Below, piece by piece: positions 1 through 64,000 of a DNA stretch of 64,000 nt (position 1 is its first letter; each line of letters begins with the position of its first letter). Source of the stretch: [Clostridium] aerotolerans DSM 5434. Its GTDB lineage: Bacteria > Bacillota > Clostridia > Lachnospirales > Lachnospiraceae. The DNA lies in the NCBI RefSeq assembly GCF_000687555.1, contig NZ_JHWJ01000005.1, forward strand, positions 186,001 to 250,000, written 5' to 3'. The notes under the pieces are model-generated. The model did not search any database and was not told the DNA's origin. It worked only from the letters and a program-made list of their open reading frames with translations. The translations under genes were made by a program, and so were the position numbers.

Positions 1-928
1 GAACCGGCACATCTCCCCATTCCTTTGGCGTCAGTACATTGCCAATGACAGGAAGGGAAAGGCACATGGCAACAGCCAGAGTCACCCAGCCGATATCCAG
101 CCCAGTGATGCCGTTGGTAACCCACAAGACTATGGCTATGAGAATCCACACCAATGTCCGTATCTCTTTTTCACTGATTTTGCCAAGGTCGGTCTGGGCT
201 TTCCGTACTTCCTCAAAATCCATGGTGACTTCCTTGGTCGGCTTAAACAGCACAAGAATCAAAAAAAGATTCATTAAACTTAAGAAAATAGCAGGCGGAC
301 CAATGATCACAAGCCAGGTGATAAAATTAATATTACCGGAGGTAGAATAGCTGACCACCAACGGATTTATGATGGAATCACCAGTCATAAAGATCAATGA
401 TACTGGTACAGACGCCGCAAAAACAGTAAAGCCAACTTTAACAGCGTCTTCCTTTGGCATCTTTGCAGCCTTTATAATCACTGTCATCACCGACATTATA
501 AGAAAGGCTCTGGACCATGGGTTGGGAATCAGGAGGGATAAAATAAGTGTCAGTACAAAGATTCCAATGATAATACTTCTCCATGATCTTACAAATTTTA
601 GGATGTACATATAAGAGATCCGCTCGCCCAAACCAGATTTTTTTACAGCATTGGCTATCATATAGGCACCGATTACCAGCCAAAGGGTGGAGCCGGTCCA
701 GCTTGCAAAAATAACCTTTGTATCCGCCAGCTTTAAGAGGCATAAACAAACAACATAGAATCCCCCTACATATCCGGATTGGGCCACCTGTGTGGCCCAC
801 CAAACAACGGTCATAAGCGTTAAGCCAAGAAAAATATGACCTTCCCTTGCCAGTCCCTCTAAAGGTAGTAATAAGACGATGGCAAGAACGAGGATACCGC
901 CGAAAAAACCAAGAATCTGTTTATTCAA
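1..928 (-). CDS. DASS/SLC13-family anion transporter (3' end outside window)
   Basis: Inner-membrane secondary transporter of the divalent anion:sodium symporter family, which moves dicarboxylates, citrate, sulfate or related organic anions. My translation gives about 309 residues with at least seven long hydrophobic stretches and an internal SxIPNPWSRA-type loop; the frame is open to the left edge, so the C-terminal half is missing. The start is unusual. No ATG or well-placed GTG exists: the Shine-Dalgarno GGAG (946-943) overlaps an in-frame GTG, an in-frame ATA lies 8 nt after it, and an in-frame TTG (928) lies 14 nt after it. I chose the TTG. The gene follows the decarboxylase subunit C and D genes on the same strand, so an aromatic or other carboxylate substrate is likely, but this is inferred from context only. 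Confidence 0.8.
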   Translation of the reverse strand, partial: MNKQILGFFGGILVLAIVLLLPLEGLAREGHIFLGLTLMTVVWWATQVAQSGYVGGFYVVCLCLLKLADTKVIFASWTGSTLWLVIGAYMIANAVKKSGLGERISYMYILKFVRSWRSIIIGIFVLTLILSLLIPNPWSRAFLIMSVMTVIIKAAKMPKEDAVKVGFTVFAASVPVSLIFMTGDSIINPLVVSYSTSGNINFITWLVIIGPPAIFLSLMNLFLILVLFKPTKEVTMDFEEVRKAQTDLGKISEKEIRTLVWILIAIVLWVTNGITGLDIGWVTLAVAMCLSLPVIGNVLTPKEWGDVPV

Positions 929-987
929 TTTTATAGCAAACACTCCTTTCTATTCTAAGGCATTGCATAAAGACATTCCCTGTTCGT

Positions 988-1194
988 TTATTTATCCAGG
1001 GGCGGAATTGGCGGGATCATGGGCAGATGGTCAATCTGTTCTTTTGTCAATTTAAACTTTTCGTGGACAACTGGAGTCTCTGTGGACCGCCAGGAATAAA
1101 AACAATCCATACATTCATAAACCTCCCATACATTACCTACGGGTGAGGTTGCAATTATTTCGATTTTATTGCCGTCACAGCGTGGACATTTCAT
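988..1194 (-). CDS. Non-oxidative hydroxyarylic acid decarboxylase subunit D
   Basis: Small 68-residue zinc-ribbon-like protein matching subunit D of the B/C/D hydroxyarylic acid decarboxylases (BsdD/VdcD type). It begins with a CPRCDG knuckle (C4, C7) and has a second pair CMDC (about C28-C31), then an SWRSTE stretch and a proline-rich MIPPIPPLDK tail typical of the family. Length agrees with the family (about 65-80 residues). The role of subunit D is poorly defined; it is needed for full activity in some members. It lies 26 nt after the subunit C gene on the same strand, with a clear GGAG-type ribosome site, and ahead of the DASS transporter. Confidence 0.88.
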   Translation of the reverse strand: MKCPRCDGNKIEIIATSPVGNVWEVYECMDCFYSWRSTETPVVHEKFKLTKEQIDHLPMIPPIPPLDK

Positions 1195-1220
1195 AGTTCA
1201 TTGCTCCTTCCATTATGGTC

Positions 1221-2660
1221 TTACATCTTTGCCATCAGTTCACGAATCAAGGTCTCATATTTTTCATAACCCACAGGAGGCTCCAAAAGCTCTACTTCAC
1301 GTGGATTGGGTTCCGGATCTTTTGGTGTGGTAGCATCGATGATCAGCTTGGAATGCATACCTGCCGGGTAGGAAGATGGATCAAGAGGCATCCCGGGGCA
1401 GTTAGGAATGACTACTACATCCTTATCCGGACGTACTCTGGTGGTCAAGGCCCACATTACCTGAGGCAGGTTAAAAGGATCCACAAATTCATCTACGATG
1501 ATGATGATCTTACTGTAAGAACCTCCATGGGGAGTAGAAAGCAGACGGAAAGCGACCTCTTTGCCAAAGCCTCCGAAGCGTACCTTGGTAGAGATGATAC
1601 AGCCAATTCCATGGGTGTACATGGCGTTCACTGCCTGAACCTCAGGGAAATCCCGCTTGATCTGCTGGTATAGGGGAACCGATGTGTTAAGTGCCATAAG
1701 GTAATCAATCTCTGTCCAGGGAATACCAAGATACAGATTTTCAAAAATGGGATTGGTCCGGTGGGTCACATGGGTAATGGTAATCACACATTGACGGCGG
1801 GAACCGGAATAAGAGCCTGGAAACTCACCAAAGGGTCCTTCGACTTCCCGAACCCGTGGTTCTATATAACCTTCCAGCACTACCTCTGATCCGGCCGGAA
1901 CGTAGAGATTGTCATAGAGATCTGATTTTACAATTTGAGTGGGAACGCCATCCTGAAGTGCCCCTACAAATTCATACTCATTTTGTGTATACATGACTGG
2001 TGTTGACGCCATATAGGTGACAAGAGGACTGTTGCCTACGGTAATACAGATAGGAACTCTCTCATTCTTTCGTTCGGCTGCCTCCAGCTGTATGGCAATA
2101 TCATGAAAGGCAAGAGCCTGAATTCCCACACGGTTTTTTCCTTTGACCTGGATGCGGTAAGTACCTACGTTCAGTTTGTCAAAATTATCCGGCTCATTGG
2201 GGTCAGCAGTAATGATGGAAGCTTTTGAGAGGAAGAAACCGCTGTCCTGTTCATTGATCCGGTACAGGGGAAGTATTTCAAAAAGATTGATATCCTCTGG
2301 TTTATCAATGGTATTCTCCTTACAGGGCGCCTTATCCCGGTCCAGAATCTCAGGCTTTACCGGAAAGCTCTCCCATCTGCGGTTGATCTCATGAAATTGT
2401 TCTTTGGTGGAAGCTGTCTTAGGCATACCAAGCATAAGGGCATGATTGGCCCAGGAACCATGTACATTGGTCACAACGCTGTAGGGATACCCTTTGACTT
2501 TTTCAAATAGCACTGCCGGAGCATTCTCGATATTGGCTGCAGCTCTGCCAGCCGCTGCAATGTCAGGTTCTGGATTTACTTCTTCCTTAATACGAACCAA
2601 TTGACCGTTTTCCTCTAACGTGGAAAGAAAACTTCGCAAATCCTGATAAACGTTTGCCAT
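1221..2660 (-). CDS. UbiD-family decarboxylase (hydroxyarylic acid decarboxylase subunit C)
   Basis: Prenylated-FMN-dependent decarboxylase of the UbiD family, 479 residues, full length. Members remove (or reversibly add) the carboxyl group of 4-hydroxybenzoate, vanillate or similar aromatic acids in the cytoplasm. The conserved EGPFGEFPG block supplies the paired acids E274 and E279, and R169 in the GTYRIQ strand matches the arginine of the catalytic Glu-Arg-Glu triad known from fungal Fdc1. The protein is closest in appearance to the BsdC/VdcC group because a subunit D gene follows directly. Subunit B, the UbiX-like flavin prenyltransferase that makes the cofactor, is not in the window and must be encoded elsewhere. 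Divergent from a LysR regulator, which may sense the aromatic substrate. Confidence 0.92.
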   Translation of the reverse strand: MANVYQDLRSFLSTLEENGQLVRIKEEVNPEPDIAAAGRAAANIENAPAVLFEKVKGYPYSVVTNVHGSWANHALMLGMPKTASTKEQFHEINRRWESFPVKPEILDRDKAPCKENTIDKPEDINLFEILPLYRINEQDSGFFLSKASIITADPNEPDNFDKLNVGTYRIQVKGKNRVGIQALAFHDIAIQLEAAERKNERVPICITVGNSPLVTYMASTPVMYTQNEYEFVGALQDGVPTQIVKSDLYDNLYVPAGSEVVLEGYIEPRVREVEGPFGEFPGSYSGSRRQCVITITHVTHRTNPIFENLYLGIPWTEIDYLMALNTSVPLYQQIKRDFPEVQAVNAMYTHGIGCIISTKVRFGGFGKEVAFRLLSTPHGGSYSKIIIIVDEFVDPFNLPQVMWALTTRVRPDKDVVVIPNCPGMPLDPSSYPAGMHSKLIIDATTPKDPEPNPREVELLEPPVGYEKYETLIRELMAKM

Positions 2661-2881
2661 AACTCATCCTCCTGATCTTTTGTAAACTGTTAACGGTTTC
2701 CAGGTGAGATACCACCCAGTTTCTTCGATTATAGCATTTAGAGAATCCGTGGCAATTCGAAAAGAAACGGGAGCATATTCCAAAATAGAAAGATGCAATC
2801 AATATCCTATCATTACATTTGGAGGAAATAACAAAAAAATAGGTTAAATACAAAGAATAACAAATGAATTGTACTGAATTA

Positions 2882-2910
2882 GGTATAGTTGTATGTCACT
2901 GTTTGTCGAA
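2882..2910 (-). promoter_or_regulatory. Candidate promoter of the decarboxylase operon
   Basis: On the minus strand TTCGAC (2910-2905) and TATACC (2887-2882) are separated by 17 nt. This would give a leader of about 215 nt before the decarboxylase ATG at 2660. The whole divergent gap is 2661-3096 (436 nt). It is AT-rich and I found no gene or riboswitch in it. A TATAAT at 2986-2991 (+) is the best -10 for the LysR gene, with a poor -35. No clear LysR dyad was seen. Confidence 0.4.
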
Positions 2911-3096
2911 TTAGCTCACTTGGCCCTATTCTAAAATGTCAGCACAAATTAGTAAAATTGTATTTTCCTTCTGGTGATTCTGTATTATAATATGATCAAT
3001 GACAAAATATCTTATAAAATGACAATTTTTCATTATTTTATAACTACAAAAGCTGCTTTATAGACTATATGAGGCAAAAAGGGGGGGGCACCAATC

Positions 3097-4011
3097 ATGA
3101 TCAGATGGATCGACGATTTTTTGGCATTGGCGGAGCACAAGAGTTTTTCTACAGCAGCCGATAGTATTTACATCTCACAATCAGCGTTATCAAAGCATAT
3201 TAAAGCGATCGAAAATGAACTTGGTGTAGTATTGTTTGTAAGAAGCAACACAAAGGCAGAGCTTACGGAAGCAGGGAAAATATATTTGGAGTACGCTCTC
3301 AACATTCGGAATTTTTCCCATGAACTTCGGCTCAAACTAAATAAGTTTGGAATCTCTCCATGTATTTACCGCTTAAGCATTGGGACAATCCCATGCTTGG
3401 CAGAAAGCGGAATCATGGAGCCGCTTCTGGATTTTCAAGAGACATATACCAACTATTCCATTCAGATCACGGAATCAGATCAAAGCTTTCTGATGAAACA
3501 GCTTGCACAGAAGGAAATTGACGCTGCTATCTGCCGTACTGATTTATTGCCGGAAAAAGGATATGATATCGTACCTCTTGTGACAGATGAGATGGTCCTC
3601 ATATGCAATAAGGATACCTTTCCCTTTGAACAGGGAAGCGAAATCGATCTGGCTGGTTTTAAACCGGATCACGTATATACCATCTCTAAGAATTCTGATA
3701 TCTATAGATTAGCAAAAATGCAGTTAGATCGTATCGGGTATAATAAAGAAATAACAGGCACAGTTCCAAGACATATGATGATTTTTCCCATCCTGATCCA
3801 AAAGGGAGGCTGCGCCTTGCTGCCAAAGCAGTTGGCTAATCTTTATATGTTTCCTCAGCTTACATACTATCGAATCAGAGATGCGGTCAAAACAAGCATT
3901 GGACTTGTGAAGCTGTCTGCTAACGATGATAATCCGCAGTTATATGAAAAGACAAATGTATTACTGGATTTTTTTAAACAGATGAAAGAGAATAAGAAAG
4001 TAATGATGTGA
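3097..4011 (+). CDS. LysR-family transcriptional regulator
   Basis: 304-residue LysR-type regulator. Residues 1-65 form the winged helix-turn-helix with the family signature FSTAADSIYISQSALSKHIK followed by ELGVVLFVR; residues about 90-300 are the periplasmic-binding-protein-like effector domain. The start is supported by a very strong G-rich Shine-Dalgarno (a run of eight G) about 10 nt upstream of the ATG. It is divergent from the aromatic-acid decarboxylase operon, the classical arrangement for a LysR protein that controls its neighbour and often itself. The inferred effector is an aromatic acid or other transporter substrate; the sequence alone cannot show which. It ends before a shared terminator facing the phosphate-transport genes. 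Confidence 0.9.
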   Translation: MIRWIDDFLALAEHKSFSTAADSIYISQSALSKHIKAIENELGVVLFVRSNTKAELTEAGKIYLEYALNIRNFSHELRLKLNKFGISPCIYRLSIGTIPCLAESGIMEPLLDFQETYTNYSIQITESDQSFLMKQLAQKEIDAAICRTDLLPEKGYDIVPLVTDEMVLICNKDTFPFEQGSEIDLAGFKPDHVYTISKNSDIYRLAKMQLDRIGYNKEITGTVPRHMMIFPILIQKGGCALLPKQLANLYMFPQLTYYRIRDAVKTSIGLVKLSANDDNPQLYEKTNVLLDFFKQMKENKKVMM

Positions 4012-4015
4012 TATC

Positions 4016-4060
4016 AAAAAAACCTTGATTTTCTTTCTAAAAAGAAACCAAGGTTTTTTA
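4016..4060. terminator. Bidirectional intrinsic terminator
   Basis: AAAAAACCTTG (from 4016) pairs with CAAGGTTTTTT (to 4059) around an inner TTCTTT/AAAGAA stem. It has A/T runs on both sides, so it can end the LysR transcript on the plus strand and the PhoU-like transcript on the minus strand. Confidence 0.8.
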
Positions 4061-4063
4061 TGA

Positions 4064-4687
4064 TTAAGTATTTTTAACAATGACGCACTCAACAACATCT
4101 GCAGCGTGTTCACAAGTGTCACAGCATTTTTCCAGCTGCTTATAAACTTCTGACCAGGCAATCACCTCCAGAGGATCTCCGCCCTTTGTGTAAAGATTGC
4201 GGAATGCTTTGATGTATAAATCATCGCCAAGCTCTTCTAAATGGTTGATCTCAACAATGTCCTTTAAAATAGAGTCTGATTTACGGAAGTTTGAGAATTC
4301 TGCCACTAAACTGTTAACTTTTTCACAGCACTGTCCAACGACTTTAAGCATCTCCATCGCTTCTGGTGTAATGGATTTGATATTATACATGTAGATTTTA
4401 ATCAGGATATCTTCTATATTATCTGTAATATCATCAAGCTCTCTTCCAAGGGCAATGATATCATCTCTCTCAATTGGAGTAACAAAATCCTTTGCAACTC
4501 TCTTCATAAGCTCATGGGTATGACGGTCTCCTTCGGATTCCAGCTCATGAAGCTTGTCAAGCTGTTCCGGCAGCTTGGCCAGATCAAAATCACTCAGTAT
4601 CTCAGTCAGCATCTTATGAGTCTTTAACGCAACCTCTGACATTTTGACAAACAGCGTAAAATACTCATTATCACTTCTTTTTGCCAT
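4064..4687 (-). CDS. DUF47 PhoU-like protein, partner of Pit transporter
   Basis: 207-residue all-helical protein of the DUF47 (TIGR00153-like) family, distantly related to PhoU. It shows the paired acidic segments of that fold: HELESEGDRHTHELMKRVAKDF near residues 47-68, ERDDIIALGRELDDITDNIED near 73-95, and HLEELGDDLY later. PhoU-type motifs of this kind coordinate metal clusters. Members are encoded next to Pit transporters and are thought to modulate phosphate uptake in the cytoplasm. Here it lies 29 nt downstream of the pit gene on the same strand, which supports that role. No phosphate-regulon box was recognised upstream. Confidence 0.9.
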   Translation of the reverse strand: MAKRSDNEYFTLFVKMSEVALKTHKMLTEILSDFDLAKLPEQLDKLHELESEGDRHTHELMKRVAKDFVTPIERDDIIALGRELDDITDNIEDILIKIYMYNIKSITPEAMEMLKVVGQCCEKVNSLVAEFSNFRKSDSILKDIVEINHLEELGDDLYIKAFRNLYTKGGDPLEVIAWSEVYKQLEKCCDTCEHAADVVECVIVKNT

Positions 4688-4716
4688 TCCTTTATCTCCC
4701 TTCAGAATAACTCACT

Positions 4717-5778
4717 TTAAAAAATACGCAAAAACAGATGGGTCATCAAAAATCCAACCAATCCACAACCCGGAAACGTAAGAATCCATGCAAGTGCCAT
4801 CTCTCTTGCAACTCCCCAGTTTACAGCACTGATACGCTTTGATGCGCCTACTCCCATCATTGCTGTTGTTTTTGTATGGGTGGTACTAACCGGCATTCCG
4901 GTCAGAGTGGAAACCATCAGACAGGCAGCCGCCGCAATATCGGCGGAAAATCCCTGATACTTTTCCAGTTTAACCATACTCATACCTACTGTTTTGATGA
5001 TACGCATACCACCAATGGAGGTTCCAAGTCCCATAACTGCGGCACAAAGAACCATGAGCCAGAAAGGCACTGCAAAGGTATTTTCACCGCCATTTCCTCT
5101 AGCAAGAAATGTACCCAGTAAAAATACACTCATGAACTTCTGACCATCCTGTGCTCCGTGCATGAATGCCATGGCCGCAGCACCAGCAATCTGAGCTCCC
5201 TTAAAAAATGGCTGAGCTGCTCCTCTGTCTACGTTCCGGCATAAGCGTTCCGTCAGCTTTGTCATGATCCATCCCAAGCTAAAGCCTAATACCGCAGATG
5301 CCACCAGTCCGTATAATACCTTCATCCATTCACTTCCGTTTACGCCGGAAAGGCTACCGTGAAGTGCAATGGCTGAACCGCTCAGTCCTGCAATGAGTGC
5401 ATGACTTTCGCTTGTAGGAATACCAAACCTCCAGGCAAGAACTGCCCAAAGTACAATGGCTGCCAACGCTGCACAAAGTGCGGTCAGCGCATCACCGGCC
5501 TGGTTTGCTCCCTGCCCGAAATCTACCATATTATAAATGGTCATGGCAACGGTAGCATTAAAAGAGGTCATAATCAAAATCCCGGCAAAATTCATTACTG
5601 CCGCCATTAAAATCGCCGTTCTTGGCCTCATAGAACGGGTGGATATGCATGTCGCTATCGCATTCGGTGCATCTGTCCAGCCATTTACAAGTATAACACC
5701 TAATGTCAGAACAGATACGATCAAGAGTGGCAGATTTTTTGTAAGCTCCACTAAAAACTCACCTAAGGTAACACCCAA
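4717..5778 (-). CDS. pit: PiT-family inorganic phosphate transporter
   Basis: Inner-membrane low-affinity phosphate (metal-phosphate) symporter, 353 residues with about ten hydrophobic segments. Both family repeats are present: NGWTDAPNAIATCISTR near the N-terminus and a second half with FMHGAQDGQKFM and STTHTKTTAMMGVG. The open frame extends 60 nt further, to 5838. I place the start at a TTG (5778) because a perfect GGAGGTGAT Shine-Dalgarno lies 7 nt upstream of it, inside the longer frame, and because family members begin shortly before the NGWTDAPNA motif. It forms a two-gene operon with the DUF47 protein. Confidence 0.92.
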   Translation of the reverse strand: MGVTLGEFLVELTKNLPLLIVSVLTLGVILVNGWTDAPNAIATCISTRSMRPRTAILMAAVMNFAGILIMTSFNATVAMTIYNMVDFGQGANQAGDALTALCAALAAIVLWAVLAWRFGIPTSESHALIAGLSGSAIALHGSLSGVNGSEWMKVLYGLVASAVLGFSLGWIMTKLTERLCRNVDRGAAQPFFKGAQIAGAAAMAFMHGAQDGQKFMSVFLLGTFLARGNGGENTFAVPFWLMVLCAAVMGLGTSIGGMRIIKTVGMSMVKLEKYQGFSADIAAAACLMVSTLTGMPVSTTHTKTTAMMGVGASKRISAVNWGVAREMALAWILTFPGCGLVGFLMTHLFLRIF

Positions 5779-6237
5779 GCAATCACCTCCAAATTTCTTG
5801 CCGCCAAAATAATTACTAACATAATCAGCGGTCAACAATATTCTTTGTGGTCTGTCATTTTAACACAAAATTAGCATTCATTTTACAAAAAAATGACAAA
5901 CCTTAGTAAGTATAGCATAAACCTTAAAACAACACAATCCTTTTTCCGCCCCACAAAGACAGATATTTTTAAGGTTTTTAAAGAGAAATATTTAGAATTC
6001 CAGATTTTTCGAGGCTTTTACTTAAAAAAATCATAAGAAAATCTACAATAATTTTACCAAAGTATGGTATCATTTTAGTTACATGCCTTCAATGAGGTCT
6101 CATAATAATTTGTATCAATAATGTTTTGGTACTTGGTTGTATCTACAACAAACAAAGAGGAAATGTTATGGTATGATAGTACCTACGAAAGATAGTTTGA
6201 AAAACATTTACTTATTACCATCAGAAAGGAAGAAACT
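5779..6237. other. 459-nt divergent gap between pit and the three-gene cassette
   Basis: AT-rich region with no gene. For the plus-strand cassette a TATGAT (6172-6177) is the best -10 but lacks a good -35. Nearby are two inverted repeats: GTTGT-ATCT-ACAAC (6136-6149), and GGTACT (6128-6133) with AGTACC (6178-6183), the second flanking the first. These could be an operator. I found no riboswitch fold. Confidence 0.4.
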
Positions 6238-7491
6238 ATGTCAAATCATTTGAAAGTAACTGATACTATATATGATATAACAGAAAAATACCCGGAGACA
6301 ATCAACTTCTTTGTGGCTAACGGCTTTGATAAAATGAGCAACCCCATCATGCGAAACACCATTGGAAAGACAGTCACACTGGAAATGGCTCTTTCCATGA
6401 GAAAGATGAATGCGGAGGCATTCCTTGCAAAACTTGATGAGGTCATTAATCAGGCGCTTCCGGATGCGGGATCAGGACTTGCTCCTATGGTAAAGGAAGA
6501 TGGCGGTGATATCAGAATTGAAGGTGTTCTTCCCTGTCCTATCCGCCTTCCGCTAATGGAAAAATTCGAATCCTGGCTCAGCGAACAATCCGATAAGCTT
6601 GGCTATAAAGTGGATTATAATTTGAAATCTGCCAATTTAGGTCTTGATGACGTAAAAGAGCGTGTCGTGGCTGCAAATGGCAATGCAGATGCGCTTTCTG
6701 ATCTTTATTTATCCGCAGGTTTTGATCTTTTCTTTGATAAGGAAATGATGGGCCAATACCGGGAAGCTGGAGAATTTGAAGATATCTCCGGTCTGGATCA
6801 TATTAATCCTGACTTTGATAACGAAAAAATATCCTTAAAGGATCCAAAAGGCCAGTACGCGATTATTGGTGTCGTTCCTGCGATTTTCATGGTAAATACC
6901 AATGTTCTTGGAGATCGTCCTATGCCTGAAAGCTGGGCGGATTTAATGAAGCCTGAATTTGAAAACAGCATCAGCCTTCCCATGAAGGATCTCGATATGT
7001 TTAACGCATTCTTACTCCATATCTACCGCTACTACGGAGAAGAAGGCGTAGAAAAAATGGGTAAGGCACTACTGCGCAGCATGCATCCTGCTCAGATGGT
7101 GAAAGCACATCTTGCAAAGGGAGAGGGTAAAGTCCCGACCATTACGGTTACCCCTTACTTTTTTGCCAGCATGGCTGACGGAAAAGGACCGATGCGTCCC
7201 GTATGGCCAAAGGACGGCGCTATTTTAAGCCCAATCTTCCTTCTGGCAAGAGCAAAGAATAAGGATAAGGTAAAGCCTTTCGTAGACCTTCTTTATTCTA
7301 AGGAAATTGGCGAGATCCTTTCCTCCAACGGAAAATTCCCATCTACCAATCCTCTGGTTGAAAATAATCTAAAAGAAGACCAGAATTTCATGTGGCTTGG
7401 CTGGGACTTTATCCACAATCATGATATCGGCGAACTGATAAAGAACATTGAGCAGAAATTTTATCAGGCGGCAGAAAAGGAGATTTTATGA
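6238..7491 (+). CDS. DUF1858 domain plus solute-binding-protein-like protein
   Basis: 417 residues. Residues 1-70 resemble a DUF1858 domain (TIYDITEKYPETINFFVANGFDKMSNP), a small helical domain often attached to redox or metal proteins. Residues from about 90 resemble an iron/ABC-type extracellular solute-binding fold, with a GVLPCPIRLPL segment and LYLSAGFDLFFDKEMMG. There is no signal peptide or lipobox, so it is predicted to stay in the cytoplasm, which is odd for a binding protein. The start follows GAAAGGAAG. The stop codon overlaps the GTPase start by 4 nt (ATGA), so translation is coupled. The function is not known to me; the context suggests a soluble carrier or sensor of a metal or cofactor working with the GTPase and the ATPase. 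Confidence 0.75.
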   Translation: MSNHLKVTDTIYDITEKYPETINFFVANGFDKMSNPIMRNTIGKTVTLEMALSMRKMNAEAFLAKLDEVINQALPDAGSGLAPMVKEDGGDIRIEGVLPCPIRLPLMEKFESWLSEQSDKLGYKVDYNLKSANLGLDDVKERVVAANGNADALSDLYLSAGFDLFFDKEMMGQYREAGEFEDISGLDHINPDFDNEKISLKDPKGQYAIIGVVPAIFMVNTNVLGDRPMPESWADLMKPEFENSISLPMKDLDMFNAFLLHIYRYYGEEGVEKMGKALLRSMHPAQMVKAHLAKGEGKVPTITVTPYFFASMADGKGPMRPVWPKDGAILSPIFLLARAKNKDKVKPFVDLLYSKEIGEILSSNGKFPSTNPLVENNLKEDQNFMWLGWDFIHNHDIGELIKNIEQKFYQAAEKEIL

Positions 7492-8189
7492 ATCTGATTA
7501 TATTTTCGGGTCCCCCTTCTTCCGGGAAGACCTCCATTATATTAAAGGTCATCGCTTCTTATAATAGAAGAAACATTAAAGTCGGTGTGGTGAAATTCGA
7601 CTGTTTGTATACTGATGACGATGCCGCCTATGAAAAAGCAGGCATCCCCGTAAAAAAAGGATTATCCGGCGCCTTATGCCCGGATCACTTCTTCGCTTCA
7701 AACATTGAAGAGGTGGTCAGCTGGGGCAATCAGGAGAACTTAGATCTCCTGATTACAGAATCAGCAGGATTGTGCAACCGCTGCTCTCCTTACTTAAAGG
7801 ACATTAAAGGCGTTTGTGTCATCGACAACTTATCCGGTATTAATACTCCCAAAAAGATTGGTCCTATGTTAAAATCTGCAGATTTTGTAGTCATCACCAA
7901 GGGAGATATTGTCTCTCAGGCAGAACGTGAAGTTTTCGCTTCCTGTGTAAGCTCAGTCAATCCCCGTGCCGTCACCATGCATGTAAATGGCCTGACCGGA
8001 CAGGGTGCTTATGAACTCGGCAGCTTATTATACGATGAAGATCAGGATATTAAATCGGTTCAGGGCATGAAGCTTCGGTTTCCTATGCCATCTGCACTCT
8101 GCTCCTACTGTCTTGGCGAAACCAGGATCGGAGAAGCTTATCAGATGGGTAATATTAAAAAAATAGATTTGGGGGCTGATAAGAAATGA
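7488..8189 (+). CDS. HypB/UreG/CobW-like nucleotide-binding protein
   Basis: 233-residue SIMIBI-class P-loop GTPase related to the metal chaperones HypB, UreG and CobW. The Walker A motif is GPPSSGKT (8-15), the switch region is TESAGLC (90-96) and the base-specificity motif is TKGD (137-140). Candidate metal ligands are unusually rich: CPDH (64-67), CxxC at C96/C99 right after the ESAG switch, and CSYC (205-208) near the C-terminus. In HypB and UreG similar cysteines and histidines bind nickel or zinc and move it in response to GTP hydrolysis. It overlaps both neighbours by 4 nt. I infer a metallocentre or cofactor insertion role; the client is unknown. Confidence 0.8.
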   Translation: MNLIIFSGPPSSGKTSIILKVIASYNRRNIKVGVVKFDCLYTDDDAAYEKAGIPVKKGLSGALCPDHFFASNIEEVVSWGNQENLDLLITESAGLCNRCSPYLKDIKGVCVIDNLSGINTPKKIGPMLKSADFVVITKGDIVSQAEREVFASCVSSVNPRAVTMHVNGLTGQGAYELGSLLYDEDQDIKSVQGMKLRFPMPSALCSYCLGETRIGEAYQMGNIKKIDLGADKK

Positions 8190-9190
8190 CAAACTGGACA
8201 ATTTCAAAGATATTAGAAGAATACCCATACTCTTTGTCTTACTTTGAGCAGAATAAATTAGACATCACAGGATTTGAGAATCAGACACTGGAAGAATATT
8301 TAGATCATTTTACCGAAATAGAATTAGAGGATCAGGCCATTGATAAAGAAAAGGTCTTATCCGATCTTCCCGTTTATATCGAACAGATGCAGGCGTTTCT
8401 TGGTATCGAAAAGAAGAACCAGGTACTCTCTCTGACCATTCTTGCGGGACATGATAAATCAGGAGTGACGGAAGGCTTTGAGGAGCTGACCATTCACACC
8501 TCTCAGATTATCTCCATTGTAGGCCCTACTGGTTCCGGGAAAAGCCGCCTTCTTGCAGATATCGAGTGGGCAGCTCAAAATGATACACCTACCGGCCGGA
8601 GTATCCGCATTAACGGAGAAGTACCGGATAATAAGTGGCGCTTCTCTTCCAATAACCGTTTGGTCGCTCAGCTTTCTCAGAACATGAACTTTGTTATGGA
8701 TTTAACAGTTGAGGATTTCTTAAACATGCATGCAGTCAGCCGTCTGGTGGAGGACCCACAGTCAGTGATCAATGAAATCATAAAAGCGGCCAATAATCTG
8801 GCTGGCGAGAAGTTTGATCTGACCACGCCGGTAACCAGCTTAAGCGGAGGCCAGTCAAGAGCTCTTATGATTGCAGATACTGCTATTTTAAGCTCCTCTC
8901 CCATTGTTCTCATTGATGAAATTGAAAATGCAGGAATTGACCGAAAAAAAGCCCTGGAGCTTTTAGTCACCTCAGATAAAATCGTCTTGATGGCGACCCA
9001 TGACCCATTGCTTGCACTTATGGCAGATAAGAGAATTGTCATTAAAAACGGTGGAATCAGCAAAGTCATCCACACCAGTGACGAAGAAAAAGAGCTGTTA
9101 AAAGAACTGGAAAAGATGGACACCCTCATTCAGCATGCAAGACAGGAACTTAGAAAAGGAAGCAATTTAACTTCTGATCTGTTAGGATAA
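8186..9190 (+). CDS. ABC-type ATPase with DUF1858-like N-terminus, no permease partner
   Basis: 334 residues. Residues 1-75 form a helical region that resembles the DUF1858-like start of the first gene in the cassette (TISKILEEYPYSLSYFEQNKLDITGF). Residues about 80-300 are an ABC ATPase with Walker A GPTGSGKS (113-120), signature LSGGQ (219-223), Walker B IVLIDE (240-245) and the switch histidine in ATHD (H272). The C-terminal 40 residues are charged and helical. No membrane protein is encoded nearby, so this is unlikely to power a standard importer. A soluble ATPase that works on a protein or metallocofactor, as AtwA does for methyl-coenzyme M reductase, is a better analogy. A strong terminator follows at once. 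Confidence 0.8.
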   Translation: MTNWTISKILEEYPYSLSYFEQNKLDITGFENQTLEEYLDHFTEIELEDQAIDKEKVLSDLPVYIEQMQAFLGIEKKNQVLSLTILAGHDKSGVTEGFEELTIHTSQIISIVGPTGSGKSRLLADIEWAAQNDTPTGRSIRINGEVPDNKWRFSSNNRLVAQLSQNMNFVMDLTVEDFLNMHAVSRLVEDPQSVINEIIKAANNLAGEKFDLTTPVTSLSGGQSRALMIADTAILSSSPIVLIDEIENAGIDRKKALELLVTSDKIVLMATHDPLLALMADKRIVIKNGGISKVIHTSDEEKELLKELEKMDTLIQHARQELRKGSNLTSDLLG

Positions 9191-9203
9191 TCAATGAAAT
9201 AAA

Positions 9204-9260
9204 AAAAGAGCTGTTGGTAAGGCAAAGAAAATATTCTTTTGGCCCTCCAACAGCTCTTTT
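9204..9260. terminator. Bidirectional terminator between cassette and pepT
   Basis: Perfect 14-bp stem: AAAAGAGCTGTTGG (9204-9217) pairs with CCAACAGCTCTTTT (9247-9260). An A-run lies before it and a T-run after it, so it can stop transcription from both sides. Confidence 0.92.
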
Positions 9261-9279
9261 ATTTGAAACAGTAAAAAGC

Positions 9280-10506
9280 TTACCGCTCTGTAAATTTATC
9301 AACAATCTTTAATAACAAATCAACTACCTTTTCCATGGACTGAACCGGTATGAATTCAAATTTGCCATGATAGTTGTAGCCACCAGTACAGATATTAGGA
9401 CATGGAAGCCCTTCATAAGAAAGACGTGCTCCATCGGTTCCTCCTCTGATTGGTGTTACCAAAGGTTCAATCTCCAGTTCCTCCATGGCTGCTTTTGCAA
9501 TGTCGATGAGGTACATATGTGGTTCGATTTTCTCTTTCATGTTAAAGTAACTGTCTCTTAACAACACCTCGACGGTACCTGCTCCATAGCGGCTGTTCAA
9601 ATACTCCTCCACTCTGCGGATGAACTGTTTTTTCTCTTCAAACTTGTCTTTGCTGTGGTCACGGATGATATAATCCATGGCTGCTTCCTCAACACTTCCC
9701 TTCATGGAATCCAGATGGAAAAAGCCTTCGTAGCCATCTGTATACATAGGATTATCAAAGGCAGGAAGCATGTTATGGAATTCCATAGCCATTAATAGCG
9801 CATTCTTCATCTTTCCTTTGGAAGAGCCTGGATGAATGCTCGTACCATGAATCTTTACCTTTGCAGAGGCAGCATTGAAATTCTCATATTCCAATTCTCC
9901 CAGACCGCCGCCGTCAACGGTATAGGCAACCTCAGCTCCGAATCCCTTGACATCAAAGAAATCAGCTCCTCTTCCAACCTCTTCATCGGGAGTAAAGCCA
10001 ATACGGATTTTTCCGTGAGGAATTTCAGGATGAGATAACAGGAATTCTGCCATTGTCATAATCTCTGCAACTCCGGCTTTATCATCAGCACCTAAGAGTG
10101 TGGTGCCATCTGTTGTAATAATGTCCTGTCCTTTATATTTTAATAAATACGGGAAGTCGCTTACCTTCATCGTAAGTCCTGTTTCCTGATTCAGCAAAAT
10201 ATCGTTTCCATCGTAATTCTTTACAATCTGAGGTTTCACTCCAGCTCCTGAAAATGCCGGTGATGTATCCATGTGAGAAACAAATCCCAGTACTGGTATA
10301 GGCCTATCTGTGGTTGCCGGAATCGTCGCGTAAACATAGCCATGATCATCTATAACAACATCTTCAGCCTTCATGGCCCGAAGCTCTGAAGCCAGTTCCT
10401 GAGCCAGTACCTTCTGCTTTTCTGTACTTGGAACTGCCTCCACTCCATCTTTTGACTGGGTGTCATAGGATATATACTTCAAAAAATGATTTAATACTTC
10501 TGACAT
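9280..10506 (-). CDS. pepT: Peptidase T (tripeptide aminopeptidase)
   Basis: 408-residue cytoplasmic M20B zinc metallopeptidase that removes the N-terminal residue from tripeptides. The binuclear-site motifs are present: SHMDTS (H78, D80), GADDKAG (D141) and TPDEEVGRG (E175/E176, general base and ligand). [18 protein letters not shown] near the C-terminus is the substrate-site signature. Length agrees with the family. It is monocistronic: a consensus-like promoter lies upstream and a strong terminator downstream. It is probably used for nutritional peptide turnover. Confidence 0.96.
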
Positions 10507-10566
10507 AATAATCGCCTCTTTTTCATGATTTTAGTTTTAATAGCTTTCCCTTTTCCCAATTTCTTT

Positions 10567-10595
10567 ATTATACCATAGAGGTATTATACTGTCTA
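10567..10595 (-). promoter_or_regulatory. Sigma-A promoter of pepT
   Basis: On the minus strand TAGACA (10595-10590) and TATAAT (10572-10567) have exact 17-nt spacing, about 60 nt upstream of the pepT ATG. Confidence 0.78.
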
Positions 10596-10624
10596 CGCCA
10601 TGGTGTTTATGGAATTTCAAATAC

Positions 10625-10674
10625 AAAAAAGGGTATCTCACACAAGCTTCAAAAGCTATGTATAAGATACCCTT
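10625..10674 (-). terminator. Terminator of the histidine operon
   Basis: On the minus strand AAGGGTATCT and AGATACCC pair (10674-10665 with 10638-10631), followed by a six-T run (10630-10625). It lies just after the hisIE stop codon. Confidence 0.88.
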
Positions 10675-10680
10675 AATTCT

Positions 10681-11964
10681 CTAACGGTTAGCCAGTTCCC
10701 TGGTTATATCTTCCCAGGTAACACCTTTTTGAGCCATTAGAACCATCATATGATAAAGAAAATCTGAAATTTCGTATTTTACTTCTTCCGGGTTTGGATT
10801 TTTAGCAGCGATAATAATTTCTGTGGACTCTTCTCCCAGCTTTTTCAGTATTTTATCCAGTCCCTTATCAAAGAGGTAATTGGTATAAGAGCCTTCCTTG
10901 GGGTTGATTTTTCTATCGAGAATCACCTGGAAGACCTCTTCAAATACCTTAAGTGGATTGGAGTCCTTGAATTCTTTTTTAATCAGGCTCTGGTAGAAAC
11001 AGCTTTGCTCTCCTGTATGGCAGGCAGCCCCGATCTGATTGACCTTTGCAAGAAGCGTATCATTATCACAATCAAGAGATAAAGCCTTTACATATTGGAA
11101 ATGACCGGAAGTCTCTCCTTTTTTCCAGAGACTTTGACGGCTGCGGCTATAATATGTCATACAGCCGGATTTTAATGTTTCCTTAAAGGCTTCCTCATTC
11201 ATGTAGGCCAGCATGAGAACTTCTCCCGTGCGGTATTCCTGAACCACCACCGGAATCAGGCCATCGGAATTTAATTTAAACTGGGAAAATTCCACGCTGC
11301 TTTCAAAGGTATCTACTCCGATGCCCTGGGACTTTAATTCCTGTTTTAAATCCATGAATACGGAATCCTCTAACAGGCAGGCAATAAAGCCATCCACCAG
11401 ATCCAGCTTTAAGGAGTCTGAAAGCATATTTTCATCAGAACCAGTCAGTAGAAAATGTTCCTCACAAGAGGAAATTGCTAAAAGGGTCTCCTCCGTAAGG
11501 TCCGGGTCACCAAGAATCATGACCGAAGCTCCCAGCTGAGCATATTCTTTGGTTCGGTTAAGGTAGGAGGAATCTGGTAAATAGGCATAGATCTTATCGT
11601 CTCCAAACCGGTCAGCGGCTTCTTTCATAAGGTCTACATTGTCATCATCCCCTGCATCGAGAAATGCAGCCTTTGATCCAGCATAGAGATATTTTTTTAC
11701 ATCTTCCAGCCGCTTTACTCTGCCTCCGGCAATGACAGGGATATCTGAAAGCCTGACGATCTCTTTGATCAGACCAATGTTTTTTTCATGGTCTTCTTCC
11801 GTATCCGATAAATCATAAATAAATAGTTCATCTGCCCCGCTGTCTCCAAAATAACGGGCCAAAGATAGCAGGTCTTCCTTATAACAGGCCTGTAGGTCAT
11901 CAAGCCTGCACGCCTTGCCCTGCCGTATGCCAAAACCTGCAATCAGTTTTTTGCATTCCATCAA
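10681..11964 (-). CDS. hisIE: HisIE with N-terminal degenerate HisF-like domain
   Basis: 427 residues in three parts. Residues about 1-215 resemble a HisF/HisA half-barrel protein ([17 protein letters not shown] start, [18 protein letters not shown]). However, the HisF catalytic Asp of CLDVKDG is replaced (GFGIRQG), and the second catalytic Asp is not evident. Residues about 225-330 are phosphoribosyl-AMP cyclohydrolase (HisI) with the metal acids D298, D300 and D302 and zinc ligands C315, H316 and C322. Residues about 337-427 are phosphoribosyl-ATP pyrophosphatase (HisE) with [14 protein letters not shown] and ISDFLYH. It catalyses steps 2 and 3 of histidine synthesis. The start overlaps hisA by 4 nt. 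The extra domain may be structural; a standalone HisF is still needed. Confidence 0.9.
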
Positions 11965-12704
11965 CTTTTCCTCCCCTGATGGTCCTGTCCTTCAAAAGCA
12001 ACAATAGCTTCTTTTAAATCGATTCTATTCTCATACAGAGCTTTTCCGATAATTGCACCACATATGCCTGCATGGTATAGTTCTTCTAAATCTTCCATGG
12101 AAGACATTCCACCGGAAGCGATAATGTCAAGACCTGTTTCTTCCGTCAATTTCCTGGTGTATTCCACATTAGGACCTGACAGCATTCCATCTCTGGCGAT
12201 ATCTGTATACACCACATGACGAATTCCGTATTCTTTCATTTGGTTTGCAAGCTGGGATGCGGAAAGATTGCTGATTTTCTCCCATCCTTCTACAGCAACC
12301 ATGCCATTTTTCGCATCGATTCCTGCTACAATACGCTCCTGTCCAAATTTATTCACCATTTGCCGAATAAATTCCGGATTTTCTGCAGCTTTTGTTCCAA
12401 TAATGACACGACTTACCCCAAGAGACAGAATAAACTCAATATCTTCTTCCTTTCGGATACCGCCGCCCATCTGAACAGGGATAGAAACTTCCGCCGCAAT
12501 CTTCTTCACAACCTCTTTGTTCACAGAATGACCAGCCAGAGCTCCGTCTAAGTCCACCAGATGGAGATAGGTAGCTCCCATTGACTGCCATTTTGCAGCA
12601 ATCTCTTCTGGTCTGTCAGAATATACTGTTATATCCTTAAATTCGCCCTGTCTTAAGCGGACGCACTGCCCGTTTTTTAAATCAATCGCTGGATAAAGCT
12701 GCAT
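11961..12704 (-). CDS. hisA: Phosphoribosylformimino-5-aminoimidazole carboxamide ribotide isomerase HisA
   Basis: 247-residue TIM-barrel isomerase for the ProFAR to PRFAR step (step 4) of histidine synthesis. The catalytic acid D8 is in the PAIDLKNG start and the second acid D130 is in VAGIDAKNG. Phosphate-binding loops are QMGGGIR near 78-84 and ASGGMSS near the C-terminus. Length is normal. The gene overlaps hisIE by 4 nt and sits 12 nt after hisB. In many relatives hisH lies between hisB and hisA and hisF follows hisA; here both are missing. Confidence 0.96.
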
Positions 12705-12716
12705 ACGAATTCTCCT

Positions 12717-13304
12717 TTATAATGTCCCTTTCGTAGATAACACTCCACGAATTCTGTCATCTATCATGGTAGCCTCATCAAGTGCCTTTGCAAATGCTTT
12801 AAAGATTCCTTCGATGATATGGTGATTGTTTTCTCCTGCCAGTTTTCTGATATGCAGATTCATCTCGCTGGCATAGGAAACCGCATAGAAGAACTCTTTT
12901 ACCATCTCAGTCTCAAAATCCCCTACCCGTTCTGCTGTAAATGGAACATCAAAGCTGAAATAAGGTCTGCCGGATAAATCAATGGCACAAAGGATGAGAG
13001 TTTCATCCATGGGAAGAATCATGCTTCCATACCGTTTTATGGACTTTTTATCACCAAGGGCTTTCTTAATGGCATTCCCCAGCACAATTCCAGTATCTTC
13101 TACCGTATGATGAGTATCTACCTCCAGATCTCCATCTACAGAAAGATTTAGGTCAAAAAAACCGTGACGGGTAAAACTGTTTAACATATGATCGAAAAAG
13201 CCGATACCTGTGTTTATCACTGCCTCTCCCTGTCCATCCAGATTAAAGCGCATGTTAATATTCGTTTCTCCAGTCACTCGTTCAATCTCACAACTTCGTC
13301 CCAC
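12717..13304 (-). CDS. hisB: Imidazoleglycerol-phosphate dehydratase HisB
   Basis: 195-residue monofunctional dehydratase (step 6 of histidine synthesis) with the two duplicated metal-binding histidine signatures: FFDHML with DTHHTVEDTGIVLG in the first half, and the second-half DHxxE-type segment seen here as NNHHIIEGIFKAFAKAL. The start codon is GTG (13304), preceded by a GGAGGTGGAAGGAA stretch that gives a strong ribosome site. There is no histidinol-phosphate phosphatase domain, as usual for Gram-positives, so that enzyme is encoded elsewhere. It lies 21 nt after hisD in the operon. Confidence 0.96.
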   Translation of the reverse strand: MGRSCEIERVTGETNINMRFNLDGQGEAVINTGIGFFDHMLNSFTRHGFFDLNLSVDGDLEVDTHHTVEDTGIVLGNAIKKALGDKKSIKRYGSMILPMDETLILCAIDLSGRPYFSFDVPFTAERVGDFETEMVKEFFYAVSYASEMNLHIRKLAGENNHHIIEGIFKAFAKALDEATMIDDRIRGVLSTKGTL

Positions 13305-13325
13305 GTTCCTTCCACCTCCCCTGTG

Positions 13326-14627
13326 TTATGACTCCTCTTCCTCAAACCGTACCTTCACCGAATTGGCGTGAGCTGTTAAATATTCTGCATTTGCAAAAGC
13401 CTCAATATCCTGGTGAACCTCGTATAAGGCTTCTTTGGAATAATAAACAATGCTTGACTTCTTTACGAAATCATCCACGCTTAAAGCAGAGAAGAAACGG
13501 GCAGTCCCATTAGTGGGAAGCACGTGGTTAGGACCTGCAAAATAATCACCCAAAGGCTCTGAGCTGTATTCTCCGATGAAGATAGCTCCTGCATGACGGA
13601 TCTTTGTCATATCCTCAAATGGATTCTTCGTCACGATTTCCAAATGCTCCGGTGCGATTTCATTGACGGTCTCAATGGCTTCCTTCATAGAATCTGCTAC
13701 CAGAATATAACCGTATTGATCCAGGGATTTTCGAATAATTTCAGTTCGGGAAAGCTGGTTTGTAAACCGCTCTGCTTCCTCCGATACCTTTTGGGCCAGT
13801 TCCATGCTGGTGGTTACTAAAATAGAAGAAGCCAGCTCATCATGCTCTGCCTGAGAAAGAAGATCAGCAGCAACAAAACGGGGGTTGGCGCTCTCGTCCG
13901 CAAGGACAAGAATCTCACTGGGTCCTGCAATGCTGTCAATGCTCACATGGCCGTAGACTGCCTTTTTTGCCAGGGCAACAAATATATTGCCAGGGCCTAC
14001 AATTTTATCTACCCGTGGAATGGATTCCGTACCAAATGCCAGGGCTGCGATAGCCTGGGCCCCTCCCACTTTATATACCTCAGTAACTCCAGAAAGTCGG
14101 GCTGCGGTCAAGGTCACTGGATTGACCTTTCCATCCCTTCCCGGAGGAGTCACCATGACGATGCGATCCACTCCAGCCACTTTTGCAGGAATGATGTTCA
14201 TTAAAACAGAAGAAGGATAAGCGGCTTTTCCACCTGGAACGTATACACCGGCACTCTCCAGCGCAGTGACCTTTTGACCCAGAATGGTACCGTTTGGCTT
14301 GCTGTCAAACCAACTGTATTGTTTCTGTTTTTCGTGAAATTCCTGAATGTTTTTCAGGGATTTCTTCATTACTTCCAAAAGCTCTGGCTTTACTTCTTTT
14401 AACGCTTCCTCCATCTCCTCTTCCGTTACTCTGATGTTGGAAGAATTGATATCCGCATGATCAAATTCCCTGGTATATGCGAACACGGCTTTGTCCCGGT
14501 CTTTTTTTACCGTATCAATGATGTTCTGGACTGCATCTGCATACGTACCGTATTGATTGGGATCCCGTTTCAAGAGATCTGCGAGAATGTTTTTTCTGGA
14601 TGTTTCATCTAATGTTACGATTCTCAT
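13326..14627 (-). CDS. hisD: Histidinol dehydrogenase HisD
   Basis: 433-residue zinc- and NAD-dependent enzyme that oxidises L-histidinol to L-histidine in two steps, the end of the pathway. Typical blocks are visible: [25 protein letters not shown], the HisD signature region [18 protein letters not shown] with [24 protein letters not shown] (metal ligand histidine), EIAPEHLEI (catalytic Glu-His) and GNxHVLPT-like [14 protein letters not shown]. Length matches the family. The start overlaps the hisG stop by 4 nt (ATGA), so translation is coupled. Confidence 0.97.
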
Positions 14628-15274
14628 TGGTTTTCCTCCTGCAGTAAGGTGCGAAGATCACGGATGAGCTTTGTGATCCTGTCATTTTCCCGTTTCAAAC
14701 TCACCTGATTTACCACCATTCGGGCTGATAGGGGACAAATCTCCTCTAATACCGTAAGGCCATTCTCCTTTAAGGTCGCTCCTGTTTCCACAATATCTAC
14801 GATGACCTCGGAAAGTCCAACAATAGGAGCCAGCTCAATGGAACCATTCAACTTAATGATTTCCACAGTCTGGTGCTTCTTGTTGTAAAAATAGTCCTTG
14901 GCAATGGCTGGATATTTGGTTGCTACCCGGATTCTTTCATGATGCTTTAAAAGCTCTCTGGCTGATTCGGGACCACAGACGCACATGCGGCAGCTTCCCA
15001 TACCAAGATCCATCACTTCGTAAAGCTTACGGCCTTCTTCCAAAATAGTATCCTTGCCCACCACGCCGATATCCGCCGCACCGTATTCTACATAGGTGGG
15101 AACATCGCTGGCTTTTGCAAGGAAGAATCTGATACCCAATTCCTCATTAACAAAGATCAGTTTTCTGGAGTCTTTATCCTTCATCTCTTCACAGGTAATA
15201 CCTATTTTTTCAAACATGGAGAGGGACTTGCTGGCCAGACGCCCTTTTGCCAGGGCAAAGGTTAAATATCTCAT
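14624..15274 (-). CDS. hisG: ATP phosphoribosyltransferase, short form HisG
   Basis: 216-residue catalytic subunit of the short HisG form, which joins ATP and PRPP in the first step of histidine synthesis. It begins [15 protein letters not shown] and carries [14 protein letters not shown] and the PRPP-binding [15 protein letters not shown]. It lacks the C-terminal regulatory ACT-like domain of the long form. Histidine feedback therefore depends on the HisZ subunit, encoded 13 nt upstream. The downstream end overlaps hisD by 4 nt. Confidence 0.96.
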
Positions 15275-15287
15275 ACGTTCCCTCCCG

Positions 15288-16550
15288 TCATTTTAAATAT
15301 TCTGAAAGCGGTATTTCATCTTCTCTTCCAAGAGACAGATTTTTAATGGTAACAGATATTCCCCTGGAATCCAGATACAAAAGATTGGTAAGCTCTCTGC
15401 GAAGGGCATAGGCTTCATAATCTTCTATAGAGCGTTTTCCATCTCTTGACTGAAGCTGAACCGACAAACCAGTGCTTCTAAAATGATCTGCTAACAGAAT
15501 GGCCTGTTCTCTGGATTCCTGTTCATAAAGGATCATGGTATTGGTCACAGGAATTTCTGTTTTGATCTTTTGTCTGGATAAGGCTAAAAGCAGCTCTTCC
15601 ACAGAGATTCCAAATCCCACAGCAGGCGAATCTTTCCCAAACTGCTCTAAAAGCTTATCATATCTTCCGCCATTTACGATATAATCGCCGGTTCCATAAG
15701 AGTATGCCTTAAATATAATCCCTGTATAATACTGATACTGGCTCAGCATTCCAAGATCATAAGAAACGTAATCAGAAAGCTCGTAAAAGGAAAGGATTTC
15801 ATTTACCTCTTCCAGACGTTCAATGGCTTTTAAAGCTCTTTTATTACTCGTTAGTTCTTTGGCTGCCTTTATTTGATCCAGGGAGCCAAAAAGCTCCGGA
15901 AGTTTTAAGAACACCTGCTTTAATTCATCGGATATAGGCTGAGAGTTAACAAGCTCTTCCACCCCAAAGTAATTTTTATTTTCTATCAGCTCTCTTAGAC
16001 GTTCTTCCTGCTCCTCGTCCATGCCTGCTTCTTCTAAAAGTCCTTTAAAGAAATCCACTTCTCCTAATTCCACCTGGATTTCCGTAAGTCCTGCACTCAT
16101 CAGTGCCCAGATTACCATAGCAAGAATCTCGCCATCAGAGTCCGCAGAACCGTCTCCAATGAGCTCTACGCCGGTCTGGCTGGCTTCCTTTAGCCTGCCT
16201 TGATAGCTGGAATGATTGATAAAAGTCCGTTCCATATAACAAAGGCGGATGGGCATATCCTCGTGAAGGAAATACTTTGCCGCACATCTTGCAATTGCAG
16301 GCGTCTCATCGGGCCGAAGTACAAGGGTATGATTGTCACGGTCAAAGAATTTAAACATTTCCTTGGCCTTTACACTGCCTCTTGATTCATTAAAGATGTC
16401 AAAGAATTCAAAGGTAGGAGTCTCTATATCCTGATACCCACACAAATGAAATACCTTTAATATCTTTTCCTGTATGACTGCCTTTCTGGTACACTCTGCT
16501 CCGTATATATCCCGGACACCATCCGGAGTATGTAACAGTTTATTTGCCAT
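15288..16550 (-). CDS. hisZ: ATP phosphoribosyltransferase regulatory subunit HisZ
   Basis: 420-residue paralogue of histidyl-tRNA synthetase that lacks tRNA charging and acts as the regulatory partner of short HisG. The class II synthetase core is visible: [10 protein letters not shown] start, motif 2-like [43 protein letters not shown], and motif 3-like [33 protein letters not shown]. The anticodon-binding domain is reduced. It is the first gene of the operon, with a 98-nt leader from a consensus promoter. A true HisRS must be elsewhere; the pairing with short HisG makes the HisZ reading firm. Confidence 0.94.
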
Positions 16551-16654
16551 ATAAACCTCCTGACTGCTGAAATCAGTGAAGAAATTCTATTTCATGCGTT
16601 ATCCTTTATCGCTACTTTATTGTAGTAAAGTGATAATTCAATGATGTGCTGTTT

Positions 16655-16683
16655 ATTATAGGTTACAAATCCTGACTTGTCAA
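16655..16683 (-). promoter_or_regulatory. Consensus sigma-A promoter of the histidine operon
   Basis: On the minus strand TTGACA (16683-16678) and TATAAT (16660-16655) are both perfect consensus, with 17-nt spacing. The -35 overlaps the last codons of recU. The roughly 98-nt leader to hisZ holds short hairpins (CTTTA/TAAAG) but no T-box hallmark. Confidence 0.93.
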
Positions 16684-17213
16684 TCTCTTCCTGTCAAATC
16701 TTTTTGAATCATTTCCAAATAGTGGACCAGAATATCACGGCAGCTTCCGATCTTCCAGGTCTTATCCACCTCTTCATAGGTAAAGCTTTTTCTTCCGCCC
16801 TCCTCCATTCTCTTCCAGTATTCTTTCAACCGGGCAAATGGGAGATAATAAATCTCGTTTTTCTGGGTGTAGGATAAGATAATAAAGGCGATTCCTCCCT
16901 GTTGCTCAAAGGCTTCCATAAAAGCGACCTGGTGGGGATGGATATTCTGTAGCGGAAAGGTATTGGCCCCGCACTCCTTTGCATCGAAGCAGATAGGGAT
17001 TCCCTGTACCGCACCGATATAATCCACTGTACTTTTCTGGTCAAAATACGCCAGTGTAATATGCCGGCTTTCCTTATCGATGGAGATCGGTGTGATTGGA
17101 GTCGGTATTTTCTGAATCAATGCAAGTCCCTTTTCCCGGTATCCTTCATTGCTTCTGTTAATCAGTTCTTCCAGGGTAGATCCCCTTAACCCTCTGGTTT
17201 TCCAGGTTCCCAT
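16680..17213 (-). CDS. recU: Holliday junction resolvase RecU
   Basis: 177-residue Holliday-junction resolving endonuclease, the Gram-positive counterpart of RuvC, acting in recombination and chromosome segregation. The PD-(D/E)xK catalytic core is visible: D64 in STVDYIGAVQG and D77-x-K79 in CFDAKE, plus the N-terminal NRG-like basic stretch (RGLRGSTLEELINRSNEGY) and the stalk region. Length is close to the family (about 170-200). It is 9 nt downstream of the RluA-type gene and is the last gene of a long minus-strand cluster. Its 3' end contains the histidine promoter. Confidence 0.93.
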   Translation of the reverse strand: MGTWKTRGLRGSTLEELINRSNEGYREKGLALIQKIPTPITPISIDKESRHITLAYFDQKSTVDYIGAVQGIPICFDAKECGANTFPLQNIHPHQVAFMEAFEQQGGIAFIILSYTQKNEIYYLPFARLKEYWKRMEEGGRKSFTYEEVDKTWKIGSCRDILVHYLEMIQKDLTGRD

Positions 17214-17222
17214 ATCTCCCTC

Positions 17223-18185
17223 CTATCTCCAGTCCCTGCATATCTTTGAAAATGTTTTGGGAAGAGAAGCTTTATATGACTTACCAGATAAATACTCCAA
17301 TGGCTCTCTTAGTTCAGGAAATATCACCTGATAAGAATGGAGCATCTGGGAACTGATATGGTAAAGCTTTTTTGCCTCTTCATTGACCCGGCTGTCCCCA
17401 TATTTATAATCCCCCACAATGGGGTGTCCAATGGAAGACAGATGAGCCCTGATCTGATGGGTTCGTCCCGTAATCAAGGTGACCTTTAAAAGCGTATATC
17501 CTCCGAAATACTCCACTGGCTCATACTCTGTGGTGATCGGCAGGCTTCCTGGTACCGATGTTTTATGAATGGTTACCTGATTGGTCTTTTCATCCTTAAT
17601 TAAGAAGCCGTTTATGGTCTGGCGACCGGATACCTCTCCCTTCACCACACACTGATAAAACTTGTGTATGCTTCTGTCCTTAAAGACTTCTGACATGATT
17701 TGAAGTCCGGCTAGAGACTTCCCCCCTACCACAAGGCCGCTTGTATTCCGGTCAAGGCGGTTGCAGATGGAAGGACGGAAGCTTTTTAGCTGTTCTGTGG
17801 ATAACTGGCCGCTGGATAATAGATAATCAATTAAGTATTCCACCAGAGACTCATCCGTGTCCTTTGCTTTTTGGGAAAGCATCCCCGCAGGCTTATTTAC
17901 CAGCACAATATTATCATCCTCGTAAATAATATCCAAATTGACTTTTTTTACATCCGGTATTTTCACTTCGGAAAATTTTAAGATAGTCTCTTCCGACAGA
18001 AACAGTTTGATCTCGTCTCCTGATAACAATTTCTCCGAACCATCACATTTTTTGCCGTTTAATGTGATGTTCTTTTTTCTCATCATCTTATAAAGAAATC
18101 CTTTACCGGCCAGATTTAGATATTTGGTCAGCAGCTTGTCAAGACGCTGGCCTGCTTCATTACTCGATACAATCAAAGACTGCAT
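17223..18185 (-). CDS. RluA-family 23S rRNA pseudouridine synthase
   Basis: 320 residues: an S4-like RNA-binding domain at residues about 1-65 (GQRLDKLLTKYL, NITLNGKKCDGSEKL), then the RluA catalytic domain with the CNRLDRNTSGLVV motif whose Asp is the nucleophile, LITGRTHQIRAHLSSIGHPIVGD and KYGD. Isomerises uridines in large-subunit rRNA; which sites (RluC-type or RluD-type) cannot be fixed from sequence. Located between recU and an SDR gene, in the same direction with short gaps. Confidence 0.92.
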   Translation of the reverse strand: MQSLIVSSNEAGQRLDKLLTKYLNLAGKGFLYKMMRKKNITLNGKKCDGSEKLLSGDEIKLFLSEETILKFSEVKIPDVKKVNLDIIYEDDNIVLVNKPAGMLSQKAKDTDESLVEYLIDYLLSSGQLSTEQLKSFRPSICNRLDRNTSGLVVGGKSLAGLQIMSEVFKDRSIHKFYQCVVKGEVSGRQTINGFLIKDEKTNQVTIHKTSVPGSLPITTEYEPVEYFGGYTLLKVTLITGRTHQIRAHLSSIGHPIVGDYKYGDSRVNEEAKKLYHISSQMLHSYQVIFPELREPLEYLSGKSYKASLPKTFSKICRDWR

Positions 18186-18209
18186 GTGATATCCTTTCTG
18201 TAATCCTCA

Positions 18210-18998
18210 TTAGAGTCTTTCATTTTTTACCTTCATTACACCAATTGCTCTAAAAAGGCGTAATATAAAGCTGTGAGGCATTACCTTTGCAGCCAGACGG
18301 AGGGTCTTCATCGTTCCTCCGTATACGGAAACAGGACGGCCCATCATGCTCTCCCGAAGTGCCTGACGCACCACCTTTTTGGGATCGGCCATGACTACCT
18401 TTTTATAAGCAGGAATCCGCCCTGTTGTTTCAGCAATATCAAAAAATTCTGTTCGCACAGGTCCAGGGCATACTGCCGTAACGAATATGCCCTTATGATT
18501 TAGTTCTTCATTCAACGCCCGGCTGTAGCTTAGGACAAATGACTTTGTGGCAGCATATATAGCAAAGCCTGGCTGAGGTAGAAAAGAAGCAGAAGAAGAA
18601 AATTGTATGATCCGGCTGTTGGATGACAGATATGGAATTACCAAATGAGTAACAGCAATGAGTCCTCTGCAGTTTAGATCCACCATTCCCATCTCGTCGG
18701 AAAGACTCACGCTGCCCACGGTACCGATTTTTCCGTAGCCGGCTGCGTTTATGAGCATTTTTACCTCTGGCTTCTCTCTTTCAAGAATTTCCTGAAGTTC
18801 TCTTAAGGAGCTTTCATCTGTTAAATCAATTGAAAAGGTACGAAGCTTTACAGGTACCAGGGGAGATAACTCCTCCATGGGCTCCTGCCTTCTGGCAATG
18901 GCCCATATTTCTCCGATTCCGTTAAAACGATCCGCAATCTGCATGACAAATTCTTTTCCCATACCGGAAGATGCACCGGTCACAATTGCAATCTTCAT
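18210..18998 (-). CDS. SDR family NAD(P)-dependent oxidoreductase
   Basis: 262-residue classical short-chain dehydrogenase/reductase. The nucleotide-binding TGASSGMG motif is at 7-14, the structural NAAG at 84-87, and the catalytic triad is Ser near 135 (FSSSAS), Y148 and K152 (YAATK). A C-terminal AxxVMPHSFILRLFRAIGVMKV tail is hydrophobic and may touch the membrane. It resembles the DltE/YqjQ-like SDR group. The substrate is unknown. It lies 34 nt after ygiQ and is probably co-transcribed. Confidence 0.88.
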   Translation of the reverse strand: MKIAIVTGASSGMGKEFVMQIADRFNGIGEIWAIARRQEPMEELSPLVPVKLRTFSIDLTDESSLRELQEILEREKPEVKMLINAAGYGKIGTVGSVSLSDEMGMVDLNCRGLIAVTHLVIPYLSSNSRIIQFSSSASFLPQPGFAIYAATKSFVLSYSRALNEELNHKGIFVTAVCPGPVRTEFFDIAETTGRIPAYKKVVMADPKKVVRQALRESMMGRPVSVYGGTMKTLRLAAKVMPHSFILRLFRAIGVMKVKNERL

Positions 18999-19032
18999 AT
19001 AAATCCCTTCTTTTCCTGAACTTTTATTCCTG

Positions 19033-20970
19033 TTATTTAGCAGCTTTTTTATGAACGTTACGTATGGTCTTTTTCTTGCGGTTCTTTTGTCCTTCCTGGG
19101 ACGAAGCCTCCGCTTTTCTCATATTACCATTATATTTCCCGTTTTTCCCATCCATATTACCTCTGGGACCACCTGTTTTAGGACGAATGAGGCATTTTTT
19201 ATCAAAACCGATGAGATCGGTTCTTCCTGCCAGCTTTAATGCTTCTACCACCAGGTCGTAGTTCTTAGGATTGCGGTACTGGATGAGGGCTCTCTGCATG
19301 GCTTTTTCGTGAGGATTGGTGGGCACGTAAACCTTTTCCATGGTACGGGGATCATATCCGGTATAATACATGCACGTGGAAATGGTGGAAGGAGTTGGAT
19401 AAAAATCCTGCACCTGCTCCGGCATATATCCCAGATCTCTTAAATATTCTGCCAGCTCTATGGCCTCATGAAGACCAGAGCCTGGATGAGAAGACATGAG
19501 GTAAGGAACCAAAAACTGTTTCTTTCCTATTCTCACATTCATCTCGTTATATTCTTTAACGAACTGACGGTATACCTGATTTTGGGGCTTGCCCATCTTA
19601 GAAAGAACTTTATCTGCTACGTGCTCCGGTGCAACCTTCAACTGACCGCTGACATGGTGTTCACAAAGCTCCTTTAAGAACTTTTTGCCCGGATCTGCCA
19701 GAACATAATCAAATCGGATACCTGAACGGATAAATACCTTTTTCACCTTAGGCAGATTTCTTAGTTTCCTTAAAAGCTCGATATAATCTGAGTGGTCTGC
19801 TCTTAAGTTCTTACATGGTTCCGGGAAAAGGCACTGACGGTTGGCACAGGCTCCCTTTGTGGTCTGCTTTTCGCAGGCCGGATACCTGAAATCTGCGGTA
19901 GGACCGCCAACATCGTGAATATAACCTTTAAAATCCGGTTCCTCTGTCAGTTTTTTTGCCTCATCAATGAGGGAATTATGGCTTCTTGCCTGAATGATCC
20001 TTCCCTGATGAAAGGTAAGAGCACAGAAACTGCAGGCACCAAAGCAGCCCCTGTTATTAATAAGGCTGAATTTAACCTCCCTGACTGCCGGAATTCCTCC
20101 CTGTTCCTCGTAGGAGGGATGGTAGTTACGCATGTAGGGAAGGTCATAAGTGAAATCCATCTCTTCCTCAGACAATGGCTTTGACGGAGGATTCTGAACC
20201 ACAAATAAATTATCCTTATACGGCTCTACCAGGCGTTTTCCAAGAAATGGATCGGTATTGGAATACTGGATGTAATAGCTTTTTGCATACTCCAGCTTAT
20301 CTGCCTTCATGCTGTCATAGGCTGGGAGCAATTTATAATCATACACGGATTCCAGGCTGCTTGTCTTATAAACGGTTCCTTCAATAAATGTAATATCCTT
20401 AATATCAATTCCGCTGTTTAAGGCATCTGCAATCTCTACAATTGATTTTTCTCCCATTCCATAGGAAATTAAATCCGCCTGGGAATCAATTAAAATGGAG
20501 TGCTTTAACCGGTCAGACCAGTAATCGTAATGAGCAAACCGTCGTAAGCTGGCTTCAATGCCTCCGATGATAACAGGTGTATTCTTATATACGGAACGGA
20601 TTAAGTTACAGTATACTGTGGTTGCGTAATCCGGACGCTTCCCCATGACTCCGTCAGGGGTATAGGAATCCTGCTGTCTCCGTTTCTTTGAAACCGAGTA
20701 ATGATTTACCATAGAGTCCATGTTTCCGGCGGAAACCAAAAATCCAAGTCTTGGCTCCCCAAGGACCTGAATGCTTTTTTTATCCTTCCAGTCTGGTTGC
20801 GCAATAATTCCTACTTTATATCCATGGGCCTCCAATAGACGGCTGATAATGGCATGTCCAAAAGAAGGGTGGTCTACATAGGCATCTCCGACGACGTAAA
20901 CAAAGTCACATTGTTTCCATCCTCTGATATTCATATCAGTCCTGCTGATAGGAAGATAATCGTGTATCAT
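19033..20970 (-). CDS. YgiQ-family (UPF0313) radical SAM protein
   Basis: 645-residue radical SAM protein of the YgiQ family. The N-terminal 300 residues form a B12-binding-like domain, and the cluster motif CxxxCxxC is at C309, C313 and C316 (GCFGACSFC), followed by FHQGRIIQARSHNSL. The C-terminus (about 590-645) is basic and low in complexity (GKNGKYNGNMRK, KNRKKKT), as in homologues. The reaction of this widespread family is not established. It overlaps the HAD gene by 4 nt. Confidence 0.92.
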   Translation of the reverse strand: MIHDYLPISRTDMNIRGWKQCDFVYVVGDAYVDHPSFGHAIISRLLEAHGYKVGIIAQPDWKDKKSIQVLGEPRLGFLVSAGNMDSMVNHYSVSKKRRQQDSYTPDGVMGKRPDYATTVYCNLIRSVYKNTPVIIGGIEASLRRFAHYDYWSDRLKHSILIDSQADLISYGMGEKSIVEIADALNSGIDIKDITFIEGTVYKTSSLESVYDYKLLPAYDSMKADKLEYAKSYYIQYSNTDPFLGKRLVEPYKDNLFVVQNPPSKPLSEEEMDFTYDLPYMRNYHPSYEEQGGIPAVREVKFSLINNRGCFGACSFCALTFHQGRIIQARSHNSLIDEAKKLTEEPDFKGYIHDVGGPTADFRYPACEKQTTKGACANRQCLFPEPCKNLRADHSDYIELLRKLRNLPKVKKVFIRSGIRFDYVLADPGKKFLKELCEHHVSGQLKVAPEHVADKVLSKMGKPQNQVYRQFVKEYNEMNVRIGKKQFLVPYLMSSHPGSGLHEAIELAEYLRDLGYMPEQVQDFYPTPSTISTCMYYTGYDPRTMEKVYVPTNPHEKAMQRALIQYRNPKNYDLVVEALKLAGRTDLIGFDKKCLIRPKTGGPRGNMDGKNGKYNGNMRKAEASSQEGQKNRKKKTIRNVHKKAAK

Positions 20971-21632
20971 TCGTTTGCTCCATTTCTATTAAAAATCTGA
21001 TGATAGTCATGTATAAAATAATCTGCCAGCCTTCTCTTTTCCTCTTCCATCTCTTTGGAAAAATCATCGTCAACCGCACAGACTGTCATGCCGGCTCTCT
21101 TTCCTGCAAGAATTCCCGCAGGGACATCTTCAAAGACGAGACAGTGAGCAGGGTCTACGGAAAGCTCACTGGCTACTTTTAAGTAAATATCCGGAGCAGG
21201 CTTTCCAGCCGCCACCTCACAAGAGGTCGCCACTACCTGAAAATATTGCCCGATATGAAGGGATTCAAGCACCGCCTCCACCATTTGCCGGCCATTGCTG
21301 GTAGCGATACCCGCTTTAAGTCCATTTTCTGCTATATATTTCAGCAGTACATCTACGCCTGGCTTTAAGGGCACTTCATTTCTATACTTTTCAATGGACA
21401 TGTCTACCCAGATGTCCTTGATCTCATCGAGAGACTCTTCCAGCTTAAACCTCTCTTTAAAGTAAAAGGCGGTTTCTGAAAAACTCATTCCTTCTATATC
21501 CTTTTGGAGATCGTCCGGGCATTCAATCCCTCTGTCTCCTAAAAAATCTATATCAATGGATTTCCACATCCACATGGAATCCACCAGGGTTCCATCCAGA
21601 TCAAAAATCACAGCTTTTTTCTCATTTAACAT
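20967..21632 (-). CDS. HAD-family hydrolase (beta-phosphoglucomutase-like)
   Basis: 221 residues from the chosen start. HAD motif I is DLDGT (D11 nucleophile, D13), motif II is the Ser/Thr of IATSNGR, motif III is the Lys of AAGKPAPDIY, and motif IV is the acidic FEDVPAG. A helical cap sits between motifs I and II, as in phosphoglucomutase/phosphatase subfamily IA. The frame has an earlier ATG at 21656, but the ATG at 21632 puts the family N-terminus (MLNEKKAVIFDLDG) at the start and overlaps the RsuA gene by only 11 nt. The sugar phosphate substrate is unknown. Confidence 0.88.
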   Translation of the reverse strand: MLNEKKAVIFDLDGTLVDSMWMWKSIDIDFLGDRGIECPDDLQKDIEGMSFSETAFYFKERFKLEESLDEIKDIWVDMSIEKYRNEVPLKPGVDVLLKYIAENGLKAGIATSNGRQMVEAVLESLHIGQYFQVVATSCEVAAGKPAPDIYLKVASELSVDPAHCLVFEDVPAGILAGKRAGMTVCAVDDDFSKEMEEEKRRLADYFIHDYHQIFNRNGANE

Positions 21633-22368
21633 GATCTGTTCTCTTTTCCTTTCCATGACGCTTCAGTTCTTCTAATTCCTCATTGGTCAGAAGACGGTAA
21701 TCTCCCGGTTTCAATGTTTCATCCAGTTTAAGGCTTCCCATGGATAGCCTTTTTAAGTATACCACAGGAGTACCAAGTGTTTCAAACATACGTTTTACCT
21801 GATGGAATTTTCCTTCCCGTATGGTAAGGAGAATTTCAGATATTTCTCCTTCTTTCAAAATCTCAAGCCGGGCCGGAAGGGTAGGCGTTCCATCTGAAAG
21901 CACAATTCCTTCCTCCATCTGCTTTGCCGCATCAGAAGGCAGCACTCCCTCTATCTTAGCATAATAAACCTTGTCCACATGTTTTTTAGGGGAAAGAAGC
22001 TGATGAGCCAGATCTCCGTCATTGGTAATCAGAAGAAGTCCTTCGGTATCTATATCAAGTCTTCCCACAGGAAATAAGTCATCCCTCATCCGGTCTCCGA
22101 TAAGACCAATAACGGTCTCATATCGCTTATCCTCCGTTGCAGAAACAACTCCCTGGGGTTTATTCAGCATATAGTATTCAAAGGCCGCATAGGCAATTCT
22201 ATGACCGTCTACCGCTACCTCAGTCAACTCCGGGTCTATTTTCCGATCTGTCTTTTTCTCCGGGGTGCCGTCTACCGTGATCCTGCCTTTTTTGGCCATT
22301 TCCTTAATCTGGCTTCTGGTGCCGATTCCCATTTCTCCTAAATATTTATCTAATCTGATTTCTTTCAT
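21622..22368 (-). CDS. RsuA-family pseudouridine synthase
   Basis: 248 residues: an S4 domain (IRLDKYLGEMGIGTRSQIKEM), then a catalytic domain with the GRLDIDTEGLLL motif (nucleophile D105) and KxYYAKIEG and REGKFHQVKRMF segments. It modifies uridine in 16S rRNA. The longest frame begins 96 nt earlier, but the ATG at 22368 overlaps the upstream stop as TAATG and matches the family N-terminus, so reinitiation is likely. Confidence 0.92.
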   Translation of the reverse strand: MKEIRLDKYLGEMGIGTRSQIKEMAKKGRITVDGTPEKKTDRKIDPELTEVAVDGHRIAYAAFEYYMLNKPQGVVSATEDKRYETVIGLIGDRMRDDLFPVGRLDIDTEGLLLITNDGDLAHQLLSPKKHVDKVYYAKIEGVLPSDAAKQMEEGIVLSDGTPTLPARLEILKEGEISEILLTIREGKFHQVKRMFETLGTPVVYLKRLSMGSLKLDETLKPGDYRLLTNEELEELKRHGKEKRTDHVK

Positions 22369-23732
22369 TATTGCCACCGCCATCCAGGATAGTATTTGTT
22401 TTTCAGTGTGTTCCCGCTTCCCTTGGCAAAACCCAATGGATGCCCTTCCACACAAATGAGACACCAGCCTTTTTTTAGCCCTTCCTCTTCTGTCAAGAAA
22501 ATAGTTTCTCCCTTTAAATAGCGGATTACCCTTTCATCGGATTTGTTCCAGGAGATTGTCTGTTTAAATTCTCCTGGCTTTAAAGCCATTGCCAGAGGCT
22601 GCGCTGGCTCAAATCTTCCTTTTTTCAATTCTCCAAGCAGTAAGCCCGTCCGTAAATAACGAAGCTTTTTTCCCTGTTTCGGGAAACACTCCGGCAAATA
22701 ATAGACAGAATCTTCTTTCCTATAGATTCTACTGGTGTCAAAGGGTCTTGAAATCAGGGAAAGAAATTCTTTGAGTTCTTCCGGAAGTGGTTTTTCCTTT
22801 TCTCTCTGGTTACTGATGATATCTTCTTTCTCATGACTTTGTTTTTTTCTTAACAATGCCATAAAGTGACCTTCTCCCTTAACCTTGTGAGGGAAAAGTC
22901 TGAGACAGCCGGAAAGACCGATTCCATCCGATGCTCCCTCAAACAGGGGAAGAGGCAAAAGTTCCATTTCCTCATATTCTTCTAACATCCAACGGATAAT
23001 ATCCTCATCCTCACATGGGGAAAAGGTACAGGTGGAGTAAATCATCAGCCCTCCTGGAACCAGCATGTCCACAGCCTGAGCTACGATTTCTTTTTGAATG
23101 ACAGCATAATACTCCGGTCCATGCTCCTCATAGCTTTTCACCATGTCCGCATCCTTACGGAACATCCCCTCGCCAGAACAAGGCGCATCAATTAATATCT
23201 TATTAAAAAATGATCCAAAGGTCTCTTTTAACTTTCCCGGTTCCTCACTGGTGACACAGATGTTTTCAATGCCCCAAAGCTCTAAGTTCTTAAGCAGTGC
23301 CTTTGCTCTTGAATTACTGATATCATTGGATACCAGCATCCCTCGTCCTTGCAGCTTGGCTCCAAGCTCTGTGCTTTTTCCTCCAGGCGCTGCACAAAGA
23401 TCAAGAACCATATCCCCCGGAACCACAGGGAGTAAGTCCGCCGGAGTCATGGCACTTGGCTCCTGTAAATAATAGAGGCCGGCATAATAATAGGGATCCT
23501 TGGCCGGACGTTCGTCTCCATTGTAGTAAAAACCATTCCTGATCCATGGAACTGGTTTTAGGCTTAAATCCGTTATATTTAAAAACTCCTCTGGAGAAAT
23601 TTTAAGCGTATTAACCCTCAGGCCATACAGCCTTTCTTCTTCAAAGCTTTTTACGTATGCCTCGAACTCTTCTTCTCCAAGTAAGTCTTTCATTCTGTTT
23701 AAAAACTCTTTTGAAATTTTCATTTCTTTCAC
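22368..23732 (-). CDS. RsmF/RsmB-family rRNA cytosine-C5 methyltransferase
   Basis: 454-residue SAM-dependent m5C methyltransferase of the NOP2/RsmB/RsmF class. The SAM site is LDLCAAPGGKST (110-121), motif IV is DAPCSGEG with C185, and motif VI is YSTCTF with catalytic C235. The C-terminal third (about 320-454) carries a PUA-like RNA-binding region of the RsmF type (YLKGETIF, GWCLICVEGHPLGFAKG). It probably methylates 16S rRNA. It overlaps the RsuA gene as TAATG, so two rRNA modifiers are coupled. Confidence 0.92.
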   Translation of the reverse strand: MKEMKISKEFLNRMKDLLGEEEFEAYVKSFEEERLYGLRVNTLKISPEEFLNITDLSLKPVPWIRNGFYYNGDERPAKDPYYYAGLYYLQEPSAMTPADLLPVVPGDMVLDLCAAPGGKSTELGAKLQGRGMLVSNDISNSRAKALLKNLELWGIENICVTSEEPGKLKETFGSFFNKILIDAPCSGEGMFRKDADMVKSYEEHGPEYYAVIQKEIVAQAVDMLVPGGLMIYSTCTFSPCEDEDIIRWMLEEYEEMELLPLPLFEGASDGIGLSGCLRLFPHKVKGEGHFMALLRKKQSHEKEDIISNQREKEKPLPEELKEFLSLISRPFDTSRIYRKEDSVYYLPECFPKQGKKLRYLRTGLLLGELKKGRFEPAQPLAMALKPGEFKQTISWNKSDERVIRYLKGETIFLTEEEGLKKGWCLICVEGHPLGFAKGSGNTLKNKYYPGWRWQ

Positions 23733-23776
23733 GCGTTTTGCTCCTGTTTCCTGTCTATGTAAGCAATCTTAATATA

Positions 23777-24595
23777 CTAATAGGAATATTTCAACCGGTA
23801 TTTTTCCAGATACTTAAGGACCCAGAAGGGATTGACGCTCATCTCCTCATTATGGTCTGTTTTTAAATAAATCCCCACATGAAGATGGACATCAAAATTC
23901 CCTGTCGTCCCCTCAATCTCACTATATCCTGTGTCTCCCATAAATCCTAACAGTTCTCCCGCCTTCACAGGATCCCCTGCTTTCCATTCTTTGCTGTATC
24001 CATATAGATGGGCATAATAAATGTACGACCCTCCTGGTGCCCGGATTCCAATCCGCCAGCCACCCTTATTGAGCCAGCCCACCTTTTCCACCACGCCATC
24101 GCTCATACTCACCACCGGATAGTAACCTCTGGGCTTTTTATTTCCCATAATGTCACACCCTTCGTGTCCTCTGTCCCCGCCATAGGTCCTTGGCTGCATC
24201 CAGCCATTTTCATAGGTTATTTCAGGTGCATCCCCTTTCGTATTCAGTGGTACCGGAAAGAACTTAAGATCCCCCAGCAAAGTGATATACGCATTTTTAA
24301 GCTTACGGTACTCCTGAGGCTTTATTTTCCGCAGCTGGCTTCCATGGTTGTCCTTGTCCTTCACCTTAGTTAAGTCGTACTGATGCTCTACCATAAGAGA
24401 GGTCAGCACATCGTAATCAATGGTATTCCAGTCGGCAACCATATTTCCAAGCTTTAAGCTCCTGAAATCCTCACTTTCCCAAGTATATGCATTCAGCTGA
24501 TAAAAGGTTGGATTGTTATATAAATAATCGATCATGGTCACATGGAATATGGACAGGATCAGAATCAAAAAAAGAATCACCATCATATCGGTCAC
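23777..24595 (-). CDS. Membrane-anchored M23-family metallopeptidase
   Basis: 272 residues. Residues about 5-24 are a hydrophobic signal anchor, residues 25-130 are an unclassified linker, and residues about 140-250 are a LytM/M23 peptidase domain with H144-xxx-D148 (GHEGCD), H196 (YYAHLYG) and the HxH pair H237/H239 (VHLHVG). All zinc ligands are present, so it is predicted to be an active cell-wall endopeptidase outside the membrane. It is divergent from ylbJ; a sporulation or division role is possible but unproven. It is the first gene of the cluster running down to recU. Confidence 0.9.
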   Translation of the reverse strand: MTDMMVILFLILILSIFHVTMIDYLYNNPTFYQLNAYTWESEDFRSLKLGNMVADWNTIDYDVLTSLMVEHQYDLTKVKDKDNHGSQLRKIKPQEYRKLKNAYITLLGDLKFFPVPLNTKGDAPEITYENGWMQPRTYGGDRGHEGCDIMGNKKPRGYYPVVSMSDGVVEKVGWLNKGGWRIGIRAPGGSYIYYAHLYGYSKEWKAGDPVKAGELLGFMGDTGYSEIEGTTGNFDVHLHVGIYLKTDHNEEMSVNPFWVLKYLEKYRLKYSY

Positions 24596-24637
24596 GCCCC
24601 CTCATATAAATATATAAAACAATTTATTCAGGTGCAC

Positions 24638-25564
24638 ATGAAAAAATCCTTTTTCCGTCTGCTTTCCGTAGCGGCCCTGCTTTTTCTCCTGTTCCGGCCG
24701 TCCATCGCTTACGAAGGAGCAAAAAATGGGCTTATTCTGTGGGGCTCTGTGGTGGTTCCTACACTATTGCCTTTTATGATCTGTTCCAATGTCATTGTGA
24801 CCTTAAATGCGATTCATATTCTGATATTTCCGGTAAAAAAACTTTTGCACCGGTTTTTCTGCCTGTCTGATGCTGGAAGCTATGCCCTGGTATCCGGTCT
24901 CCTGTGCGGTTATCCCATGGGCGCAAGAACCTGCAGCGACTTTATGGACAGCGGCCGTATTTCAAATAAGGAAGGGAGATACCTTCTTGCCATCTGCAAT
25001 CACTCCAGCCCCATGTTTTTACTTGGCTATGCTGCTTCCGCCTTGCCCGCCCAGGTTCCGGTTTCACTGCTTCTTCTCTCTGTTTACCTTCCCATATTTC
25101 CTGTCTCACTGGCTGCAAAGGCACTTTACCAGGTGAAAGAACCAGAACGCTCCCTGCCGGTAAGTAAAAAGGCCCAGCGCTCCTTTGATGACAGTCTGAT
25201 GGACTCCTGCGAGGTCATGGTTAAAATAGGCGGCTACATCATGCTGTTTTCCATTCTTGCTCTTTACATAACAAAGTTTCCCATGGAAGCACCAAAGTAC
25301 AAGGCAGTGATACTTGGTTTTGTGGAAATCACCACGGGAATCAAGGCCATTTCAGAAGCCTTTCCAGGCGCTTTATGCGGATTTTGGATTGCAGCCGCTT
25401 CTGCTTTCGGAGGACTTTCCGGAATCTTTCAGACAAAGAGTGTCATAAAAAATGCCGGATTATCCATCCGGCACTATGTAGCATGGAAGGCTTTTCACTG
25501 CCTCCTAACCATTATCCTGTTTATTCTGCTGTCCCGGGTTCCGGCACTTGTTCCGTTCCCATAA
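24638..25564 (+). CDS. ylbJ: YlbJ-like sporulation integral membrane protein
   Basis: 308-residue polytopic membrane protein of the YlbJ family, with nucleoside-recognition (Gate) type segments. Family landmarks are PTLLPFMICSNV, GLLCGYPMGARTCSDF, CNHSSPMF and the closing CGFWIAAASAFGGLSGIFQT. YlbJ is needed for spore cortex assembly in Bacillus. The frame opens at 24542, which would overlap the divergent M23 gene by 54 nt. I place the start at 24638, after AGGTG, where the basic-plus-hydrophobic N-terminus (MKKSFFRLLSVAAL) begins. Its 3' end overlaps the convergent downstream gene by 44 nt. Confidence 0.88.
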   Translation: MKKSFFRLLSVAALLFLLFRPSIAYEGAKNGLILWGSVVVPTLLPFMICSNVIVTLNAIHILIFPVKKLLHRFFCLSDAGSYALVSGLLCGYPMGARTCSDFMDSGRISNKEGRYLLAICNHSSPMFLLGYAASALPAQVPVSLLLLSVYLPIFPVSLAAKALYQVKEPERSLPVSKKAQRSFDDSLMDSCEVMVKIGGYIMLFSILALYITKFPMEAPKYKAVILGFVEITTGIKAISEAFPGALCGFWIAAASAFGGLSGIFQTKSVIKNAGLSIRHYVAWKAFHCLLTIILFILLSRVPALVPFP

Positions 25565-26102
25565 CGGCTCCGGTCAGTTCCTGACGGTTTGAGGAAACGA
25601 TATCATAGCTTGACTGCATGGAAGTCATAAATGCATCAAAACGGCCTTGTGCGCCTTCCATGGAATGGCTGATAATCGTCTGCAGGCTTTTAAGCATATC
25701 ATCGGTATACTGGACAGAGCTCTGTCTGATTCCGTTTGCATCTGCCACAGCCTTCTCTACGATCTGCTGTCCCTGCAGGCTGGCCTGCTCAATGATTTCA
25801 TTGGCCTGGGCATAGGCTTTCTGCATAATTTCGTGTTCATTGACCAGTTCATTGGTCTGAGCATTGGCCTGGGCCAATATGGAATCCGCCTGCTGGCGTG
25901 CTTCGTTCATAATTGCATCCCGGTTGCTGATGATTTTTTGATACTGCTTGATCTCATCCGGGATACGAAGGCGCAGTTCCACCAAAAGCTCCTCCAACTC
26001 GTCCCGGTTCACCACGATCTTACTGTTAGACAGGGGCTGATACTTGCAGCTATCAATATATTCTTCAATTTCACCAATTAACTGCTCAATTCTACTCATC
26101 AT
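25521..26102 (-). CDS. Conserved coiled-coil protein (V-ATPase subunit H-like)
   Basis: 193 residues, soluble and highly helical. A long coiled coil spans about residues 55-150, rich in Ala, Gln and Glu (ARQQADSILAQANAQTNELVNEHEIMQKAYAQANE), resembling DivIVA and V-type ATPase subunit H annotations. The N-terminus (SRIEQLIGEIEEYIDSC) recalls a DivIVA-like start. Proteins of this kind sit next to coaD in Lachnospiraceae; the function is not known to me. A GTG at 26114 overlaps the ribosome site, so I use the ATG at 26102 (a second ATG follows at once). The last 44 nt overlap ylbJ tail to tail. Confidence 0.75.
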   Translation of the reverse strand: MMSRIEQLIGEIEEYIDSCKYQPLSNSKIVVNRDELEELLVELRLRIPDEIKQYQKIISNRDAIMNEARQQADSILAQANAQTNELVNEHEIMQKAYAQANEIIEQASLQGQQIVEKAVADANGIRQSSVQYTDDMLKSLQTIISHSMEGAQGRFDAFMTSMQSSYDIVSSNRQELTGAVMGTEQVPEPGTAE

Positions 26103-26123
26103 AAATTCGAACACTCCTTACTT

Positions 26124-26612
26124 TTATTTCATTCTATCTTCCATTTTCTTCATCACACGTTCCGCTACTTCTTCCGGCACAAACGCGTTTATCTCTCCGC
26201 CAAAAGCGGCAATCTCCTTCACAATGCTGGAACTCAAGTAAGAATATTTAAGATTCGTCGTCAAAAACACAGTATCCACTTCCGGTGCTATGACGCGGTT
26301 GGTCTGTGCAATCTGCAATTCATATTCAAAATCTGTTACAGCGCGAAGCCCGCGGACAACCGCATCCGCCTGATTGGCTCGTACAAAATCAACTAAAAGT
26401 CCTCCAAACGCTGTTACTTCTACGTTCTTTAAATCTCTGGTTAGACTCTTTAACATATTAACACGTTCTTCTACAGAAAACAACGGCGTTTTTGAATTAT
26501 TATTTAAAACTCCTATAATTAAATGATCGGACATTCTGGCCGAACGTTCAATGATATCCAGATGGCCAAAGGTCACCGGATCAAAGCTTCCCGGATATAC
26601 TGCTTTTCTCAT
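26124..26612 (-). CDS. coaD: Phosphopantetheine adenylyltransferase CoaD
   Basis: 162-residue nucleotidyltransferase for the fourth step of coenzyme A synthesis, converting 4'-phosphopantetheine plus ATP to dephospho-CoA. The T/HxGH signature is present as [16 protein letters not shown], with the [16 protein letters not shown] loop and the SSSIVKEIA nucleotide motif. Length is typical. Gene order rsmD-coaD is common in Firmicutes; the gap to rsmD is 19 nt. Confidence 0.97.
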
Positions 26613-26631
26613 ATGCTTCTCTTTTCCCCTA

Positions 26632-27186
26632 TTACTTTTTCTCTATAAAAATATGCTTGTTCGTTTTATAAGTCTTTTCCTTTACCATCTGGTATCCCAT
26701 GTCTTCCAGATAATCAAACGAAGTCTCCAAAGATGCCTCTGTAATAATGACGGTATGCTCATCTATCATGGTTGAATTTATAAGTGCTTCCAAAACTCTT
26801 TTTTCCCATTCCAGGTTATAAGGGGGATCCATGAAAACATAGTCAAAAACATATCCCTTTCCTTCCATTCTGGAGATGCCTGTTAAAACATCACAGTTCA
26901 TGACAATTGCGCCGTCTTCCAGCTTGGTTGTCTTCAAATTTTCCCTGATGCATTCCGCTGCTTTTGGATTTTGCTCTATCAATACTGCAAATCTTGCTCC
27001 ACGGCTTAATGCTTCAATTCCAATGGCACCGCTACCAGAAAATAAATCCAGAAAACAACAATCAGCCATGTCTGTATTTATCATATTAAAAAGCGTTTCT
27101 TTGATTCTGTCTGTGGTAGGTCTGGTATCCTGACCTTCTATTGTTTTTAATAAAAGCCTTCTGGCTTTTCCTGCAATCACTCTCAT
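26632..27186 (-). CDS. rsmD: 16S rRNA (guanine(966)-N(2))-methyltransferase RsmD
   Basis: 184-residue SAM-dependent methyltransferase acting on G966 of 16S rRNA. It starts [15 protein letters not shown] with [16 protein letters not shown], has the SAM motif [20 protein letters not shown], and the catalytic DPPY tetrad ([10 protein letters not shown]). Length and order match the family. It is the first gene of the rsmD-coaD-coiled-coil operon, with a good promoter upstream. Confidence 0.96.
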
Positions 27187-27215
27187 TAGAATTCCTCACT
27201 TTATTTATCCAAACT

Positions 27216-27244
27216 ATTATAGTATGAAACCTAAAGATATACAA
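27216..27244 (-). promoter_or_regulatory. Sigma-A promoter of rsmD-coaD
   Basis: On the minus strand TTGTAT (27244-27239) and TATAAT (27221-27216) are separated by 17 nt, about 30 nt before the rsmD ATG. Confidence 0.82.
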
Positions 27245-27308
27245 CAAGATTTTGTCCTGAGATTCTTAAATTTATAAGTTATTCAGTCTTAAAAATTTAC
27301 AAAGAAAA

Positions 27309-27357
27309 GGAGCCGCAGCCCCTGTAAATAAATTCATATTTACCAGGCTGCGGCTCC
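27309..27357 (-). terminator. Strong terminator after spore protein gene
   Basis: Perfect 12-bp GC-rich stem GGAGCCGCAGCC (27309-27320) with GGCTGCGGCTCC (27346-27357), with an inner TAAATA/TATTTA extension. On the minus strand it is followed by TTTTCTTT. Confidence 0.92.
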
Positions 27358-27380
27358 ACTTTTCTTTTTTTGTTTACAGA

Positions 27381-27584
27381 TTATTTACCTGCAAGCTGTC
27401 TCTCATAGGATTCGATCATTTTCTTAACCATATAACCGCCTACAGAACCATTCTGTGCGGAAGTTAAGTTACCGTTGTATCCATTGGTTAACGGAACACC
27501 TAATTCGTTTGCTACTTCCATTTTGAAACGATCCATTGCTTCTCTTGCCTCTGGTACATTTGTAGTGTTAGATTTTCCTGACAT
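27381..27584 (-). CDS. Alpha/beta-type small acid-soluble spore protein
   Basis: 67-residue SASP that coats spore DNA and protects it from UV and heat. The family signature is clear: EAREAMDRFKMEVANELGV and LTSAQNGSVGGYMVKKMIESYE. The germination protease site lies in the first motif. The frame reaches an ATG at 27605, but that ATG lies just before the Shine-Dalgarno AAAGGAGG; the ATG at 27584, 9 nt after it, is the true start. It is monocistronic with a strong terminator. Expression is expected in the forespore. Confidence 0.96.
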   Translation of the reverse strand: MSGKSNTTNVPEAREAMDRFKMEVANELGVPLTNGYNGNLTSAQNGSVGGYMVKKMIESYERQLAGK

Positions 27585-27611
27585 AATAAAATGCCTCCTT
27601 TTCATCTATTT

Positions 27612-27644
27612 CACCATGTGTTCGTTTGTTTTTTTTACATGGTG
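27612..27644 (-). repeat. Inverted repeat in the spore-protein leader
   Basis: CACCATGT (27612-27619) and ACATGGTG (27637-27644) form a perfect 8-bp stem in the 5' untranslated region, just upstream of the ribosome site. It has no T-run on the gene strand, so it may stabilise the mRNA or regulate it. Confidence 0.6.
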
Positions 27645-27662
27645 TGTTTTGTGCTACACTCC

Positions 27663-27689
27663 TATTATGGCTGAAACAGAATGAAATAC
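27663..27689 (-). promoter_or_regulatory. Forespore sigma-G/F-like promoter
   Basis: On the minus strand CATAATA (27669-27663) fits the CATNNTA -10 of sigma-G, with GTATT (27689-27685) 15 nt upstream as a weak -35. The position, about 80 nt before the spore-protein start, fits. Confidence 0.5.
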
Positions 27690-27746
27690 ACTAGAAAATT
27701 TTAGGAAATTTTTTAACCCTCATAACCATTCTTACGCAATGGACAT

Positions 27747-28364
27747 TTATGATTCAGATGACAGCATTTTTTCAATGTTTGTCCGCATAAGCTGAAATGC
27801 CACTTCATTCATTCCGCTGTTAATAATCACGTCAGCAAGCGGCTTTGTAGGCTCAACATAAAGATAATGCATGGGCTTTACCGTTGTAAGATACTGTTCT
27901 ACAACTCCTTCTATATCTCTGCCCCGTTCTTTGACATCCCGGATCACACGGCGCAGAATCCGTTCGTCCGCATCTGCCTCTACAAATATTTTAATATCAA
28001 ACATATTTCTTAAACGTTCATCCGCAAAGACTAAAATTCCTTCTACTAATATAACTTTCTTTGGCTCCACTCTTACGACTTCATCGGAACGGTTATGCAT
28101 GGAATAATCATAGATCGGACATTCCACTGCTTTTCCTGCCCGCAGCATGGTTAACTGATTTAATAAAAGCTCTGTTTCAAATGCCTCCGGATGATCGTAA
28201 TTCATCTTCTTTCTTTCCTCAAAGGGAACTCCATCTTGCTTTCTATAATAATTATCATGATAAAGGACTGCTATATTGTCGCTAAATGCCTCCTTTAACC
28301 GATTCGTAAAGGTTGACTTTCCTGAACCGGTTCCTCCGGCAATACCTATTATTACACTTTTCAT
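27747..28364 (-). CDS. udk: Uridine kinase
   Basis: 205-residue P-loop kinase that phosphorylates uridine and cytidine in pyrimidine salvage. It starts MKSVIIGIAGGTGSGKST (Walker A), with YHDNYYRKQDGVPFEERKKMNYDHPEAFE and VEGILVFADERLRNMFDIKIFVEADAD as family blocks and the RDVKERGRDIEGVVEQY lid. The frame extends 9 nt upstream to a GTG inside the AAGGAGTG ribosome site, so I use the ATG at 28364. It lies 40 nt after the leucine-rich-repeat gene. Confidence 0.95.
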   Translation of the reverse strand: MKSVIIGIAGGTGSGKSTFTNRLKEAFSDNIAVLYHDNYYRKQDGVPFEERKKMNYDHPEAFETELLLNQLTMLRAGKAVECPIYDYSMHNRSDEVVRVEPKKVILVEGILVFADERLRNMFDIKIFVEADADERILRRVIRDVKERGRDIEGVVEQYLTTVKPMHYLYVEPTKPLADVIINSGMNEVAFQLMRTNIEKMLSSES

Positions 28365-28404
28365 CTTTCGCACTCCTTTAAACTCTTTTGGATCATATTC
28401 ATTT

Positions 28405-30255
28405 TTATCTAACTATGGTAACGCTATCGCTTAGTACCCGGTCATTCCCAATGGGATTATCTGTACATACAACCTTTTTTAATTGATTTAAATTTTGTAA
28501 TGGTTTTAAATCTGATACATAATTTCCACTGATGTTAATTTCTTCCAGCGAGGGAAGAGAAGAAGCAAATTCAATCCCTGTAAGAGTATTATCTGCTAAA
28601 CTAAGTTTCTTAAGTCCTGGAAATTTCGCAAAAAAATCTTTGTGTTCGTCAAGAACTACCTTATCATAATCGACGGAATAGATACCGTTACCGCCGGATA
28701 CTTTTACGTTCTTATATAACTTTACACCATCCATTTCCAATATCTTCAAAGTTTCTGTAGGCTGAATTTTATCAAAATTGAGTTCACATTCTACTCCATT
28801 TAAATATAGTTCCTGTATCGATGGTACCTGGAATATATTGGAAATATCTTCATACGTCGTCATTCCGCTTACATTGAGATATTCAAGAGACGGTATGGAT
28901 GATACAAAATTTAAATTTTGAAAACTACCGGATAACCATCCGCAGGTCAGTTTTTTCAAATTTGTAAGGCTGGCAAAAACATCAGGATTGTTCACCTTGC
29001 AACGATCCAGATTCAGTTCTTCCAATGAAGTCATGGAACTTAAAAAGCCTACATCAGAAGCTCGAACTAAAGTGAGTTTCATGATTCCCGGGAAATGTGT
29101 CATATCCGGCTGCGGAATATTACTTGGTATTTCCAGAAAAAGTTCCTTAAGCCCCGAAAGTCCCTCTATTCCGCTTAAATCCTTTATCTCATCGCAATCT
29201 GTAATGGTCAGATTCGTTAGACCAGAATGATTTCTAAGTTCGTTAACCTCTAAAATCTTAGCATCTTTTAATGAAAAGGTTTTTAAGTTTGTAAGGCCTG
29301 ATAAAAAGCTTAAATCCCGGATCATCTCTGATTCCAGAGAAAGCGTTTCAAGATTAGGAAGTACGGAAAGTACGGAAAAATCGTTGATACTGTCTCCGTT
29401 TCTAATGGTTAAGCTCTTTATGGACTTGGCTGTGACCAGCGTTTTAATCTCATTTAAATTTACACCATTAATAGTAAGACTCTCAAGATTTTTAAATTGA
29501 TCCAACCCTTCCAGATTGTATAGGCCTGATACAAATTGGACCTCTTTTAAATTTGATACATCAGGATATATTTCTGCCAGTTTTAAGGGAGAATCCAAAT
29601 TACAGCTGATTCCTTCTAAAGTAAGACCCTTTAAAGATTCTTTATTTACATATCCGCTCATCTCAAGCTTTTTAAGACCAGTAAATCGTGACACCAGATC
29701 ATAATCAAATGTTCCGCTTTCTTTTGGATATGAAAGCCATGTAAGCTGCGCGTTTGTATCTTCATAAGGATTATCAAGGCTGTATCCTATTTGAAGATCG
29801 TCTATTGTGTATGTAATGTTGAGCCATTTAATCTTAGACAGTTCTTCTTCTGTCAGTTCCTGGGCAGGACGGCCAAGTGCAGTCTCTGCCATCATACCAA
29901 GAGGCCCTGATAAGGGTTTTACAGAGGTCTGACTGCTATCAACAGTGGCCTGAACTGCTCTTTCCCCTTTGTCCGCCCCAGATTTGAAAAAGATACCTCT
30001 GACTGCCACATTAATTATAAATAATACAAGGACCAACAACAAAATCCTGGGTAGAATTCCAGCTCCTGAGTTTACTCTCTCCGCCTGGACCGATGAACCT
30101 GTGTCCTTTTCATGGGAAAAGTGCACATTGTCATCGTGATCTGATTCTATGGCATAGGTTGTGTTACAATACTCGCAGACCGCTATATGGGGATTCTTTT
30201 CATCAATCCTTAAGGTACCATTACAGGACTTACACTTTAATTCTGTTATTTTCAT
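28405..30255 (-). CDS. Zinc-ribbon, single-TM, leucine-rich-repeat protein
   Basis: 616 residues. Residues 1-35 hold a zinc ribbon (C8, C11, C27, C30; CKSCNG and CEYC), residues about 69-90 are one transmembrane helix, and residues about 170-610 carry many 21-24-residue leucine-rich repeats of the bacterial SDS22/internalin type (LTNLKTFSLKDAKIL, LEELNLDRCKV, LEYLNVSGM). The orientation should place the zinc ribbon in the cytoplasm and the repeats outside. No LPXTG or lipobox is present. Function unknown; the repeats suggest protein binding at the cell surface. It has its own promoter and may be co-transcribed with udk. Confidence 0.8.
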   Translation of the reverse strand: MKITELKCKSCNGTLRIDEKNPHIAVCEYCNTTYAIESDHDDNVHFSHEKDTGSSVQAERVNSGAGILPRILLLVLVLFIINVAVRGIFFKSGADKGERAVQATVDSSQTSVKPLSGPLGMMAETALGRPAQELTEEELSKIKWLNITYTIDDLQIGYSLDNPYEDTNAQLTWLSYPKESGTFDYDLVSRFTGLKKLEMSGYVNKESLKGLTLEGISCNLDSPLKLAEIYPDVSNLKEVQFVSGLYNLEGLDQFKNLESLTINGVNLNEIKTLVTAKSIKSLTIRNGDSINDFSVLSVLPNLETLSLESEMIRDLSFLSGLTNLKTFSLKDAKILEVNELRNHSGLTNLTITDCDEIKDLSGIEGLSGLKELFLEIPSNIPQPDMTHFPGIMKLTLVRASDVGFLSSMTSLEELNLDRCKVNNPDVFASLTNLKKLTCGWLSGSFQNLNFVSSIPSLEYLNVSGMTTYEDISNIFQVPSIQELYLNGVECELNFDKIQPTETLKILEMDGVKLYKNVKVSGGNGIYSVDYDKVVLDEHKDFFAKFPGLKKLSLADNTLTGIEFASSLPSLEEINISGNYVSDLKPLQNLNQLKKVVCTDNPIGNDRVLSDSVTIVR

Positions 30256-30296
30256 CTCAAACTCCCTAAATGCTGTTTCAAATATTTACCATACAT

Positions 30297-30325
30297 ATTC
30301 TAGCAGAATCAATGGTTATATTCAA
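30297..30325 (-). promoter_or_regulatory. Sigma-A promoter of the LRR protein gene
   Basis: On the minus strand TTGAAT (30325-30320) and TAGAAT (30302-30297) are separated by 17 nt, about 42 nt before the ATG. Confidence 0.72.
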
Positions 30326-30358
30326 TTCTTTTTAAAGACTTATTTGTCACCAAAGAAA

Positions 30359-30388
30359 GGTCCAGTTCTTAAAAGCAAGAACTGAACC
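30359..30388 (-). terminator. Terminator after the DUF975 gene
   Basis: GGTCCAGTTCTT (30359-30370) pairs with AAGAACTGAACC (30377-30388) with one mismatch. On the minus strand TTTCTTT follows. Confidence 0.85.
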
Positions 30389-30398
30389 TCTCATCATT

Positions 30399-31094
30399 CT
30401 ATGTAAACGCAGTATATTCATAGTCTACAGCTGCTTTGGGTTTTATGGCATTATAATAATTAGCTTTTGTTACTGTTACATATGGATTAACATAAATAGA
30501 TGCCAGGCCAAATGTAGCAAACAACAACAGAAACCACAAAATGAATGACAGTTCAAGAACAAAATATTCAAATTTATGACCGATCATCATTTCCTTACTC
30601 TCCCTGATACACTGCAGAATTCCCTTTTCCGGATTCTCCGCCAATATGAATACAGCCTGGGAGTAGCGGTAAGTTGCAATAATACCTGGTACAATAAACA
30701 CCAAAAACCACAATACGGTAAAAATAAACATCATAAAATATAAACCAAGGACTTTAAACAGATACCGAATTCCAATGAAAAGATCACTATAGGACATAGA
30801 AGAATCCCTGTTGGAAAACTTCAGACAAAGCAATTGGTATCCAAAATCAAGAATTGAGGAAAATAAAAAATAAATTATAAAAAATCCAAGGCTGATAAGT
30901 ACATACGATGATAATTGGGATAGGTCTTCATATTCTCCCGTCTGAAATAATATCATTCCCCAATCATCGAGAGCCTTTTGAACACCAGATATGATGAACA
31001 TGATAATACCATAGATAATAGTTACACCATATGGGCTGATTGCCGCAACTCTCATGGCTTCCTTTGCTCCCATCTTTAACTCTCTTCTATCCAT
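30399..31094 (-). CDS. DUF975 family integral membrane protein
   Basis: 231 residues with five to six hydrophobic helices. It begins with RRELKMGAKEAMR, the family N-terminus, and holds the conserved amphipathic region LFIGIRYLFKVLGLYFMMFIFTVLWFLVFIVPGIIATYRYSQAVFILAENP with CIRESKEMMIGHKFEYFVLELSF. DUF975 proteins have no settled function. It lies 33 nt downstream of recG on the same strand, so co-transcription with recG is possible, and it ends at a clear terminator. Confidence 0.88.
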   Translation of the reverse strand: MDRRELKMGAKEAMRVAAISPYGVTIIYGIIMFIISGVQKALDDWGMILFQTGEYEDLSQLSSYVLISLGFFIIYFLFSSILDFGYQLLCLKFSNRDSSMSYSDLFIGIRYLFKVLGLYFMMFIFTVLWFLVFIVPGIIATYRYSQAVFILAENPEKGILQCIRESKEMMIGHKFEYFVLELSFILWFLLLFATFGLASIYVNPYVTVTKANYYNAIKPKAAVDYEYTAFT

Positions 31095-31127
31095 TACACG
31101 CCTCCTTTCTCACTATGAATGATTCTA

Positions 31128-33179
31128 TTATAGATTCAGCTTATCATAGCTCTTAGCCAGATACTCCTCCAACCGAATCTTAAGCTCATAATGCTCTTCT
31201 TTATGAAGCTCCGGATCACCTTGAAACAACAGCTTTACTTCCTCAGATACCGTCTTTAATATATTGGCATCCGTAAAAATATCACCCAGCTTAAATTCCA
31301 GATCACCGCTTTGGCGGATACCAAAGATATCTCCAGGTCCACGAAGCTTTAAATCTTCAGAAGCAATAAAAAAGCCGTCATTTGATTTGTTTAGAATATC
31401 AAGCCGCTCCTTAGTTCCGTCCTGGTCGGAACCATTAACCATGATACAATAGGACTGGTGTTTTCCACGGCCGACTCTTCCTCTTAGCTGATGAAGCTGA
31501 GCCAGGCCAAACCGTTCTGCATTTTCAATCATCATTACAGTAGCATTCGGTACATTGACACCTACTTCAATTACAGTAGTGGATACTAAGACCTTGATCT
31601 CTCCGCCGGCAAATCTCTCCATGATCTTATTTTTTTCTTTTGGTTTCATCTTCCCATGGAGATATTCCACTGCAATGCCTGGAAGTTCTCCTTTAAGGAC
31701 CTTTGTATAATCCACTACATTTTCCGCATCAATCATCTCACTCTCTTCCACCATGGGGCAGATTACATAGGCCTGACGGCCGGCAGCAACCTCCTGGCGA
31801 ATAAATTCATAGGCTTTCTTCCGATATCCCGTATCTACCACACAGTTTTTAATTGGGAGACGGTTGGCTGGCAATTCGTCAATGACTGAAATATCCAGAT
31901 CCCCATAAATAATAATGGCAAGAGTCCGTGGAATAGGAGTTGCACTCATGACCAGCACGTGAGGCTCTTCTCCTTTTTTTCCAAGCATCTCTCTTTGCCC
32001 CACACCAAACCGATGCTGTTCGTCCGTAATTACAAGGGCGAGCTTATCATATACCACCTTTTCCTGAATGAGAGCATGGGTGCCTACAATGATATCGGCT
32101 TCGTGAGAAGCAATTCTTTCATAAGCAATCCTCTTTTCCTTTGCGGTCATAGATCCGGTAACAAGAATGGGTACCTTCTCAATTCCATGAGCCTCAAAGA
32201 GCTCAGTCATGGATTCAAAATGCTGTTTTGCCAATACCTCAGTTGGTACCATAAGAGCTCCCTGATATCCGTTATAAGCAGCTTGTAAAAGTGCCAGAAT
32301 GGCTATAATGGTCTTACCGGATCCAACATCACCCTGAACCAGACGATTCATTACCTGGCCTCCGGAAATGTCCTTATAAACTTCTTTTAACACATTTTCC
32401 TGGGCCTTTGTCAGCGAATAAGGAAGGCTTTCTTTTATCTCTTCCACAGTAGAAGAAAGCTGGAAAGAAAACTTACTTTTTTTATCCTCTCTCTGCTCCT
32501 TTAGTCTCCTGACCGCCATTAAAAATAAAAAGAATTCATCAAATACCAGTCTTTTTCTGGCAAACAGCAGTTCTTTCCGGTCTTCCGGAAAATGTATATG
32601 TTCAATGGCAAAATTATATTCCGCCAGTTCATGCTTCTTTCTTAAATCAGCAGGCATATAATCCCGGACCATCATACGATTCTCCAAGGCCTGTTTTACA
32701 GCTCTGACCACCGTTTTATTGCTGAGTCCCTTGGTTTGTCCATAAATCGGCTGCATGGAGTGAACGACCTGCTCATAAGCCTCCGGAGTAAACACCTCTG
32801 GCTGCTCCATGGTAAGGCGGCCGCTTTTCTTTACGATCCTTCCCCGGAAAATTGCCCTCATGCCAGCCTTTAGGGTGGAATGAAGATAAGGCATATTATA
32901 CCAGGTCAAAGCAAGGGTTCCCGTAGAATCCTTTAGAGTCGTTGTGATTACCTGAATATGACTGTAACGCTTTACATCCGGAGTTTTATAAAGCATTCCT
33001 GCCACAGTCATGACACGGTCCGGCTTTAAATCTCCAATCAAGGACGGTTCCTCATAGGTATCGTAAGCTCTTGGATAATATTCCAGGAGATCTTCTACCG
33101 TTTCCACTCCCACTTTGTAAAACAATTTTCCGGTTTTATCTCCAATTCCCTTTAAGGTATCAATGGGTTCACGGTTCAT
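31128..33179 (-). CDS. recG: ATP-dependent DNA helicase RecG
   Basis: 683-residue branch-migrating helicase that remodels stalled forks, R-loops and Holliday junctions. The N-terminal wedge/OB domain (about 1-230) is followed by helicase motif I GDVGSGKT, Ia MVPTEVLAKQH, II DEQHRFGV, III MSATPIPRTL, IV-VI with VEVGVNVPNATVMMIENAERFGLAQLHQLRGRVGRG and the C-terminal TRG-like region SNDGFFIASEDLKLRGPGDIFG. Full length. A strong terminator separates it from the fakA-like gene upstream. Confidence 0.97.
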   Translation of the reverse strand: MNREPIDTLKGIGDKTGKLFYKVGVETVEDLLEYYPRAYDTYEEPSLIGDLKPDRVMTVAGMLYKTPDVKRYSHIQVITTTLKDSTGTLALTWYNMPYLHSTLKAGMRAIFRGRIVKKSGRLTMEQPEVFTPEAYEQVVHSMQPIYGQTKGLSNKTVVRAVKQALENRMMVRDYMPADLRKKHELAEYNFAIEHIHFPEDRKELLFARKRLVFDEFFLFLMAVRRLKEQREDKKSKFSFQLSSTVEEIKESLPYSLTKAQENVLKEVYKDISGGQVMNRLVQGDVGSGKTIIAILALLQAAYNGYQGALMVPTEVLAKQHFESMTELFEAHGIEKVPILVTGSMTAKEKRIAYERIASHEADIIVGTHALIQEKVVYDKLALVITDEQHRFGVGQREMLGKKGEEPHVLVMSATPIPRTLAIIIYGDLDISVIDELPANRLPIKNCVVDTGYRKKAYEFIRQEVAAGRQAYVICPMVEESEMIDAENVVDYTKVLKGELPGIAVEYLHGKMKPKEKNKIMERFAGGEIKVLVSTTVIEVGVNVPNATVMMIENAERFGLAQLHQLRGRVGRGKHQSYCIMVNGSDQDGTKERLDILNKSNDGFFIASEDLKLRGPGDIFGIRQSGDLEFKLGDIFTDANILKTVSEEVKLLFQGDPELHKEEHYELKIRLEEYLAKSYDKLNL

Positions 33180-33218
33180 GGAACATACACCTCCAGGTTC
33201 ATTTTAAATAGCAAAAAT

Positions 33219-33246
33219 CCGGGCAGACGAAATCCCGTCTGCCCGG
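33219..33246 (-). terminator. Terminator after the fakA-like gene
   Basis: Perfect 11-bp stem CCGGGCAGACG (33219-33229) with CGTCTGCCCGG (33236-33246) and a 6-nt loop. ATTTTTG follows on the minus strand. Confidence 0.93.
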
Positions 33247-33259
33247 GAAATAATACACC

Positions 33260-34930
33260 TTATTCCACTGAAATCAGATAATAATAGATGGGCTGCCCAC
33301 CAGCGTGAAGCTCTACTTCACAGGCAGAGAAAATCTCTTCTGCTTTCTCTTTTAACACATTGGCATCGTCCTGCTTTACATCTTTTCCATAGTAAATAGT
33401 AACAAGCTCAGATTCTTCTTCTACCATTGACTTAAGGGAATGGAGCACAGTAGATTCTATGTCTTTTCCAACTGCCAGAATGCCTTGATCACCTAGAGCC
33501 ATGATATCGCCTTCCTTGATCTCTATGTCGTCAATCACAGTATTGCGCACTGCATAAGTAATCTGTCCGGTTTTTACTCTGGACATCTCTTCAATCATAT
33601 TTCTTTCATTGTCTTCCGGAGAAAGATCTGCCGCAAAATTGATGATTGCAGTAATTCCCTGAGGAATGGTCTTTGACGGAATCACAACTACCTTTTTATC
33701 TTCTACCAGTCCCTTTGCCTGCTCAGCTGCCAGGATTATATTCTTATTATTTGGAAGAATATAGACCGTATCAGCATTAACACGGTCAATGGCATTTAAC
33801 ATATCTTCTGTACTTGGATTCATGGTCTGGCCGCCTTCAATGAGATAATCGGCTCCGATACCACGGAAAATCTCATCAAGCCCTTCACCTGCAGAAACAG
33901 AAATAAATCCATAAGGCTTTCTTGGCTCCGCCTTTTTCTCTCTTTCTGCTTTTTGCTGCTCCGCCAGTTTTTCTGACTCTTTAATTAACTTCTCCTGATG
34001 CTCTTCTCTCATATTATCAATCTTCATACGGGATAAAGAACCATAGGTAAGAGCCCGTTGAATAGCAAGCCCGGGATCATTGGTATGAACATGAACCTTT
34101 ATCATATCATCATCAGAAACGACTACAAGAGAATCACCAATGGATTCTAAATAGTCTTTGAATTCCAGTTCAGTCTTTTCGTCATATGGTTTTTCCAGAT
34201 TAACAATAAACTCGGTACAATAGCCGAATTTAATATCAATATCTCCCAGGTGAGCGGTTTCCGTTCTGGTCTGGAACAGCTGGCTGCTTCCTTCTACAGA
34301 AAGGTCAACCTCTTTACCCATAAGGCAGTCAAAGGCTCCCTTTACTACCTGCATGAGTCCCTGTCCGCCGGAATCCACAACGCCTGCCTGCTTTAATACA
34401 GGGAGCATCTCAGGAGTCTGACTTAAAACGTAATCTCCGTGTTCAATCACCTTCTGGCAAAATTCGATTACATCTTCTGTCTCAGTCACCAGTTCTGCCG
34501 CTTTATCAGCCATACCCTTTGCAACGGTAAGAATGGTACCTTCTTTCGGCTTCATTACTGCTTTGTAAGCAGTCTCCGTAGCTCTTACAAAAGAGTTGGC
34601 TAAAACTGTTGTGGTCACCTGCTCTGTTCCGGATATCTCTTTTGTAAAGCCACGGAACAACTGGGATAAAATTACGCCTGAGTTTCCTCTGGCTCCTCTT
34701 AAAGAACCGGAAGAAATTGCTTTTGCCAAAGTTTCCATGGTTGGATTTTCAATGGCGGCAACTTCTTTGGCCGCTGACATAATTGTCATGGTCATATTCG
34801 TTCCGGTATCTCCATCCGGTACTGGAAACACATTTAATTCATTAATCCATTCTTTCTTGGCTTCCAGCCCTTTTGCACCTGCCAGAAATGCCTTCTGCAG
34901 CATTTTGGCGTCTATATACTTCATACCCAC
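33260..34930 (-). CDS. fakA: DAK2/DhaL-domain protein, FakA-like fatty acid kinase subunit
   Basis: 556 residues. Residues about 8-205 are a DhaL/DAK2 kinase domain with the ATP/Mg motif FPVPDGDTGTNM and SSGSLRGARGNSGVILSQLFRG. Residues about 230-300 are the central domain and 345-556 a DegV-like C-terminal region with PNNKNIILAAEQA. This is the FakA (YloV) layout: FakA phosphorylates fatty acids delivered by a FakB (DegV) protein, which is not in this window. The start is probably GTG at 34930, 9 nt after GGAGG; an ATG two codons later is possible. It follows the Asp23-like gene by 14 nt. Confidence 0.93.
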   Translation of the reverse strand: MGMKYIDAKMLQKAFLAGAKGLEAKKEWINELNVFPVPDGDTGTNMTMTIMSAAKEVAAIENPTMETLAKAISSGSLRGARGNSGVILSQLFRGFTKEISGTEQVTTTVLANSFVRATETAYKAVMKPKEGTILTVAKGMADKAAELVTETEDVIEFCQKVIEHGDYVLSQTPEMLPVLKQAGVVDSGGQGLMQVVKGAFDCLMGKEVDLSVEGSSQLFQTRTETAHLGDIDIKFGYCTEFIVNLEKPYDEKTELEFKDYLESIGDSLVVVSDDDMIKVHVHTNDPGLAIQRALTYGSLSRMKIDNMREEHQEKLIKESEKLAEQQKAEREKKAEPRKPYGFISVSAGEGLDEIFRGIGADYLIEGGQTMNPSTEDMLNAIDRVNADTVYILPNNKNIILAAEQAKGLVEDKKVVVIPSKTIPQGITAIINFAADLSPEDNERNMIEEMSRVKTGQITYAVRNTVIDDIEIKEGDIMALGDQGILAVGKDIESTVLHSLKSMVEEESELVTIYYGKDVKQDDANVLKEKAEEIFSACEVELHAGGQPIYYYLISVE

Positions 34931-34944
34931 AGGTAGTTTCCTCC

Positions 34945-35301
34945 TTAATCGATCACTCTTACGCCTTCAACGTAGATGTTAATTTTATCTACCGTCATTC
35001 CGGTGAATTCTTCTACTTTGTATTTTACATTTTCAATCAGATTATCAGCTACTGCAGAAATACTGATTCCATATGCAACAATTACATGGAAATCAATGAT
35101 AATATGGTTGTCCTGAATATTCACATTGATTCCGTGAGTCAGGCCCTCCCGCTTTAAAAGCTTTACGAGTCCATCCTTCATGCTGACAGCCGCCATACCG
35201 ACAATACCGAAGCATTCTACCGCAGTAGTTCCGGCATACATAGCGATAACATCAGGGCTTACCTGGATTTCGCCCAGTTTATTATTGATATAACCCTTCA
35301 T
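34945..35301 (-). CDS. Asp23/Gls24 family envelope-stress-like protein (YloU)
   Basis: 118 residues, single Asp23/Gls24 domain, without the long extensions of alkaline-shock Asp23. Family features are LGEIQVSPDVIAMYAG near the start, the GINVNIQDNHIIIDFHVIVAYGISISAVADNLIENVKYKVEEFTG core and a final VDKINIYVEGVRVID. It pairs with the FakA-like gene as yloU-yloV in Bacillus, divergent from rpmB, a conserved arrangement. Its exact role is unknown. The start ATG at 35301 follows CGGAGG at 8-9 nt. Confidence 0.94.
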   Translation of the reverse strand: MKGYINNKLGEIQVSPDVIAMYAGTTAVECFGIVGMAAVSMKDGLVKLLKREGLTHGINVNIQDNHIIIDFHVIVAYGISISAVADNLIENVKYKVEEFTGMTVDKINIYVEGVRVID

Positions 35302-35380
35302 AGTCTCTACCTCCGTTCTTTCTGTCTGTTTTGATTATACATGATTTTTCCAAAAAAAGAAACAAATTTTTAATTTTCAC

Positions 35381-35409
35381 TTGCAAATCATGGTGTTTTC
35401 TGTTATCAT
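35381..35409 (+). promoter_or_regulatory. Sigma-A promoter of rpmB
   Basis: TTGCAA (35381-35386) and TATCAT (35404-35409) are separated by 17 nt, about 55 nt before the L28 ribosome site. Confidence 0.8.
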
Positions 35410-35420
35410 ACACTTGTTGT

Positions 35421-35444
35421 GGATTTTTCAACCATAAAAAATCC
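35421..35444 (+). promoter_or_regulatory. Leader hairpin upstream of L28
   Basis: GGATTTTT (35421-35428) pairs with AAAAATCC (35437-35444), close to the expected transcription start and 12 nt before AAGGAGG. It could be an autoregulatory or stabilising leader stem; no role is proven. Confidence 0.5.
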
Positions 35445-35469
35445 AAGTAGCTTTTAAGGAGGTGCAATC

Positions 35470-35655
35470 ATGGCTAAATGTACAATTTGTGAAAAAGCTG
35501 CTCACTTTGGTAACGCAGTGAGCCATTCCCATAGAAGATCTAATAAGATGTGGAAAGCAAATGTAAAGTCCGTTAAGGTGAAGGTTACAGGCGGCTCTAA
35601 GAAGATGTACGTATGTACTTCCTGCTTAAGATCCGGATTAGTTGAAAGAGCTTAA
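35470..35655 (+). CDS. rpmB: 50S ribosomal protein L28
   Basis: 61-residue large-subunit ribosomal protein. It is the zinc-binding (C+) form, with C4 and C7 (MAKCTICEKA) and a second pair C48 and C51 (VCTSCLRSGLVERA). Zinc-free paralogues lack these cysteines, so this copy is for zinc-replete growth. The start follows AAGGAGGTG. Monocistronic between a good promoter and a terminator, divergent from the Asp23/FakA pair. Confidence 0.98.
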   Translation: MAKCTICEKAAHFGNAVSHSHRRSNKMWKANVKSVKVKVTGGSKKMYVCTSCLRSGLVERA

Positions 35656-35664
35656 TCGAAGGAA

Positions 35665-35699
35665 ACTCCTGGCTGTTTACAGTCAGGGGTATTTTTTTT
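35665..35699 (+). terminator. Terminator of rpmB
   Basis: ACTCCTGGCTG pairs with CAGTCAGGGGT (one mismatch and G-U pairs) and is followed by eight T, about 10 nt after the L28 stop. Confidence 0.9.
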
Positions 35700-35744
35700 A
35701 TTATATAGGAAAGTTCTACGAACTCCCCTATATAATAAATTTTT

Positions 35745-35780
35745 AAAGGGGGACGGTTTCTCATGACCAGTCCCCCTTTT
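35745..35780. terminator. Second, bidirectional terminator
   Basis: AAAGGGGGAC (35745-35754) pairs with GTCCCCCTTT (35770-35779), with A and T runs on either side. It serves the minus-strand 45-residue gene and backs up rpmB. A TATATAGG/CCTATATA repeat (35702-35734) lies between the two terminators. Confidence 0.88.
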
Positions 35781-35801
35781 ATGATTTATGGCAATGCTCT
35801 C

Positions 35802-35939
35802 TCAACAGCAGAACAGATTATATCCCAATACCAGACATCCAATAATGAACAAGATCGTAACGATTGTCGCCGGGATAAATAGCAGGATCGCCATACCTGC
35901 TCCGAAACAGAACAGCATAAGCCCGCATACTCTTCTCAT
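35802..35939 (-). CDS. Small membrane protein, 45 residues
   Basis: Open frame too short for usual tools. The translation starts MRRVCGLMLFCFGAGMA and continues as two closely packed hydrophobic helices (residues about 4-20 and 22-41), with PATIVTILFIIG between, ending YNLFCC. The ATG at 35939 follows GAGGG at a good distance. The gene is 53 nt after ytfJ on the same strand and ends at a strong terminator, so it may belong to the DUF2953-ytfJ operon. The reading rests on the start signal, composition and context; I recall similar small proteins in related clostridia but cannot check. Function unknown. Confidence 0.72.
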   Translation of the reverse strand: MRRVCGLMLFCFGAGMAILLFIPATIVTILFIIGCLVLGYNLFCC

Positions 35940-35992
35940 ATCATCCCTCAATTCATTCAGCTATATGATATCCTATGCGGCTTATCCCCTGC

Positions 35993-36403
35993 TTATTCCT
36001 CTCCTTTTTCCTTCTCCTGTGCGGCAGCCATTTCTTCTGCTACTTTTAACGCATCGGAAGAGACTTCTTTTGAGCCTCCCGCAAACTTATTCACAAAATC
36101 AGGAACCATGTCAAGGATCTTGGTAACTGCATCCTGCTGTTTGATGTTCACCAGCTTTGTTACTCCATTCTGAATAATAAGAACGGCACTGGGGCTCATC
36201 TTTGCGTGCATTCCGCCCGCTCCCCGCTGTTTTGCATTTTCTGCAAAAGAACCGGCAGCCATGCCACAGGTCACATCAACCAGGGGAAGAATGATTGCAT
36301 CGTCAACCTTAACTGCATCTCCCACTACTGTTTTCGTCGCTACAAAGGCATCCATCCCTTTAAACAGGGCTTCTACCGTAGATGTAAAATTATTCTCTGC
36401 CAT
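35993..36403 (-). CDS. ytfJ: GerW/YtfJ family sporulation protein
   Basis: 136 residues of the YtfJ/GerW family, found with spore formers and linked to spore germination in Bacillus. Typical are VATKTVVGDAVKVDDAIILPLVDVTCGMAAG, the glycine-rich AKQRGAGGMHAKMSPSAVLII and the VPDFVNKF helix. The frame begins at 36433, overlapping the upstream gene, but AAAGGAGG leads to the ATG at 36403, which gives the family start MAENNFTSTVEALF. It lies 17 nt after the DUF2953 gene; the ytfI-ytfJ pair is conserved. Confidence 0.92.
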   Translation of the reverse strand: MAENNFTSTVEALFKGMDAFVATKTVVGDAVKVDDAIILPLVDVTCGMAAGSFAENAKQRGAGGMHAKMSPSAVLIIQNGVTKLVNIKQQDAVTKILDMVPDFVNKFAGGSKEVSSDALKVAEEMAAAQEKEKGEE

Positions 36404-36420
36404 CGAAAGCAATTCCTCCT

Positions 36421-37314
36421 TTATCGAAGCCATTTCCTCAACAGAATTCTGAAGTTTTTATCCATCAGCATACGCAGTCCTATGATCAGCACTGTGCCCA
36501 GCCGAATCCTTCCGCGAAATGTTCCTTCTGCCTGAAACACCGCATTGTCAAAGACCGGATATAAATCAAGATGCTTATGACAAAACGGGTAGACCACACT
36601 TGCATACATCAACACCTGACCTGTCAGATAAGGGTCATCAAATCCAAATGTAATACTTCCTTTTCCCCTTAAGGGGAGAACGTGACGGATGAGTTTTTTC
36701 CCTTGCCTTAAAAGCAGCTTTACTGTTTTCTGGTTATTCTCATTGTTGATCCAGGAAAAAATTTCATCTTTTTTTTCTTTTACTGTCTTCAGTGTATCAT
36801 ATACTCTGTGAAAAAAAAACTTAAGTTTTGCGAAAAACCGTAGGATTCTTCGCTTCACATTCTCCCACCATGTCTTATAAAAGGGAGTTTTTTTTGTTTT
36901 CACTACTTTTTTGGCTGGTGGAATGTTTTCAGGACGTTCCTTTATTTCTTCCCGAACTTCCTCCTTCATCTCTTTGGCATCCTTTACAGGCTCCGGCTCG
37001 ATTCTTTCCATGGCATGAACCATAATATCTTCTGCTTCTTCCAGCTCTCTGTCCAGCTTTTTTTGCTTTAAAATCCGAAATCCGAATAAACGAACCGTTA
37101 CCGTCAGGCTCTTATCATACCGCAGCCGTATGGAAAGGATATGTAGCAACCAGGATATACCGACACTTCCCTTTCCTTCCCCATAATAGGAACCAGAACC
37201 ACGATACCTGACAGGTACAAAAAGCACGGCCAGAAGAACCACCAAAAGAAGTCCCAGAATGACCAGCAAAAGAAGTCCTAAGATTTTTAATATCAATAAA
37301 ATTATATGAAGCAT
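36421..37314 (-). CDS. DUF2953 domain-containing protein (YtfI-like)
   Basis: 297 residues. A transmembrane helix at about residues 3-32 (LHIILLILKILGLLLLVILGLLLVVLL) leads to VPVRYRGSGSYYGEGKGSVGISWLLHILSIRLRY, the family entry, then a charged, lysine-rich linker (about 100-160) and the C-terminal DUF2953 region with HVLPLRGKGSITFGFDDPYLTGQVLMYASVVYP. Homologues accompany ytfJ and are thought to act in sporulation. I use the ATG at 37314 (after GAGGTG, 7 nt past the upstream stop) rather than the longer frame. Confidence 0.88.
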   Translation of the reverse strand: MLHIILLILKILGLLLLVILGLLLVVLLAVLFVPVRYRGSGSYYGEGKGSVGISWLLHILSIRLRYDKSLTVTVRLFGFRILKQKKLDRELEEAEDIMVHAMERIEPEPVKDAKEMKEEVREEIKERPENIPPAKKVVKTKKTPFYKTWWENVKRRILRFFAKLKFFFHRVYDTLKTVKEKKDEIFSWINNENNQKTVKLLLRQGKKLIRHVLPLRGKGSITFGFDDPYLTGQVLMYASVVYPFCHKHLDLYPVFDNAVFQAEGTFRGRIRLGTVLIIGLRMLMDKNFRILLRKWLR

Positions 37315-37321
37315 GGACACC

Positions 37322-37654
37322 TCACACCTTACCGGCTTCCTCTTCCAAAAAGGCGGATAGATCGAAGCCACCTGTTATCCGGTACATGTCATGAACCATT
37401 CGCCCGGCCACCTCCAATGCTTCCCAGTAATCGGCCGCAATGCCTAATATAAGAATATCGTTCTTCTTAAAAAATGGGGCAAACAGCTCCGCAGTGGGGT
37501 AGATATCAAGTATATTATTCCCATTTGAAGCGGGCATAATCACATAAATATCAGGTCTTGGCTTTGATTTACGAATTCCCTGTATAATTTTGTACCGTTT
37601 CTTCTTGGCCTTTTCGCCTACGTACAGACGGTTAAACCAGCTTATTTTCATCAT
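37322..37654 (-). CDS. Hypothetical protein, 110 residues
   Basis: Not recognised. Alpha/beta-looking soluble protein with basic N-terminus (VGEKAKKKRYKIIQGIRKSKPRPDIYVIMPASNGNNILDIYPTAEL). It has KKNDILILGIAADYWEALEVAGRMVHDMYRITGGFDLSAF, which suggests a Rossmann-like layer but no known motif. It overlaps the preceding 455-residue gene by 23 nt and precedes the DUF2953 gene by 7 nt, so it is probably part of the same operon. Both codon use and position fit a real gene. Confidence 0.7.
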   Translation of the reverse strand: MMKISWFNRLYVGEKAKKKRYKIIQGIRKSKPRPDIYVIMPASNGNNILDIYPTAELFAPFFKKNDILILGIAADYWEALEVAGRMVHDMYRITGGFDLSAFLEEEAGKV

Positions 37655-38999
37655 CCATCAGCTCTTCCAATAATTCCTTGCAGGTTTCTTTTTCCGCTTC
37701 ATCAAGACAGCTTGTAAGACTTCCTGTGATATACGACTGAATTTCATCCATCGAATTAAAGTACACAGGAAGGTCTGATAAAACCTTCGCCATTATGGCA
37801 CGCACCACTTGTTTGGAAGACCCGGCAAAGATTTCTTCCAGTTCTTTAAAATACGCACCTGCTTCTTTTTCCAGAGAAATACGGTCTACCAATACCCCTT
37901 CCTCTGTCTTTTCGGTTTCTTCCTGAGAAGATAAGTACTTTAATTTTGCAAAACTGCTTCCGGACAGCAGCCGGTCTACATTAACTGCTCTTATATAATC
38001 CGGATCCCGGTTCCATTCTTCACTCTCCTGGGGAAGCTCAGTCTTTAAATACCGTTCAAAGAACGCTTCCTGTCGGCCTTCCATCTGAGTGAGCTTATGA
38101 AAAAGCTCATCGGATCCAAAAGAACCTTCCCCCTTATGGAATTGTTCCAGAACTTCTTTTACAATGGAGGAGTAAAGCTCCTCTTCCTTCACATCCACAA
38201 CAGCATCTCTTCCAGCCATTAAAAGAACACAAAAATCATTGACAATTTCCTGAATCATCACATAAAAACCAGATTCCTTTGTAAGCCCTTCGGAAGCATC
38301 TAAAAGCTTATCCATAGCCTCCTCAAAGCCTTCTGATGCCATATTCTTATAATCCGTCCTTCGAAGCTGTTCCAGAAGCTGAAAGAACTCCTCATATTCC
38401 TGGCCCATATCCTTTGGAAGCTGTGCCATGGATTCCGTGCGGAGTGTATACATCATATCTTTAAGGCTTTCCATAGAAGAACCGATATATACCGACAGCC
38501 CCTCCATAACCAGACTGAAAAATTTCTGTTTTGTCAAACGGACCGGTAACTGACCAATTACCTCTTTGATTCTTCCATTCATCACAGCCGTTTCGCTGGA
38601 TCCGGTAATGTACTCCATTAAACGCTTTGCAAACTCATTATCAGAAAGAGAGCTTTCTGGCATAGACTTAAATTTTCTCTCCATACGGTTTAATACGTAT
38701 TCATAAATCTGAAAGCAATCTGCATAGGAAGTCATTACCTCAACCTTACCAGTAATATCTTCTCTAAGCTTCAAAACTTCCTCCAGTACGTCCCCACCGG
38801 AATAATGATCAGAAAGAAGCTGGTTCAGACGTACACTGCAATCAGAAATATGCGGGGAAACAAGAGTCTCTTCTTCTAAAGCTTCAAATAGAGTATAGTA
38901 ATTCAGCGCAAGCCTCACATAGGAGTACTGGTAAGCTGCTGTCATCTGTTTTTTCAGTAATCGGGTATCCAAATTATATCTCCTTTCGGAATCTGTCAC
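37632..38999 (-). CDS. Hypothetical protein, 455 residues, all-helical
   Basis: Not recognised. Long acidic, almost wholly helical soluble protein with no membrane segment or signal. It has regularly spaced Leu/Glu/Met helices (YSYVRLALNYYTLFEALEEETL, RRTDYKNMASEGFEEAMDKLLD) and a repeated YITGS motif at about residues 130 and 427. Its C-terminus (DEAEKETCKELLEELMDDENKLV) is very acidic. It overlaps cinA by 4 nt upstream and the 110-residue gene downstream, so the three genes are translationally linked. Function unknown; a scaffold or regulator is only a guess. Confidence 0.7.
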   Translation of the reverse strand: MTDSERRYNLDTRLLKKQMTAAYQYSYVRLALNYYTLFEALEEETLVSPHISDCSVRLNQLLSDHYSGGDVLEEVLKLREDITGKVEVMTSYADCFQIYEYVLNRMERKFKSMPESSLSDNEFAKRLMEYITGSSETAVMNGRIKEVIGQLPVRLTKQKFFSLVMEGLSVYIGSSMESLKDMMYTLRTESMAQLPKDMGQEYEEFFQLLEQLRRTDYKNMASEGFEEAMDKLLDASEGLTKESGFYVMIQEIVNDFCVLLMAGRDAVVDVKEEELYSSIVKEVLEQFHKGEGSFGSDELFHKLTQMEGRQEAFFERYLKTELPQESEEWNRDPDYIRAVNVDRLLSGSSFAKLKYLSSQEETEKTEEGVLVDRISLEKEAGAYFKELEEIFAGSSKQVVRAIMAKVLSDLPVYFNSMDEIQSYITGSLTSCLDEAEKETCKELLEELMDDENKLV

Positions 39000-40243
39000 G
39001 TATTGTAATTGGCTAGAATCGACCGCCTTAATAAATCCAGAGCCTTCACAACTGACTGCTCTCTGATTTTCTCACGATTTCCTTTAAAGTGGTATTCTTC
39101 CACCTTCACCTTATCTTTCAGATAGCAGGCAATATACACCAGTCCCACAGGCTTCTCCCCTTCGGAAACTGGTCCTGCAATTCCTGTCACGGCAATACAG
39201 ACATCCGCACCTGTAGCAAAGACACCGCCTAAGGCCATCTCTTTTGCTGTCTGCTTGCTGACAGCGCCGTATTTTTTCAGAGTGCTTTTATTTACATTGA
39301 GATGCTTTCTCTTTGCCTTATTGGAGTAAGTGACAAACCCTTCCCGAAACACCTGGGAGGCTCCCGACACATTAACGATACGGCCTGAAATCAGACCGCC
39401 TGTGCAGGATTCTGCCGTTGTCACTGTTAATTCATGTTTTTTCAAAAGTCGGACCACTGCCATTTCTAAGGTCTCTTCTTCCTTCGTGGTATAGACATCA
39501 TTACCGAAACGGCTCTTAATCTCTTTTACAACCGGCTTTAAAAGCTCCTTTGCCTCTTCTTCACTGGAAGCTTTGGCAGTGACCCGTAAATGAACCTCGG
39601 CCGTCTTGGCATAGGTAGCAATGGTAGGATTTGACTGGCCACTAATTAAATCAAGCAGCTTGTCTTCCACCTGGCTCTCTCCCTGACCACAGATTTTAAT
39701 CATCTGGGAACGAATCACTTCCGGCTGGCGCTTTTGTAAATAAGGAAATACCTGTTCCTCAAACAGAGGCTTTAATTCACCTGGAGGTCCGGGCAGTAAA
39801 ATAGCTGTTTTCCCGTCCTTTTCCATAATCAGCCCAGGAGCCGTACCATTGTGGTTATCGAGAACCATGGCCCCCTGAGGGGTCATGGCTTGTTTCCAGT
39901 TGTTGTCCGGTATCTCTTTATAAATACTGTTTTTAAAATACTCGCTGATCCGATCTCTCGTATGGGCATCTTCTTCCAATGAAAATCCCATAACTTCAGC
40001 ACAGACCTCTTTTGTCAGATCATCCTCCGTAGGTCCAAGACCGCCGGTTAAAATTACAACATCCGAGCGATTTAAGGCAGTCTCCATCACCTGGGACAAA
40101 CGTTCCCGGTTGTCACCTACCGTCACCTGATGATACATGGATAATCCCAAAAGAGCACACTTTTGTGCAAGGTACTGGGTGTTCGTATTTACAATATTTC
40201 CGAGCAATAGCTCCGTTCCAACTGAAACAAGTTCGACAACCAT
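38996..40243 (-). CDS. cinA: CinA-family nicotinamide-nucleotide amidase
   Basis: 415 residues. The N-terminal domain (about 1-170) is MoCF/COG1058-like (VGTELLLGNIVNTNTQYLAQ, ILTGGLGPTEDDLTKE). The C-terminal domain (about 255-410) is the PncC-type amidase with TTAESCTGGLISGRIVNVSGAS and AVTGIAGPVSEGEKPVG. CinA converts nicotinamide mononucleotide to NaMN in NAD recycling and is linked to competence in some species. Gap to pgsA is 5 nt. Confidence 0.95.
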   Translation of the reverse strand: MVVELVSVGTELLLGNIVNTNTQYLAQKCALLGLSMYHQVTVGDNRERLSQVMETALNRSDVVILTGGLGPTEDDLTKEVCAEVMGFSLEEDAHTRDRISEYFKNSIYKEIPDNNWKQAMTPQGAMVLDNHNGTAPGLIMEKDGKTAILLPGPPGELKPLFEEQVFPYLQKRQPEVIRSQMIKICGQGESQVEDKLLDLISGQSNPTIATYAKTAEVHLRVTAKASSEEEAKELLKPVVKEIKSRFGNDVYTTKEEETLEMAVVRLLKKHELTVTTAESCTGGLISGRIVNVSGASQVFREGFVTYSNKAKRKHLNVNKSTLKKYGAVSKQTAKEMALGGVFATGADVCIAVTGIAGPVSEGEKPVGLVYIACYLKDKVKVEEYHFKGNREKIREQSVVKALDLLRRSILANYNT

Positions 40244-40248
40244 AATGA

Positions 40249-40791
40249 TTACATGCTCCCTTCTGTAAGAACCTTATAATTTTTTACAATATAATCAACC
40301 AGCGATACGATCGTAAGTATGGTTGCAAGCCAGATAAATACGGCTGTAACCGGTGATAGCAGCGGTATATTTACAATAAGAAGTACAGACATGACCATCT
40401 GGGAAACTGTTTTAAATTTCCCCCATTGGCTTGCGGCAATCACGACGCCATTATCAGAAGCCACCAGACGAAATCCGCTGATGATAAATTCCCGGCTTAT
40501 GATTACAATAACAATCCAGGCAGAAAGCTGATTCAATGCGGTAAAACAAATCAGGCCAGAACAGACCAGAAGCTTATCTGCCAGCGGGTCCATAAACTTT
40601 CCGAAATTCGTTACCAGTCCATATTTTCTTGCAATCATTCCATCTAACATATCCGTAAAGCTTGCAATCACAAATATGGCGGCCGCGATCCAGCGGTAAG
40701 TAACATTTGTGCCACCCTCTAACAGAAGAAATAAAACAAAAAACGGAATCATGATAACCCTTAAAATCGTTAGCTTATTCGGTAAATTCAT
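40249..40791 (-). CDS. pgsA: CDP-diacylglycerol-glycerol-3-phosphate 3-phosphatidyltransferase
   Basis: 180-residue integral membrane CDP-alcohol phosphotransferase, first committed step of phosphatidylglycerol synthesis. The family motif DG-x2-AR-x8-G-x3-D-x3-D is read as DMLDGMIARKYGLVTNFGKFMDPLADKL, with the preceding NLPNKLTILRVIMIPFF start. About five helices. It overlaps rimO by 17 nt, the usual rimO-pgsA-cinA order in clostridia. Confidence 0.96.
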   Translation of the reverse strand: MNLPNKLTILRVIMIPFFVLFLLLEGGTNVTYRWIAAAIFVIASFTDMLDGMIARKYGLVTNFGKFMDPLADKLLVCSGLICFTALNQLSAWIVIVIISREFIISGFRLVASDNGVVIAASQWGKFKTVSQMVMSVLLIVNIPLLSPVTAVFIWLATILTIVSLVDYIVKNYKVLTEGSM

Positions 40792-42115
40792 CTTCCAACT
40801 CTCCCATCAAATCATATTCCATAGCTCCGGTAACCCGAACCCTGGCAAAATCACCTGACATCAGTTCTACACCGGTCTGGACAAATATCATACCATCCAC
40901 ACCAGGTCCATCCATATAAGTACGTCCTACATAAGCATTTTCATCTGCTACTTTGCCCTCGATCATAACTTCAACTGTCTTTCCGATCATAGACTCTGAA
41001 TGCTCTAAGGAAATTTCCTGCTGAAGCTCCATAATTTCATCACGGCGGTCTTCTTTTACTTCCTGATCTACGTGATCCGGAAAATCAGCCGCTGGTGTAT
41101 CTTCTTCTGCAGAATAAGCGAACACTCCAAGACGTTCAAACTCCATCTCATCTACAAATCCCATGAGTTCTTCATGGTCTTCCTCTGTTTCACCAGGGAA
41201 ACCGGAAATAAGTGTGGTTCGAAGGGCAATGTCCGGGATTTCTTTTCTAAGCTTTTCCACGATCCCACGAAGCTGATCCTGAGTCGTTCTTCGTCCCATG
41301 CGCTTTAATATACGATCACTGGCATGCTGAATCGGCAGGTCAAGATAATGGCAGATCTTCTCTTCTTCCTTCATGGTCTGAATCAGCTCATCCGTAATTT
41401 CTTCCGGATAGCAATACTGAATTCTGATCCACTGAATGCCTGAGATACGGCAAAGCTTCTTTAAGAGTTCAGGAAGAGACTTTTTGCCATAGAGATCCAC
41501 ACCGTAAAGTGTGGTTTCCTGTGCAACTAAGATAAGCTCTTTTACCCCTTTTTCAGCCAGTTCTTGTGCTTCCTTTATAAGTCTTTCCATAGGAACGCTG
41601 CGGTAGTTTCCACGAAGGGTAGGGATAATACAGTAAGTACAGTGCTTATCACAGCCTTCTGCAATTTTAAGGAACGCATAATGACCTCCGGTGGTAAGAA
41701 CTCGTCCAGTTTCCATCTCTGGAATTCCGTCTAAATCGTGGAAACGCTGTACGTGTTCTACACCGCTTAAAGCTTCCCTTAACACATTGGAAATCTCGTC
41801 ATAGGTGGAAGTTCCAAGAATTCCATCTACTTCCGGAATCTCATCAATGATCTCCTGCTTATATCGCTGAGCAAGACAGCCTGTTACAATAAGTGCCTTG
41901 CAGTTTGCGTCTACCTTTCTTTGAGCCATCTCCAGTATGGTATTGATGCTTTCCTCCTTTGCATCTCCGATAAAACAGCAGGTATTGACTACAATAACAT
42001 CTGCCTCATATTCATCATCGGTAAAGGTATATCCGTCTTTATTTAAAAGGCCCAGCATCATCTCCGTATCTACCAGATTCTTGTCACAGCCCAGTGAAAC
42101 ACATAATAATTTCAT
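40775..42115 (-). CDS. rimO: Ribosomal protein S12 methylthiotransferase RimO
   Basis: 446-residue radical SAM methylthiotransferase that adds a methylthio group to an aspartate of ribosomal protein S12. The auxiliary cluster cysteines are C10, C46 and C80 and the radical SAM CxxxCxxC is C155, C159 and C162 (GCDKHCTYC). The TRAM domain is at about residues 375-440. The LPIQHASDRILKRMGRR and GFPGETEEDHEE blocks separate RimO from MiaB. Overlaps pgsA by 17 nt. Confidence 0.96.
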   Translation of the reverse strand: MKLLCVSLGCDKNLVDTEMMLGLLNKDGYTFTDDEYEADVIVVNTCCFIGDAKEESINTILEMAQRKVDANCKALIVTGCLAQRYKQEIIDEIPEVDGILGTSTYDEISNVLREALSGVEHVQRFHDLDGIPEMETGRVLTTGGHYAFLKIAEGCDKHCTYCIIPTLRGNYRSVPMERLIKEAQELAEKGVKELILVAQETTLYGVDLYGKKSLPELLKKLCRISGIQWIRIQYCYPEEITDELIQTMKEEEKICHYLDLPIQHASDRILKRMGRRTTQDQLRGIVEKLRKEIPDIALRTTLISGFPGETEEDHEELMGFVDEMEFERLGVFAYSAEEDTPAADFPDHVDQEVKEDRRDEIMELQQEISLEHSESMIGKTVEVMIEGKVADENAYVGRTYMDGPGVDGMIFVQTGVELMSGDFARVRVTGAMEYDLMGELEDEFTE

Positions 42116-42153
42116 CCTAAAACTCCTGTCGTAAATATTCGTATATGAGAAAA

Positions 42154-42177
42154 GCCATCTACCAAAAGGGAGACGGC
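42154..42177 (-). terminator. Weak terminator after rpoZ
   Basis: GCCATCT (42154-42160) pairs with AGACGGC (42171-42177) through one G-U pair. On the minus strand TTTTCTC follows. It may only partly separate rpoZ from rimO. Confidence 0.6.
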
Positions 42178-42184
42178 CTTCTTC

Positions 42185-42439
42185 TTAATTATCGTCTTCT
42201 TCTGTTGCGTCCGCTTCGCTCAAAATCTTTACTTGGCCTTCATACAGCTCTTCTACGGCAACAGAAAGCGGTTTTTTACCGTATCCCGGTACGGAAGGCT
42301 CAGAACCACCAATGATCTGTCTTGCTCTTTTCGCAGCTGCAATCACGATAGAATAACGGCTCTGGACAACAGGAGCATCTCCTGGTTCAACCTCACTGTT
42401 TACTACATTAATCAAATCTGAATAAGATGGATGTAACAT
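42185..42439 (-). CDS. rpoZ: DNA-directed RNA polymerase omega subunit
   Basis: 84-residue omega subunit, which stabilises RNA polymerase assembly. It starts MLHPSYSDLINVVN, with SRYSIVIAAAKRARQIIGG, the conserved helix contacting beta', followed by KKPLSVAVEELYEGQVKIL. Downstream of gmk in the same direction (23 nt gap), the common yicC-gmk-rpoZ order. Confidence 0.94.
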   Translation of the reverse strand: MLHPSYSDLINVVNSEVEPGDAPVVQSRYSIVIAAAKRARQIIGGSEPSVPGYGKKPLSVAVEELYEGQVKILSEADATEEDDN

Positions 42440-42462
42440 CTTTGTTCCCCTTTCTAAGTCAA

Positions 42463-43083
42463 CTATATATTCTTTAATTCTTCCCGAATGTGGGATAAAA
42501 ATGCCATGTTATTGGATGCCCGGTTATGCTGGACCTGTATCATCTGGTGCATTGCTTCCACGCAGGTTTCAATTTTGTCATTGATGAGGATATAGTCATA
42601 AGCTTCCATTCCCTCTGCTTCTTCTGCAGCCCGTTTCAGCCTGGCGTTGATTACTTCCATGCTCTCCGTGCCCCGTCCGATCAGCCTGCGCTTTAATTCC
42701 TCTGCGTTTGGCGGCATAACAAAAATCAAAATAGTCTCAGGAAAACGTTCTTTGATTTTAAGTGCTCCCTGTATTTCAATTTCCAGAATTACATCCTTGC
42801 CCTGTTTCATCTGATTTAAAACATATTCCTTGGGAGTTCCGTAAAAATGTTTTACATACTGGGCATATTCAATCAGGGCATCTTTTTCAATCATGTCCCG
42901 AAAGGATTCCTCTGTTACAAAAAAATATTCTCTCCCATCAGCTTCCCCTTCTCTTGGGTTTCTGGTGGTAGCAGATATGGACAGCGCATAATTATCGTAC
43001 CGCTTCAGGAGTTCCTTCATAAGAGTTCCTTTTCCAGCCCCTGAAAAACCGGATACTACTGCCAACATGCCTTGCTCATTCAT
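42463..43083 (-). CDS. gmk: Guanylate kinase
   Basis: 206-residue kinase that phosphorylates GMP to GDP. The P-loop is SGFSGAGKGT (11-20), the GMP-binding core is SATTRNPREGEADGREYFFV and the lid region is RLIGRGTESMEVINARLKRA. The open frame continues 54 nt upstream into yicC. I use the ATG at 43083 because GGGAG precedes it and the P-loop then sits at the family position. Confidence 0.95.
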   Translation of the reverse strand: MNEQGMLAVVSGFSGAGKGTLMKELLKRYDNYALSISATTRNPREGEADGREYFFVTEESFRDMIEKDALIEYAQYVKHFYGTPKEYVLNQMKQGKDVILEIEIQGALKIKERFPETILIFVMPPNAEELKRRLIGRGTESMEVINARLKRAAEEAEGMEAYDYILINDKIETCVEAMHQMIQVQHNRASNNMAFLSHIREELKNI

Positions 43084-43099
43084 GAATCTGTTACACTCC

Positions 43100-43978
43100 C
43101 TATTCAATATTCTGGATCTGCTCTCTGACCTTTTCAATCTCGGTCTTTAATGTAATTGCTTTGTCAGAGATCTCCAGATCATTGGCCTTGGAAAGAATGG
43201 TGTTGGCTTCCCGGTTCATCTCCTGTGCGATGAAATCCAGTTTCCTTCCTACACTTCCCCCAGCCTCCAGCTCTGTCCGGGTATTATCAATGTGGCTTCT
43301 TAACCGAACGGTTTCCTCATCCACACAAATTTTATCAGCAAATATCGTAACTTCTGTGGCAATCCTTCCTTCATCAATGGAAGCACCAGCCAGCAGTTCT
43401 TTTACCTTGTCCTCAAGCTTAGCACGGTATTCCATAAGAATCCTTGGAGAGCGTTCCTCAATAAAGTCAAGAAGGTCGTTCATCAGTCCAAGCTTTTTAA
43501 GAAGGTCATTCTTCAAGGTCTCACCTTCGGTGATTCTGGTTTCCACAAAACGCTTTGCAGCCTCCTCAATGGTTTCAGAAAGGAGCTTCCACATCTGGTC
43601 CTCATCTTCAGGAACCTCATCCATGGTAAGAACCTCCGGGCATTTAGCCAGTGCAGATACCTTAATATCGTTCTGGATTCCGAACTCTGCCTCCATCTTT
43701 GCGAAATAATCCATATATTCAGCGGCCAGAGCACTGTTATACTTTAAGCACAGCTTATTCTCTGTATAATCCTCGTAGCTGATAAAAACATCAACCTTAC
43801 CCCGCTGTATATAATTCTTTAACAGATTTCTGATTCCTGCTTCAAAGAAATTAAACTTTTTCGGCATCTTCACGCTTAAATCCAAATACCTGTGATTTAC
43901 AGCTTTCATCTCGACGGAAATCTTATATTCATCCGTGACGGTCTCGTACCTGCCGAAACCTGTCATGCTCTTAATCAT
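43100..43978 (-). CDS. YicC/YloC-family endoribonuclease
   Basis: 292 residues. It starts with the family signature MIKSMTGFGRYE, and has VEMKAVNHRYLDLSVKMP and the C-terminal LDFIAQEMNREANTILSKANDLEISDKAI. The family was recently shown to include RNA endonucleases linked to small-RNA turnover. The ATG at 43978 follows GAGAGG; the longer frame lacks this start. It opens the yicC-gmk-rpoZ-rimO-pgsA-cinA block. Confidence 0.94.
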   Translation of the reverse strand: MIKSMTGFGRYETVTDEYKISVEMKAVNHRYLDLSVKMPKKFNFFEAGIRNLLKNYIQRGKVDVFISYEDYTENKLCLKYNSALAAEYMDYFAKMEAEFGIQNDIKVSALAKCPEVLTMDEVPEDEDQMWKLLSETIEEAAKRFVETRITEGETLKNDLLKKLGLMNDLLDFIEERSPRILMEYRAKLEDKVKELLAGASIDEGRIATEVTIFADKICVDEETVRLRSHIDNTRTELEAGGSVGRKLDFIAQEMNREANTILSKANDLEISDKAITLKTEIEKVREQIQNIE

Positions 43979-44012
43979 TGCAAATGCCTCTCTTTCGCCA
44001 TAGATATTAACC

Positions 44013-44041
44013 ATTATAAGTCATATTAAAAAACAAGTCAA
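44013..44041 (-). promoter_or_regulatory. Sigma-A promoter of the yicC operon
   Basis: On the minus strand TTGACT (44041-44036) and TATAAT (44018-44013) have exact 17-nt spacing, about 35 nt before the yicC start. Confidence 0.9.
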
Positions 44042-44053
44042 TTGGTTTTAAAT

Positions 44054-44082
44054 TTTACACAACAGCGTTTTTGTGGTATACT
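44054..44082 (+). promoter_or_regulatory. Sigma-A promoter of rqcH
   Basis: TTTACA (44054-44059) and TATACT (44077-44082) are separated by 17 nt. The two divergent promoters here are back to back, 12 nt apart. Confidence 0.85.
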
Positions 44083-44123
44083 ATCCTTATTTTAATCAGA
44101 CTTTTACCGGAGGAAATAATACA

Positions 44124-45866
44124 ATGGCTTTAGACGGAATTGTTATGGCTAATCTCGCAGCAGAAATGAAAAACCGGCTGGAAGGCGGAAAAATCGCCAA
44201 AATCGCCCAGCCGGAAAAAGACGAACTGCTGTTTACGATTAAAAATCAGAAAAATACATGGAGGCTTTTAATCTCCGCCAGCGCCAGTCTTCCACTGGTC
44301 TATTTTACAGAATCCAACAAGCAAAGTCCCATGACCGCGCCTAATTTCTGCATGCTTTTACGAAAACACATTGGAAATGGCCGAATCCTGAGTGTAAGCC
44401 AGCCTGGCCTTGAACGTATCCTGTGTCTGGAGATTGAACATTTAGACGAATTAGGGGACAAGCGTGTAAAAAAGCTTATCGTTGAAATCATGGGCAAGCA
44501 CAGCAATATCATCTTCTGCAATGAGGAAGATATGATTTTAGACAGCATCAAGCATATATCAGCCCAGGTAAGCTCTGTGCGGGAGGTACTTCCTGGCAGG
44601 ACCTATTTTATCCCCCAGACCACAGAGAAAAGAGACCCTCTCACCATCACCCAGGATGAGTTTATTAAGACCATTGGCACGACGCCGGCCCCTATACAAA
44701 AAGCCTTGTATTTAAAGCTGACCGGCTTTAGCCCCATTATGGGCCACGAGCTCTGTCACCTGGCGTCTCTTGATGGAGACCACTCTGCTAACGAACTGTC
44801 TGAAATGGAGATGCTTCATCTATACCGGACCTTCTCTCATCTTATGGAAGATATCAGGCAGGAGAATTTTTCACCTAATATCATTTACCGCCAGGATGAG
44901 CCTGTAGAATTTTCTGCACTTCCTATGACCTGTTATGAAGGTGACGGCTATGAGGCAGTCTCTTTTGAATCCATCAGTTCTCTGCTGGAGAGCTACTATG
45001 CTTCTAAAAATACCATTACAAGAATTCGTCAAAAATCAGTGGACCTTCGTAAAATTGTCCAGACAGCACTGGAGAGAAACTATAAAAAGTTTGACCTGCA
45101 GGAAAAACAGCTAAAGGATACAGAGAAAAAAGATAAATACAAGGTATATGGAGAGCTTTTAAACACCTATGGATATGAGCTGTCCGGTGGGGAGAAAAAA
45201 TTCACCTGTTTAAACTACTACACCAACGAAGAGATTACTATTCCTCTTGATGACCAGTTATCCGCGAAGGAAAATGCACAAAAGTTTTTTGATAAATATA
45301 ATAAGCTGAAACGTACCTTTGAAGCTGTTACAGAACAGATCAAGGAAACCAGACAGGAAATTGATCATCTGGAATCCGTGAGCGCTGCTTTGGATATTGC
45401 TCTGAAAGAAGAAGATCTGGTTCAGATTAAAGAAGAGCTGATGGAGTATGGCTATGTCAAGCACCGCCGTGCTGGTGATAAAAAGCCGAAGGTGACCAGC
45501 AAGCCGTTTCATTACATCTCATCCGACGGCTTCCATATCTATGTAGGGAAAAATAATTATCAAAACGAAGAACTCACATTCAAGGTGGCAACCGGTAACG
45601 ACTGGTGGTTCCACGCAAAGGGAATCCCCGGCTCCCATGTTATTGTAAAATCAGAAGGTAAGGAATTGCCGGACCGGGTTTATGAAGAAGCTGGAGCTCT
45701 GGCCGCTTATTATTCCAAAGGCAGGGACGGCGACAAGGTTGAAGTGGATTATATCCAGAAAAAACAGATTAAAAAGGTGACTGGCGCAGCTCCCGGCTTT
45801 GTCATCTACCATACGAATTACTCCATGGTGGCAGAACCAAAGCTGATCCTGGAGGAAGTTCAATAA
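44124..45866 (+). CDS. rqcH: RqcH/NFACT ribosome quality-control factor
   Basis: 580-residue NFACT protein. Bacterial RqcH binds stalled 50S subunits and adds alanine tails to nascent chains; older annotation is fibronectin-binding protein. It starts MALDGIVMANLAAEMKNRL (NFACT-N), has helix-hairpin and coiled-coil regions (about 280-440), and the NFACT-R domain with DGFHIYVGKNNYQNEELTFKVA and NDWWFHAKGIPGSHV. The frame opens at 44073, inside the promoter, so the ATG at 44124 after CCGGAGGAAAT is the start. Monocistronic. Confidence 0.95.
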   Translation: MALDGIVMANLAAEMKNRLEGGKIAKIAQPEKDELLFTIKNQKNTWRLLISASASLPLVYFTESNKQSPMTAPNFCMLLRKHIGNGRILSVSQPGLERILCLEIEHLDELGDKRVKKLIVEIMGKHSNIIFCNEEDMILDSIKHISAQVSSVREVLPGRTYFIPQTTEKRDPLTITQDEFIKTIGTTPAPIQKALYLKLTGFSPIMGHELCHLASLDGDHSANELSEMEMLHLYRTFSHLMEDIRQENFSPNIIYRQDEPVEFSALPMTCYEGDGYEAVSFESISSLLESYYASKNTITRIRQKSVDLRKIVQTALERNYKKFDLQEKQLKDTEKKDKYKVYGELLNTYGYELSGGEKKFTCLNYYTNEEITIPLDDQLSAKENAQKFFDKYNKLKRTFEAVTEQIKETRQEIDHLESVSAALDIALKEEDLVQIKEELMEYGYVKHRRAGDKKPKVTSKPFHYISSDGFHIYVGKNNYQNEELTFKVATGNDWWFHAKGIPGSHVIVKSEGKELPDRVYEEAGALAAYYSKGRDGDKVEVDYIQKKQIKKVTGAAPGFVIYHTNYSMVAEPKLILEEVQ

Positions 45867-45881
45867 ATAAACGAATAAATA

Positions 45882-45922
45882 GTGCCGCGCTCATAGCCGA
45901 TCAATAGCTTTGAACGCGGCAC
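45882..45922. terminator. Terminator between rqcH and lyase gene
   Basis: GTGCCGCG (45882-45889) pairs with CGCGGCAC (45915-45922), and ATTTTTT follows on the plus strand. It is probably also used by the convergent lyase transcript. Confidence 0.85.
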
Positions 45923-45981
45923 ATTTTTTCGCCCACTTCTTTGTAGGCTTTTTCAAATTCCTTTGTTACTTATTCAACCTA

Positions 45982-48246
45982 TTACTGTGTTTTTCCTGTA
46001 ACCGGAAATGATTGAAAGGAAGGAACTCCATCTACAATGGCTGCTACTTGATAGCGGTACTCCACCCCCTGTGTCAATCCAGAATCCCGGTAAGACCGGT
46101 TGCTTTCTCCTACTGTTCCAATCTGTCTGAAATTATGTCCTGGTTCGGCCCGGTAAACTGCGTATCCAGTAATCTGATGCCCGTATTTGCCATCACTTCC
46201 AGCGGTCCAGTTTAATTCCATAGTCTGGGAATTAAGCTGTTTCCCAGTAATCTCCGGCACTTTAATTCCGCTGGATAATAAATAGCTTAAATTGGCAGGC
46301 TGATTATACGCCGTATTCTGCCAAGCCACACCTTCCCTGTAAGCCCGGTCCGTTAAAAGACAGGGAACCCGATAGGAGGTTTCAATGGGAGTACTGTAAA
46401 TCCTGATCTTATTCTTATCCTGTCCATCCCGGACAATCACTTCTTCTCTCCAGTCTCCTATGATATCCGCTACAAGACAGGCGTTTGATTTTGTTCCATT
46501 ATTCGTAAGAGTACCATTCATCTGGATCAGTACATCTGTTTTCTGGTTTTCATAATCCCATTTTTGAACCTGAGGAATCAGCTGTGTGGAATTATTGGAA
46601 TCAAACAATTCCATGAGCAGATCTCCATCCCAGAATATGGAGAAATTCTGGCTTGGCCTTTTGCCCTCCTCATATATCCGCTCTCCTTTGGCATTGTAGG
46701 TAATTGCATTAACAGCTGCCCACATTTCTGCACCAGGATATCTTGGATCGATATCAGCAGCTACGCCACGTCCCGTATCCTTGCCATACTGATATCCCCA
46801 TAAAATCTTTCCTGTTTCCGCATCGTGAAGTTCCACATGATACTGGGCATTTTTCTCCTCATGTACCTGGAATACTTCCAGTCTTCCGTCATCATTCCAG
46901 TCACTGACATGCATGGCATCCCCATGACCAAGGCCAGTGGTATATTTGGGCTTTCCGTCATGGTCAAGCGTCAGAGATCCGTAGATGATTTCATCCTTTC
47001 CATCACCATCCACATCATTAATAGAAAGATTGTGGTTTCCCTGACCTGCATATTTGTCACCTGTAGGCACATCAAACAGCCATTTCCTCGTCAGCTTCCC
47101 ATTCTTTAGATCCCATGCAGCAATTGCTGTCCTCCCATAATAGCCGCGGCAGAATACAGCACTTGGATTTGTTCCATCCAGATATGCTGTAGCCGCCAGA
47201 AAACGATCCACCCGGTTGGCGTATCCCTGAGGTTCTTTGTTTCCCTTGCTGTCCAGTCCCCACATGGAGGTATCCCAGATCCCTGTTTGGGCATTGTAGA
47301 TTCCTCTGGAAGGAAGATAAGCTGTGGTATCAATGATTTTTCCTGCCCTGCCGTCAAATGCAGTTAAGTACTCATCGCCTTTTACAATCCGTCCGATTCT
47401 TCCGCTGAAGCTGCGGAAATCATATTTTTCGCTGATTTTATTGGTTGGAAGTGCTTTTGAACTGACAGCACCCACGTGCCCGGTTTCCTTTAAGCTTCCA
47501 TTTACATTTTGGTAGGTGGTTGACCCATCGGCAGTCTTTACCATCACCTCCGCACATCCATCGCCGTCATAATCCCAAACCTGGAACTGGGTATAATGGG
47601 CTCCTGAACGAATATTAACTCCTAAGTCAATTCGCCACATCAGGTTAGCGGCTCCTGTGCCCGTATCAATATCATAGGCATCCAAAAAGGTAGTTCCCGT
47701 ATACCCGTCAATGGAATTGTCCTGAGCATTGTCAGGATACCATTTGACAATTAGCTCCAAACGTCCGTCTCCATTTAAGTCCCCCACAGACATATCATTG
47801 GCCGTATAATCTGTGACAGAGCCGTCTGGCATGGTCTGTGGATCAGGTGCTTTAAGAGTCAGCTCCAAATATTCCTGCTTCCACGCAGACGTTGTTAAAC
47901 CAACACGATTCCTTCCCGAGTTATCCTCTAAATTGTATCTGTCTCCTGCCCTTCCCTGGCGGTCAAAATAATTTGTATTGCTCCCACGATACACTTCCAG
48001 ACCATTACGCTTTAGAGTAAACTCTGTTCCACTTCCATCTTCCGGATAATACCGCCAGCTTACCAAAGCTCCCTGATTGGTCGTAACGGCTGTCAGTGCC
48101 CTGTCAGACGTATTTTCCAGTCCTCCATAAATTTGTTTGGAAAACATGTTTTCTGCATTGGCAGTCATCCCTGGTACTCCGCTGACCATAATTAAAATAC
48201 CCGTCAATGCAACAAAGCTTTTTCTTATTCTTCTCCTTAAATACAT
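45982..48246 (-). CDS. Secreted rhamnogalacturonan lyase (polysaccharide lyase family 11) with FN3 domain
   Basis: 754-residue extracellular pectin-degrading lyase. A signal peptide spans about residues 1-31 (RRRIRKSF, VALTGILIMVSG, cleavage after TANA). The catalytic eight-bladed propeller (about 35-650) has several calcium-binding DGDG/NDDG loops, such as VGDLNGDGRLELIVKWYPDNAQDN, VWDYDGDGCAEVMVK, INDVDGDGKDEIIYG and SDWNDDGRLEVFQ, plus DHDGKPKYTTGLGHGDAMHVSD. Residues about 663-752 form a fibronectin type III domain (MELNWTAGSDGKYGHQITGYAVYRAEPG). It cleaves the rhamnogalacturonan I backbone, so it supports growth on pectin. No other pectin gene is adjacent. Confidence 0.92.
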   Translation of the reverse strand: MYLRRRIRKSFVALTGILIMVSGVPGMTANAENMFSKQIYGGLENTSDRALTAVTTNQGALVSWRYYPEDGSGTEFTLKRNGLEVYRGSNTNYFDRQGRAGDRYNLEDNSGRNRVGLTTSAWKQEYLELTLKAPDPQTMPDGSVTDYTANDMSVGDLNGDGRLELIVKWYPDNAQDNSIDGYTGTTFLDAYDIDTGTGAANLMWRIDLGVNIRSGAHYTQFQVWDYDGDGCAEVMVKTADGSTTYQNVNGSLKETGHVGAVSSKALPTNKISEKYDFRSFSGRIGRIVKGDEYLTAFDGRAGKIIDTTAYLPSRGIYNAQTGIWDTSMWGLDSKGNKEPQGYANRVDRFLAATAYLDGTNPSAVFCRGYYGRTAIAAWDLKNGKLTRKWLFDVPTGDKYAGQGNHNLSINDVDGDGKDEIIYGSLTLDHDGKPKYTTGLGHGDAMHVSDWNDDGRLEVFQVHEEKNAQYHVELHDAETGKILWGYQYGKDTGRGVAADIDPRYPGAEMWAAVNAITYNAKGERIYEEGKRPSQNFSIFWDGDLLMELFDSNNSTQLIPQVQKWDYENQKTDVLIQMNGTLTNNGTKSNACLVADIIGDWREEVIVRDGQDKNKIRIYSTPIETSYRVPCLLTDRAYREGVAWQNTAYNQPANLSYLLSSGIKVPEITGKQLNSQTMELNWTAGSDGKYGHQITGYAVYRAEPGHNFRQIGTVGESNRSYRDSGLTQGVEYRYQVAAIVDGVPSFQSFPVTGKTQ

Positions 48247-48346
48247 TCCTTCTCCTCCATCTTCATAATAATCCCCTTACTGTTAATTGAAACAGGAGTA
48301 TCCCCCCTTGACTCGTTCAACCCTCCTTCCAATATTGTTAATAAAA

Positions 48347-48363
48347 TTCAGGAATCTCCTGAA
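48347..48363 (-). promoter_or_regulatory. Candidate operator palindrome upstream of the lyase
   Basis: TTCAGGA-ATC-TCCTGAA is a perfect 7-bp dyad about 100 nt before the lyase start. The palindrome CAATATTG also occurs twice (48330-48337, 48413-48420). The 374-nt stretch 48247-48620 otherwise holds only the lyase leader and a terminator; no strong promoter was recognised. Confidence 0.45.
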
Positions 48364-48547
48364 ATAATTCTAACATTTACTTATAATATCTGTAAATAAT
48401 CATGTTATGACCCAATATTGGCCCCTAAACATCAGGGAATAGATCGCCTGTTATCATAATAAATACCAGCATGGCCTTCCTTTGGAAAGAGAGCCAGTTA
48501 TTCCAGACCATATAATGTGTGACTATTCTCTTCTTAAAATACAAAAA

Positions 48548-48589
48548 GCAGGTCTCAAGAAAGAATATATCATTCTTCCTTGGACCTGC
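48548..48589 (-). terminator. Long-stem terminator of the 59-residue gene
   Basis: GCAGGTC (48548-48554) pairs with GACCTGC (48583-48589), and the inner arms AAGAAAGAAT and ATTCTTCCTT extend the stem. The minus strand continues TTTTTGTATTTT, the expected U-tract. Confidence 0.85.
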
Positions 48590-48620
48590 CGTATATCGTC
48601 CCACACTGTAGTATTTTCTT

Positions 48621-48800
48621 TTAATTATCAGAAAGCTCTACTACAGCCTTTCTCACGGGAACGTTGGTTATCACCTCAATATAATATTTCTCTGGAATCA
48701 AAATTTTCCTTCTGCGTTTAGAGAGTACCCTTTTCTCCGCAGAGGCAGCTGACTTTTTTTCATCCAAATTGAGAAACTTCTGAAACAAAGACCTTCTCAT
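48621..48800 (-). CDS. Hypothetical small basic protein, 59 residues
   Basis: Unrecognised small gene, one residue short of a common 60-residue cut-off. The translation starts MRRSLFQKFLNLDEKKSA, then has a strongly basic middle (EKRVLSKRRRKILIPEKYY) and a mixed beta-like tail IEVITNVPVRKAVVELSDN. There is no membrane segment or signal. An AGGAG Shine-Dalgarno lies 9 nt before the ATG at 48800, and a strong terminator lies about 30 nt after the stop, both arguing for real expression. It lies downstream of agrBD on the same strand, after a 350-nt gap containing an inverted repeat. An Agr-linked effector or regulator is conceivable but unproven. Confidence 0.62.
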   Translation of the reverse strand: MRRSLFQKFLNLDEKKSAASAEKRVLSKRRRKILIPEKYYIEVITNVPVRKAVVELSDN

Positions 48801-49150
48801 GAATACGTTCTCCTAATTCCTTTTACCACATGTACACAAAGCAATTATTCCGTTTATCCAATTTTTACTAACTCATTCACCCTATTGTCATATTCAATCA
48901 TAAAATCATGGAATATAACTACTATTGCACTGAACAACTTATAAAACAATGATTGTATTGACGCCTTGTCAATTAAATCATTATTTCCCCCTTAGTTATT
49001 CAGTGCAATTTAAATTAATTCATCAAACAGCTACTCACACTGCTTGAAGTAATCTAGCTTTTTCATTATCCCTGGCCTTAGCCTTTTTACATACTCATAC
49101 CGGACATCTTGCTTATAGTTGCTTTTACCGCTTTTGAAATCTGTCTAAAA
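48801..49150 (-). repeat. Nested inverted repeat within a 350-nt gene-free stretch
   Basis: ATTGCACTGAA (48924-48934) and TTCAGTGCAAT (48999-49009) are a perfect 11-bp inverted repeat 64 nt apart. The match extends through AACT/AGTT, and an inner ATTGAC/GTCAAT hairpin sits at 48957-48973. It may be a small RNA, leader or miniature mobile element; no further copy was seen in the window. The rest of the gap (48801-48923 and 49010-49150) shows no gene. Confidence 0.5.
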
Positions 49151-49291
49151 TCATTTTTTTGCATCGCGAGCTTTTAATACTTCTTCCGGGATTTTTCTTT
49201 CATAAATTCCAGCAGGTATACTTCTCCCTACTGAATTTAAGGACACCTTTACTAAAGCTTTCTGAACTCTTTCAATCAATGTTTTCTTCAT
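49151..49291 (-). CDS. agrD: AgrD-like cyclic autoinducer precursor peptide
   Basis: 46-residue peptide (MKKTLIERVQKALVKVS, then LNSVGRSIPAGIYERKIPEE and a charged tail VLKARDAKK). This is the AgrD layout: an amphipathic leader, a short core, then a charged C-terminal recognition segment (YExKxPEE type). A serine (S24) at the start of SIPAGI could form a lactone instead of the usual cysteine thiolactone; no cysteine is present. It starts at ATG 49291 after GGAG, 17 nt after the agrB stop. AgrB would cut and cyclise it for export as a quorum signal. The core assignment is my inference. Confidence 0.8.
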   Translation of the reverse strand: MKKTLIERVQKALVKVSLNSVGRSIPAGIYERKIPEEVLKARDAKK

Positions 49292-49308
49292 CCCTTGTAC
49301 TCTCCTTT

Positions 49309-49860
49309 TTATATTTTTTTATTTTGGGGAAGTAATGTCAATACTTCCAAAATAACAGGAATCATAGTCAGTTCTCTGATTGACGGAAAGATTGAGGCTA
49401 ATGCCATCAAAACAATCAATACTACAAAAGAAAATATCTTCTTTTGTAATTTGTCCTGAGAACTGAAATATTCAATATTGATGGTGCGGGGAACACAAAG
49501 CAGAATCACCAATGTGGATGCAGCAAATATCAGAGGCAGTACGGAAATATGTATATTAAACCAATTGTCTGCCAACAGAGAAACTGCCCATACCAGTACC
49601 ATGCTGATTCCACAGCCCAAACCGGTTTTGGCGTGAATGCCTCCAGCCTGTAGCCTTAGACCGCAAAAGGATGATAATATAATGAAAGTTTCAAAGCCCT
49701 TTCCAATAAAAATACCAATCAATTGAATCAAGGCGAACTTTATCATATTATCCAGCAATAATTCCATTCCATATTGAATCACTTTGTTTTCGTCTTGACT
49801 TTTTGGACTTATCTTATTCATCCAATTACAAAATCCGACAGCAATCCCAGATATACTCAT
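49309..49860 (-). CDS. agrB: AgrB-family autoinducer-processing membrane peptidase
   Basis: 183-residue integral membrane cysteine peptidase with about five helices. The catalytic pair is H76 and C83 in GGIHAKTGLGC, with the seven-residue spacing of Staphylococcus AgrB (H77/C84). The C-terminus (LTLLPQNKKI) fits family ends. It processes the AgrD peptide. The frame extends 15 nt to a GTG at 49875, but the ATG at 49860 follows the GTGGTGGTGAT ribosome-binding stretch. It is divergent from the kinase gene across a 176-nt region with LytTR-type sites. Confidence 0.92.
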   Translation of the reverse strand: MSISGIAVGFCNWMNKISPKSQDENKVIQYGMELLLDNMIKFALIQLIGIFIGKGFETFIILSSFCGLRLQAGGIHAKTGLGCGISMVLVWAVSLLADNWFNIHISVLPLIFAASTLVILLCVPRTINIEYFSSQDKLQKKIFSFVVLIVLMALASIFPSIRELTMIPVILEVLTLLPQNKKI

Positions 49861-49923
49861 TATTATCACCACCACATATTGCTATATTAGCACAAAATTT
49901 TACATGTGAATGTTTTTGCAATT

Positions 49924-49953
49924 TTCGTTGAATTTTTCTTCTTAAACGTTAGA
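49924..49953. promoter_or_regulatory. LytTR-type direct repeat in the agr divergent region
   Basis: TTCGTTGAA (49924-49932) and AACGTTAGA (49945-49953) match 7 and 8 of 9 positions of the LytTR/AgrA box, with starts 21 nt apart (12-nt spacer, the AgrA architecture). For agrBD a weak -10 (TAATAT, 49889-49884) puts the boxes about 48-77 nt upstream of its transcription start, suitable for activation. Confidence 0.62.
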
Positions 49954-50036
49954 TGTCTATTTTAAGGAAACAATTCTCTTTACTTTCCATATGCAACAAG
50001 GTAAAATGGATATACTTACCAACGAGAGGAAACATC

Positions 50037-51350
50037 ATGACTTACTTAATTTACACCTTGACCGGCGGCATATGCATATATTTTTCAAGCATTCATCTAT
50101 TGCCCCATAAAATGACGAACGTCAGAAAACTTTGTATCTTTATGTACGCGTTTGGCAGTCTTTTTTTATTTAACAGAATTTACGGACAAGCCAGTACATA
50201 CATTACCTTTGTAGGGATCTTATTGCTTGTTTTTATTTTTGCAAAGGAACCTTATTTTAATATGTCGTGTTTTTTATTCGGATATCTTTATACCATCGCT
50301 TTCAATTACCTTTTTATGTGGGTTGCCGGTCTTCTGCTTCAAATGGACATGCAGGATTTACTGACACATAACAGGCTGAACATTATATTTTCTATCACTT
50401 ACAGTGTATACTGCGGAATTACCACGAAACTGCTGGGATGGTATATCCATAAAAAGCTGAATATATTCCAATACTTAACAAATTCTCATTTGTTAAAGGC
50501 CATATTTATTGACCTTTTTATTTTGGTATTCTTTTATATCTTTAACTTCTCCTATGGGGAGTACTTAGGGTATAATTATGGCGTGATTGCGTTAAACGGT
50601 ATTATATTCCTTTTGCTGTTTGCGATTACCGTTTATCTCATGTATTCCATTTATAGGGCCACCACGGGAGAACAGGCTTATAAACATCGTATGGCCCAAT
50701 TTGAGAACCTCCGCCACTATACGGAGCGGCTGGAGAAATCTTATGGGATCATGCGTAAATTCAAGCATGATTATATGAATATCTTAAGTACTATGTCAGG
50801 CTATATGGAAGAGAATAACATGGATGGCCTGATGAAATATTACGGGGATCAGGTTCTTCCTATCAGTCATGCCTTTGCGGAATCAGATACGAAGCTGGGA
50901 GCCTTGTCAAATGTAAAAAATACTGCTTTAAAAAGCCTCCTTTCCTCTAAATTCATCTATTCCATGGAAATTGGAATTAAAGCAGAGATCGAATTGTTGG
51001 AACCCATTGACGCCCTGCCTATGGATTCCCTGGATCTTTCCCGTGTCATCGGAATCTTTCTGGATAATGCCATTGAGGCTGCAACAGAAACTAAGGATAA
51101 ACAATTGGCTTTCTGTATGTTCTATAAGGAGCAGGATCTTTATATCATCATCAGAAACTCCTCTCCCGAACTGGACCATCCCATCTCGGAGCTGCGCAAT
51201 CAGGGAATCTCTTCAAAGGGAGTAAATCGTGGAGTGGGCCTTTATAATGTGGAGATGATCCTCAATCACTATGAAAATGTCATCTGGAATACTACATACG
51301 AAAATCCTTATTTTACACAGGAAATAATCCTTAAGAAAAACAATTTATAA
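50037..51350 (+). CDS. GHKL sensor histidine kinase (AgrC-like)
   Basis: 437 residues with an N-terminal six-to-seven-helix sensor domain (about 1-205), then a linker with the phospho-acceptor H244 in KFKHDYMNIL and a GHKL ATPase domain with VIGIFLDNAIEAA (N-box), EQDLYIIIRNSS and GVNRGVGLYNVEMIL (G-box). This is the AgrC layout: a membrane receptor for the cyclic peptide made by the divergent agrBD genes. The frame opens at 49953, but GAGAGG leads to the ATG at 50037, just before the first helix. It lies 10 nt before the response regulator. Confidence 0.88.
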   Translation: MTYLIYTLTGGICIYFSSIHLLPHKMTNVRKLCIFMYAFGSLFLFNRIYGQASTYITFVGILLLVFIFAKEPYFNMSCFLFGYLYTIAFNYLFMWVAGLLLQMDMQDLLTHNRLNIIFSITYSVYCGITTKLLGWYIHKKLNIFQYLTNSHLLKAIFIDLFILVFFYIFNFSYGEYLGYNYGVIALNGIIFLLLFAITVYLMYSIYRATTGEQAYKHRMAQFENLRHYTERLEKSYGIMRKFKHDYMNILSTMSGYMEENNMDGLMKYYGDQVLPISHAFAESDTKLGALSNVKNTALKSLLSSKFIYSMEIGIKAEIELLEPIDALPMDSLDLSRVIGIFLDNAIEAATETKDKQLAFCMFYKEQDLYIIIRNSSPELDHPISELRNQGISSKGVNRGVGLYNVEMILNHYENVIWNTTYENPYFTQEIILKKNNL

Positions 51351-51360
51351 GGAGTAAGAA

Positions 51361-52101
51361 ATGATACATATATATCTTTGTGAAGATAATAACAGGCAAT
51401 TGACACGTTGGAAAAGCGTGGTGGAAAAATATTTGCTGATGAATTCTACTGAATCTCAGCTTTACTGCACTGCAAATAGTCCATCCGAACTGCTTGAGAT
51501 AAGAAAAAAATCAACCGTTACCGGCCTGTACTTTTTAGATATTGATTTACAGTCTGAGAAAAACGGAATTGAACTGGCTCAGGAGATACGGAAATACGAT
51601 CCAAGGGGATATATTGTATTTGTCACCACACACAGTGAAATGGCGGTTCTCACCTTCCAGTATAAGGTGGAAGCCATGGATTTTATAGTAAAAGATGAAA
51701 TAGAAACACTTCCTGACCGGATATGTGCCTGCATTAAAAATGCAGAAATCAATTATAAAACACAGCTGGACTCATCAAGCCGCCTGCTCTCAGTAAAGGT
51801 AGACAAGACCTCCCTGATTCTTGACCAGGACGATATTGTAGCCATTACTACCAGTGAAGATTATCATAAAATCATGATTCATACGAAAAACGGGGTACGA
51901 CAGATGTCAGGGTCTTTAAAGGAACTGATAGCCGTTCTAAATCCTGCATTCTGTCAATGCAGCCGTTCTGCTATCGTAAATATGAAGCACGTAGTGAAGT
52001 ATTCCAGAGAAGAAGCGCTCTTAACCATGGATAACAAAGAAACGTATTCTGTTTCCATCCGAATGCTGGGTAAGATTCAAAGGGCTTTAAAACAGCTTTA
52101 G
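51361..52101 (+). CDS. LytTR-family response regulator (AgrA-like)
   Basis: 246 residues. The receiver domain spans about 1-120 with the acidic pocket E8/D9, the phospho-acceptor D60 in YFLDIDL, T/S switch in VTTHS and K conserved near 114. The LytTR DNA-binding domain spans about 145-246, with VDKTSLILDQDDIVAITTSEDYHKIMIHTKNG and FCQCSRSAIVNMKHVV. This is the AgrA layout and it forms a two-component pair with the kinase. It should bind the direct repeats at 49924-49953. Confidence 0.93.
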   Translation: MIHIYLCEDNNRQLTRWKSVVEKYLLMNSTESQLYCTANSPSELLEIRKKSTVTGLYFLDIDLQSEKNGIELAQEIRKYDPRGYIVFVTTHSEMAVLTFQYKVEAMDFIVKDEIETLPDRICACIKNAEINYKTQLDSSSRLLSVKVDKTSLILDQDDIVAITTSEDYHKIMIHTKNGVRQMSGSLKELIAVLNPAFCQCSRSAIVNMKHVVKYSREEALLTMDNKETYSVSIRMLGKIQRALKQL

Positions 52102-52120
52102 ACAGCAAGTTTAGACAGTA

Positions 52121-52170
52121 AAAAAGGGTACCCCTTTAAGTTCATGGAACTTTCAACGGGTACCCTTTTT
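52121..52170. terminator. Bidirectional terminator between agr and ilvA
   Basis: AAAAAGGGTACCC (52121-52133) pairs with GGGTACCCTTTTT (52158-52170), a perfect 13-bp stem usable on both strands. Confidence 0.93.
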
Positions 52171-52211
52171 CTTTTTATGTTCGTAATAGATATGATAAAT
52201 ATAAAGCAGCT

Positions 52212-53441
52212 TTAGCAGCCATCACTATATGTGCCCTTGGATTTCACCAGCTTTGGACGATATCCCTGGGAAGTCAGCGCTGCCATGATCGTATTCTTAT
52301 GATCCGTTCCAAACGCCTCAAGGGTAATGCGAAGCTCTACCGCAGAGTTTCTGTTGATGCTGATGAACTGGTTATGTTCCAGACGAATGACATTGCCCTG
52401 TTCCTTGGCAAGCAGAGCAGATACTTTTGCAAGCTCTCCTGGCTTGTCCGGAAGGAGAATGGAAACGGTAAAGATACGGTCTCTCTGAATTAATCCCAGC
52501 TGAACAATAGAAGCCATAGTAATGACATCCATATTTCCGCCGCTTAAAATAGAAACGATTTTCTTATTATCCACATTCATATGCTTTAATGCCGCAACCG
52601 TAAGAAGTCCAGAGTTCTCCACTACCATCTTATGATTTTCAACCATATCAAGGAATGCAACGATGAGTTCAGAATCTTCTATGCTGATGATTTCATCCAC
52701 ATTGTCCTGTATATAGGGAAAAAGCTTATCTCCCGGACATTTGACAGCAGTACCATCTGCGATTGTGTTGATGCTTGGAAGAGAAACCACCTTCCCCTGG
52801 CGTATGGATTCCTGCATACAGTTGGCTCCAGCCGGCTCTACCCCTATGATCTTAATCTTTGGATTTAACATCTTGGCAAGAGTGGATACTCCTGTGCACA
52901 ATCCGCCGCCACCGATGGGGACCAGAATATAATCAACGGTTGGAAGCTCTTTGACAATCTCCATGGCGATGCTTCCCTGTCCGGCAGCAATGTCCAAATC
53001 ATTAAATGGGTGAACAAATGTGAGTCCCCGCTCTTCTGCCACCTTGTAGGCGTGATCACATGCTTCATCAAAAACATCGCCTTCCAGAATTACTTCAGCG
53101 CCATACCCTTTTGTTCTGTTTACCTTCATAAGAGGTGTGGTAGTTGGCATAACAATCGTAGCAGGGATACCAGCTAACTTTGCCGCATAGGCGACACCCT
53201 GGGCATGATTGCCGGCAGAAGCGGTAATCAGACCTCTTGATTTTTCGTCCTCCGATAAAGTGCTGATCTTATAATACGCCCCGCGAACCTTGTAGGCTCC
53301 GGTATACTGCATATTCTCCGGCTTAAAATACACCTTGTTCCCGGTCTGGGCAGAGAAGTACTCACTGTATACCAGCTTAGTTTCCAGAGTTACCTTACTT
53401 ACGACTTCTGATGCTTCTTCGAACTTTTCCAATGTCAACAT
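52212..53441 (-). CDS. ilvA: Threonine ammonia-lyase (threonine deaminase)
   Basis: 409-residue PLP enzyme that converts threonine to 2-oxobutyrate, the entry to isoleucine synthesis or to propionate-forming catabolism. The PLP lysine is K51 (GAYKVRGA), the phosphate loop is IPIGGGGLCTG, and the C-terminal region (about 325-405) is an ACT-like domain of the short form. One ACT module fits the catabolic/TdcB-like class, so feedback type is uncertain. It lies 3 nt after ftsY, an unusual but tight linkage. Confidence 0.93.
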   Translation of the reverse strand: MLTLEKFEEASEVVSKVTLETKLVYSEYFSAQTGNKVYFKPENMQYTGAYKVRGAYYKISTLSEDEKSRGLITASAGNHAQGVAYAAKLAGIPATIVMPTTTPLMKVNRTKGYGAEVILEGDVFDEACDHAYKVAEERGLTFVHPFNDLDIAAGQGSIAMEIVKELPTVDYILVPIGGGGLCTGVSTLAKMLNPKIKIIGVEPAGANCMQESIRQGKVVSLPSINTIADGTAVKCPGDKLFPYIQDNVDEIISIEDSELIVAFLDMVENHKMVVENSGLLTVAALKHMNVDNKKIVSILSGGNMDVITMASIVQLGLIQRDRIFTVSILLPDKPGELAKVSALLAKEQGNVIRLEHNQFISINRNSAVELRITLEAFGTDHKNTIMAALTSQGYRPKLVKSKGTYSDGC

Positions 53442-53444
53442 ATT

Positions 53445-54386
53445 TTAAGCCTCTACTTTCTCATCTGCGTGAAACAATGCATTCACAAACTCGTTTGCAT
53501 TGAACTTCTGTAAGTCATCGATTTTCTCCCCAACACCAATATATTTTACAGGAATGCCAAGCTCAGACTGAATGGCAACAGCAATTCCTCCTTTTGCAGT
53601 ACCATCGAGTTTAGTCAGGATGATTCCAGTAATATCGGCAACCTCCATAAACTGTCTGGCCTGAACAAGTGCATTCTGTCCGGTGGTTCCATCTAAGACC
53701 ACCAGAGTTTCCCGGTAGGCATCCGGATATTCCTTATCAATGATCCGGTTGATTTTCTTAAGCTCCTCCATAAGATTTTTCTTGTTATGGAGGCGCCCTG
53801 CCGTATCACAGATGAGAATATCTGCCTGTCTGGACTTTGCCGCAGCCACTGCATCGTATACAACGGCGGCCGGGTCTGAGCCTTCCTGCTGGGCAATGAT
53901 ATCCACATTGGCTCTTCTGGCCCATTCTGTAAGCTGTTCAATGGCGGCAGCACGGAAGGTATCAGCGGCTGCAACAATGACTTTTTTCCCGTCGTCCTTC
54001 ATCTGACCTGCCAGCTTTCCAACGGAAGTGGTTTTCCCTACTCCATTGACGCCGATGACAAGGAGCACGGATTTGCGGTTCTCAAATTCATATGCATTTT
54101 CGCCAAGGTCCATCTGCTCTCTGATGCTGTCCATCAGAAGCTCCTTGCATTCGGAAGGATCTTTAATTCCGTTCTCTTTCACTTTCTTTTTTAGATCTTC
54201 AACAATAGACATGGTGGTCTGGATGCCCAGATCTCCCATGATGAGAATTTCTTCAATCTCTTCATAAAACTCATCATCAATCGCCGAGAAGCCGCTGAAA
54301 ATGGAATCCACGCCGGCGATAATGTTATCCCTTGTCTTTTGAAGTCCAGCAACCAGCTTCCCAAAAAATCCCTTTTTCTCACTCAT
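53445..54386 (-). CDS. ftsY: Signal recognition particle receptor FtsY
   Basis: 313-residue SRP-receptor GTPase at the membrane that receives ribosome-SRP complexes for co-translational insertion. The N-domain is short (about 1-95), as in Gram-positives. The G-domain shows GVNGVGKTTSVGKLA (P-loop), AADTFRAAAIEQL, DTAGRLHNKKNLM, TKLDGTAKGG and YIGVGEKIDDLQKF. It follows smc by 11 nt. Confidence 0.97.
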   Translation of the reverse strand: MSEKKGFFGKLVAGLQKTRDNIIAGVDSIFSGFSAIDDEFYEEIEEILIMGDLGIQTTMSIVEDLKKKVKENGIKDPSECKELLMDSIREQMDLGENAYEFENRKSVLLVIGVNGVGKTTSVGKLAGQMKDDGKKVIVAAADTFRAAAIEQLTEWARRANVDIIAQQEGSDPAAVVYDAVAAAKSRQADILICDTAGRLHNKKNLMEELKKINRIIDKEYPDAYRETLVVLDGTTGQNALVQARQFMEVADITGIILTKLDGTAKGGIAVAIQSELGIPVKYIGVGEKIDDLQKFNANEFVNALFHADEKVEA

Positions 54387-54397
54387 AGTCGGTCTCC

Positions 54398-57300
54398 TTA
54401 ACTTTCTAGATCTTCCTCAATCAGATTTACTGATACAAGCGTTGAAACGCCTTTCTCCTGCATGGTAATACCAAACAGGCGGTCCGCAGATACCATAGTA
54501 CCACGTCTATGTGTAATTACAATGAACTGCGTATATTTCGTCAGCTTATGAAGGTATTTTGCAAAACGGTCTACGTTAGAATCATCCAGTGCCGCCTCAA
54601 TCTCATCCAAAAGACAGAATGGGGATGGCTTTAAGTTCTGAATGGCAAACAGTAAGGCAATGGCAGTCAGCGCCTTTTCCCCACCAGAAAGCTGCATCAT
54701 GTTCTGAAGCTTCTTTCCTGGCGGCTGGGAGATAATCTGGATTCCTGCTTCCAGGATGTCTTCATCTTCCACCAGCTCTAAGGTTCCGCGGCCGCCTCCG
54801 AACAGTTCTTTAAATACCTTATCAAATTCTGCCCGGATTTCCCGGAATTTTTCCTCAAACTGCTTTCTCATTCCAGAATCCAGCTCATCTATGATCTTTA
54901 ACAGAGTTCCCTCTGCTGATACAAGATCATCATGCTGAGTCTTCATAAACTCATATCGTTCTGAAACTTCCTTATAATCTTCAATGGCATTGACATTGAC
55001 ATTGCCAAGCTTTCGAATCTCATCCTTTAAAGATGCGATCATCCGCTTAATGTCCGGAAGAGACGTCCATTCATGATTCCTTAGTGCCTCAGCGGAAGAG
55101 AAGGTCAGTTCATATTCGTTCCACATATAGTTTACGTGGCCTTCCATTCGTTCATTCAGCTTTTCTTTCTGGCTTTGGAGCCGGAATAGTTCCTTATCCA
55201 AAAGACCGATACGGCCGGTGAGCTCTTCCCTGGTCCGAAACAGTTCTTTCTGCTCCTTTGACTTTAACTCCTTTTTACCTGCCTTATCCGCAATCGACTG
55301 TTCCAATTCTTCCCCACGGGACTTTTCTTTATGGATCTGACCCTTTAAAAGCTCAATCTCTTTTTCCTTTTCCCCTACAATGAGCTGGGAATCATCGGAA
55401 CCGTTTGTGAGTCCCAAAAGTTCTTCTTCCAGCCGCCGTATCTCTTCTTTGATACGCTTTATATTCTCCTGCTCAAAATCATCCTTCTGTTTTAAACCTG
55501 AGGCTTCAAGCTGTACGGCAGATAAATTTCTGTAAAACTGTTCTCTGTCTGACTTAGCCTTTTCCAGACCGGAATTTAAAAGCTCCAGTTCTTCACCAGT
55601 ATCCCGGTTCTGCTTTTCCAGAGTTTTCACCGCAGTAAGAAGCTCTTGCTGGCTTCCTCCGATTTCCCGGATCTGTGCCTCCAGCTGAACATTCTCCCGT
55701 TCCAGATCTCCGTAGGATTCCCGGATTTCTGTCTTTTTATCTTCGATTCTCTTAAGATTGATGCGAACGGTATTCTGTTTTAAATAAAGACTCTGCTTTT
55801 CTCCCCGGATTCGGTCCAGCTCTTCCTTGCTTTCCGCTAAAAGACCTTCATTCATCACCAGCTCTTTTTCCAGCTGTTCCACATCGCTTAGAGCCTTGGT
55901 GCAGCGTTCTTCCAGTTCTTCGATCTCTCTTTTTCGTCCAAGAAGGTTACTTGTGTTTTTAAATGCACCACCGGTCATGGAACCGCCTGCACTTAAAAGC
56001 TCTCCTTCCAGGGTGACGATACGAAGGGAGTACTGGAATTTCTTAGCTAGGGCAATGGCATTGTCAATGGTGTCTACCACCACCACGCGGCCCAGAAGAT
56101 AATTCATCAGGCCTTCGTACTGCTTGTCTGCTTCCACCAGAGTATTGGCAAGACCAAGAACACCTGGTTCTAAAAGAGCCTTTTCCTGGGAAAAGGAATT
56201 CTTGCTTGATATACTTGTAAGAGGTAAAAAGGTAGCCCGGCCGAACCGGTTCTTTTTTAAATATTCAATCAACTGCTTGGCAGTCTGGTCTGAATCCGTA
56301 ACAATATTTTGGATGCTTCCGCCCAGAGCGGTCTCAACGGCAATTTCATACTGTTTCGGCACTGTAATTAAATCTGCCACAACGCCGTGAATGCCCTTAA
56401 TCCGGTCTCGGACTTCCATTACCTTACGGATGCTTCCGCCATAACCTTCATACCGTTCTGCAAGGTTTCTTAAGGACTCAAGCTTCGTATAGCTGGTATG
56501 ATACTCCTGCTGTTTGTCGTTTAAGTTCTTATTCAGCCGTTTGACCTGGGCTTCCAGCTCCTCTGTCCTGCTTTCGCATAAAGACTGGGCTTCATCCCGC
56601 TGTGATATTCCCTCATCGATTTCATCTGCTTCTTTTTTCAGATTTAAAAGCAGCTCATCCTGCTCGGATTCGTCACTTTTAAATTTCAAAAGCTTCTGAC
56701 ATACTTCGGAACGGCGGACATTGACCTGTTCAAGCATGGCTTCATACCGCTGCTGTCTGGCAGTCAGGGATCCTTTGTCATTTAAAAGATCCATCATACG
56801 GCCTTTGCCTTCGTCCAGCTTTTGTTCAAAGGAGCGGATTTTTTCATCCTCTGCAGTGAGAATCCCTTCCGCTTCCTTTAGTTTCTCCAGAGCTGCGTTT
56901 ACCTGGCTGGCAATATCTGCACGCGCCTGCTGGTAGGAAACCTCCTGTTCCTGCCTGGAAGCGATCTCCGTATGTATGGTTTTAATACGGCCTGCAATAT
57001 GCTCTGCGTTCATACGCTCCGTATTAATCTGCTCCTTCAATACGTTAATTCGGCCTTCCAGACCGCTGATCTCCATATTGGAACTGTTTTTTTCATTCCG
57101 CAGGGCATTAATGGCCTCATCCAGTTCCGTTAAGTATGTATCAAGGGCATCGTATTGCTCTTTGATTCCCTCGGAAATCGTCTTTGCATCTTCCAAATCT
57201 TTGGCTACGATGTTTTCCTTGTCTTCACTTTCTTTTATCTGAAGTCTGAGTCCCTCAGTCTCCATTAAAAACTGGTTCACATCGTATTTTTTTAATTCCT

Positions 57301-57958
57301 CTTTCAGTCGAAGGTATTCTTTTGCTGCTTCGGATTGTCTGGCAAGAGGACCCACCTGCTTTTCTAGCTCCGTTAAAATATCATTGACACGGACCAGATT
57401 TTGTTTTTCATCCTCCAGTTTTTTCTGTGCGATTGCCTTACGGCGCTTGAATTTAACAATACCAGCCGCTTCATCGAACAATTCCCGGCGTTCCTCTGGT
57501 TTTCCGCTTAAGATTTTATCAATCTGACCCTGTCCGATAATGGAATACCCCTCTTTACCGATTCCAGTATCATAGAACAGTTCATTAATGTCTTTTAAAC
57601 GGCAGGCGCTGCCATTGATCATATACTCGCTTTCACCAGAACGGTAAACTCTTCTGGATACGGTTACCTGATCATAATCAATGGCAAGATGCTTGTCCGA
57701 ATTATCCAGGGTAATGGCAACATAAGCAAACCCCTGGGGCTTACGCTGCTCGGTTCCTGAAAAGATTACGTCCTGCATGCTGGAGCTTCGAAGCTGTTTT
57801 ACCTTCTGTTCTCCAAGCACCCAACGCACTGCATCGGCAACATTGCTTTTTCCGCTCCCATTAGGCCCCACAATGCCGGTAATTCCATTATGGAAATCAA
57901 ATACGATTTTATTGGCAAATGACTTAAAGCCCTGTATCTCAATACTTTTTAAATACAT
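54398..57958 (-). CDS. smc: Chromosome segregation protein SMC
   Basis: 1186-residue SMC ATPase, full length. The N-terminal head has GIVGPNGSGKSNVADAVRWVLGEQ (Walker A), coiled coils lie at about 165-500 and 670-1000, and a hinge spans about 510-650 (DLITVPKQYEIAVETALGGSIQNIV). The C-terminal head has LSGGEKALTAIALLFAI (signature) and FCLLDEIEAALDDSN (Walker B). It condenses and segregates the chromosome with ScpAB. Located between rnc and ftsY. Confidence 0.98.
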   Translation of the reverse strand: MYLKSIEIQGFKSFANKIVFDFHNGITGIVGPNGSGKSNVADAVRWVLGEQKVKQLRSSSMQDVIFSGTEQRKPQGFAYVAITLDNSDKHLAIDYDQVTVSRRVYRSGESEYMINGSACRLKDINELFYDTGIGKEGYSIIGQGQIDKILSGKPEERRELFDEAAGIVKFKRRKAIAQKKLEDEKQNLVRVNDILTELEKQVGPLARQSEAAKEYLRLKEELKKYDVNQFLMETEGLRLQIKESEDKENIVAKDLEDAKTISEGIKEQYDALDTYLTELDEAINALRNEKNSSNMEISGLEGRINVLKEQINTERMNAEHIAGRIKTIHTEIASRQEQEVSYQQARADIASQVNAALEKLKEAEGILTAEDEKIRSFEQKLDEGKGRMMDLLNDKGSLTARQQRYEAMLEQVNVRRSEVCQKLLKFKSDESEQDELLLNLKKEADEIDEGISQRDEAQSLCESRTEELEAQVKRLNKNLNDKQQEYHTSYTKLESLRNLAERYEGYGGSIRKVMEVRDRIKGIHGVVADLITVPKQYEIAVETALGGSIQNIVTDSDQTAKQLIEYLKKNRFGRATFLPLTSISSKNSFSQEKALLEPGVLGLANTLVEADKQYEGLMNYLLGRVVVVDTIDNAIALAKKFQYSLRIVTLEGELLSAGGSMTGGAFKNTSNLLGRKREIEELEERCTKALSDVEQLEKELVMNEGLLAESKEELDRIRGEKQSLYLKQNTVRINLKRIEDKKTEIRESYGDLERENVQLEAQIREIGGSQQELLTAVKTLEKQNRDTGEELELLNSGLEKAKSDREQFYRNLSAVQLEASGLKQKDDFEQENIKRIKEEIRRLEEELLGLTNGSDDSQLIVGEKEKEIELLKGQIHKEKSRGEELEQSIADKAGKKELKSKEQKELFRTREELTGRIGLLDKELFRLQSQKEKLNERMEGHVNYMWNEYELTFSSAEALRNHEWTSLPDIKRMIASLKDEIRKLGNVNVNAIEDYKEVSERYEFMKTQHDDLVSAEGTLLKIIDELDSGMRKQFEEKFREIRAEFDKVFKELFGGGRGTLELVEDEDILEAGIQIISQPPGKKLQNMMQLSGGEKALTAIALLFAIQNLKPSPFCLLDEIEAALDDSNVDRFAKYLHKLTKYTQFIVITHRRGTMVSADRLFGITMQEKGVSTLVSVNLIEEDLES

Positions 57959-58022
57959 AGTTCACGCCGACAGACTGTTAACGCCTGCCCTTTCTTCGTT
58001 TTTTGGACATGAAAACCCGCCA

Positions 58023-58718
58023 TTAACGCGCTTTCTCTTTTTTCAGTGCAAGAATACCATGGTAGGCCGCTACCTGCTCCGCTGCCTTTTTGGTTCTGCC
58101 GCTTCCCTGTCCGATGGCCTTATTTCCTATAAGAACCTGGGCTTCAAATAATTTGTTATGGTCTGGTCCTTCTTCCCGTAAAAGCTTGTAGGTCAGCGGT
58201 TCCTCTGTCTGGCTCTGTACAATCTCCTGCAAGATAGTCTTGCTATCATAAAAGAGCTGTTTGTGTTCCAGGTCATTCATAATAAAACGCAAAATGAACT
58301 CTTTTGCATTAGCAAAACCACCGTCCAGATAAATAGCCCCAATTAATGCTTCCATGGCATCAGACACGATGGAAGCCCGTCCTCTTCCTCCGGTCGCCTC
58401 TTCTCCCTTGCCTAAGAGAAGATATTCCCCAAGCTTTAATTCTTCCGCGCAGTATGCCAGTGTGGGTTCACAGACAATGCTTGCCCGAACCTTAGTTAAA
58501 TCACCCTCCGGCCTGTCCGGATATTTGTGATACAGGCAGTCGCTTGAAAATAATTCTAACACAGAATCTCCCAAAAACTCCAGCCGTTCGTTGCATTCCA
58601 GCTTGTTTAAGCGATGCTCGTTGGCATAGGAACTGTGAGTCATTGCCTGCGTCATCAGATGCTTGTCTGAAAAACGGTAGCCGATCCGTTCCTCCAGTTC
58701 TTTTAAATTTCTACTCAT
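58023..58718 (-). CDS. rnc: Ribonuclease III
   Basis: 231-residue double-strand-specific endoribonuclease. The catalytic domain signature is NERLEFLGDSVLEL with downstream E in DAMEALIGAIYLDGG. The double-stranded RNA-binding domain is at about residues 155-225 (FEAQVLIGNKAIGQGSGRTKKAAEQVAAYHGI). Processes rRNA. 64 nt before smc. A terminator lies between it and acpP. Confidence 0.97.
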   Translation of the reverse strand: MSRNLKELEERIGYRFSDKHLMTQAMTHSSYANEHRLNKLECNERLEFLGDSVLELFSSDCLYHKYPDRPEGDLTKVRASIVCEPTLAYCAEELKLGEYLLLGKGEEATGGRGRASIVSDAMEALIGAIYLDGGFANAKEFILRFIMNDLEHKQLFYDSKTILQEIVQSQTEEPLTYKLLREEGPDHNKLFEAQVLIGNKAIGQGSGRTKKAAEQVAAYHGILALKKEKAR

Positions 58719-58747
58719 ATAATCCCTCTTTCCCTATTATGAAAGAA

Positions 58748-58783
58748 GGTGCTGCTAAAAGACCCTACGGTTCCAGCAGCACC
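58748..58783 (-). terminator. Terminator between acpP and rnc
   Basis: GGTGCTGCT (58748-58756) pairs with AGCAGCACC (58775-58783). TTCTTTC follows on the minus strand. Confidence 0.82.
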
Positions 58784-58791
58784 CACATCTA

Positions 58792-59022
58792 TTAATTTAA
58801 AGCATTCTTGATCTGATCTACTGCATCGCTGACACTAACAATGTTTTCTGCCACTTCAGTTGGAATCTCAATATCAAATTCCTCTTCAATGCCCATAATG
58901 ATCTGGAACACATCAAGGGAGTCAGCTCCAAGATCATCCACAAATGTGGAGTTCAAGTTAACCTCATCCGGCTCAATATTTAATACCTCTGCAATAATAT
59001 TCTGTAACTTCTCAAATTCCAT
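58792..59022 (-). CDS. acpP: Acyl carrier protein
   Basis: 76 residues with the phosphopantetheine serine S35 in GADSLDVFQ and an acidic four-helix layout ([15 protein letters not shown] start, [24 protein letters not shown] end). Carries fatty-acyl chains. The longest frame begins 39 nt earlier, but AGAGGAAGG lies before the ATG at 59022, which gives the normal length. Follows plsX by 19 nt. Confidence 0.97.
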
Positions 59023-59041
59023 TTCTTTTCCTTCCTCTCTC

Positions 59042-60058
59042 CTATTCTTTACTTCCTTCATTCACTGATTTAAGACTTTCTCTTATCTTATCATTAATTC
59101 CCTGTTCTTTGAAGGTTACACACTGAAGTATGGAGTTTTTTACTTCTACCGCTTTTGAATTACCGTGGGTTTTTACAACCAGACCGTTAAGTCCCAGAAG
59201 CGGTGCTCCGCCGTATTGGGATGCGTCAAATGATTTTAATGTTTCCTTCAAAGCGGGCTTTACTAGCAAAGCTCCTATCTTGCTCCTCAAGCTTCCCATC
59301 ATACCGCTTTTCACCTTGCCGATCAAGGTTGCGCCCACTCCTTCATAAAGCTTTAGGATTACATTTCCTACAAATGCTTCACAGACAATAACGTCTGCTC
59401 CGCCGCGGGGAATCTCCCTTGCTTCAATGCTTCCGGTAAAATTGATGTCTTCACATTCTTTTAACAGTGGAAAGGTTTCTTTTACAAGCGCGTTTCCCTT
59501 TTCCTCTTCTGCGCCGATATTGACTATGGCTACTCTGGGGTTTTTAATCCCCATAACGTGCTCCATATAAATGGAACCCATTCTTGCGAACTGTACCAGA
59601 TGTGACGATCTGGCATCTACATTGGCTCCGCAGTCAATCAGCAGGGAAACTCCTTTTTCTGTAGGAATTAACGGAGCGAGCGGCGGTCTTTCCACGCCCT
59701 TAATCCGGCCGACAATTACCTGACCGCCAACTAAGATGGCGCCCGAGCTGCCTGCCGATACAAATGCATCCGCTTCCTTTTGTTTTACCAGATTCATTCC
59801 CACAACAATAGAAGAATCTTTCTTCTTTCGTATAGCATTAACCGGAGATTCTTCCGTCTCGATTACCTCTGATGCATTTACAATCTGTATCTGTTCTTTC
59901 TGATATTGATGCTTTGAAAGTTCTTCTGATACAATCTGCTCTTTCCCTACTAAGAGAACCTGGATCCCTTTATTCGCATTCACAGCCGCCACAGCACCTG
60001 CTACCATCTCTGCTGGCGCATAGTCTCCACCCATGGCATCTACAGCTACTTTAATCAT
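59042..60058 (-). CDS. plsX: Phosphate acyltransferase PlsX
   Basis: 338-residue enzyme that makes acyl-phosphate from acyl-ACP for phospholipid synthesis. It starts [18 protein letters not shown], and has [36 protein letters not shown] and [19 protein letters not shown] blocks with [33 protein letters not shown] use the ATG at 60058; an adjacent ATG at 60061 is too close to the GGGG ribosome site, and the longest frame (60169) lies within the promoter. No fapR gene is nearby. Confidence 0.96.
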
Positions 60059-60101
60059 CATGATTCCCCTTTCAAGTAATTCCTTAGATAATCTATTACA
60101 T

Positions 60102-60130
60102 AATATACTAAATATTATTCTATAAATCAA
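60102..60130 (-). promoter_or_regulatory. Sigma-A promoter of plsX
   Basis: On the minus strand TTGATT (60130-60125) and TATATT (60107-60102) are separated by 17 nt. No clear FapR palindrome was seen. Confidence 0.72.
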
Positions 60131-60174
60131 TAATAAATTGAGAAATTTAAAAGAGGAACGAAAAAACAAAATAA

Positions 60175-60189
60175 AGGATTCCGAATCCT
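60175..60189 (-). terminator. Short terminator after the MATE gene
   Basis: AGGATT-CCG-AATCCT is a short perfect stem, followed on the minus strand by TTATTTTGTTTTTT. Confidence 0.65.
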
Positions 60190-60223
60190 AGTATGCCCGC
60201 TTTTTACAAATGATTTTAATCTT

Positions 60224-61570
60224 TTAGGAAGTCAAATTTTTTTCTACCTTCTTCATAACAAAAATATAAGCAATGCCGGTAAATACTGCTGCGCTGACCC
60301 AGGCCGCCGGATCTCCTGCACAGGATAAGGGAAAGCTTAAGAAACGGATTGCAAATACTGCCATGATAAGGCGCGCTATGAGTTCTACCACGCCGCCCAT
60401 CATGGGAAGAAATCCGTACCCACAGCCCTGCATAGTATTTCTGAATATGAAAATCGTACTTAAGGGAATATAAAATAAAGCGCATAAATAAATATAAGTC
60501 TTTGCCCAGGGAAGCATTGCTGAAATATCCACATCACCGGAAAAGAACAGCCCAAGAGCGTGTGGCAGCGTAAGGCATACCGCAGCGGAGCTTACGATGG
60601 CATAGACAAATTCTGTGGAAAGTGCCAGCCGGACCCCTTTTCTGATTCTCTTAATATCCCCTTTTCCGTAATTCTGACCCGTATAAGTTGCCATGGTCTG
60701 ACCCATTGCCATCATTCCCTGCATGGCAATGTTCTGAAACTTGCTGGCTGCCGTAAAAGAGGCGACTGCCGTAGAACCAAATAAATTGATCGCAGACTGC
60801 ATGATCATGGTGCCGGAAGCCGTTATCCCGAATTGAAGAGCCATCGGGATTCCCACAGACAGCTGATGCCTTGTATCGCGAAAGCTCAGCTTCCAGTGGT
60901 GCGCGAATGGTGCAAGCGCCGGGACTTTCTTAAAAATGTAAATAAGGCAGAGTATGGCGGAAATTGCCTGCGATACATTGGTCGCCCAAGCCGAACCTGC
61001 CACCCCCCACTGAAAAACAATTACAAAAAGCAGATTAAGTAAAAGATTTAGTGCCGAGGAAAATGCCAGGAAATAAAGAGGAACTCTGCTGTTTCCCACG
61101 GCCCGTAAAAAAGAGGAAAACAGATTATAAAATACGTTTGCAACAATACCTATGCAAATGATTGATATATATGTCAATGCATCATTAAAAATATCATCCG
61201 GAGTGTTCATAAGTCTTAAAAGCGGCTTCATAAATAGAAGGCTGATCAATGTCATAAACACGATAACAAAAATAGATAATATCGTACCATTTGCCACAGA
61301 ATGCTTGGTCCCCTCCCTGTCGCCAGCTCCATACCTCTGGCTGGTAAGAACCGTAAAACCAGTACTCATTCCCTGGGAAAAACCAATCACTAAAAACATG
61401 ATAGTTCCTGTGGAACCAACTGCTGCCAGTGCACCTGGCCCTACAAAACGACCCACAATAATGGTATCCACCATATTATAAAGCTGCTGAAAAATATTAC
61501 CTAAAAATAGTGGCAGTGTAAATTTTAAGATAATTGGTAAGGGACTGCCTTTTGTCATATCTGTTTCCAT
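60224..61570 (-). CDS. MATE-family efflux transporter
   Basis: 448-residue multidrug and toxin extrusion transporter with about 12 hydrophobic helices, in two homologous halves. Family entry is TKGSPLPIILKFTLPLFLGNIFQQLYNMVDTIIVGRFVG, and the equivalent second-half segment is FRDTRHQLSVGIPMALQFGITASG. Exports cationic drugs, using Na+ or H+. The substrate is unknown. Own promoter and terminator, so probably monocistronic. Confidence 0.94.
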   Translation of the reverse strand: METDMTKGSPLPIILKFTLPLFLGNIFQQLYNMVDTIIVGRFVGPGALAAVGSTGTIMFLVIGFSQGMSTGFTVLTSQRYGAGDREGTKHSVANGTILSIFVIVFMTLISLLFMKPLLRLMNTPDDIFNDALTYISIICIGIVANVFYNLFSSFLRAVGNSRVPLYFLAFSSALNLLLNLLFVIVFQWGVAGSAWATNVSQAISAILCLIYIFKKVPALAPFAHHWKLSFRDTRHQLSVGIPMALQFGITASGTMIMQSAINLFGSTAVASFTAASKFQNIAMQGMMAMGQTMATYTGQNYGKGDIKRIRKGVRLALSTEFVYAIVSSAAVCLTLPHALGLFFSGDVDISAMLPWAKTYIYLCALFYIPLSTIFIFRNTMQGCGYGFLPMMGGVVELIARLIMAVFAIRFLSFPLSCAGDPAAWVSAAVFTGIAYIFVMKKVEKNLTS

Positions 61571-61624
61571 TGTTCTTTATCCTTCTTTGCTCATAAGTAT
61601 CCTGTTTTTTAGCAGTGCAAACGT

Positions 61625-61653
61625 ATTCTATCACGTTCCAATGGGCTTGTCAC
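61625..61653 (-). promoter_or_regulatory. Sigma-A promoter of the MATE gene
   Basis: On the minus strand GTGACA (61653-61648) and TAGAAT (61630-61625) are separated by 17 nt, about 55 nt before the start codon. Confidence 0.72.
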
Positions 61654-61679
61654 CGATATTTTATAATATAATGAAAAAA

Positions 61680-61714
61680 CAGCCACATCGCTTATGACTT
61701 AAGCCTTGTGACTG
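61680..61714 (-). terminator. Terminator after the YczE-like gene
   Basis: CAGCCACA (61680-61687) pairs with TGTGACTG (61707-61714), with inner GCTTA/TAAGC. Six T follow on the minus strand. Confidence 0.85.
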
Positions 61715-61733
61715 CATTTCCAATCCCTATTAT

Positions 61734-62396
61734 TTAGCTTTTTGCAGGTTTTAATTCCTTGTCATAAATATTACGGAACCAGCCTCCAAATTTCTTATTG
61801 ATAAAGTGAATGATATTTCCAATGGTAAAGAATGCGACAACCGTACCTATACCGATGCCGATGATGGTTCCGGTGGATATCATGCTGATGACAACAGTGA
61901 TTCCAAGCATAATACCGTCATAGAGCACTTTTGCACGTCCAAAAGGCAATTTTGTAATGGCAGAAAGGGCTTGTACTCCGCCATCAGGAGGATTTGGTAC
62001 AAAGTCCATATTAACCACCATACTGATACCGATTGCGATGCAAAGAATCGCTGATACCAGGAGCACGATTTTTATCATGATACTTGGATTTGATATGATT
62101 ATAAATTTATTATAAAAATCCACAATCCAGCCAAAAACAAAAGAAAAAGGAAACTGGAGAAGTACTTTGATTTTTATCTTACGATAAATGATGCACTGAA
62201 ATAATACGTCTGCCAGATAAACTACGGTACAGGCTGTTCCCAGTGTCATTGAGCTGATTTTGCTGATAACAAACGGAACGGAATTTGTTGTAGATACTCC
62301 AAGTAAGCATTTTGTGTTTAGTACGACTCCCAGTGCAAGTAAAAGAACCCCAATTACGTATACAGCGATGCGCTGTGCCATTTTAGTATAATTCAT
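61734..62396 (-). CDS. YczE/YitT-like integral membrane protein
   Basis: 220 residues with about five hydrophobic helices, starting MNYTKMAQRIAVYVIGVLLLALGVVLNTKCLLGVS. It has the PNPPDGGVQALSAITKLPFGRAKVLYDGIMLGIT loop, typical of the YczE/YyaS/YitT (DUF6198) group. Function of this group is unknown. The longest frame begins at 62504 inside the flavoprotein gene. I use the ATG at 62396 after AAAGGGG. It is 52 nt downstream of the flavoprotein gene, so the two are probably co-expressed. Confidence 0.85.
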   Translation of the reverse strand: MNYTKMAQRIAVYVIGVLLLALGVVLNTKCLLGVSTTNSVPFVISKISSMTLGTACTVVYLADVLFQCIIYRKIKIKVLLQFPFSFVFGWIVDFYNKFIIISNPSIMIKIVLLVSAILCIAIGISMVVNMDFVPNPPDGGVQALSAITKLPFGRAKVLYDGIMLGITVVISMISTGTIIGIGIGTVVAFFTIGNIIHFINKKFGGWFRNIYDKELKPAKS

Positions 62397-62448
62397 ATGA
62401 ATACCCCTTTTTTGTTGATATGAAATAGAATGAGATGAGACCGTTACT

Positions 62449-64000
62449 TTATCGCGTTTGTTTGGACTGGCGCAGCGTTCGATGCTCTGCCCATATTGTT
62501 TCAAACCAGTCGTTTTTCTGGGGAACCGGGGTCACTTCTTCCGTAAGGCTTGTGAAGCGGCCATTTTCCTGCCTTGTAATCAGGCGCAGGTTCTTATCAT
62601 GAGATTTGGTTGGCAGATACCCACCCGTCTCTTCTTTTACCAGGCAGCTTCCCCTGCTGCCAAATAAAGCTGCCGACTGCTCCATGGCCTCTAAAACAGC
62701 ACACTGGGTCACAATCATATCGTATGTCTTTAATAAGATAGGAAGGGTTCTGATATTAGGAACCTTCACCAGGCTCTTAAAATGAATCCGGTAGTGTTCC
62801 ACGTTCTCACGCAGTTCAGACAACCCCTTTAAATCACGGACCTGGGCTGCCACACAAGACATGGCATTTTGAAGGTCCTCTCTTACCGTAAGGGCGTTAT
62901 TTTCTTCTCCTATCATGCTTAAAAGACTGTTTCCTATTTCCTCAGCCAGCTTGTCCGGGGATACCTTCCACAACGAAGGATCTGGTGTCTCCTCCTCACT
63001 GGTGTATGAAATATGCTGAGCGGCCCGCATAGAGCCTACCTGAGTGGAATTTAAAGCGGAGCCGCCTGGACGATGGACTCCAAAGGTACCTGCTGCCTCT
63101 CCTGCTGCAAACAGTCCTTTCATCGAAGTCTCCCAGTTGGCATCCACCAATATGCCCCCATTGTGATGCTGGGCACAAACACTGATTTCAAGCATTTCTT
63201 TTTCAATATCAATGCTGTGACTCTTATACAGGTCAATGGCAAGAGGATTCATGTGCTTTAACCGCTCAATGGGAGTGCCAAACAGAGCATTGGATTTTAA
63301 AAGATAGGAATGGGCCTCTTTTGACAGGCATTCAAACCCGCCCTCTAAACCAGCTGGATTATTCATGAAATCCAGATACACTCTGCGCCCTTTTATTGCA
63401 GTTTCCTCATAGACACATAAATCGATCCGTGAAGAAGCGTCTTTTTTGCTGGCATCAAAGGGCCATTGATAGCCTTTTAAGAACACCAGATTCAGTGCCT
63501 CTTCCTTACTCATATAGTCCGTAAGAAATTCACGTTCCACTCCCTCCTTATCAATGGATACATACCGTGGCAGCACCTGCTGATAAGTTCCTGATACATT
63601 CCAGCGAAACTTGATGGAAGCGAGTCCGTACTGCCATTCCTGAAGATTCACGCCCCTGACACCTGCATCAAGGAGTGCCCCTGACATTCCTGTATGACCT
63701 GCCGGATAGACCACATTTTTATAACAGGCGCTTGGTCCTCCGGTACACCAGATCACATGATTTGCTGCAACGACGACCAGTTCCAGCTGATTATCAGAAA
63801 GCTTATCTTTATTTAAGCAGATAATTCCCCGGATTTTATTGTCCTCTTCATAAATCTGAAAAGCCAGCAGCTCATTTAAAATTGGAATATTCTTTTTACT
63901 TACTGACCCTTCCAGGGCTTCTGTCATGTAGCGGGATGTTAGAGGCCCTGCGGAAGTTGCACGCTGACGCGGATCATGATCTGTCTTATAGCCAGTGTAT
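62449..64000 (-). CDS. FAD-dependent oxidoreductase, fumarate-reductase/aspartate-oxidase-like (5' end outside window)
   Basis: At least 516 residues; the frame is open through the right edge (it begins YTGYKTDHDPRQRATSAGPL within the window), so the FAD-binding N-terminus is missing. It resembles the flavoprotein subunit superfamily of fumarate reductase, succinate dehydrogenase and L-aspartate oxidase. Evidence is the WCTGGPSACYKN segment, PAGHTGMSGALLDAG, and SVCAQHHNGGILVDANWETSMKGLFAAGEAAGTFGVHRPGGSALNSTQVGS. The C-terminal third is the helical domain seen in these flavoproteins. Which substrate it reduces or oxidises cannot be told. It is followed by the YczE-like membrane protein. Confidence 0.82.
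   Translation of the reverse strand, partial: YTGYKTDHDPRQRATSAGPLTSRYMTEALEGSVSKKNIPILNELLAFQIYEEDNKIRGIICLNKDKLSDNQLELVVVAANHVIWCTGGPSACYKNVVYPAGHTGMSGALLDAGVRGVNLQEWQYGLASIKFRWNVSGTYQQVLPRYVSIDKEGVEREFLTDYMSKEEALNLVFLKGYQWPFDASKKDASSRIDLCVYEETAIKGRRVYLDFMNNPAGLEGGFECLSKEAHSYLLKSNALFGTPIERLKHMNPLAIDLYKSHSIDIEKEMLEISVCAQHHNGGILVDANWETSMKGLFAAGEAAGTFGVHRPGGSALNSTQVGSMRAAQHISYTSEEETPDPSLWKVSPDKLAEEIGNSLLSMIGEENNALTVREDLQNAMSCVAAQVRDLKGLSELRENVEHYRIHFKSLVKVPNIRTLPILLKTYDMIVTQCAVLEAMEQSAALFGSRGSCLVKEETGGYLPTKSHDKNLRLITRQENGRFTSLTEEVTPVPQKNDWFETIWAEHRTLRQSKQTR

Follow-up and report, generated by a model that had tools for sequence, protein, structure and literature searches.

Hcp, the hybrid cluster protein, is an iron-sulfur-oxygen enzyme; it shields anaerobic bacteria from nitric oxide and is central to their defence against it. 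HcpR is a regulator that responds to nitric oxide. Among the proteins with which the genes described below can be compared, the GTPase UreG carries the metal motif Cys-Pro-His, CooC is a MinD-type ATPase, and the ferric-ion-binding protein FbpA holds iron through two Tyr, a His and a Glu. In the openly available literature, no route was found for the assembly or repair of the hybrid Fe-S-O cluster of Hcp. According to the accessible parts of a 2026 survey of CODH/HCP gene context, class I HCP has as neighbours chiefly Fe-S proteins (18%) and regulators (17%); no cassette of the present kind is named there (PMC13056359).

Within the window, by which is meant the whole analysed stretch of 64,000 nucleotides from [Clostridium] aerotolerans DSM 5434, three genes lie on the + strand in the order DUF1858/binding-protein-like, CobW/HypB-like GTPase and ABC ATPase, and two 4-nt overlaps join their open reading frames (Table 1). 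The chance is slightly better than even that their products form a machine in the cytosol that handles metal and is driven by nucleotides, that an HcpR-type regulator switches it on along with Hcp upon exposure to nitric oxide, and that Hcp is its likeliest client. A sequence-only reading had recognised the three-gene unit and a strong terminator at its end; the ORF coordinates bear out the former, and none of 200 shuffles folds as well as the terminator hairpin. The same reading took the GTPase for the third protein, which is wrong, as it is the second and the ABC ATPase is the third. An automated terminator scan with a loop limit of 8 nt missed this hairpin (2 terminators found vs 3.1 expected by chance), which is possibly common to the cassette and a convergent M20-peptidase gene. 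The profile searches that had been proposed matched the DUF1858, SBP_bac_6, cobW and ABC_tran domains of Pfam.

Table 1. Features of the cassette, in window coordinates.
Feature	Position	Strand	Remarks
Candidate HcpR-type operator GTTGTATCTACAAC	6136..6149		perfect 5+4+5 palindrome; starts 102 bp upstream of first start codon
Binding-protein-like gene (protein 1)	6238..7491	+	417 aa; DUF1858 + SBP_bac_6; cytosolic by prediction
DUF1858 domain of protein 1	6259..6423	+	residues 8-62; PF08984 E 3.7e-18
HypB/UreG/CobW-like GTPase gene (protein 2)	7488..8189	+	233 aa; PF02492 E 8.2e-12
GTPase cluster C64-P-D-H67	7677..7688	+	invariant, 96/96 sequences
GTPase cluster C96-x-R-C99	7773..7784	+	invariant, 96/96 sequences
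GTPase cluster C205-x-x-C208	8100..8111	+	invariant, 96/96 sequences
Soluble ABC ATPase gene (protein 3), with N-terminal helical domain	8186..9190	+	334 aa; PF00005 E 5.9e-15
DUF1858-like N-terminal helical domain of ABC protein	8186..8410	+	weak resemblance to DUF1858
Rho-independent terminator	9204..9260		fold -28.9 kcal/mol, z -5.97

Protein 1 joins a DUF1858 domain, which matches 2fi0 by sequence profile (E 3.3e-07), to an SBP_bac_6 domain at residues 152–394 (Pfam E 2.3e-76), and its LPCP motif, which contains Cys100, is invariant. The protein is predicted by modelling to adopt the two-lobed fold of FbpA. The top 20 structural matches to this model are all iron-binding proteins (18 of the FbpA/SfuA/HitA type and 2 FutA1), many of them mutants of a single H. 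influenzae protein. It had been claimed that this binding protein has neither signal peptide nor lipobox, and this proves true of all 53 sequences of the window's clade, the window included: no signal peptide was found, with a maximum 17-residue hydropathy of 1.25 over the first 60 residues, and no lipobox, with a cysteine among the first 40 residues in 0/53.

The GTPase scores 45.5 bits against the cobW domain PF02492 (cut-off 20.7), and it stays under the cut-offs of the HypB model (54.5 bits vs 121.2) and the UreG model (31.2 vs a curated 204.2). It matches the structures of UreG (5xkt) and HypB (2hf8) by sequence, and its K-x-D guanine motif consists of K138 and D140. All three Cys/His clusters, as noted in the earlier reading, are kept in every one of the 96 sequences; near-identical sequences were thinned out ahead of the alignments. 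Judging from sequence, C64-P-D-H67 and C96 may form a Cys/His site, a putative metal site in the G domain. Recoding was considered for distant GTPases in which internal stops had been reported, and was rejected: the 227-aa frame is intact in the two loci inspected (L100 and L101), and the match seems to overrun its end. A GTPase 99% identical to that of the window occurs in the anaerobe Clostridium sp. 12(A) (L005).

Across 54 sequences of the ABC ATPase, LSGGQ (219–223), D244-E245 and H272 are invariant and the P-loop (113–120) is invariant or nearly so, and by these motifs the nucleotide-binding domain is complete. The N-terminal domain aligns with the DUF1858 domain of protein 1 in hhalign (probability 60.7%, P 8.2e-5), and helix order and spacing appear alike in the models of the two. 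The structural match lists for the ABC protein were taken up by its ATPase domain. An anti-phage role of the cassette was also considered and was dropped, as the ABC protein gave generic ATPase-domain matches only.

The neighbourhood survey that had been suggested as a search for a conserved client points to Hcp: across 80 related loci, tblastn finds 31 in which it adjoins the cassette, one of these with only part of the gene, cut off where the contig ends; the 80 loci are the best of 448 hits and are mutually related, so the counts are not independent. The tblastn search covered all 80, including L080, which has no GTPase ORF in the ORF table and is absent from the 79 tabulated rows. The Hcp-linked loci span several families of Clostridia, Tissierellia and Negativicutes. 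When the neighbours at the 80 loci are clustered, only Hcp is strongly recurrent (30 loci), the next clusters reaching at most 12. Among the 19 window-type genomes of the taxonomic draws, 9 have Hcp no more than 5 kb from the GTPase, in three arrangements. Nickel insertion was rejected, as no hydrogenase, urease or CODH client was seen by eye among the clusters present in at least 4 of the 80 loci. The context does not favour the analogy with HypB, UreG, CooC and AtwA drawn in the sequence-only reading, with neighbours and operators pointing instead to Hcp and the nitric-oxide response.

Hcp is above the cut-off in 19/19 window-type genomes, compared to 212/299 genomes of the phylum draw, and in 51 of the 55 genomes that bear any cassette type. 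A cassette GTPase of any type occurs in 44/299 phylum-draw genomes, which means that most Hcp-bearing genomes are without the cassette. Because Hcp is so common, co-occurrence alone is weak evidence and was set aside. On the Hcp tree, where a single genome (G006) supplies 3 of the 16 cassette-labelled rows, the window-type-cassette label needs 8 changes, at least 6 of them forced by well-supported branches, which counts in favour of the link. Several observations count against Hcp as the client: the label is more clustered on this tree than in 500 shuffles, hcp lies on another contig than the cassette in the window's own genome, and E. coli Hcp is functional, while to our knowledge E. coli has no such cassette.

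The HcpR operator consensus, given as GTAACnnnnGTTAC in the accessible text of PMC1274295, occurs exactly upstream of 40 of 76 homologous cassettes. The variant GTTGTnnnnACAAC is found upstream of 18 further loci of the 76 and of the window's cassette; the window itself served to define this variant, and Lacrimispora-like relatives (L004–L021) account for 16 of the 18 additional exact sites. The set of 76 promoters derives from 77 loci with a binding-protein gene, one with less than 120 nt upstream having been dropped. With at most one mismatch allowed, one motif or the other is present in 67/76 promoters, whereas 100 shuffles give 0.83 on average, and 38 of the 47 loci without an adjoining Hcp still carry such an operator. 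Neither motif appears at this threshold in 9/76 promoters, two of which (L022 and L059) carry GTTGCnnnnGCAAC, and among the window-type promoters retrieved from the taxonomic draws only 7/14 have either motif within one mismatch.

The 4.73-Mb genome of the window contains 5 exact GTTGTnnnnACAAC sites, among them one at the cassette, one in the promoter of hcp and one next to a Crp/Fnr-family gene. There is no genome-wide excess of GTTGTnnnnACAAC, the reversed control also giving 5 sites, so only the site positions carry weight. The product of the Crp-family gene, which has the same operator beside it, carries Ser at helix position 181 (own numbering), and a hemerythrin-domain gene is also present at this HcpR-like locus. 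The form of the operator shifts jointly at hcp and cassette, being GTAAC in G413, GTTGC in G452 and GTTGT in G000; a matching pair is absent in G322, G374, G430, G006, G209, G076 and G251. From these sites, HcpR-type control of the cassette is well supported, and shared regulation alone is no proof of a role in Hcp maturation. In the accessible parts of PMC1274295, several HcpR2 regulons consist of hcp genes only, which counts against tying the cassette to Hcp, and clostridial HcpR regulons are extended; neither there nor in those of PMC12915319 is the cassette named as a member.

The gene content, the modelled fold family of protein 1, the invariant Cys/His and ATPase motifs, the linkage to Hcp and the shared operators come straight from the analysis; that metal is transferred, that it is iron, that Hcp is the client, and what the two NTPases and DUF1858 do, we infer. 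Protein 1, with its FbpA fold, would bind a metal, iron being the likeliest, or else an intermediate that carries metal, and the cysteine of the invariant LPCP motif may be the site. The HypB/UreG-like GTPase would hand this cargo onward via its Cys/His clusters. The power stroke, by which either the binding protein or the client is opened, would come from the soluble ABC ATPase, and docking may fall to the DUF1858-type helical domains of proteins 1 and 3. In this way Hcp, as the likeliest client, would have its hybrid Fe-S-O cluster made or mended during nitrosative stress. The soluble metal-loading machine of the sequence-only reading survives in part, favoured by the lack of a conserved FecC- or TauC-type permease, the FbpA-like fold of the model and the invariant GTPase clusters, and without its comparison to nickel systems. 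If the present proposal is true, DUF1858 would gain a role, and the toolkit of ABC importers would be reused within the cell. As the cassette is tied to Hcp by position and operator, the question of hybrid-cluster assembly or repair becomes directly testable.

The presence of SBP_bac_6 and ABC_tran domains recalls an ordinary ABC importer whose permease is encoded elsewhere, but this is extremely improbable. FecC and TauC queries, run over up to 8 kb on each side of 80 window-type loci, matched near only 4 of them (FecC at L007, L008 and L009, TauC at L067), and at one locus among 72, L058, the ABC gene is followed after 38 nt by a gene whose product has 10 predicted membrane segments. The earlier statement that no permease exists stands in so far as none of FecC or TauC type was found conserved with close homologues. 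A conserved linked permease and a lipoprotein signal, which the same reading had named as signs of an importer, were both sought in the window's clade, the former with the FecC and TauC queries, and neither was found; the ordinary importer was rejected for this clade. A GTPase with invariant Cys/His clusters sits in the operon, and the importers that adjoin relatives of the cassette own a separate ATPase and a lipoprotein-like binding protein. These neighbours belong to distant cassettes: FecE/FecB/FecC-like genes occur with a methyltransferase gene at L097, L147, L148 and L149 and without it at L098, a TauABC-like importer accompanied by a Crp gene at L106, L109, L110 and L111, and the heavy-metal-chelation genes DUF364/DUF4213 at L103 and L150. 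The importers are complete, with permeases, ATPases and binding proteins of their own. They suggest a metal-chelate system that processes FecBCD- or TauABC-type imports in distant relatives and an internal chelate in the window's clade, which is unlikely, since no importer was found conserved beside the window's clade with the FecC and TauC queries, and Hcp linkage is restricted to that clade among the loci fetched.

A further explanation, less far-fetched though still rather doubtful, is general iron or Fe-S repair in nitrosative stress, in which nitric-oxide-damaged proteins are re-metallated and Hcp is a mere regulon neighbour. It would account for the operator at loci without adjoining Hcp (38/47), for the cassette's presence in only some Hcp-bearing genomes and for the hemerythrin-domain gene at the HcpR-like locus, but not for Hcp as the sole strongly recurrent neighbour or for the differing arrangements in which cassette and Hcp occur together. 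That repeated linkage to one enzyme, together with the cost of two complete NTPase motor sets for mere storage, makes it very unlikely that the cassette is a cytosolic sensor or sequestration device for iron or iron-nitrosyl complexes with no dedicated client, a role to which the modelled cytosolic binding-protein fold and the nitric-oxide-type operator would also be suited. Broader than the Hcp-directed machine, and held tentatively at somewhat short of an even chance, is the proposal that such cassettes form a family of ‘internalised importers’, in which a cytosolic ferric-binding fold, a Cys-rich GTPase and a soluble ABC ATPase make up a general metallocluster loader with clade-specific clients and with DUF1858-type domains as its docking parts, the Hcp hybrid cluster being the client in the window's clade. 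If so, no earlier system for making or mending that cluster would be known. Other clades might be dedicated to a nitrogenase-like enzyme, an operon for which adjoins one related cassette (L142), or might use the PF04060 Fe-S-motif protein that replaces the binding protein in some. Within the group at 36–40% (n=18), L121, L123 and L132 were left out for want of a GTPase ORF in the table, and the G103 region also lies outside.

In the literature, as represented by sources that cover subscription papers thinly, no description of the cassette was found. Compared to FbpABC-type ferric importers, it lacks a signal peptide and, as far as found, a linked permease, and it adds a GTPase, a DUF1858 domain and a DUF1858-like domain. 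Its ABC ATPase resembles SufC/SmsC of Fe-S assembly and PhnK of C-P lyase in being soluble and, as proposed, serving an enzyme; however, the fold matches are generic for ABC domains and there is no SufB/D or Phn partner. Hcp and CODH belong to one protein family (PF03063), which brings the CooC/CooT/CooJ system of Ni-CODH maturation close, yet CooC, being MinD-type, is unlike either NTPase of the cassette. CooC is described as a nucleotide-hydrolysing maturase in the accessible text of PMC6006190. With respect to the HcpR regulon, the published operator stands at 40/76 cassettes, while the cassette is not a named member in the accessible text. The GTPase is like HypB, UreG and CobW in its cobW domain, in its guanine motif, in a CPDH motif at the place of the Cys-Pro-His of UreG, and in that its sequence matches the structures of UreG and HypB. 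It differs in falling below the curated HypB and UreG cut-offs, in two further invariant CxxC pairs, in an operon that also encodes a binding protein and an ABC ATPase, and in its context, which is Hcp rather than hydrogenase or urease. As proposed, the cassette would belong with the nucleotide-driven metallochaperones, which are a known kind.

The three genes of the cassette overlap by 4 nt at both junctions, and a hairpin terminator closes the unit at its 3′ end. A PHO4-family transporter gene and a DUF47/PhoU-type gene lie upstream on the opposite strand, and a convergent M20-family peptidase gene lies downstream. The closest named relatives among the search matches come from Lacrimispora and Clostridium sp. 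strains. Elsewhere in the window, a 427-aa fusion joins a partial His_biosynth (HisA/HisF-type) barrel, covering profile positions 23–126 of 228, to PRA-CH and PRA-PH (HisI/HisE) domains; a complete His_biosynth gene adjoins it.

Features of the window, of its genome and of fetched loci (L numbers)
Feature	Position	Strand	Basis or setting
Cassette gene 1, DUF1858 joined to SBP_bac_6	6238-7491	+	profile match
Cassette gene 2, cobW-domain GTPase	7488-8189	+	profile match
Cassette gene 3, ABC ATPase	8186-9190	+	profile match
427-aa His fusion	10681-11964	-	
Variant site 1	window 6136		at cassette
Variant site 2	~170-180 bp upstream of hcp		
Variant site 3			between Crp/Fnr gene and run of cupin, 194-aa Prismane-like and hemerythrin genes
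Variant site 4			within histidine-kinase-like gene (identity by eye)
Variant site 5			near infC-like and ribosomal-protein-like genes (identity by eye)
HcpR-like gene and cupin run	L139:5465-8607 (own genome C9:143464-146606)		divergent
Importer flanked by two cassettes	L097:4439-13418		
DUF4213/DUF364 cassettes	L103:8880-10875; L150:8824-10812		
nifH-like cassette	L142:6360-12580		

A search of genome_contigs with the GTPase returned 448 encoding stretches, the best 80 of which were retained as loci. Among these 80, the cassette trio is kept together (clusters of 79, 77 and 77 loci), and the most frequent non-cassette neighbour is the hybrid cluster protein, Hcp, at 31 loci (30 from clustering and one partial gene from tblastn). 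Where 3.5 kb or more of downstream sequence is available (64 loci), Hcp is a neighbour in 28. Three gene orders occur: Hcp follows the cassette, follows it with a Crp gene in between, or precedes it. It is not adjacent to the cassette in the Lacrimispora-like loci L004–L021. In L009 and L020, the genes immediately downstream of the cassette resemble, by eye, sufC and sufB/sufD (Fe-S assembly). The GTPase is patchily distributed (44/299 genomes of the phylum draw and 14/243 of the class draw). All 19 window-type genomes from both draws (GTPase identity at least 73%) have Hcp above the cut-off, and in nine of them (G413, G353, G158, G209, G076, G251, G172, G196 and G122) the coordinates place it no more than 5 kb from the GTPase.

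The published operator of the HcpR2 branch of HcpR, the Crp/Fnr-type nitric-oxide-response regulator, is GTAACnnnnGTTAC, and the motifs differ in C. thermocellum and C. difficile, where helix position 181 is Ser, according to the sections consulted of Rodionov et al. 2005 (PMC1274295). This consensus occurs exactly in 40 of 76 cassette promoters, the window's own excluded, and the variant GTTGTnnnnACAAC in 18, 16 of them from L004–L021. With up to one mismatch, 67/76 carry either motif, compared to a mean of 0.83 (maximum 4) in 100 dinucleotide-shuffle rounds, or 0.01 for exact matches. Operator-type sites precede all 29 cassettes with Hcp nearby versus 38 of the 47 without, and at the same tolerance either motif is present in 7 of 14 window-type promoters taken from the draw genomes. 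Among the draw genomes, hcp and cassette share GTTGCnnnnGCAAC in G452 and GTAACnnnnGTTAC in G413, while in G395 the GTTGT form is exact at hcp and one mismatch away at the cassette; no matching pair was found in G322, G374, G430, G006, G209, G076 or G251. The HcpR of C. difficile is an activator of frdX-hcp during exposure to nitric oxide; the parts consulted of that account of HcpR regulation (PMC12915319) do not name the cassette.

The window's own 4.73-Mb genome contains five exact variant operators, and the reversed control pattern likewise occurs five times, so that only the placing of the sites carries weight. Its Crp/Fnr protein reads R-S-A-L-S-S, compared to R-P-S-L-S-R in most GTAAC-type neighbours, a difference that fits the idea, in the published sections consulted, of the helix setting the motif. 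At the L139 locus, GTTGTAATAACAAC lies between the HcpR-like Crp/Fnr gene and a run whose products include a cupin, a 194-aa protein covering only part of the Prismane (Hcp/CODH) domain, a 201-aa protein of unknown kind and one with a hemerythrin domain.

The proposal is that the cassette encodes a soluble machine, driven by ATP and GTP, which would bring a metal, probably iron, to Hcp in nitrosative stress. It is best supported on the regulatory side; we infer that Hcp is the client and a metal the cargo. The main rival is a wider iron or Fe-S repair role within the same stress response. Most Hcp-bearing genomes have no cassette, and Hcp is functional in E. coli, which is not known to have one; both of these count against a strict Hcp maturase role. 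A tree built from 41 Hcp proteins has 16 rows labelled as window-type cassette, three from a single genome; five rows from genomes whose cassette is more distant were treated separately. The label requires 8 changes on this tree, at least 6 of them forced by well-supported branches, and is still more tightly grouped than under 500 shuffles, which average 12.9 changes. A rapidly built tree of the GTPase (96 rows) puts all 27 rows labelled by us as Hcp-linked inside the window's clade of 55 (SH-aLRT 100), with certain long branches outside it unsure.

More distant cassettes retain the GTPase and ABC ATPase pair, and their partners vary. One set has FecE/FecB/FecC-like importers, in most cases with a methyltransferase; in L097, two cassettes flank one such importer and a SAM methyltransferase. 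A second (L106, L109, L110 and L111) has a TauABC-like importer, a divergent Crp gene and GTAACnnnnGATAC in its promoters. A third (L103, L150) has heavy-metal-chelation genes, the cassette being followed by a DUF4213/DUF364 protein, a methyltransferase and an NTPase_1 protein (the latter two profiled in L150 only). The fourth (L142; GTPase 42–43%) combines a nifH-like gene, two nitrogenase-component-1-like genes, a Crp-family gene and an SBP_bac_6 protein with no obvious signal peptide. In the 36–40% GTPase group (L116–L120, L122, L124–L131 and L133–L136), the place of the binding protein is taken by a protein about 220 aa long, which bears a PF04060 Fe-S motif at its N-terminus (profile match for L116 and L119) and adjoins all 18 GTPase ORFs tabulated; no binding protein or additional conserved neighbour was seen in these loci. 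We read these settings together as signs of a role in handling metals or metalloclusters.

No description of the cassette was found in the literature searched. A 2026 study of CODH/HCP contexts (PMC13056359) describes the neighbours of Hcp as very varied, and the parts consulted name none resembling the cassette. PMC6344411 ties clade B CODHs to NitT/TauT-type importers, an importer type that also stands beside certain distant cassettes here. Because nucleotide-driven metallochaperones are already known, the cassette is a variant within a known kind, and its set of parts is unusual.
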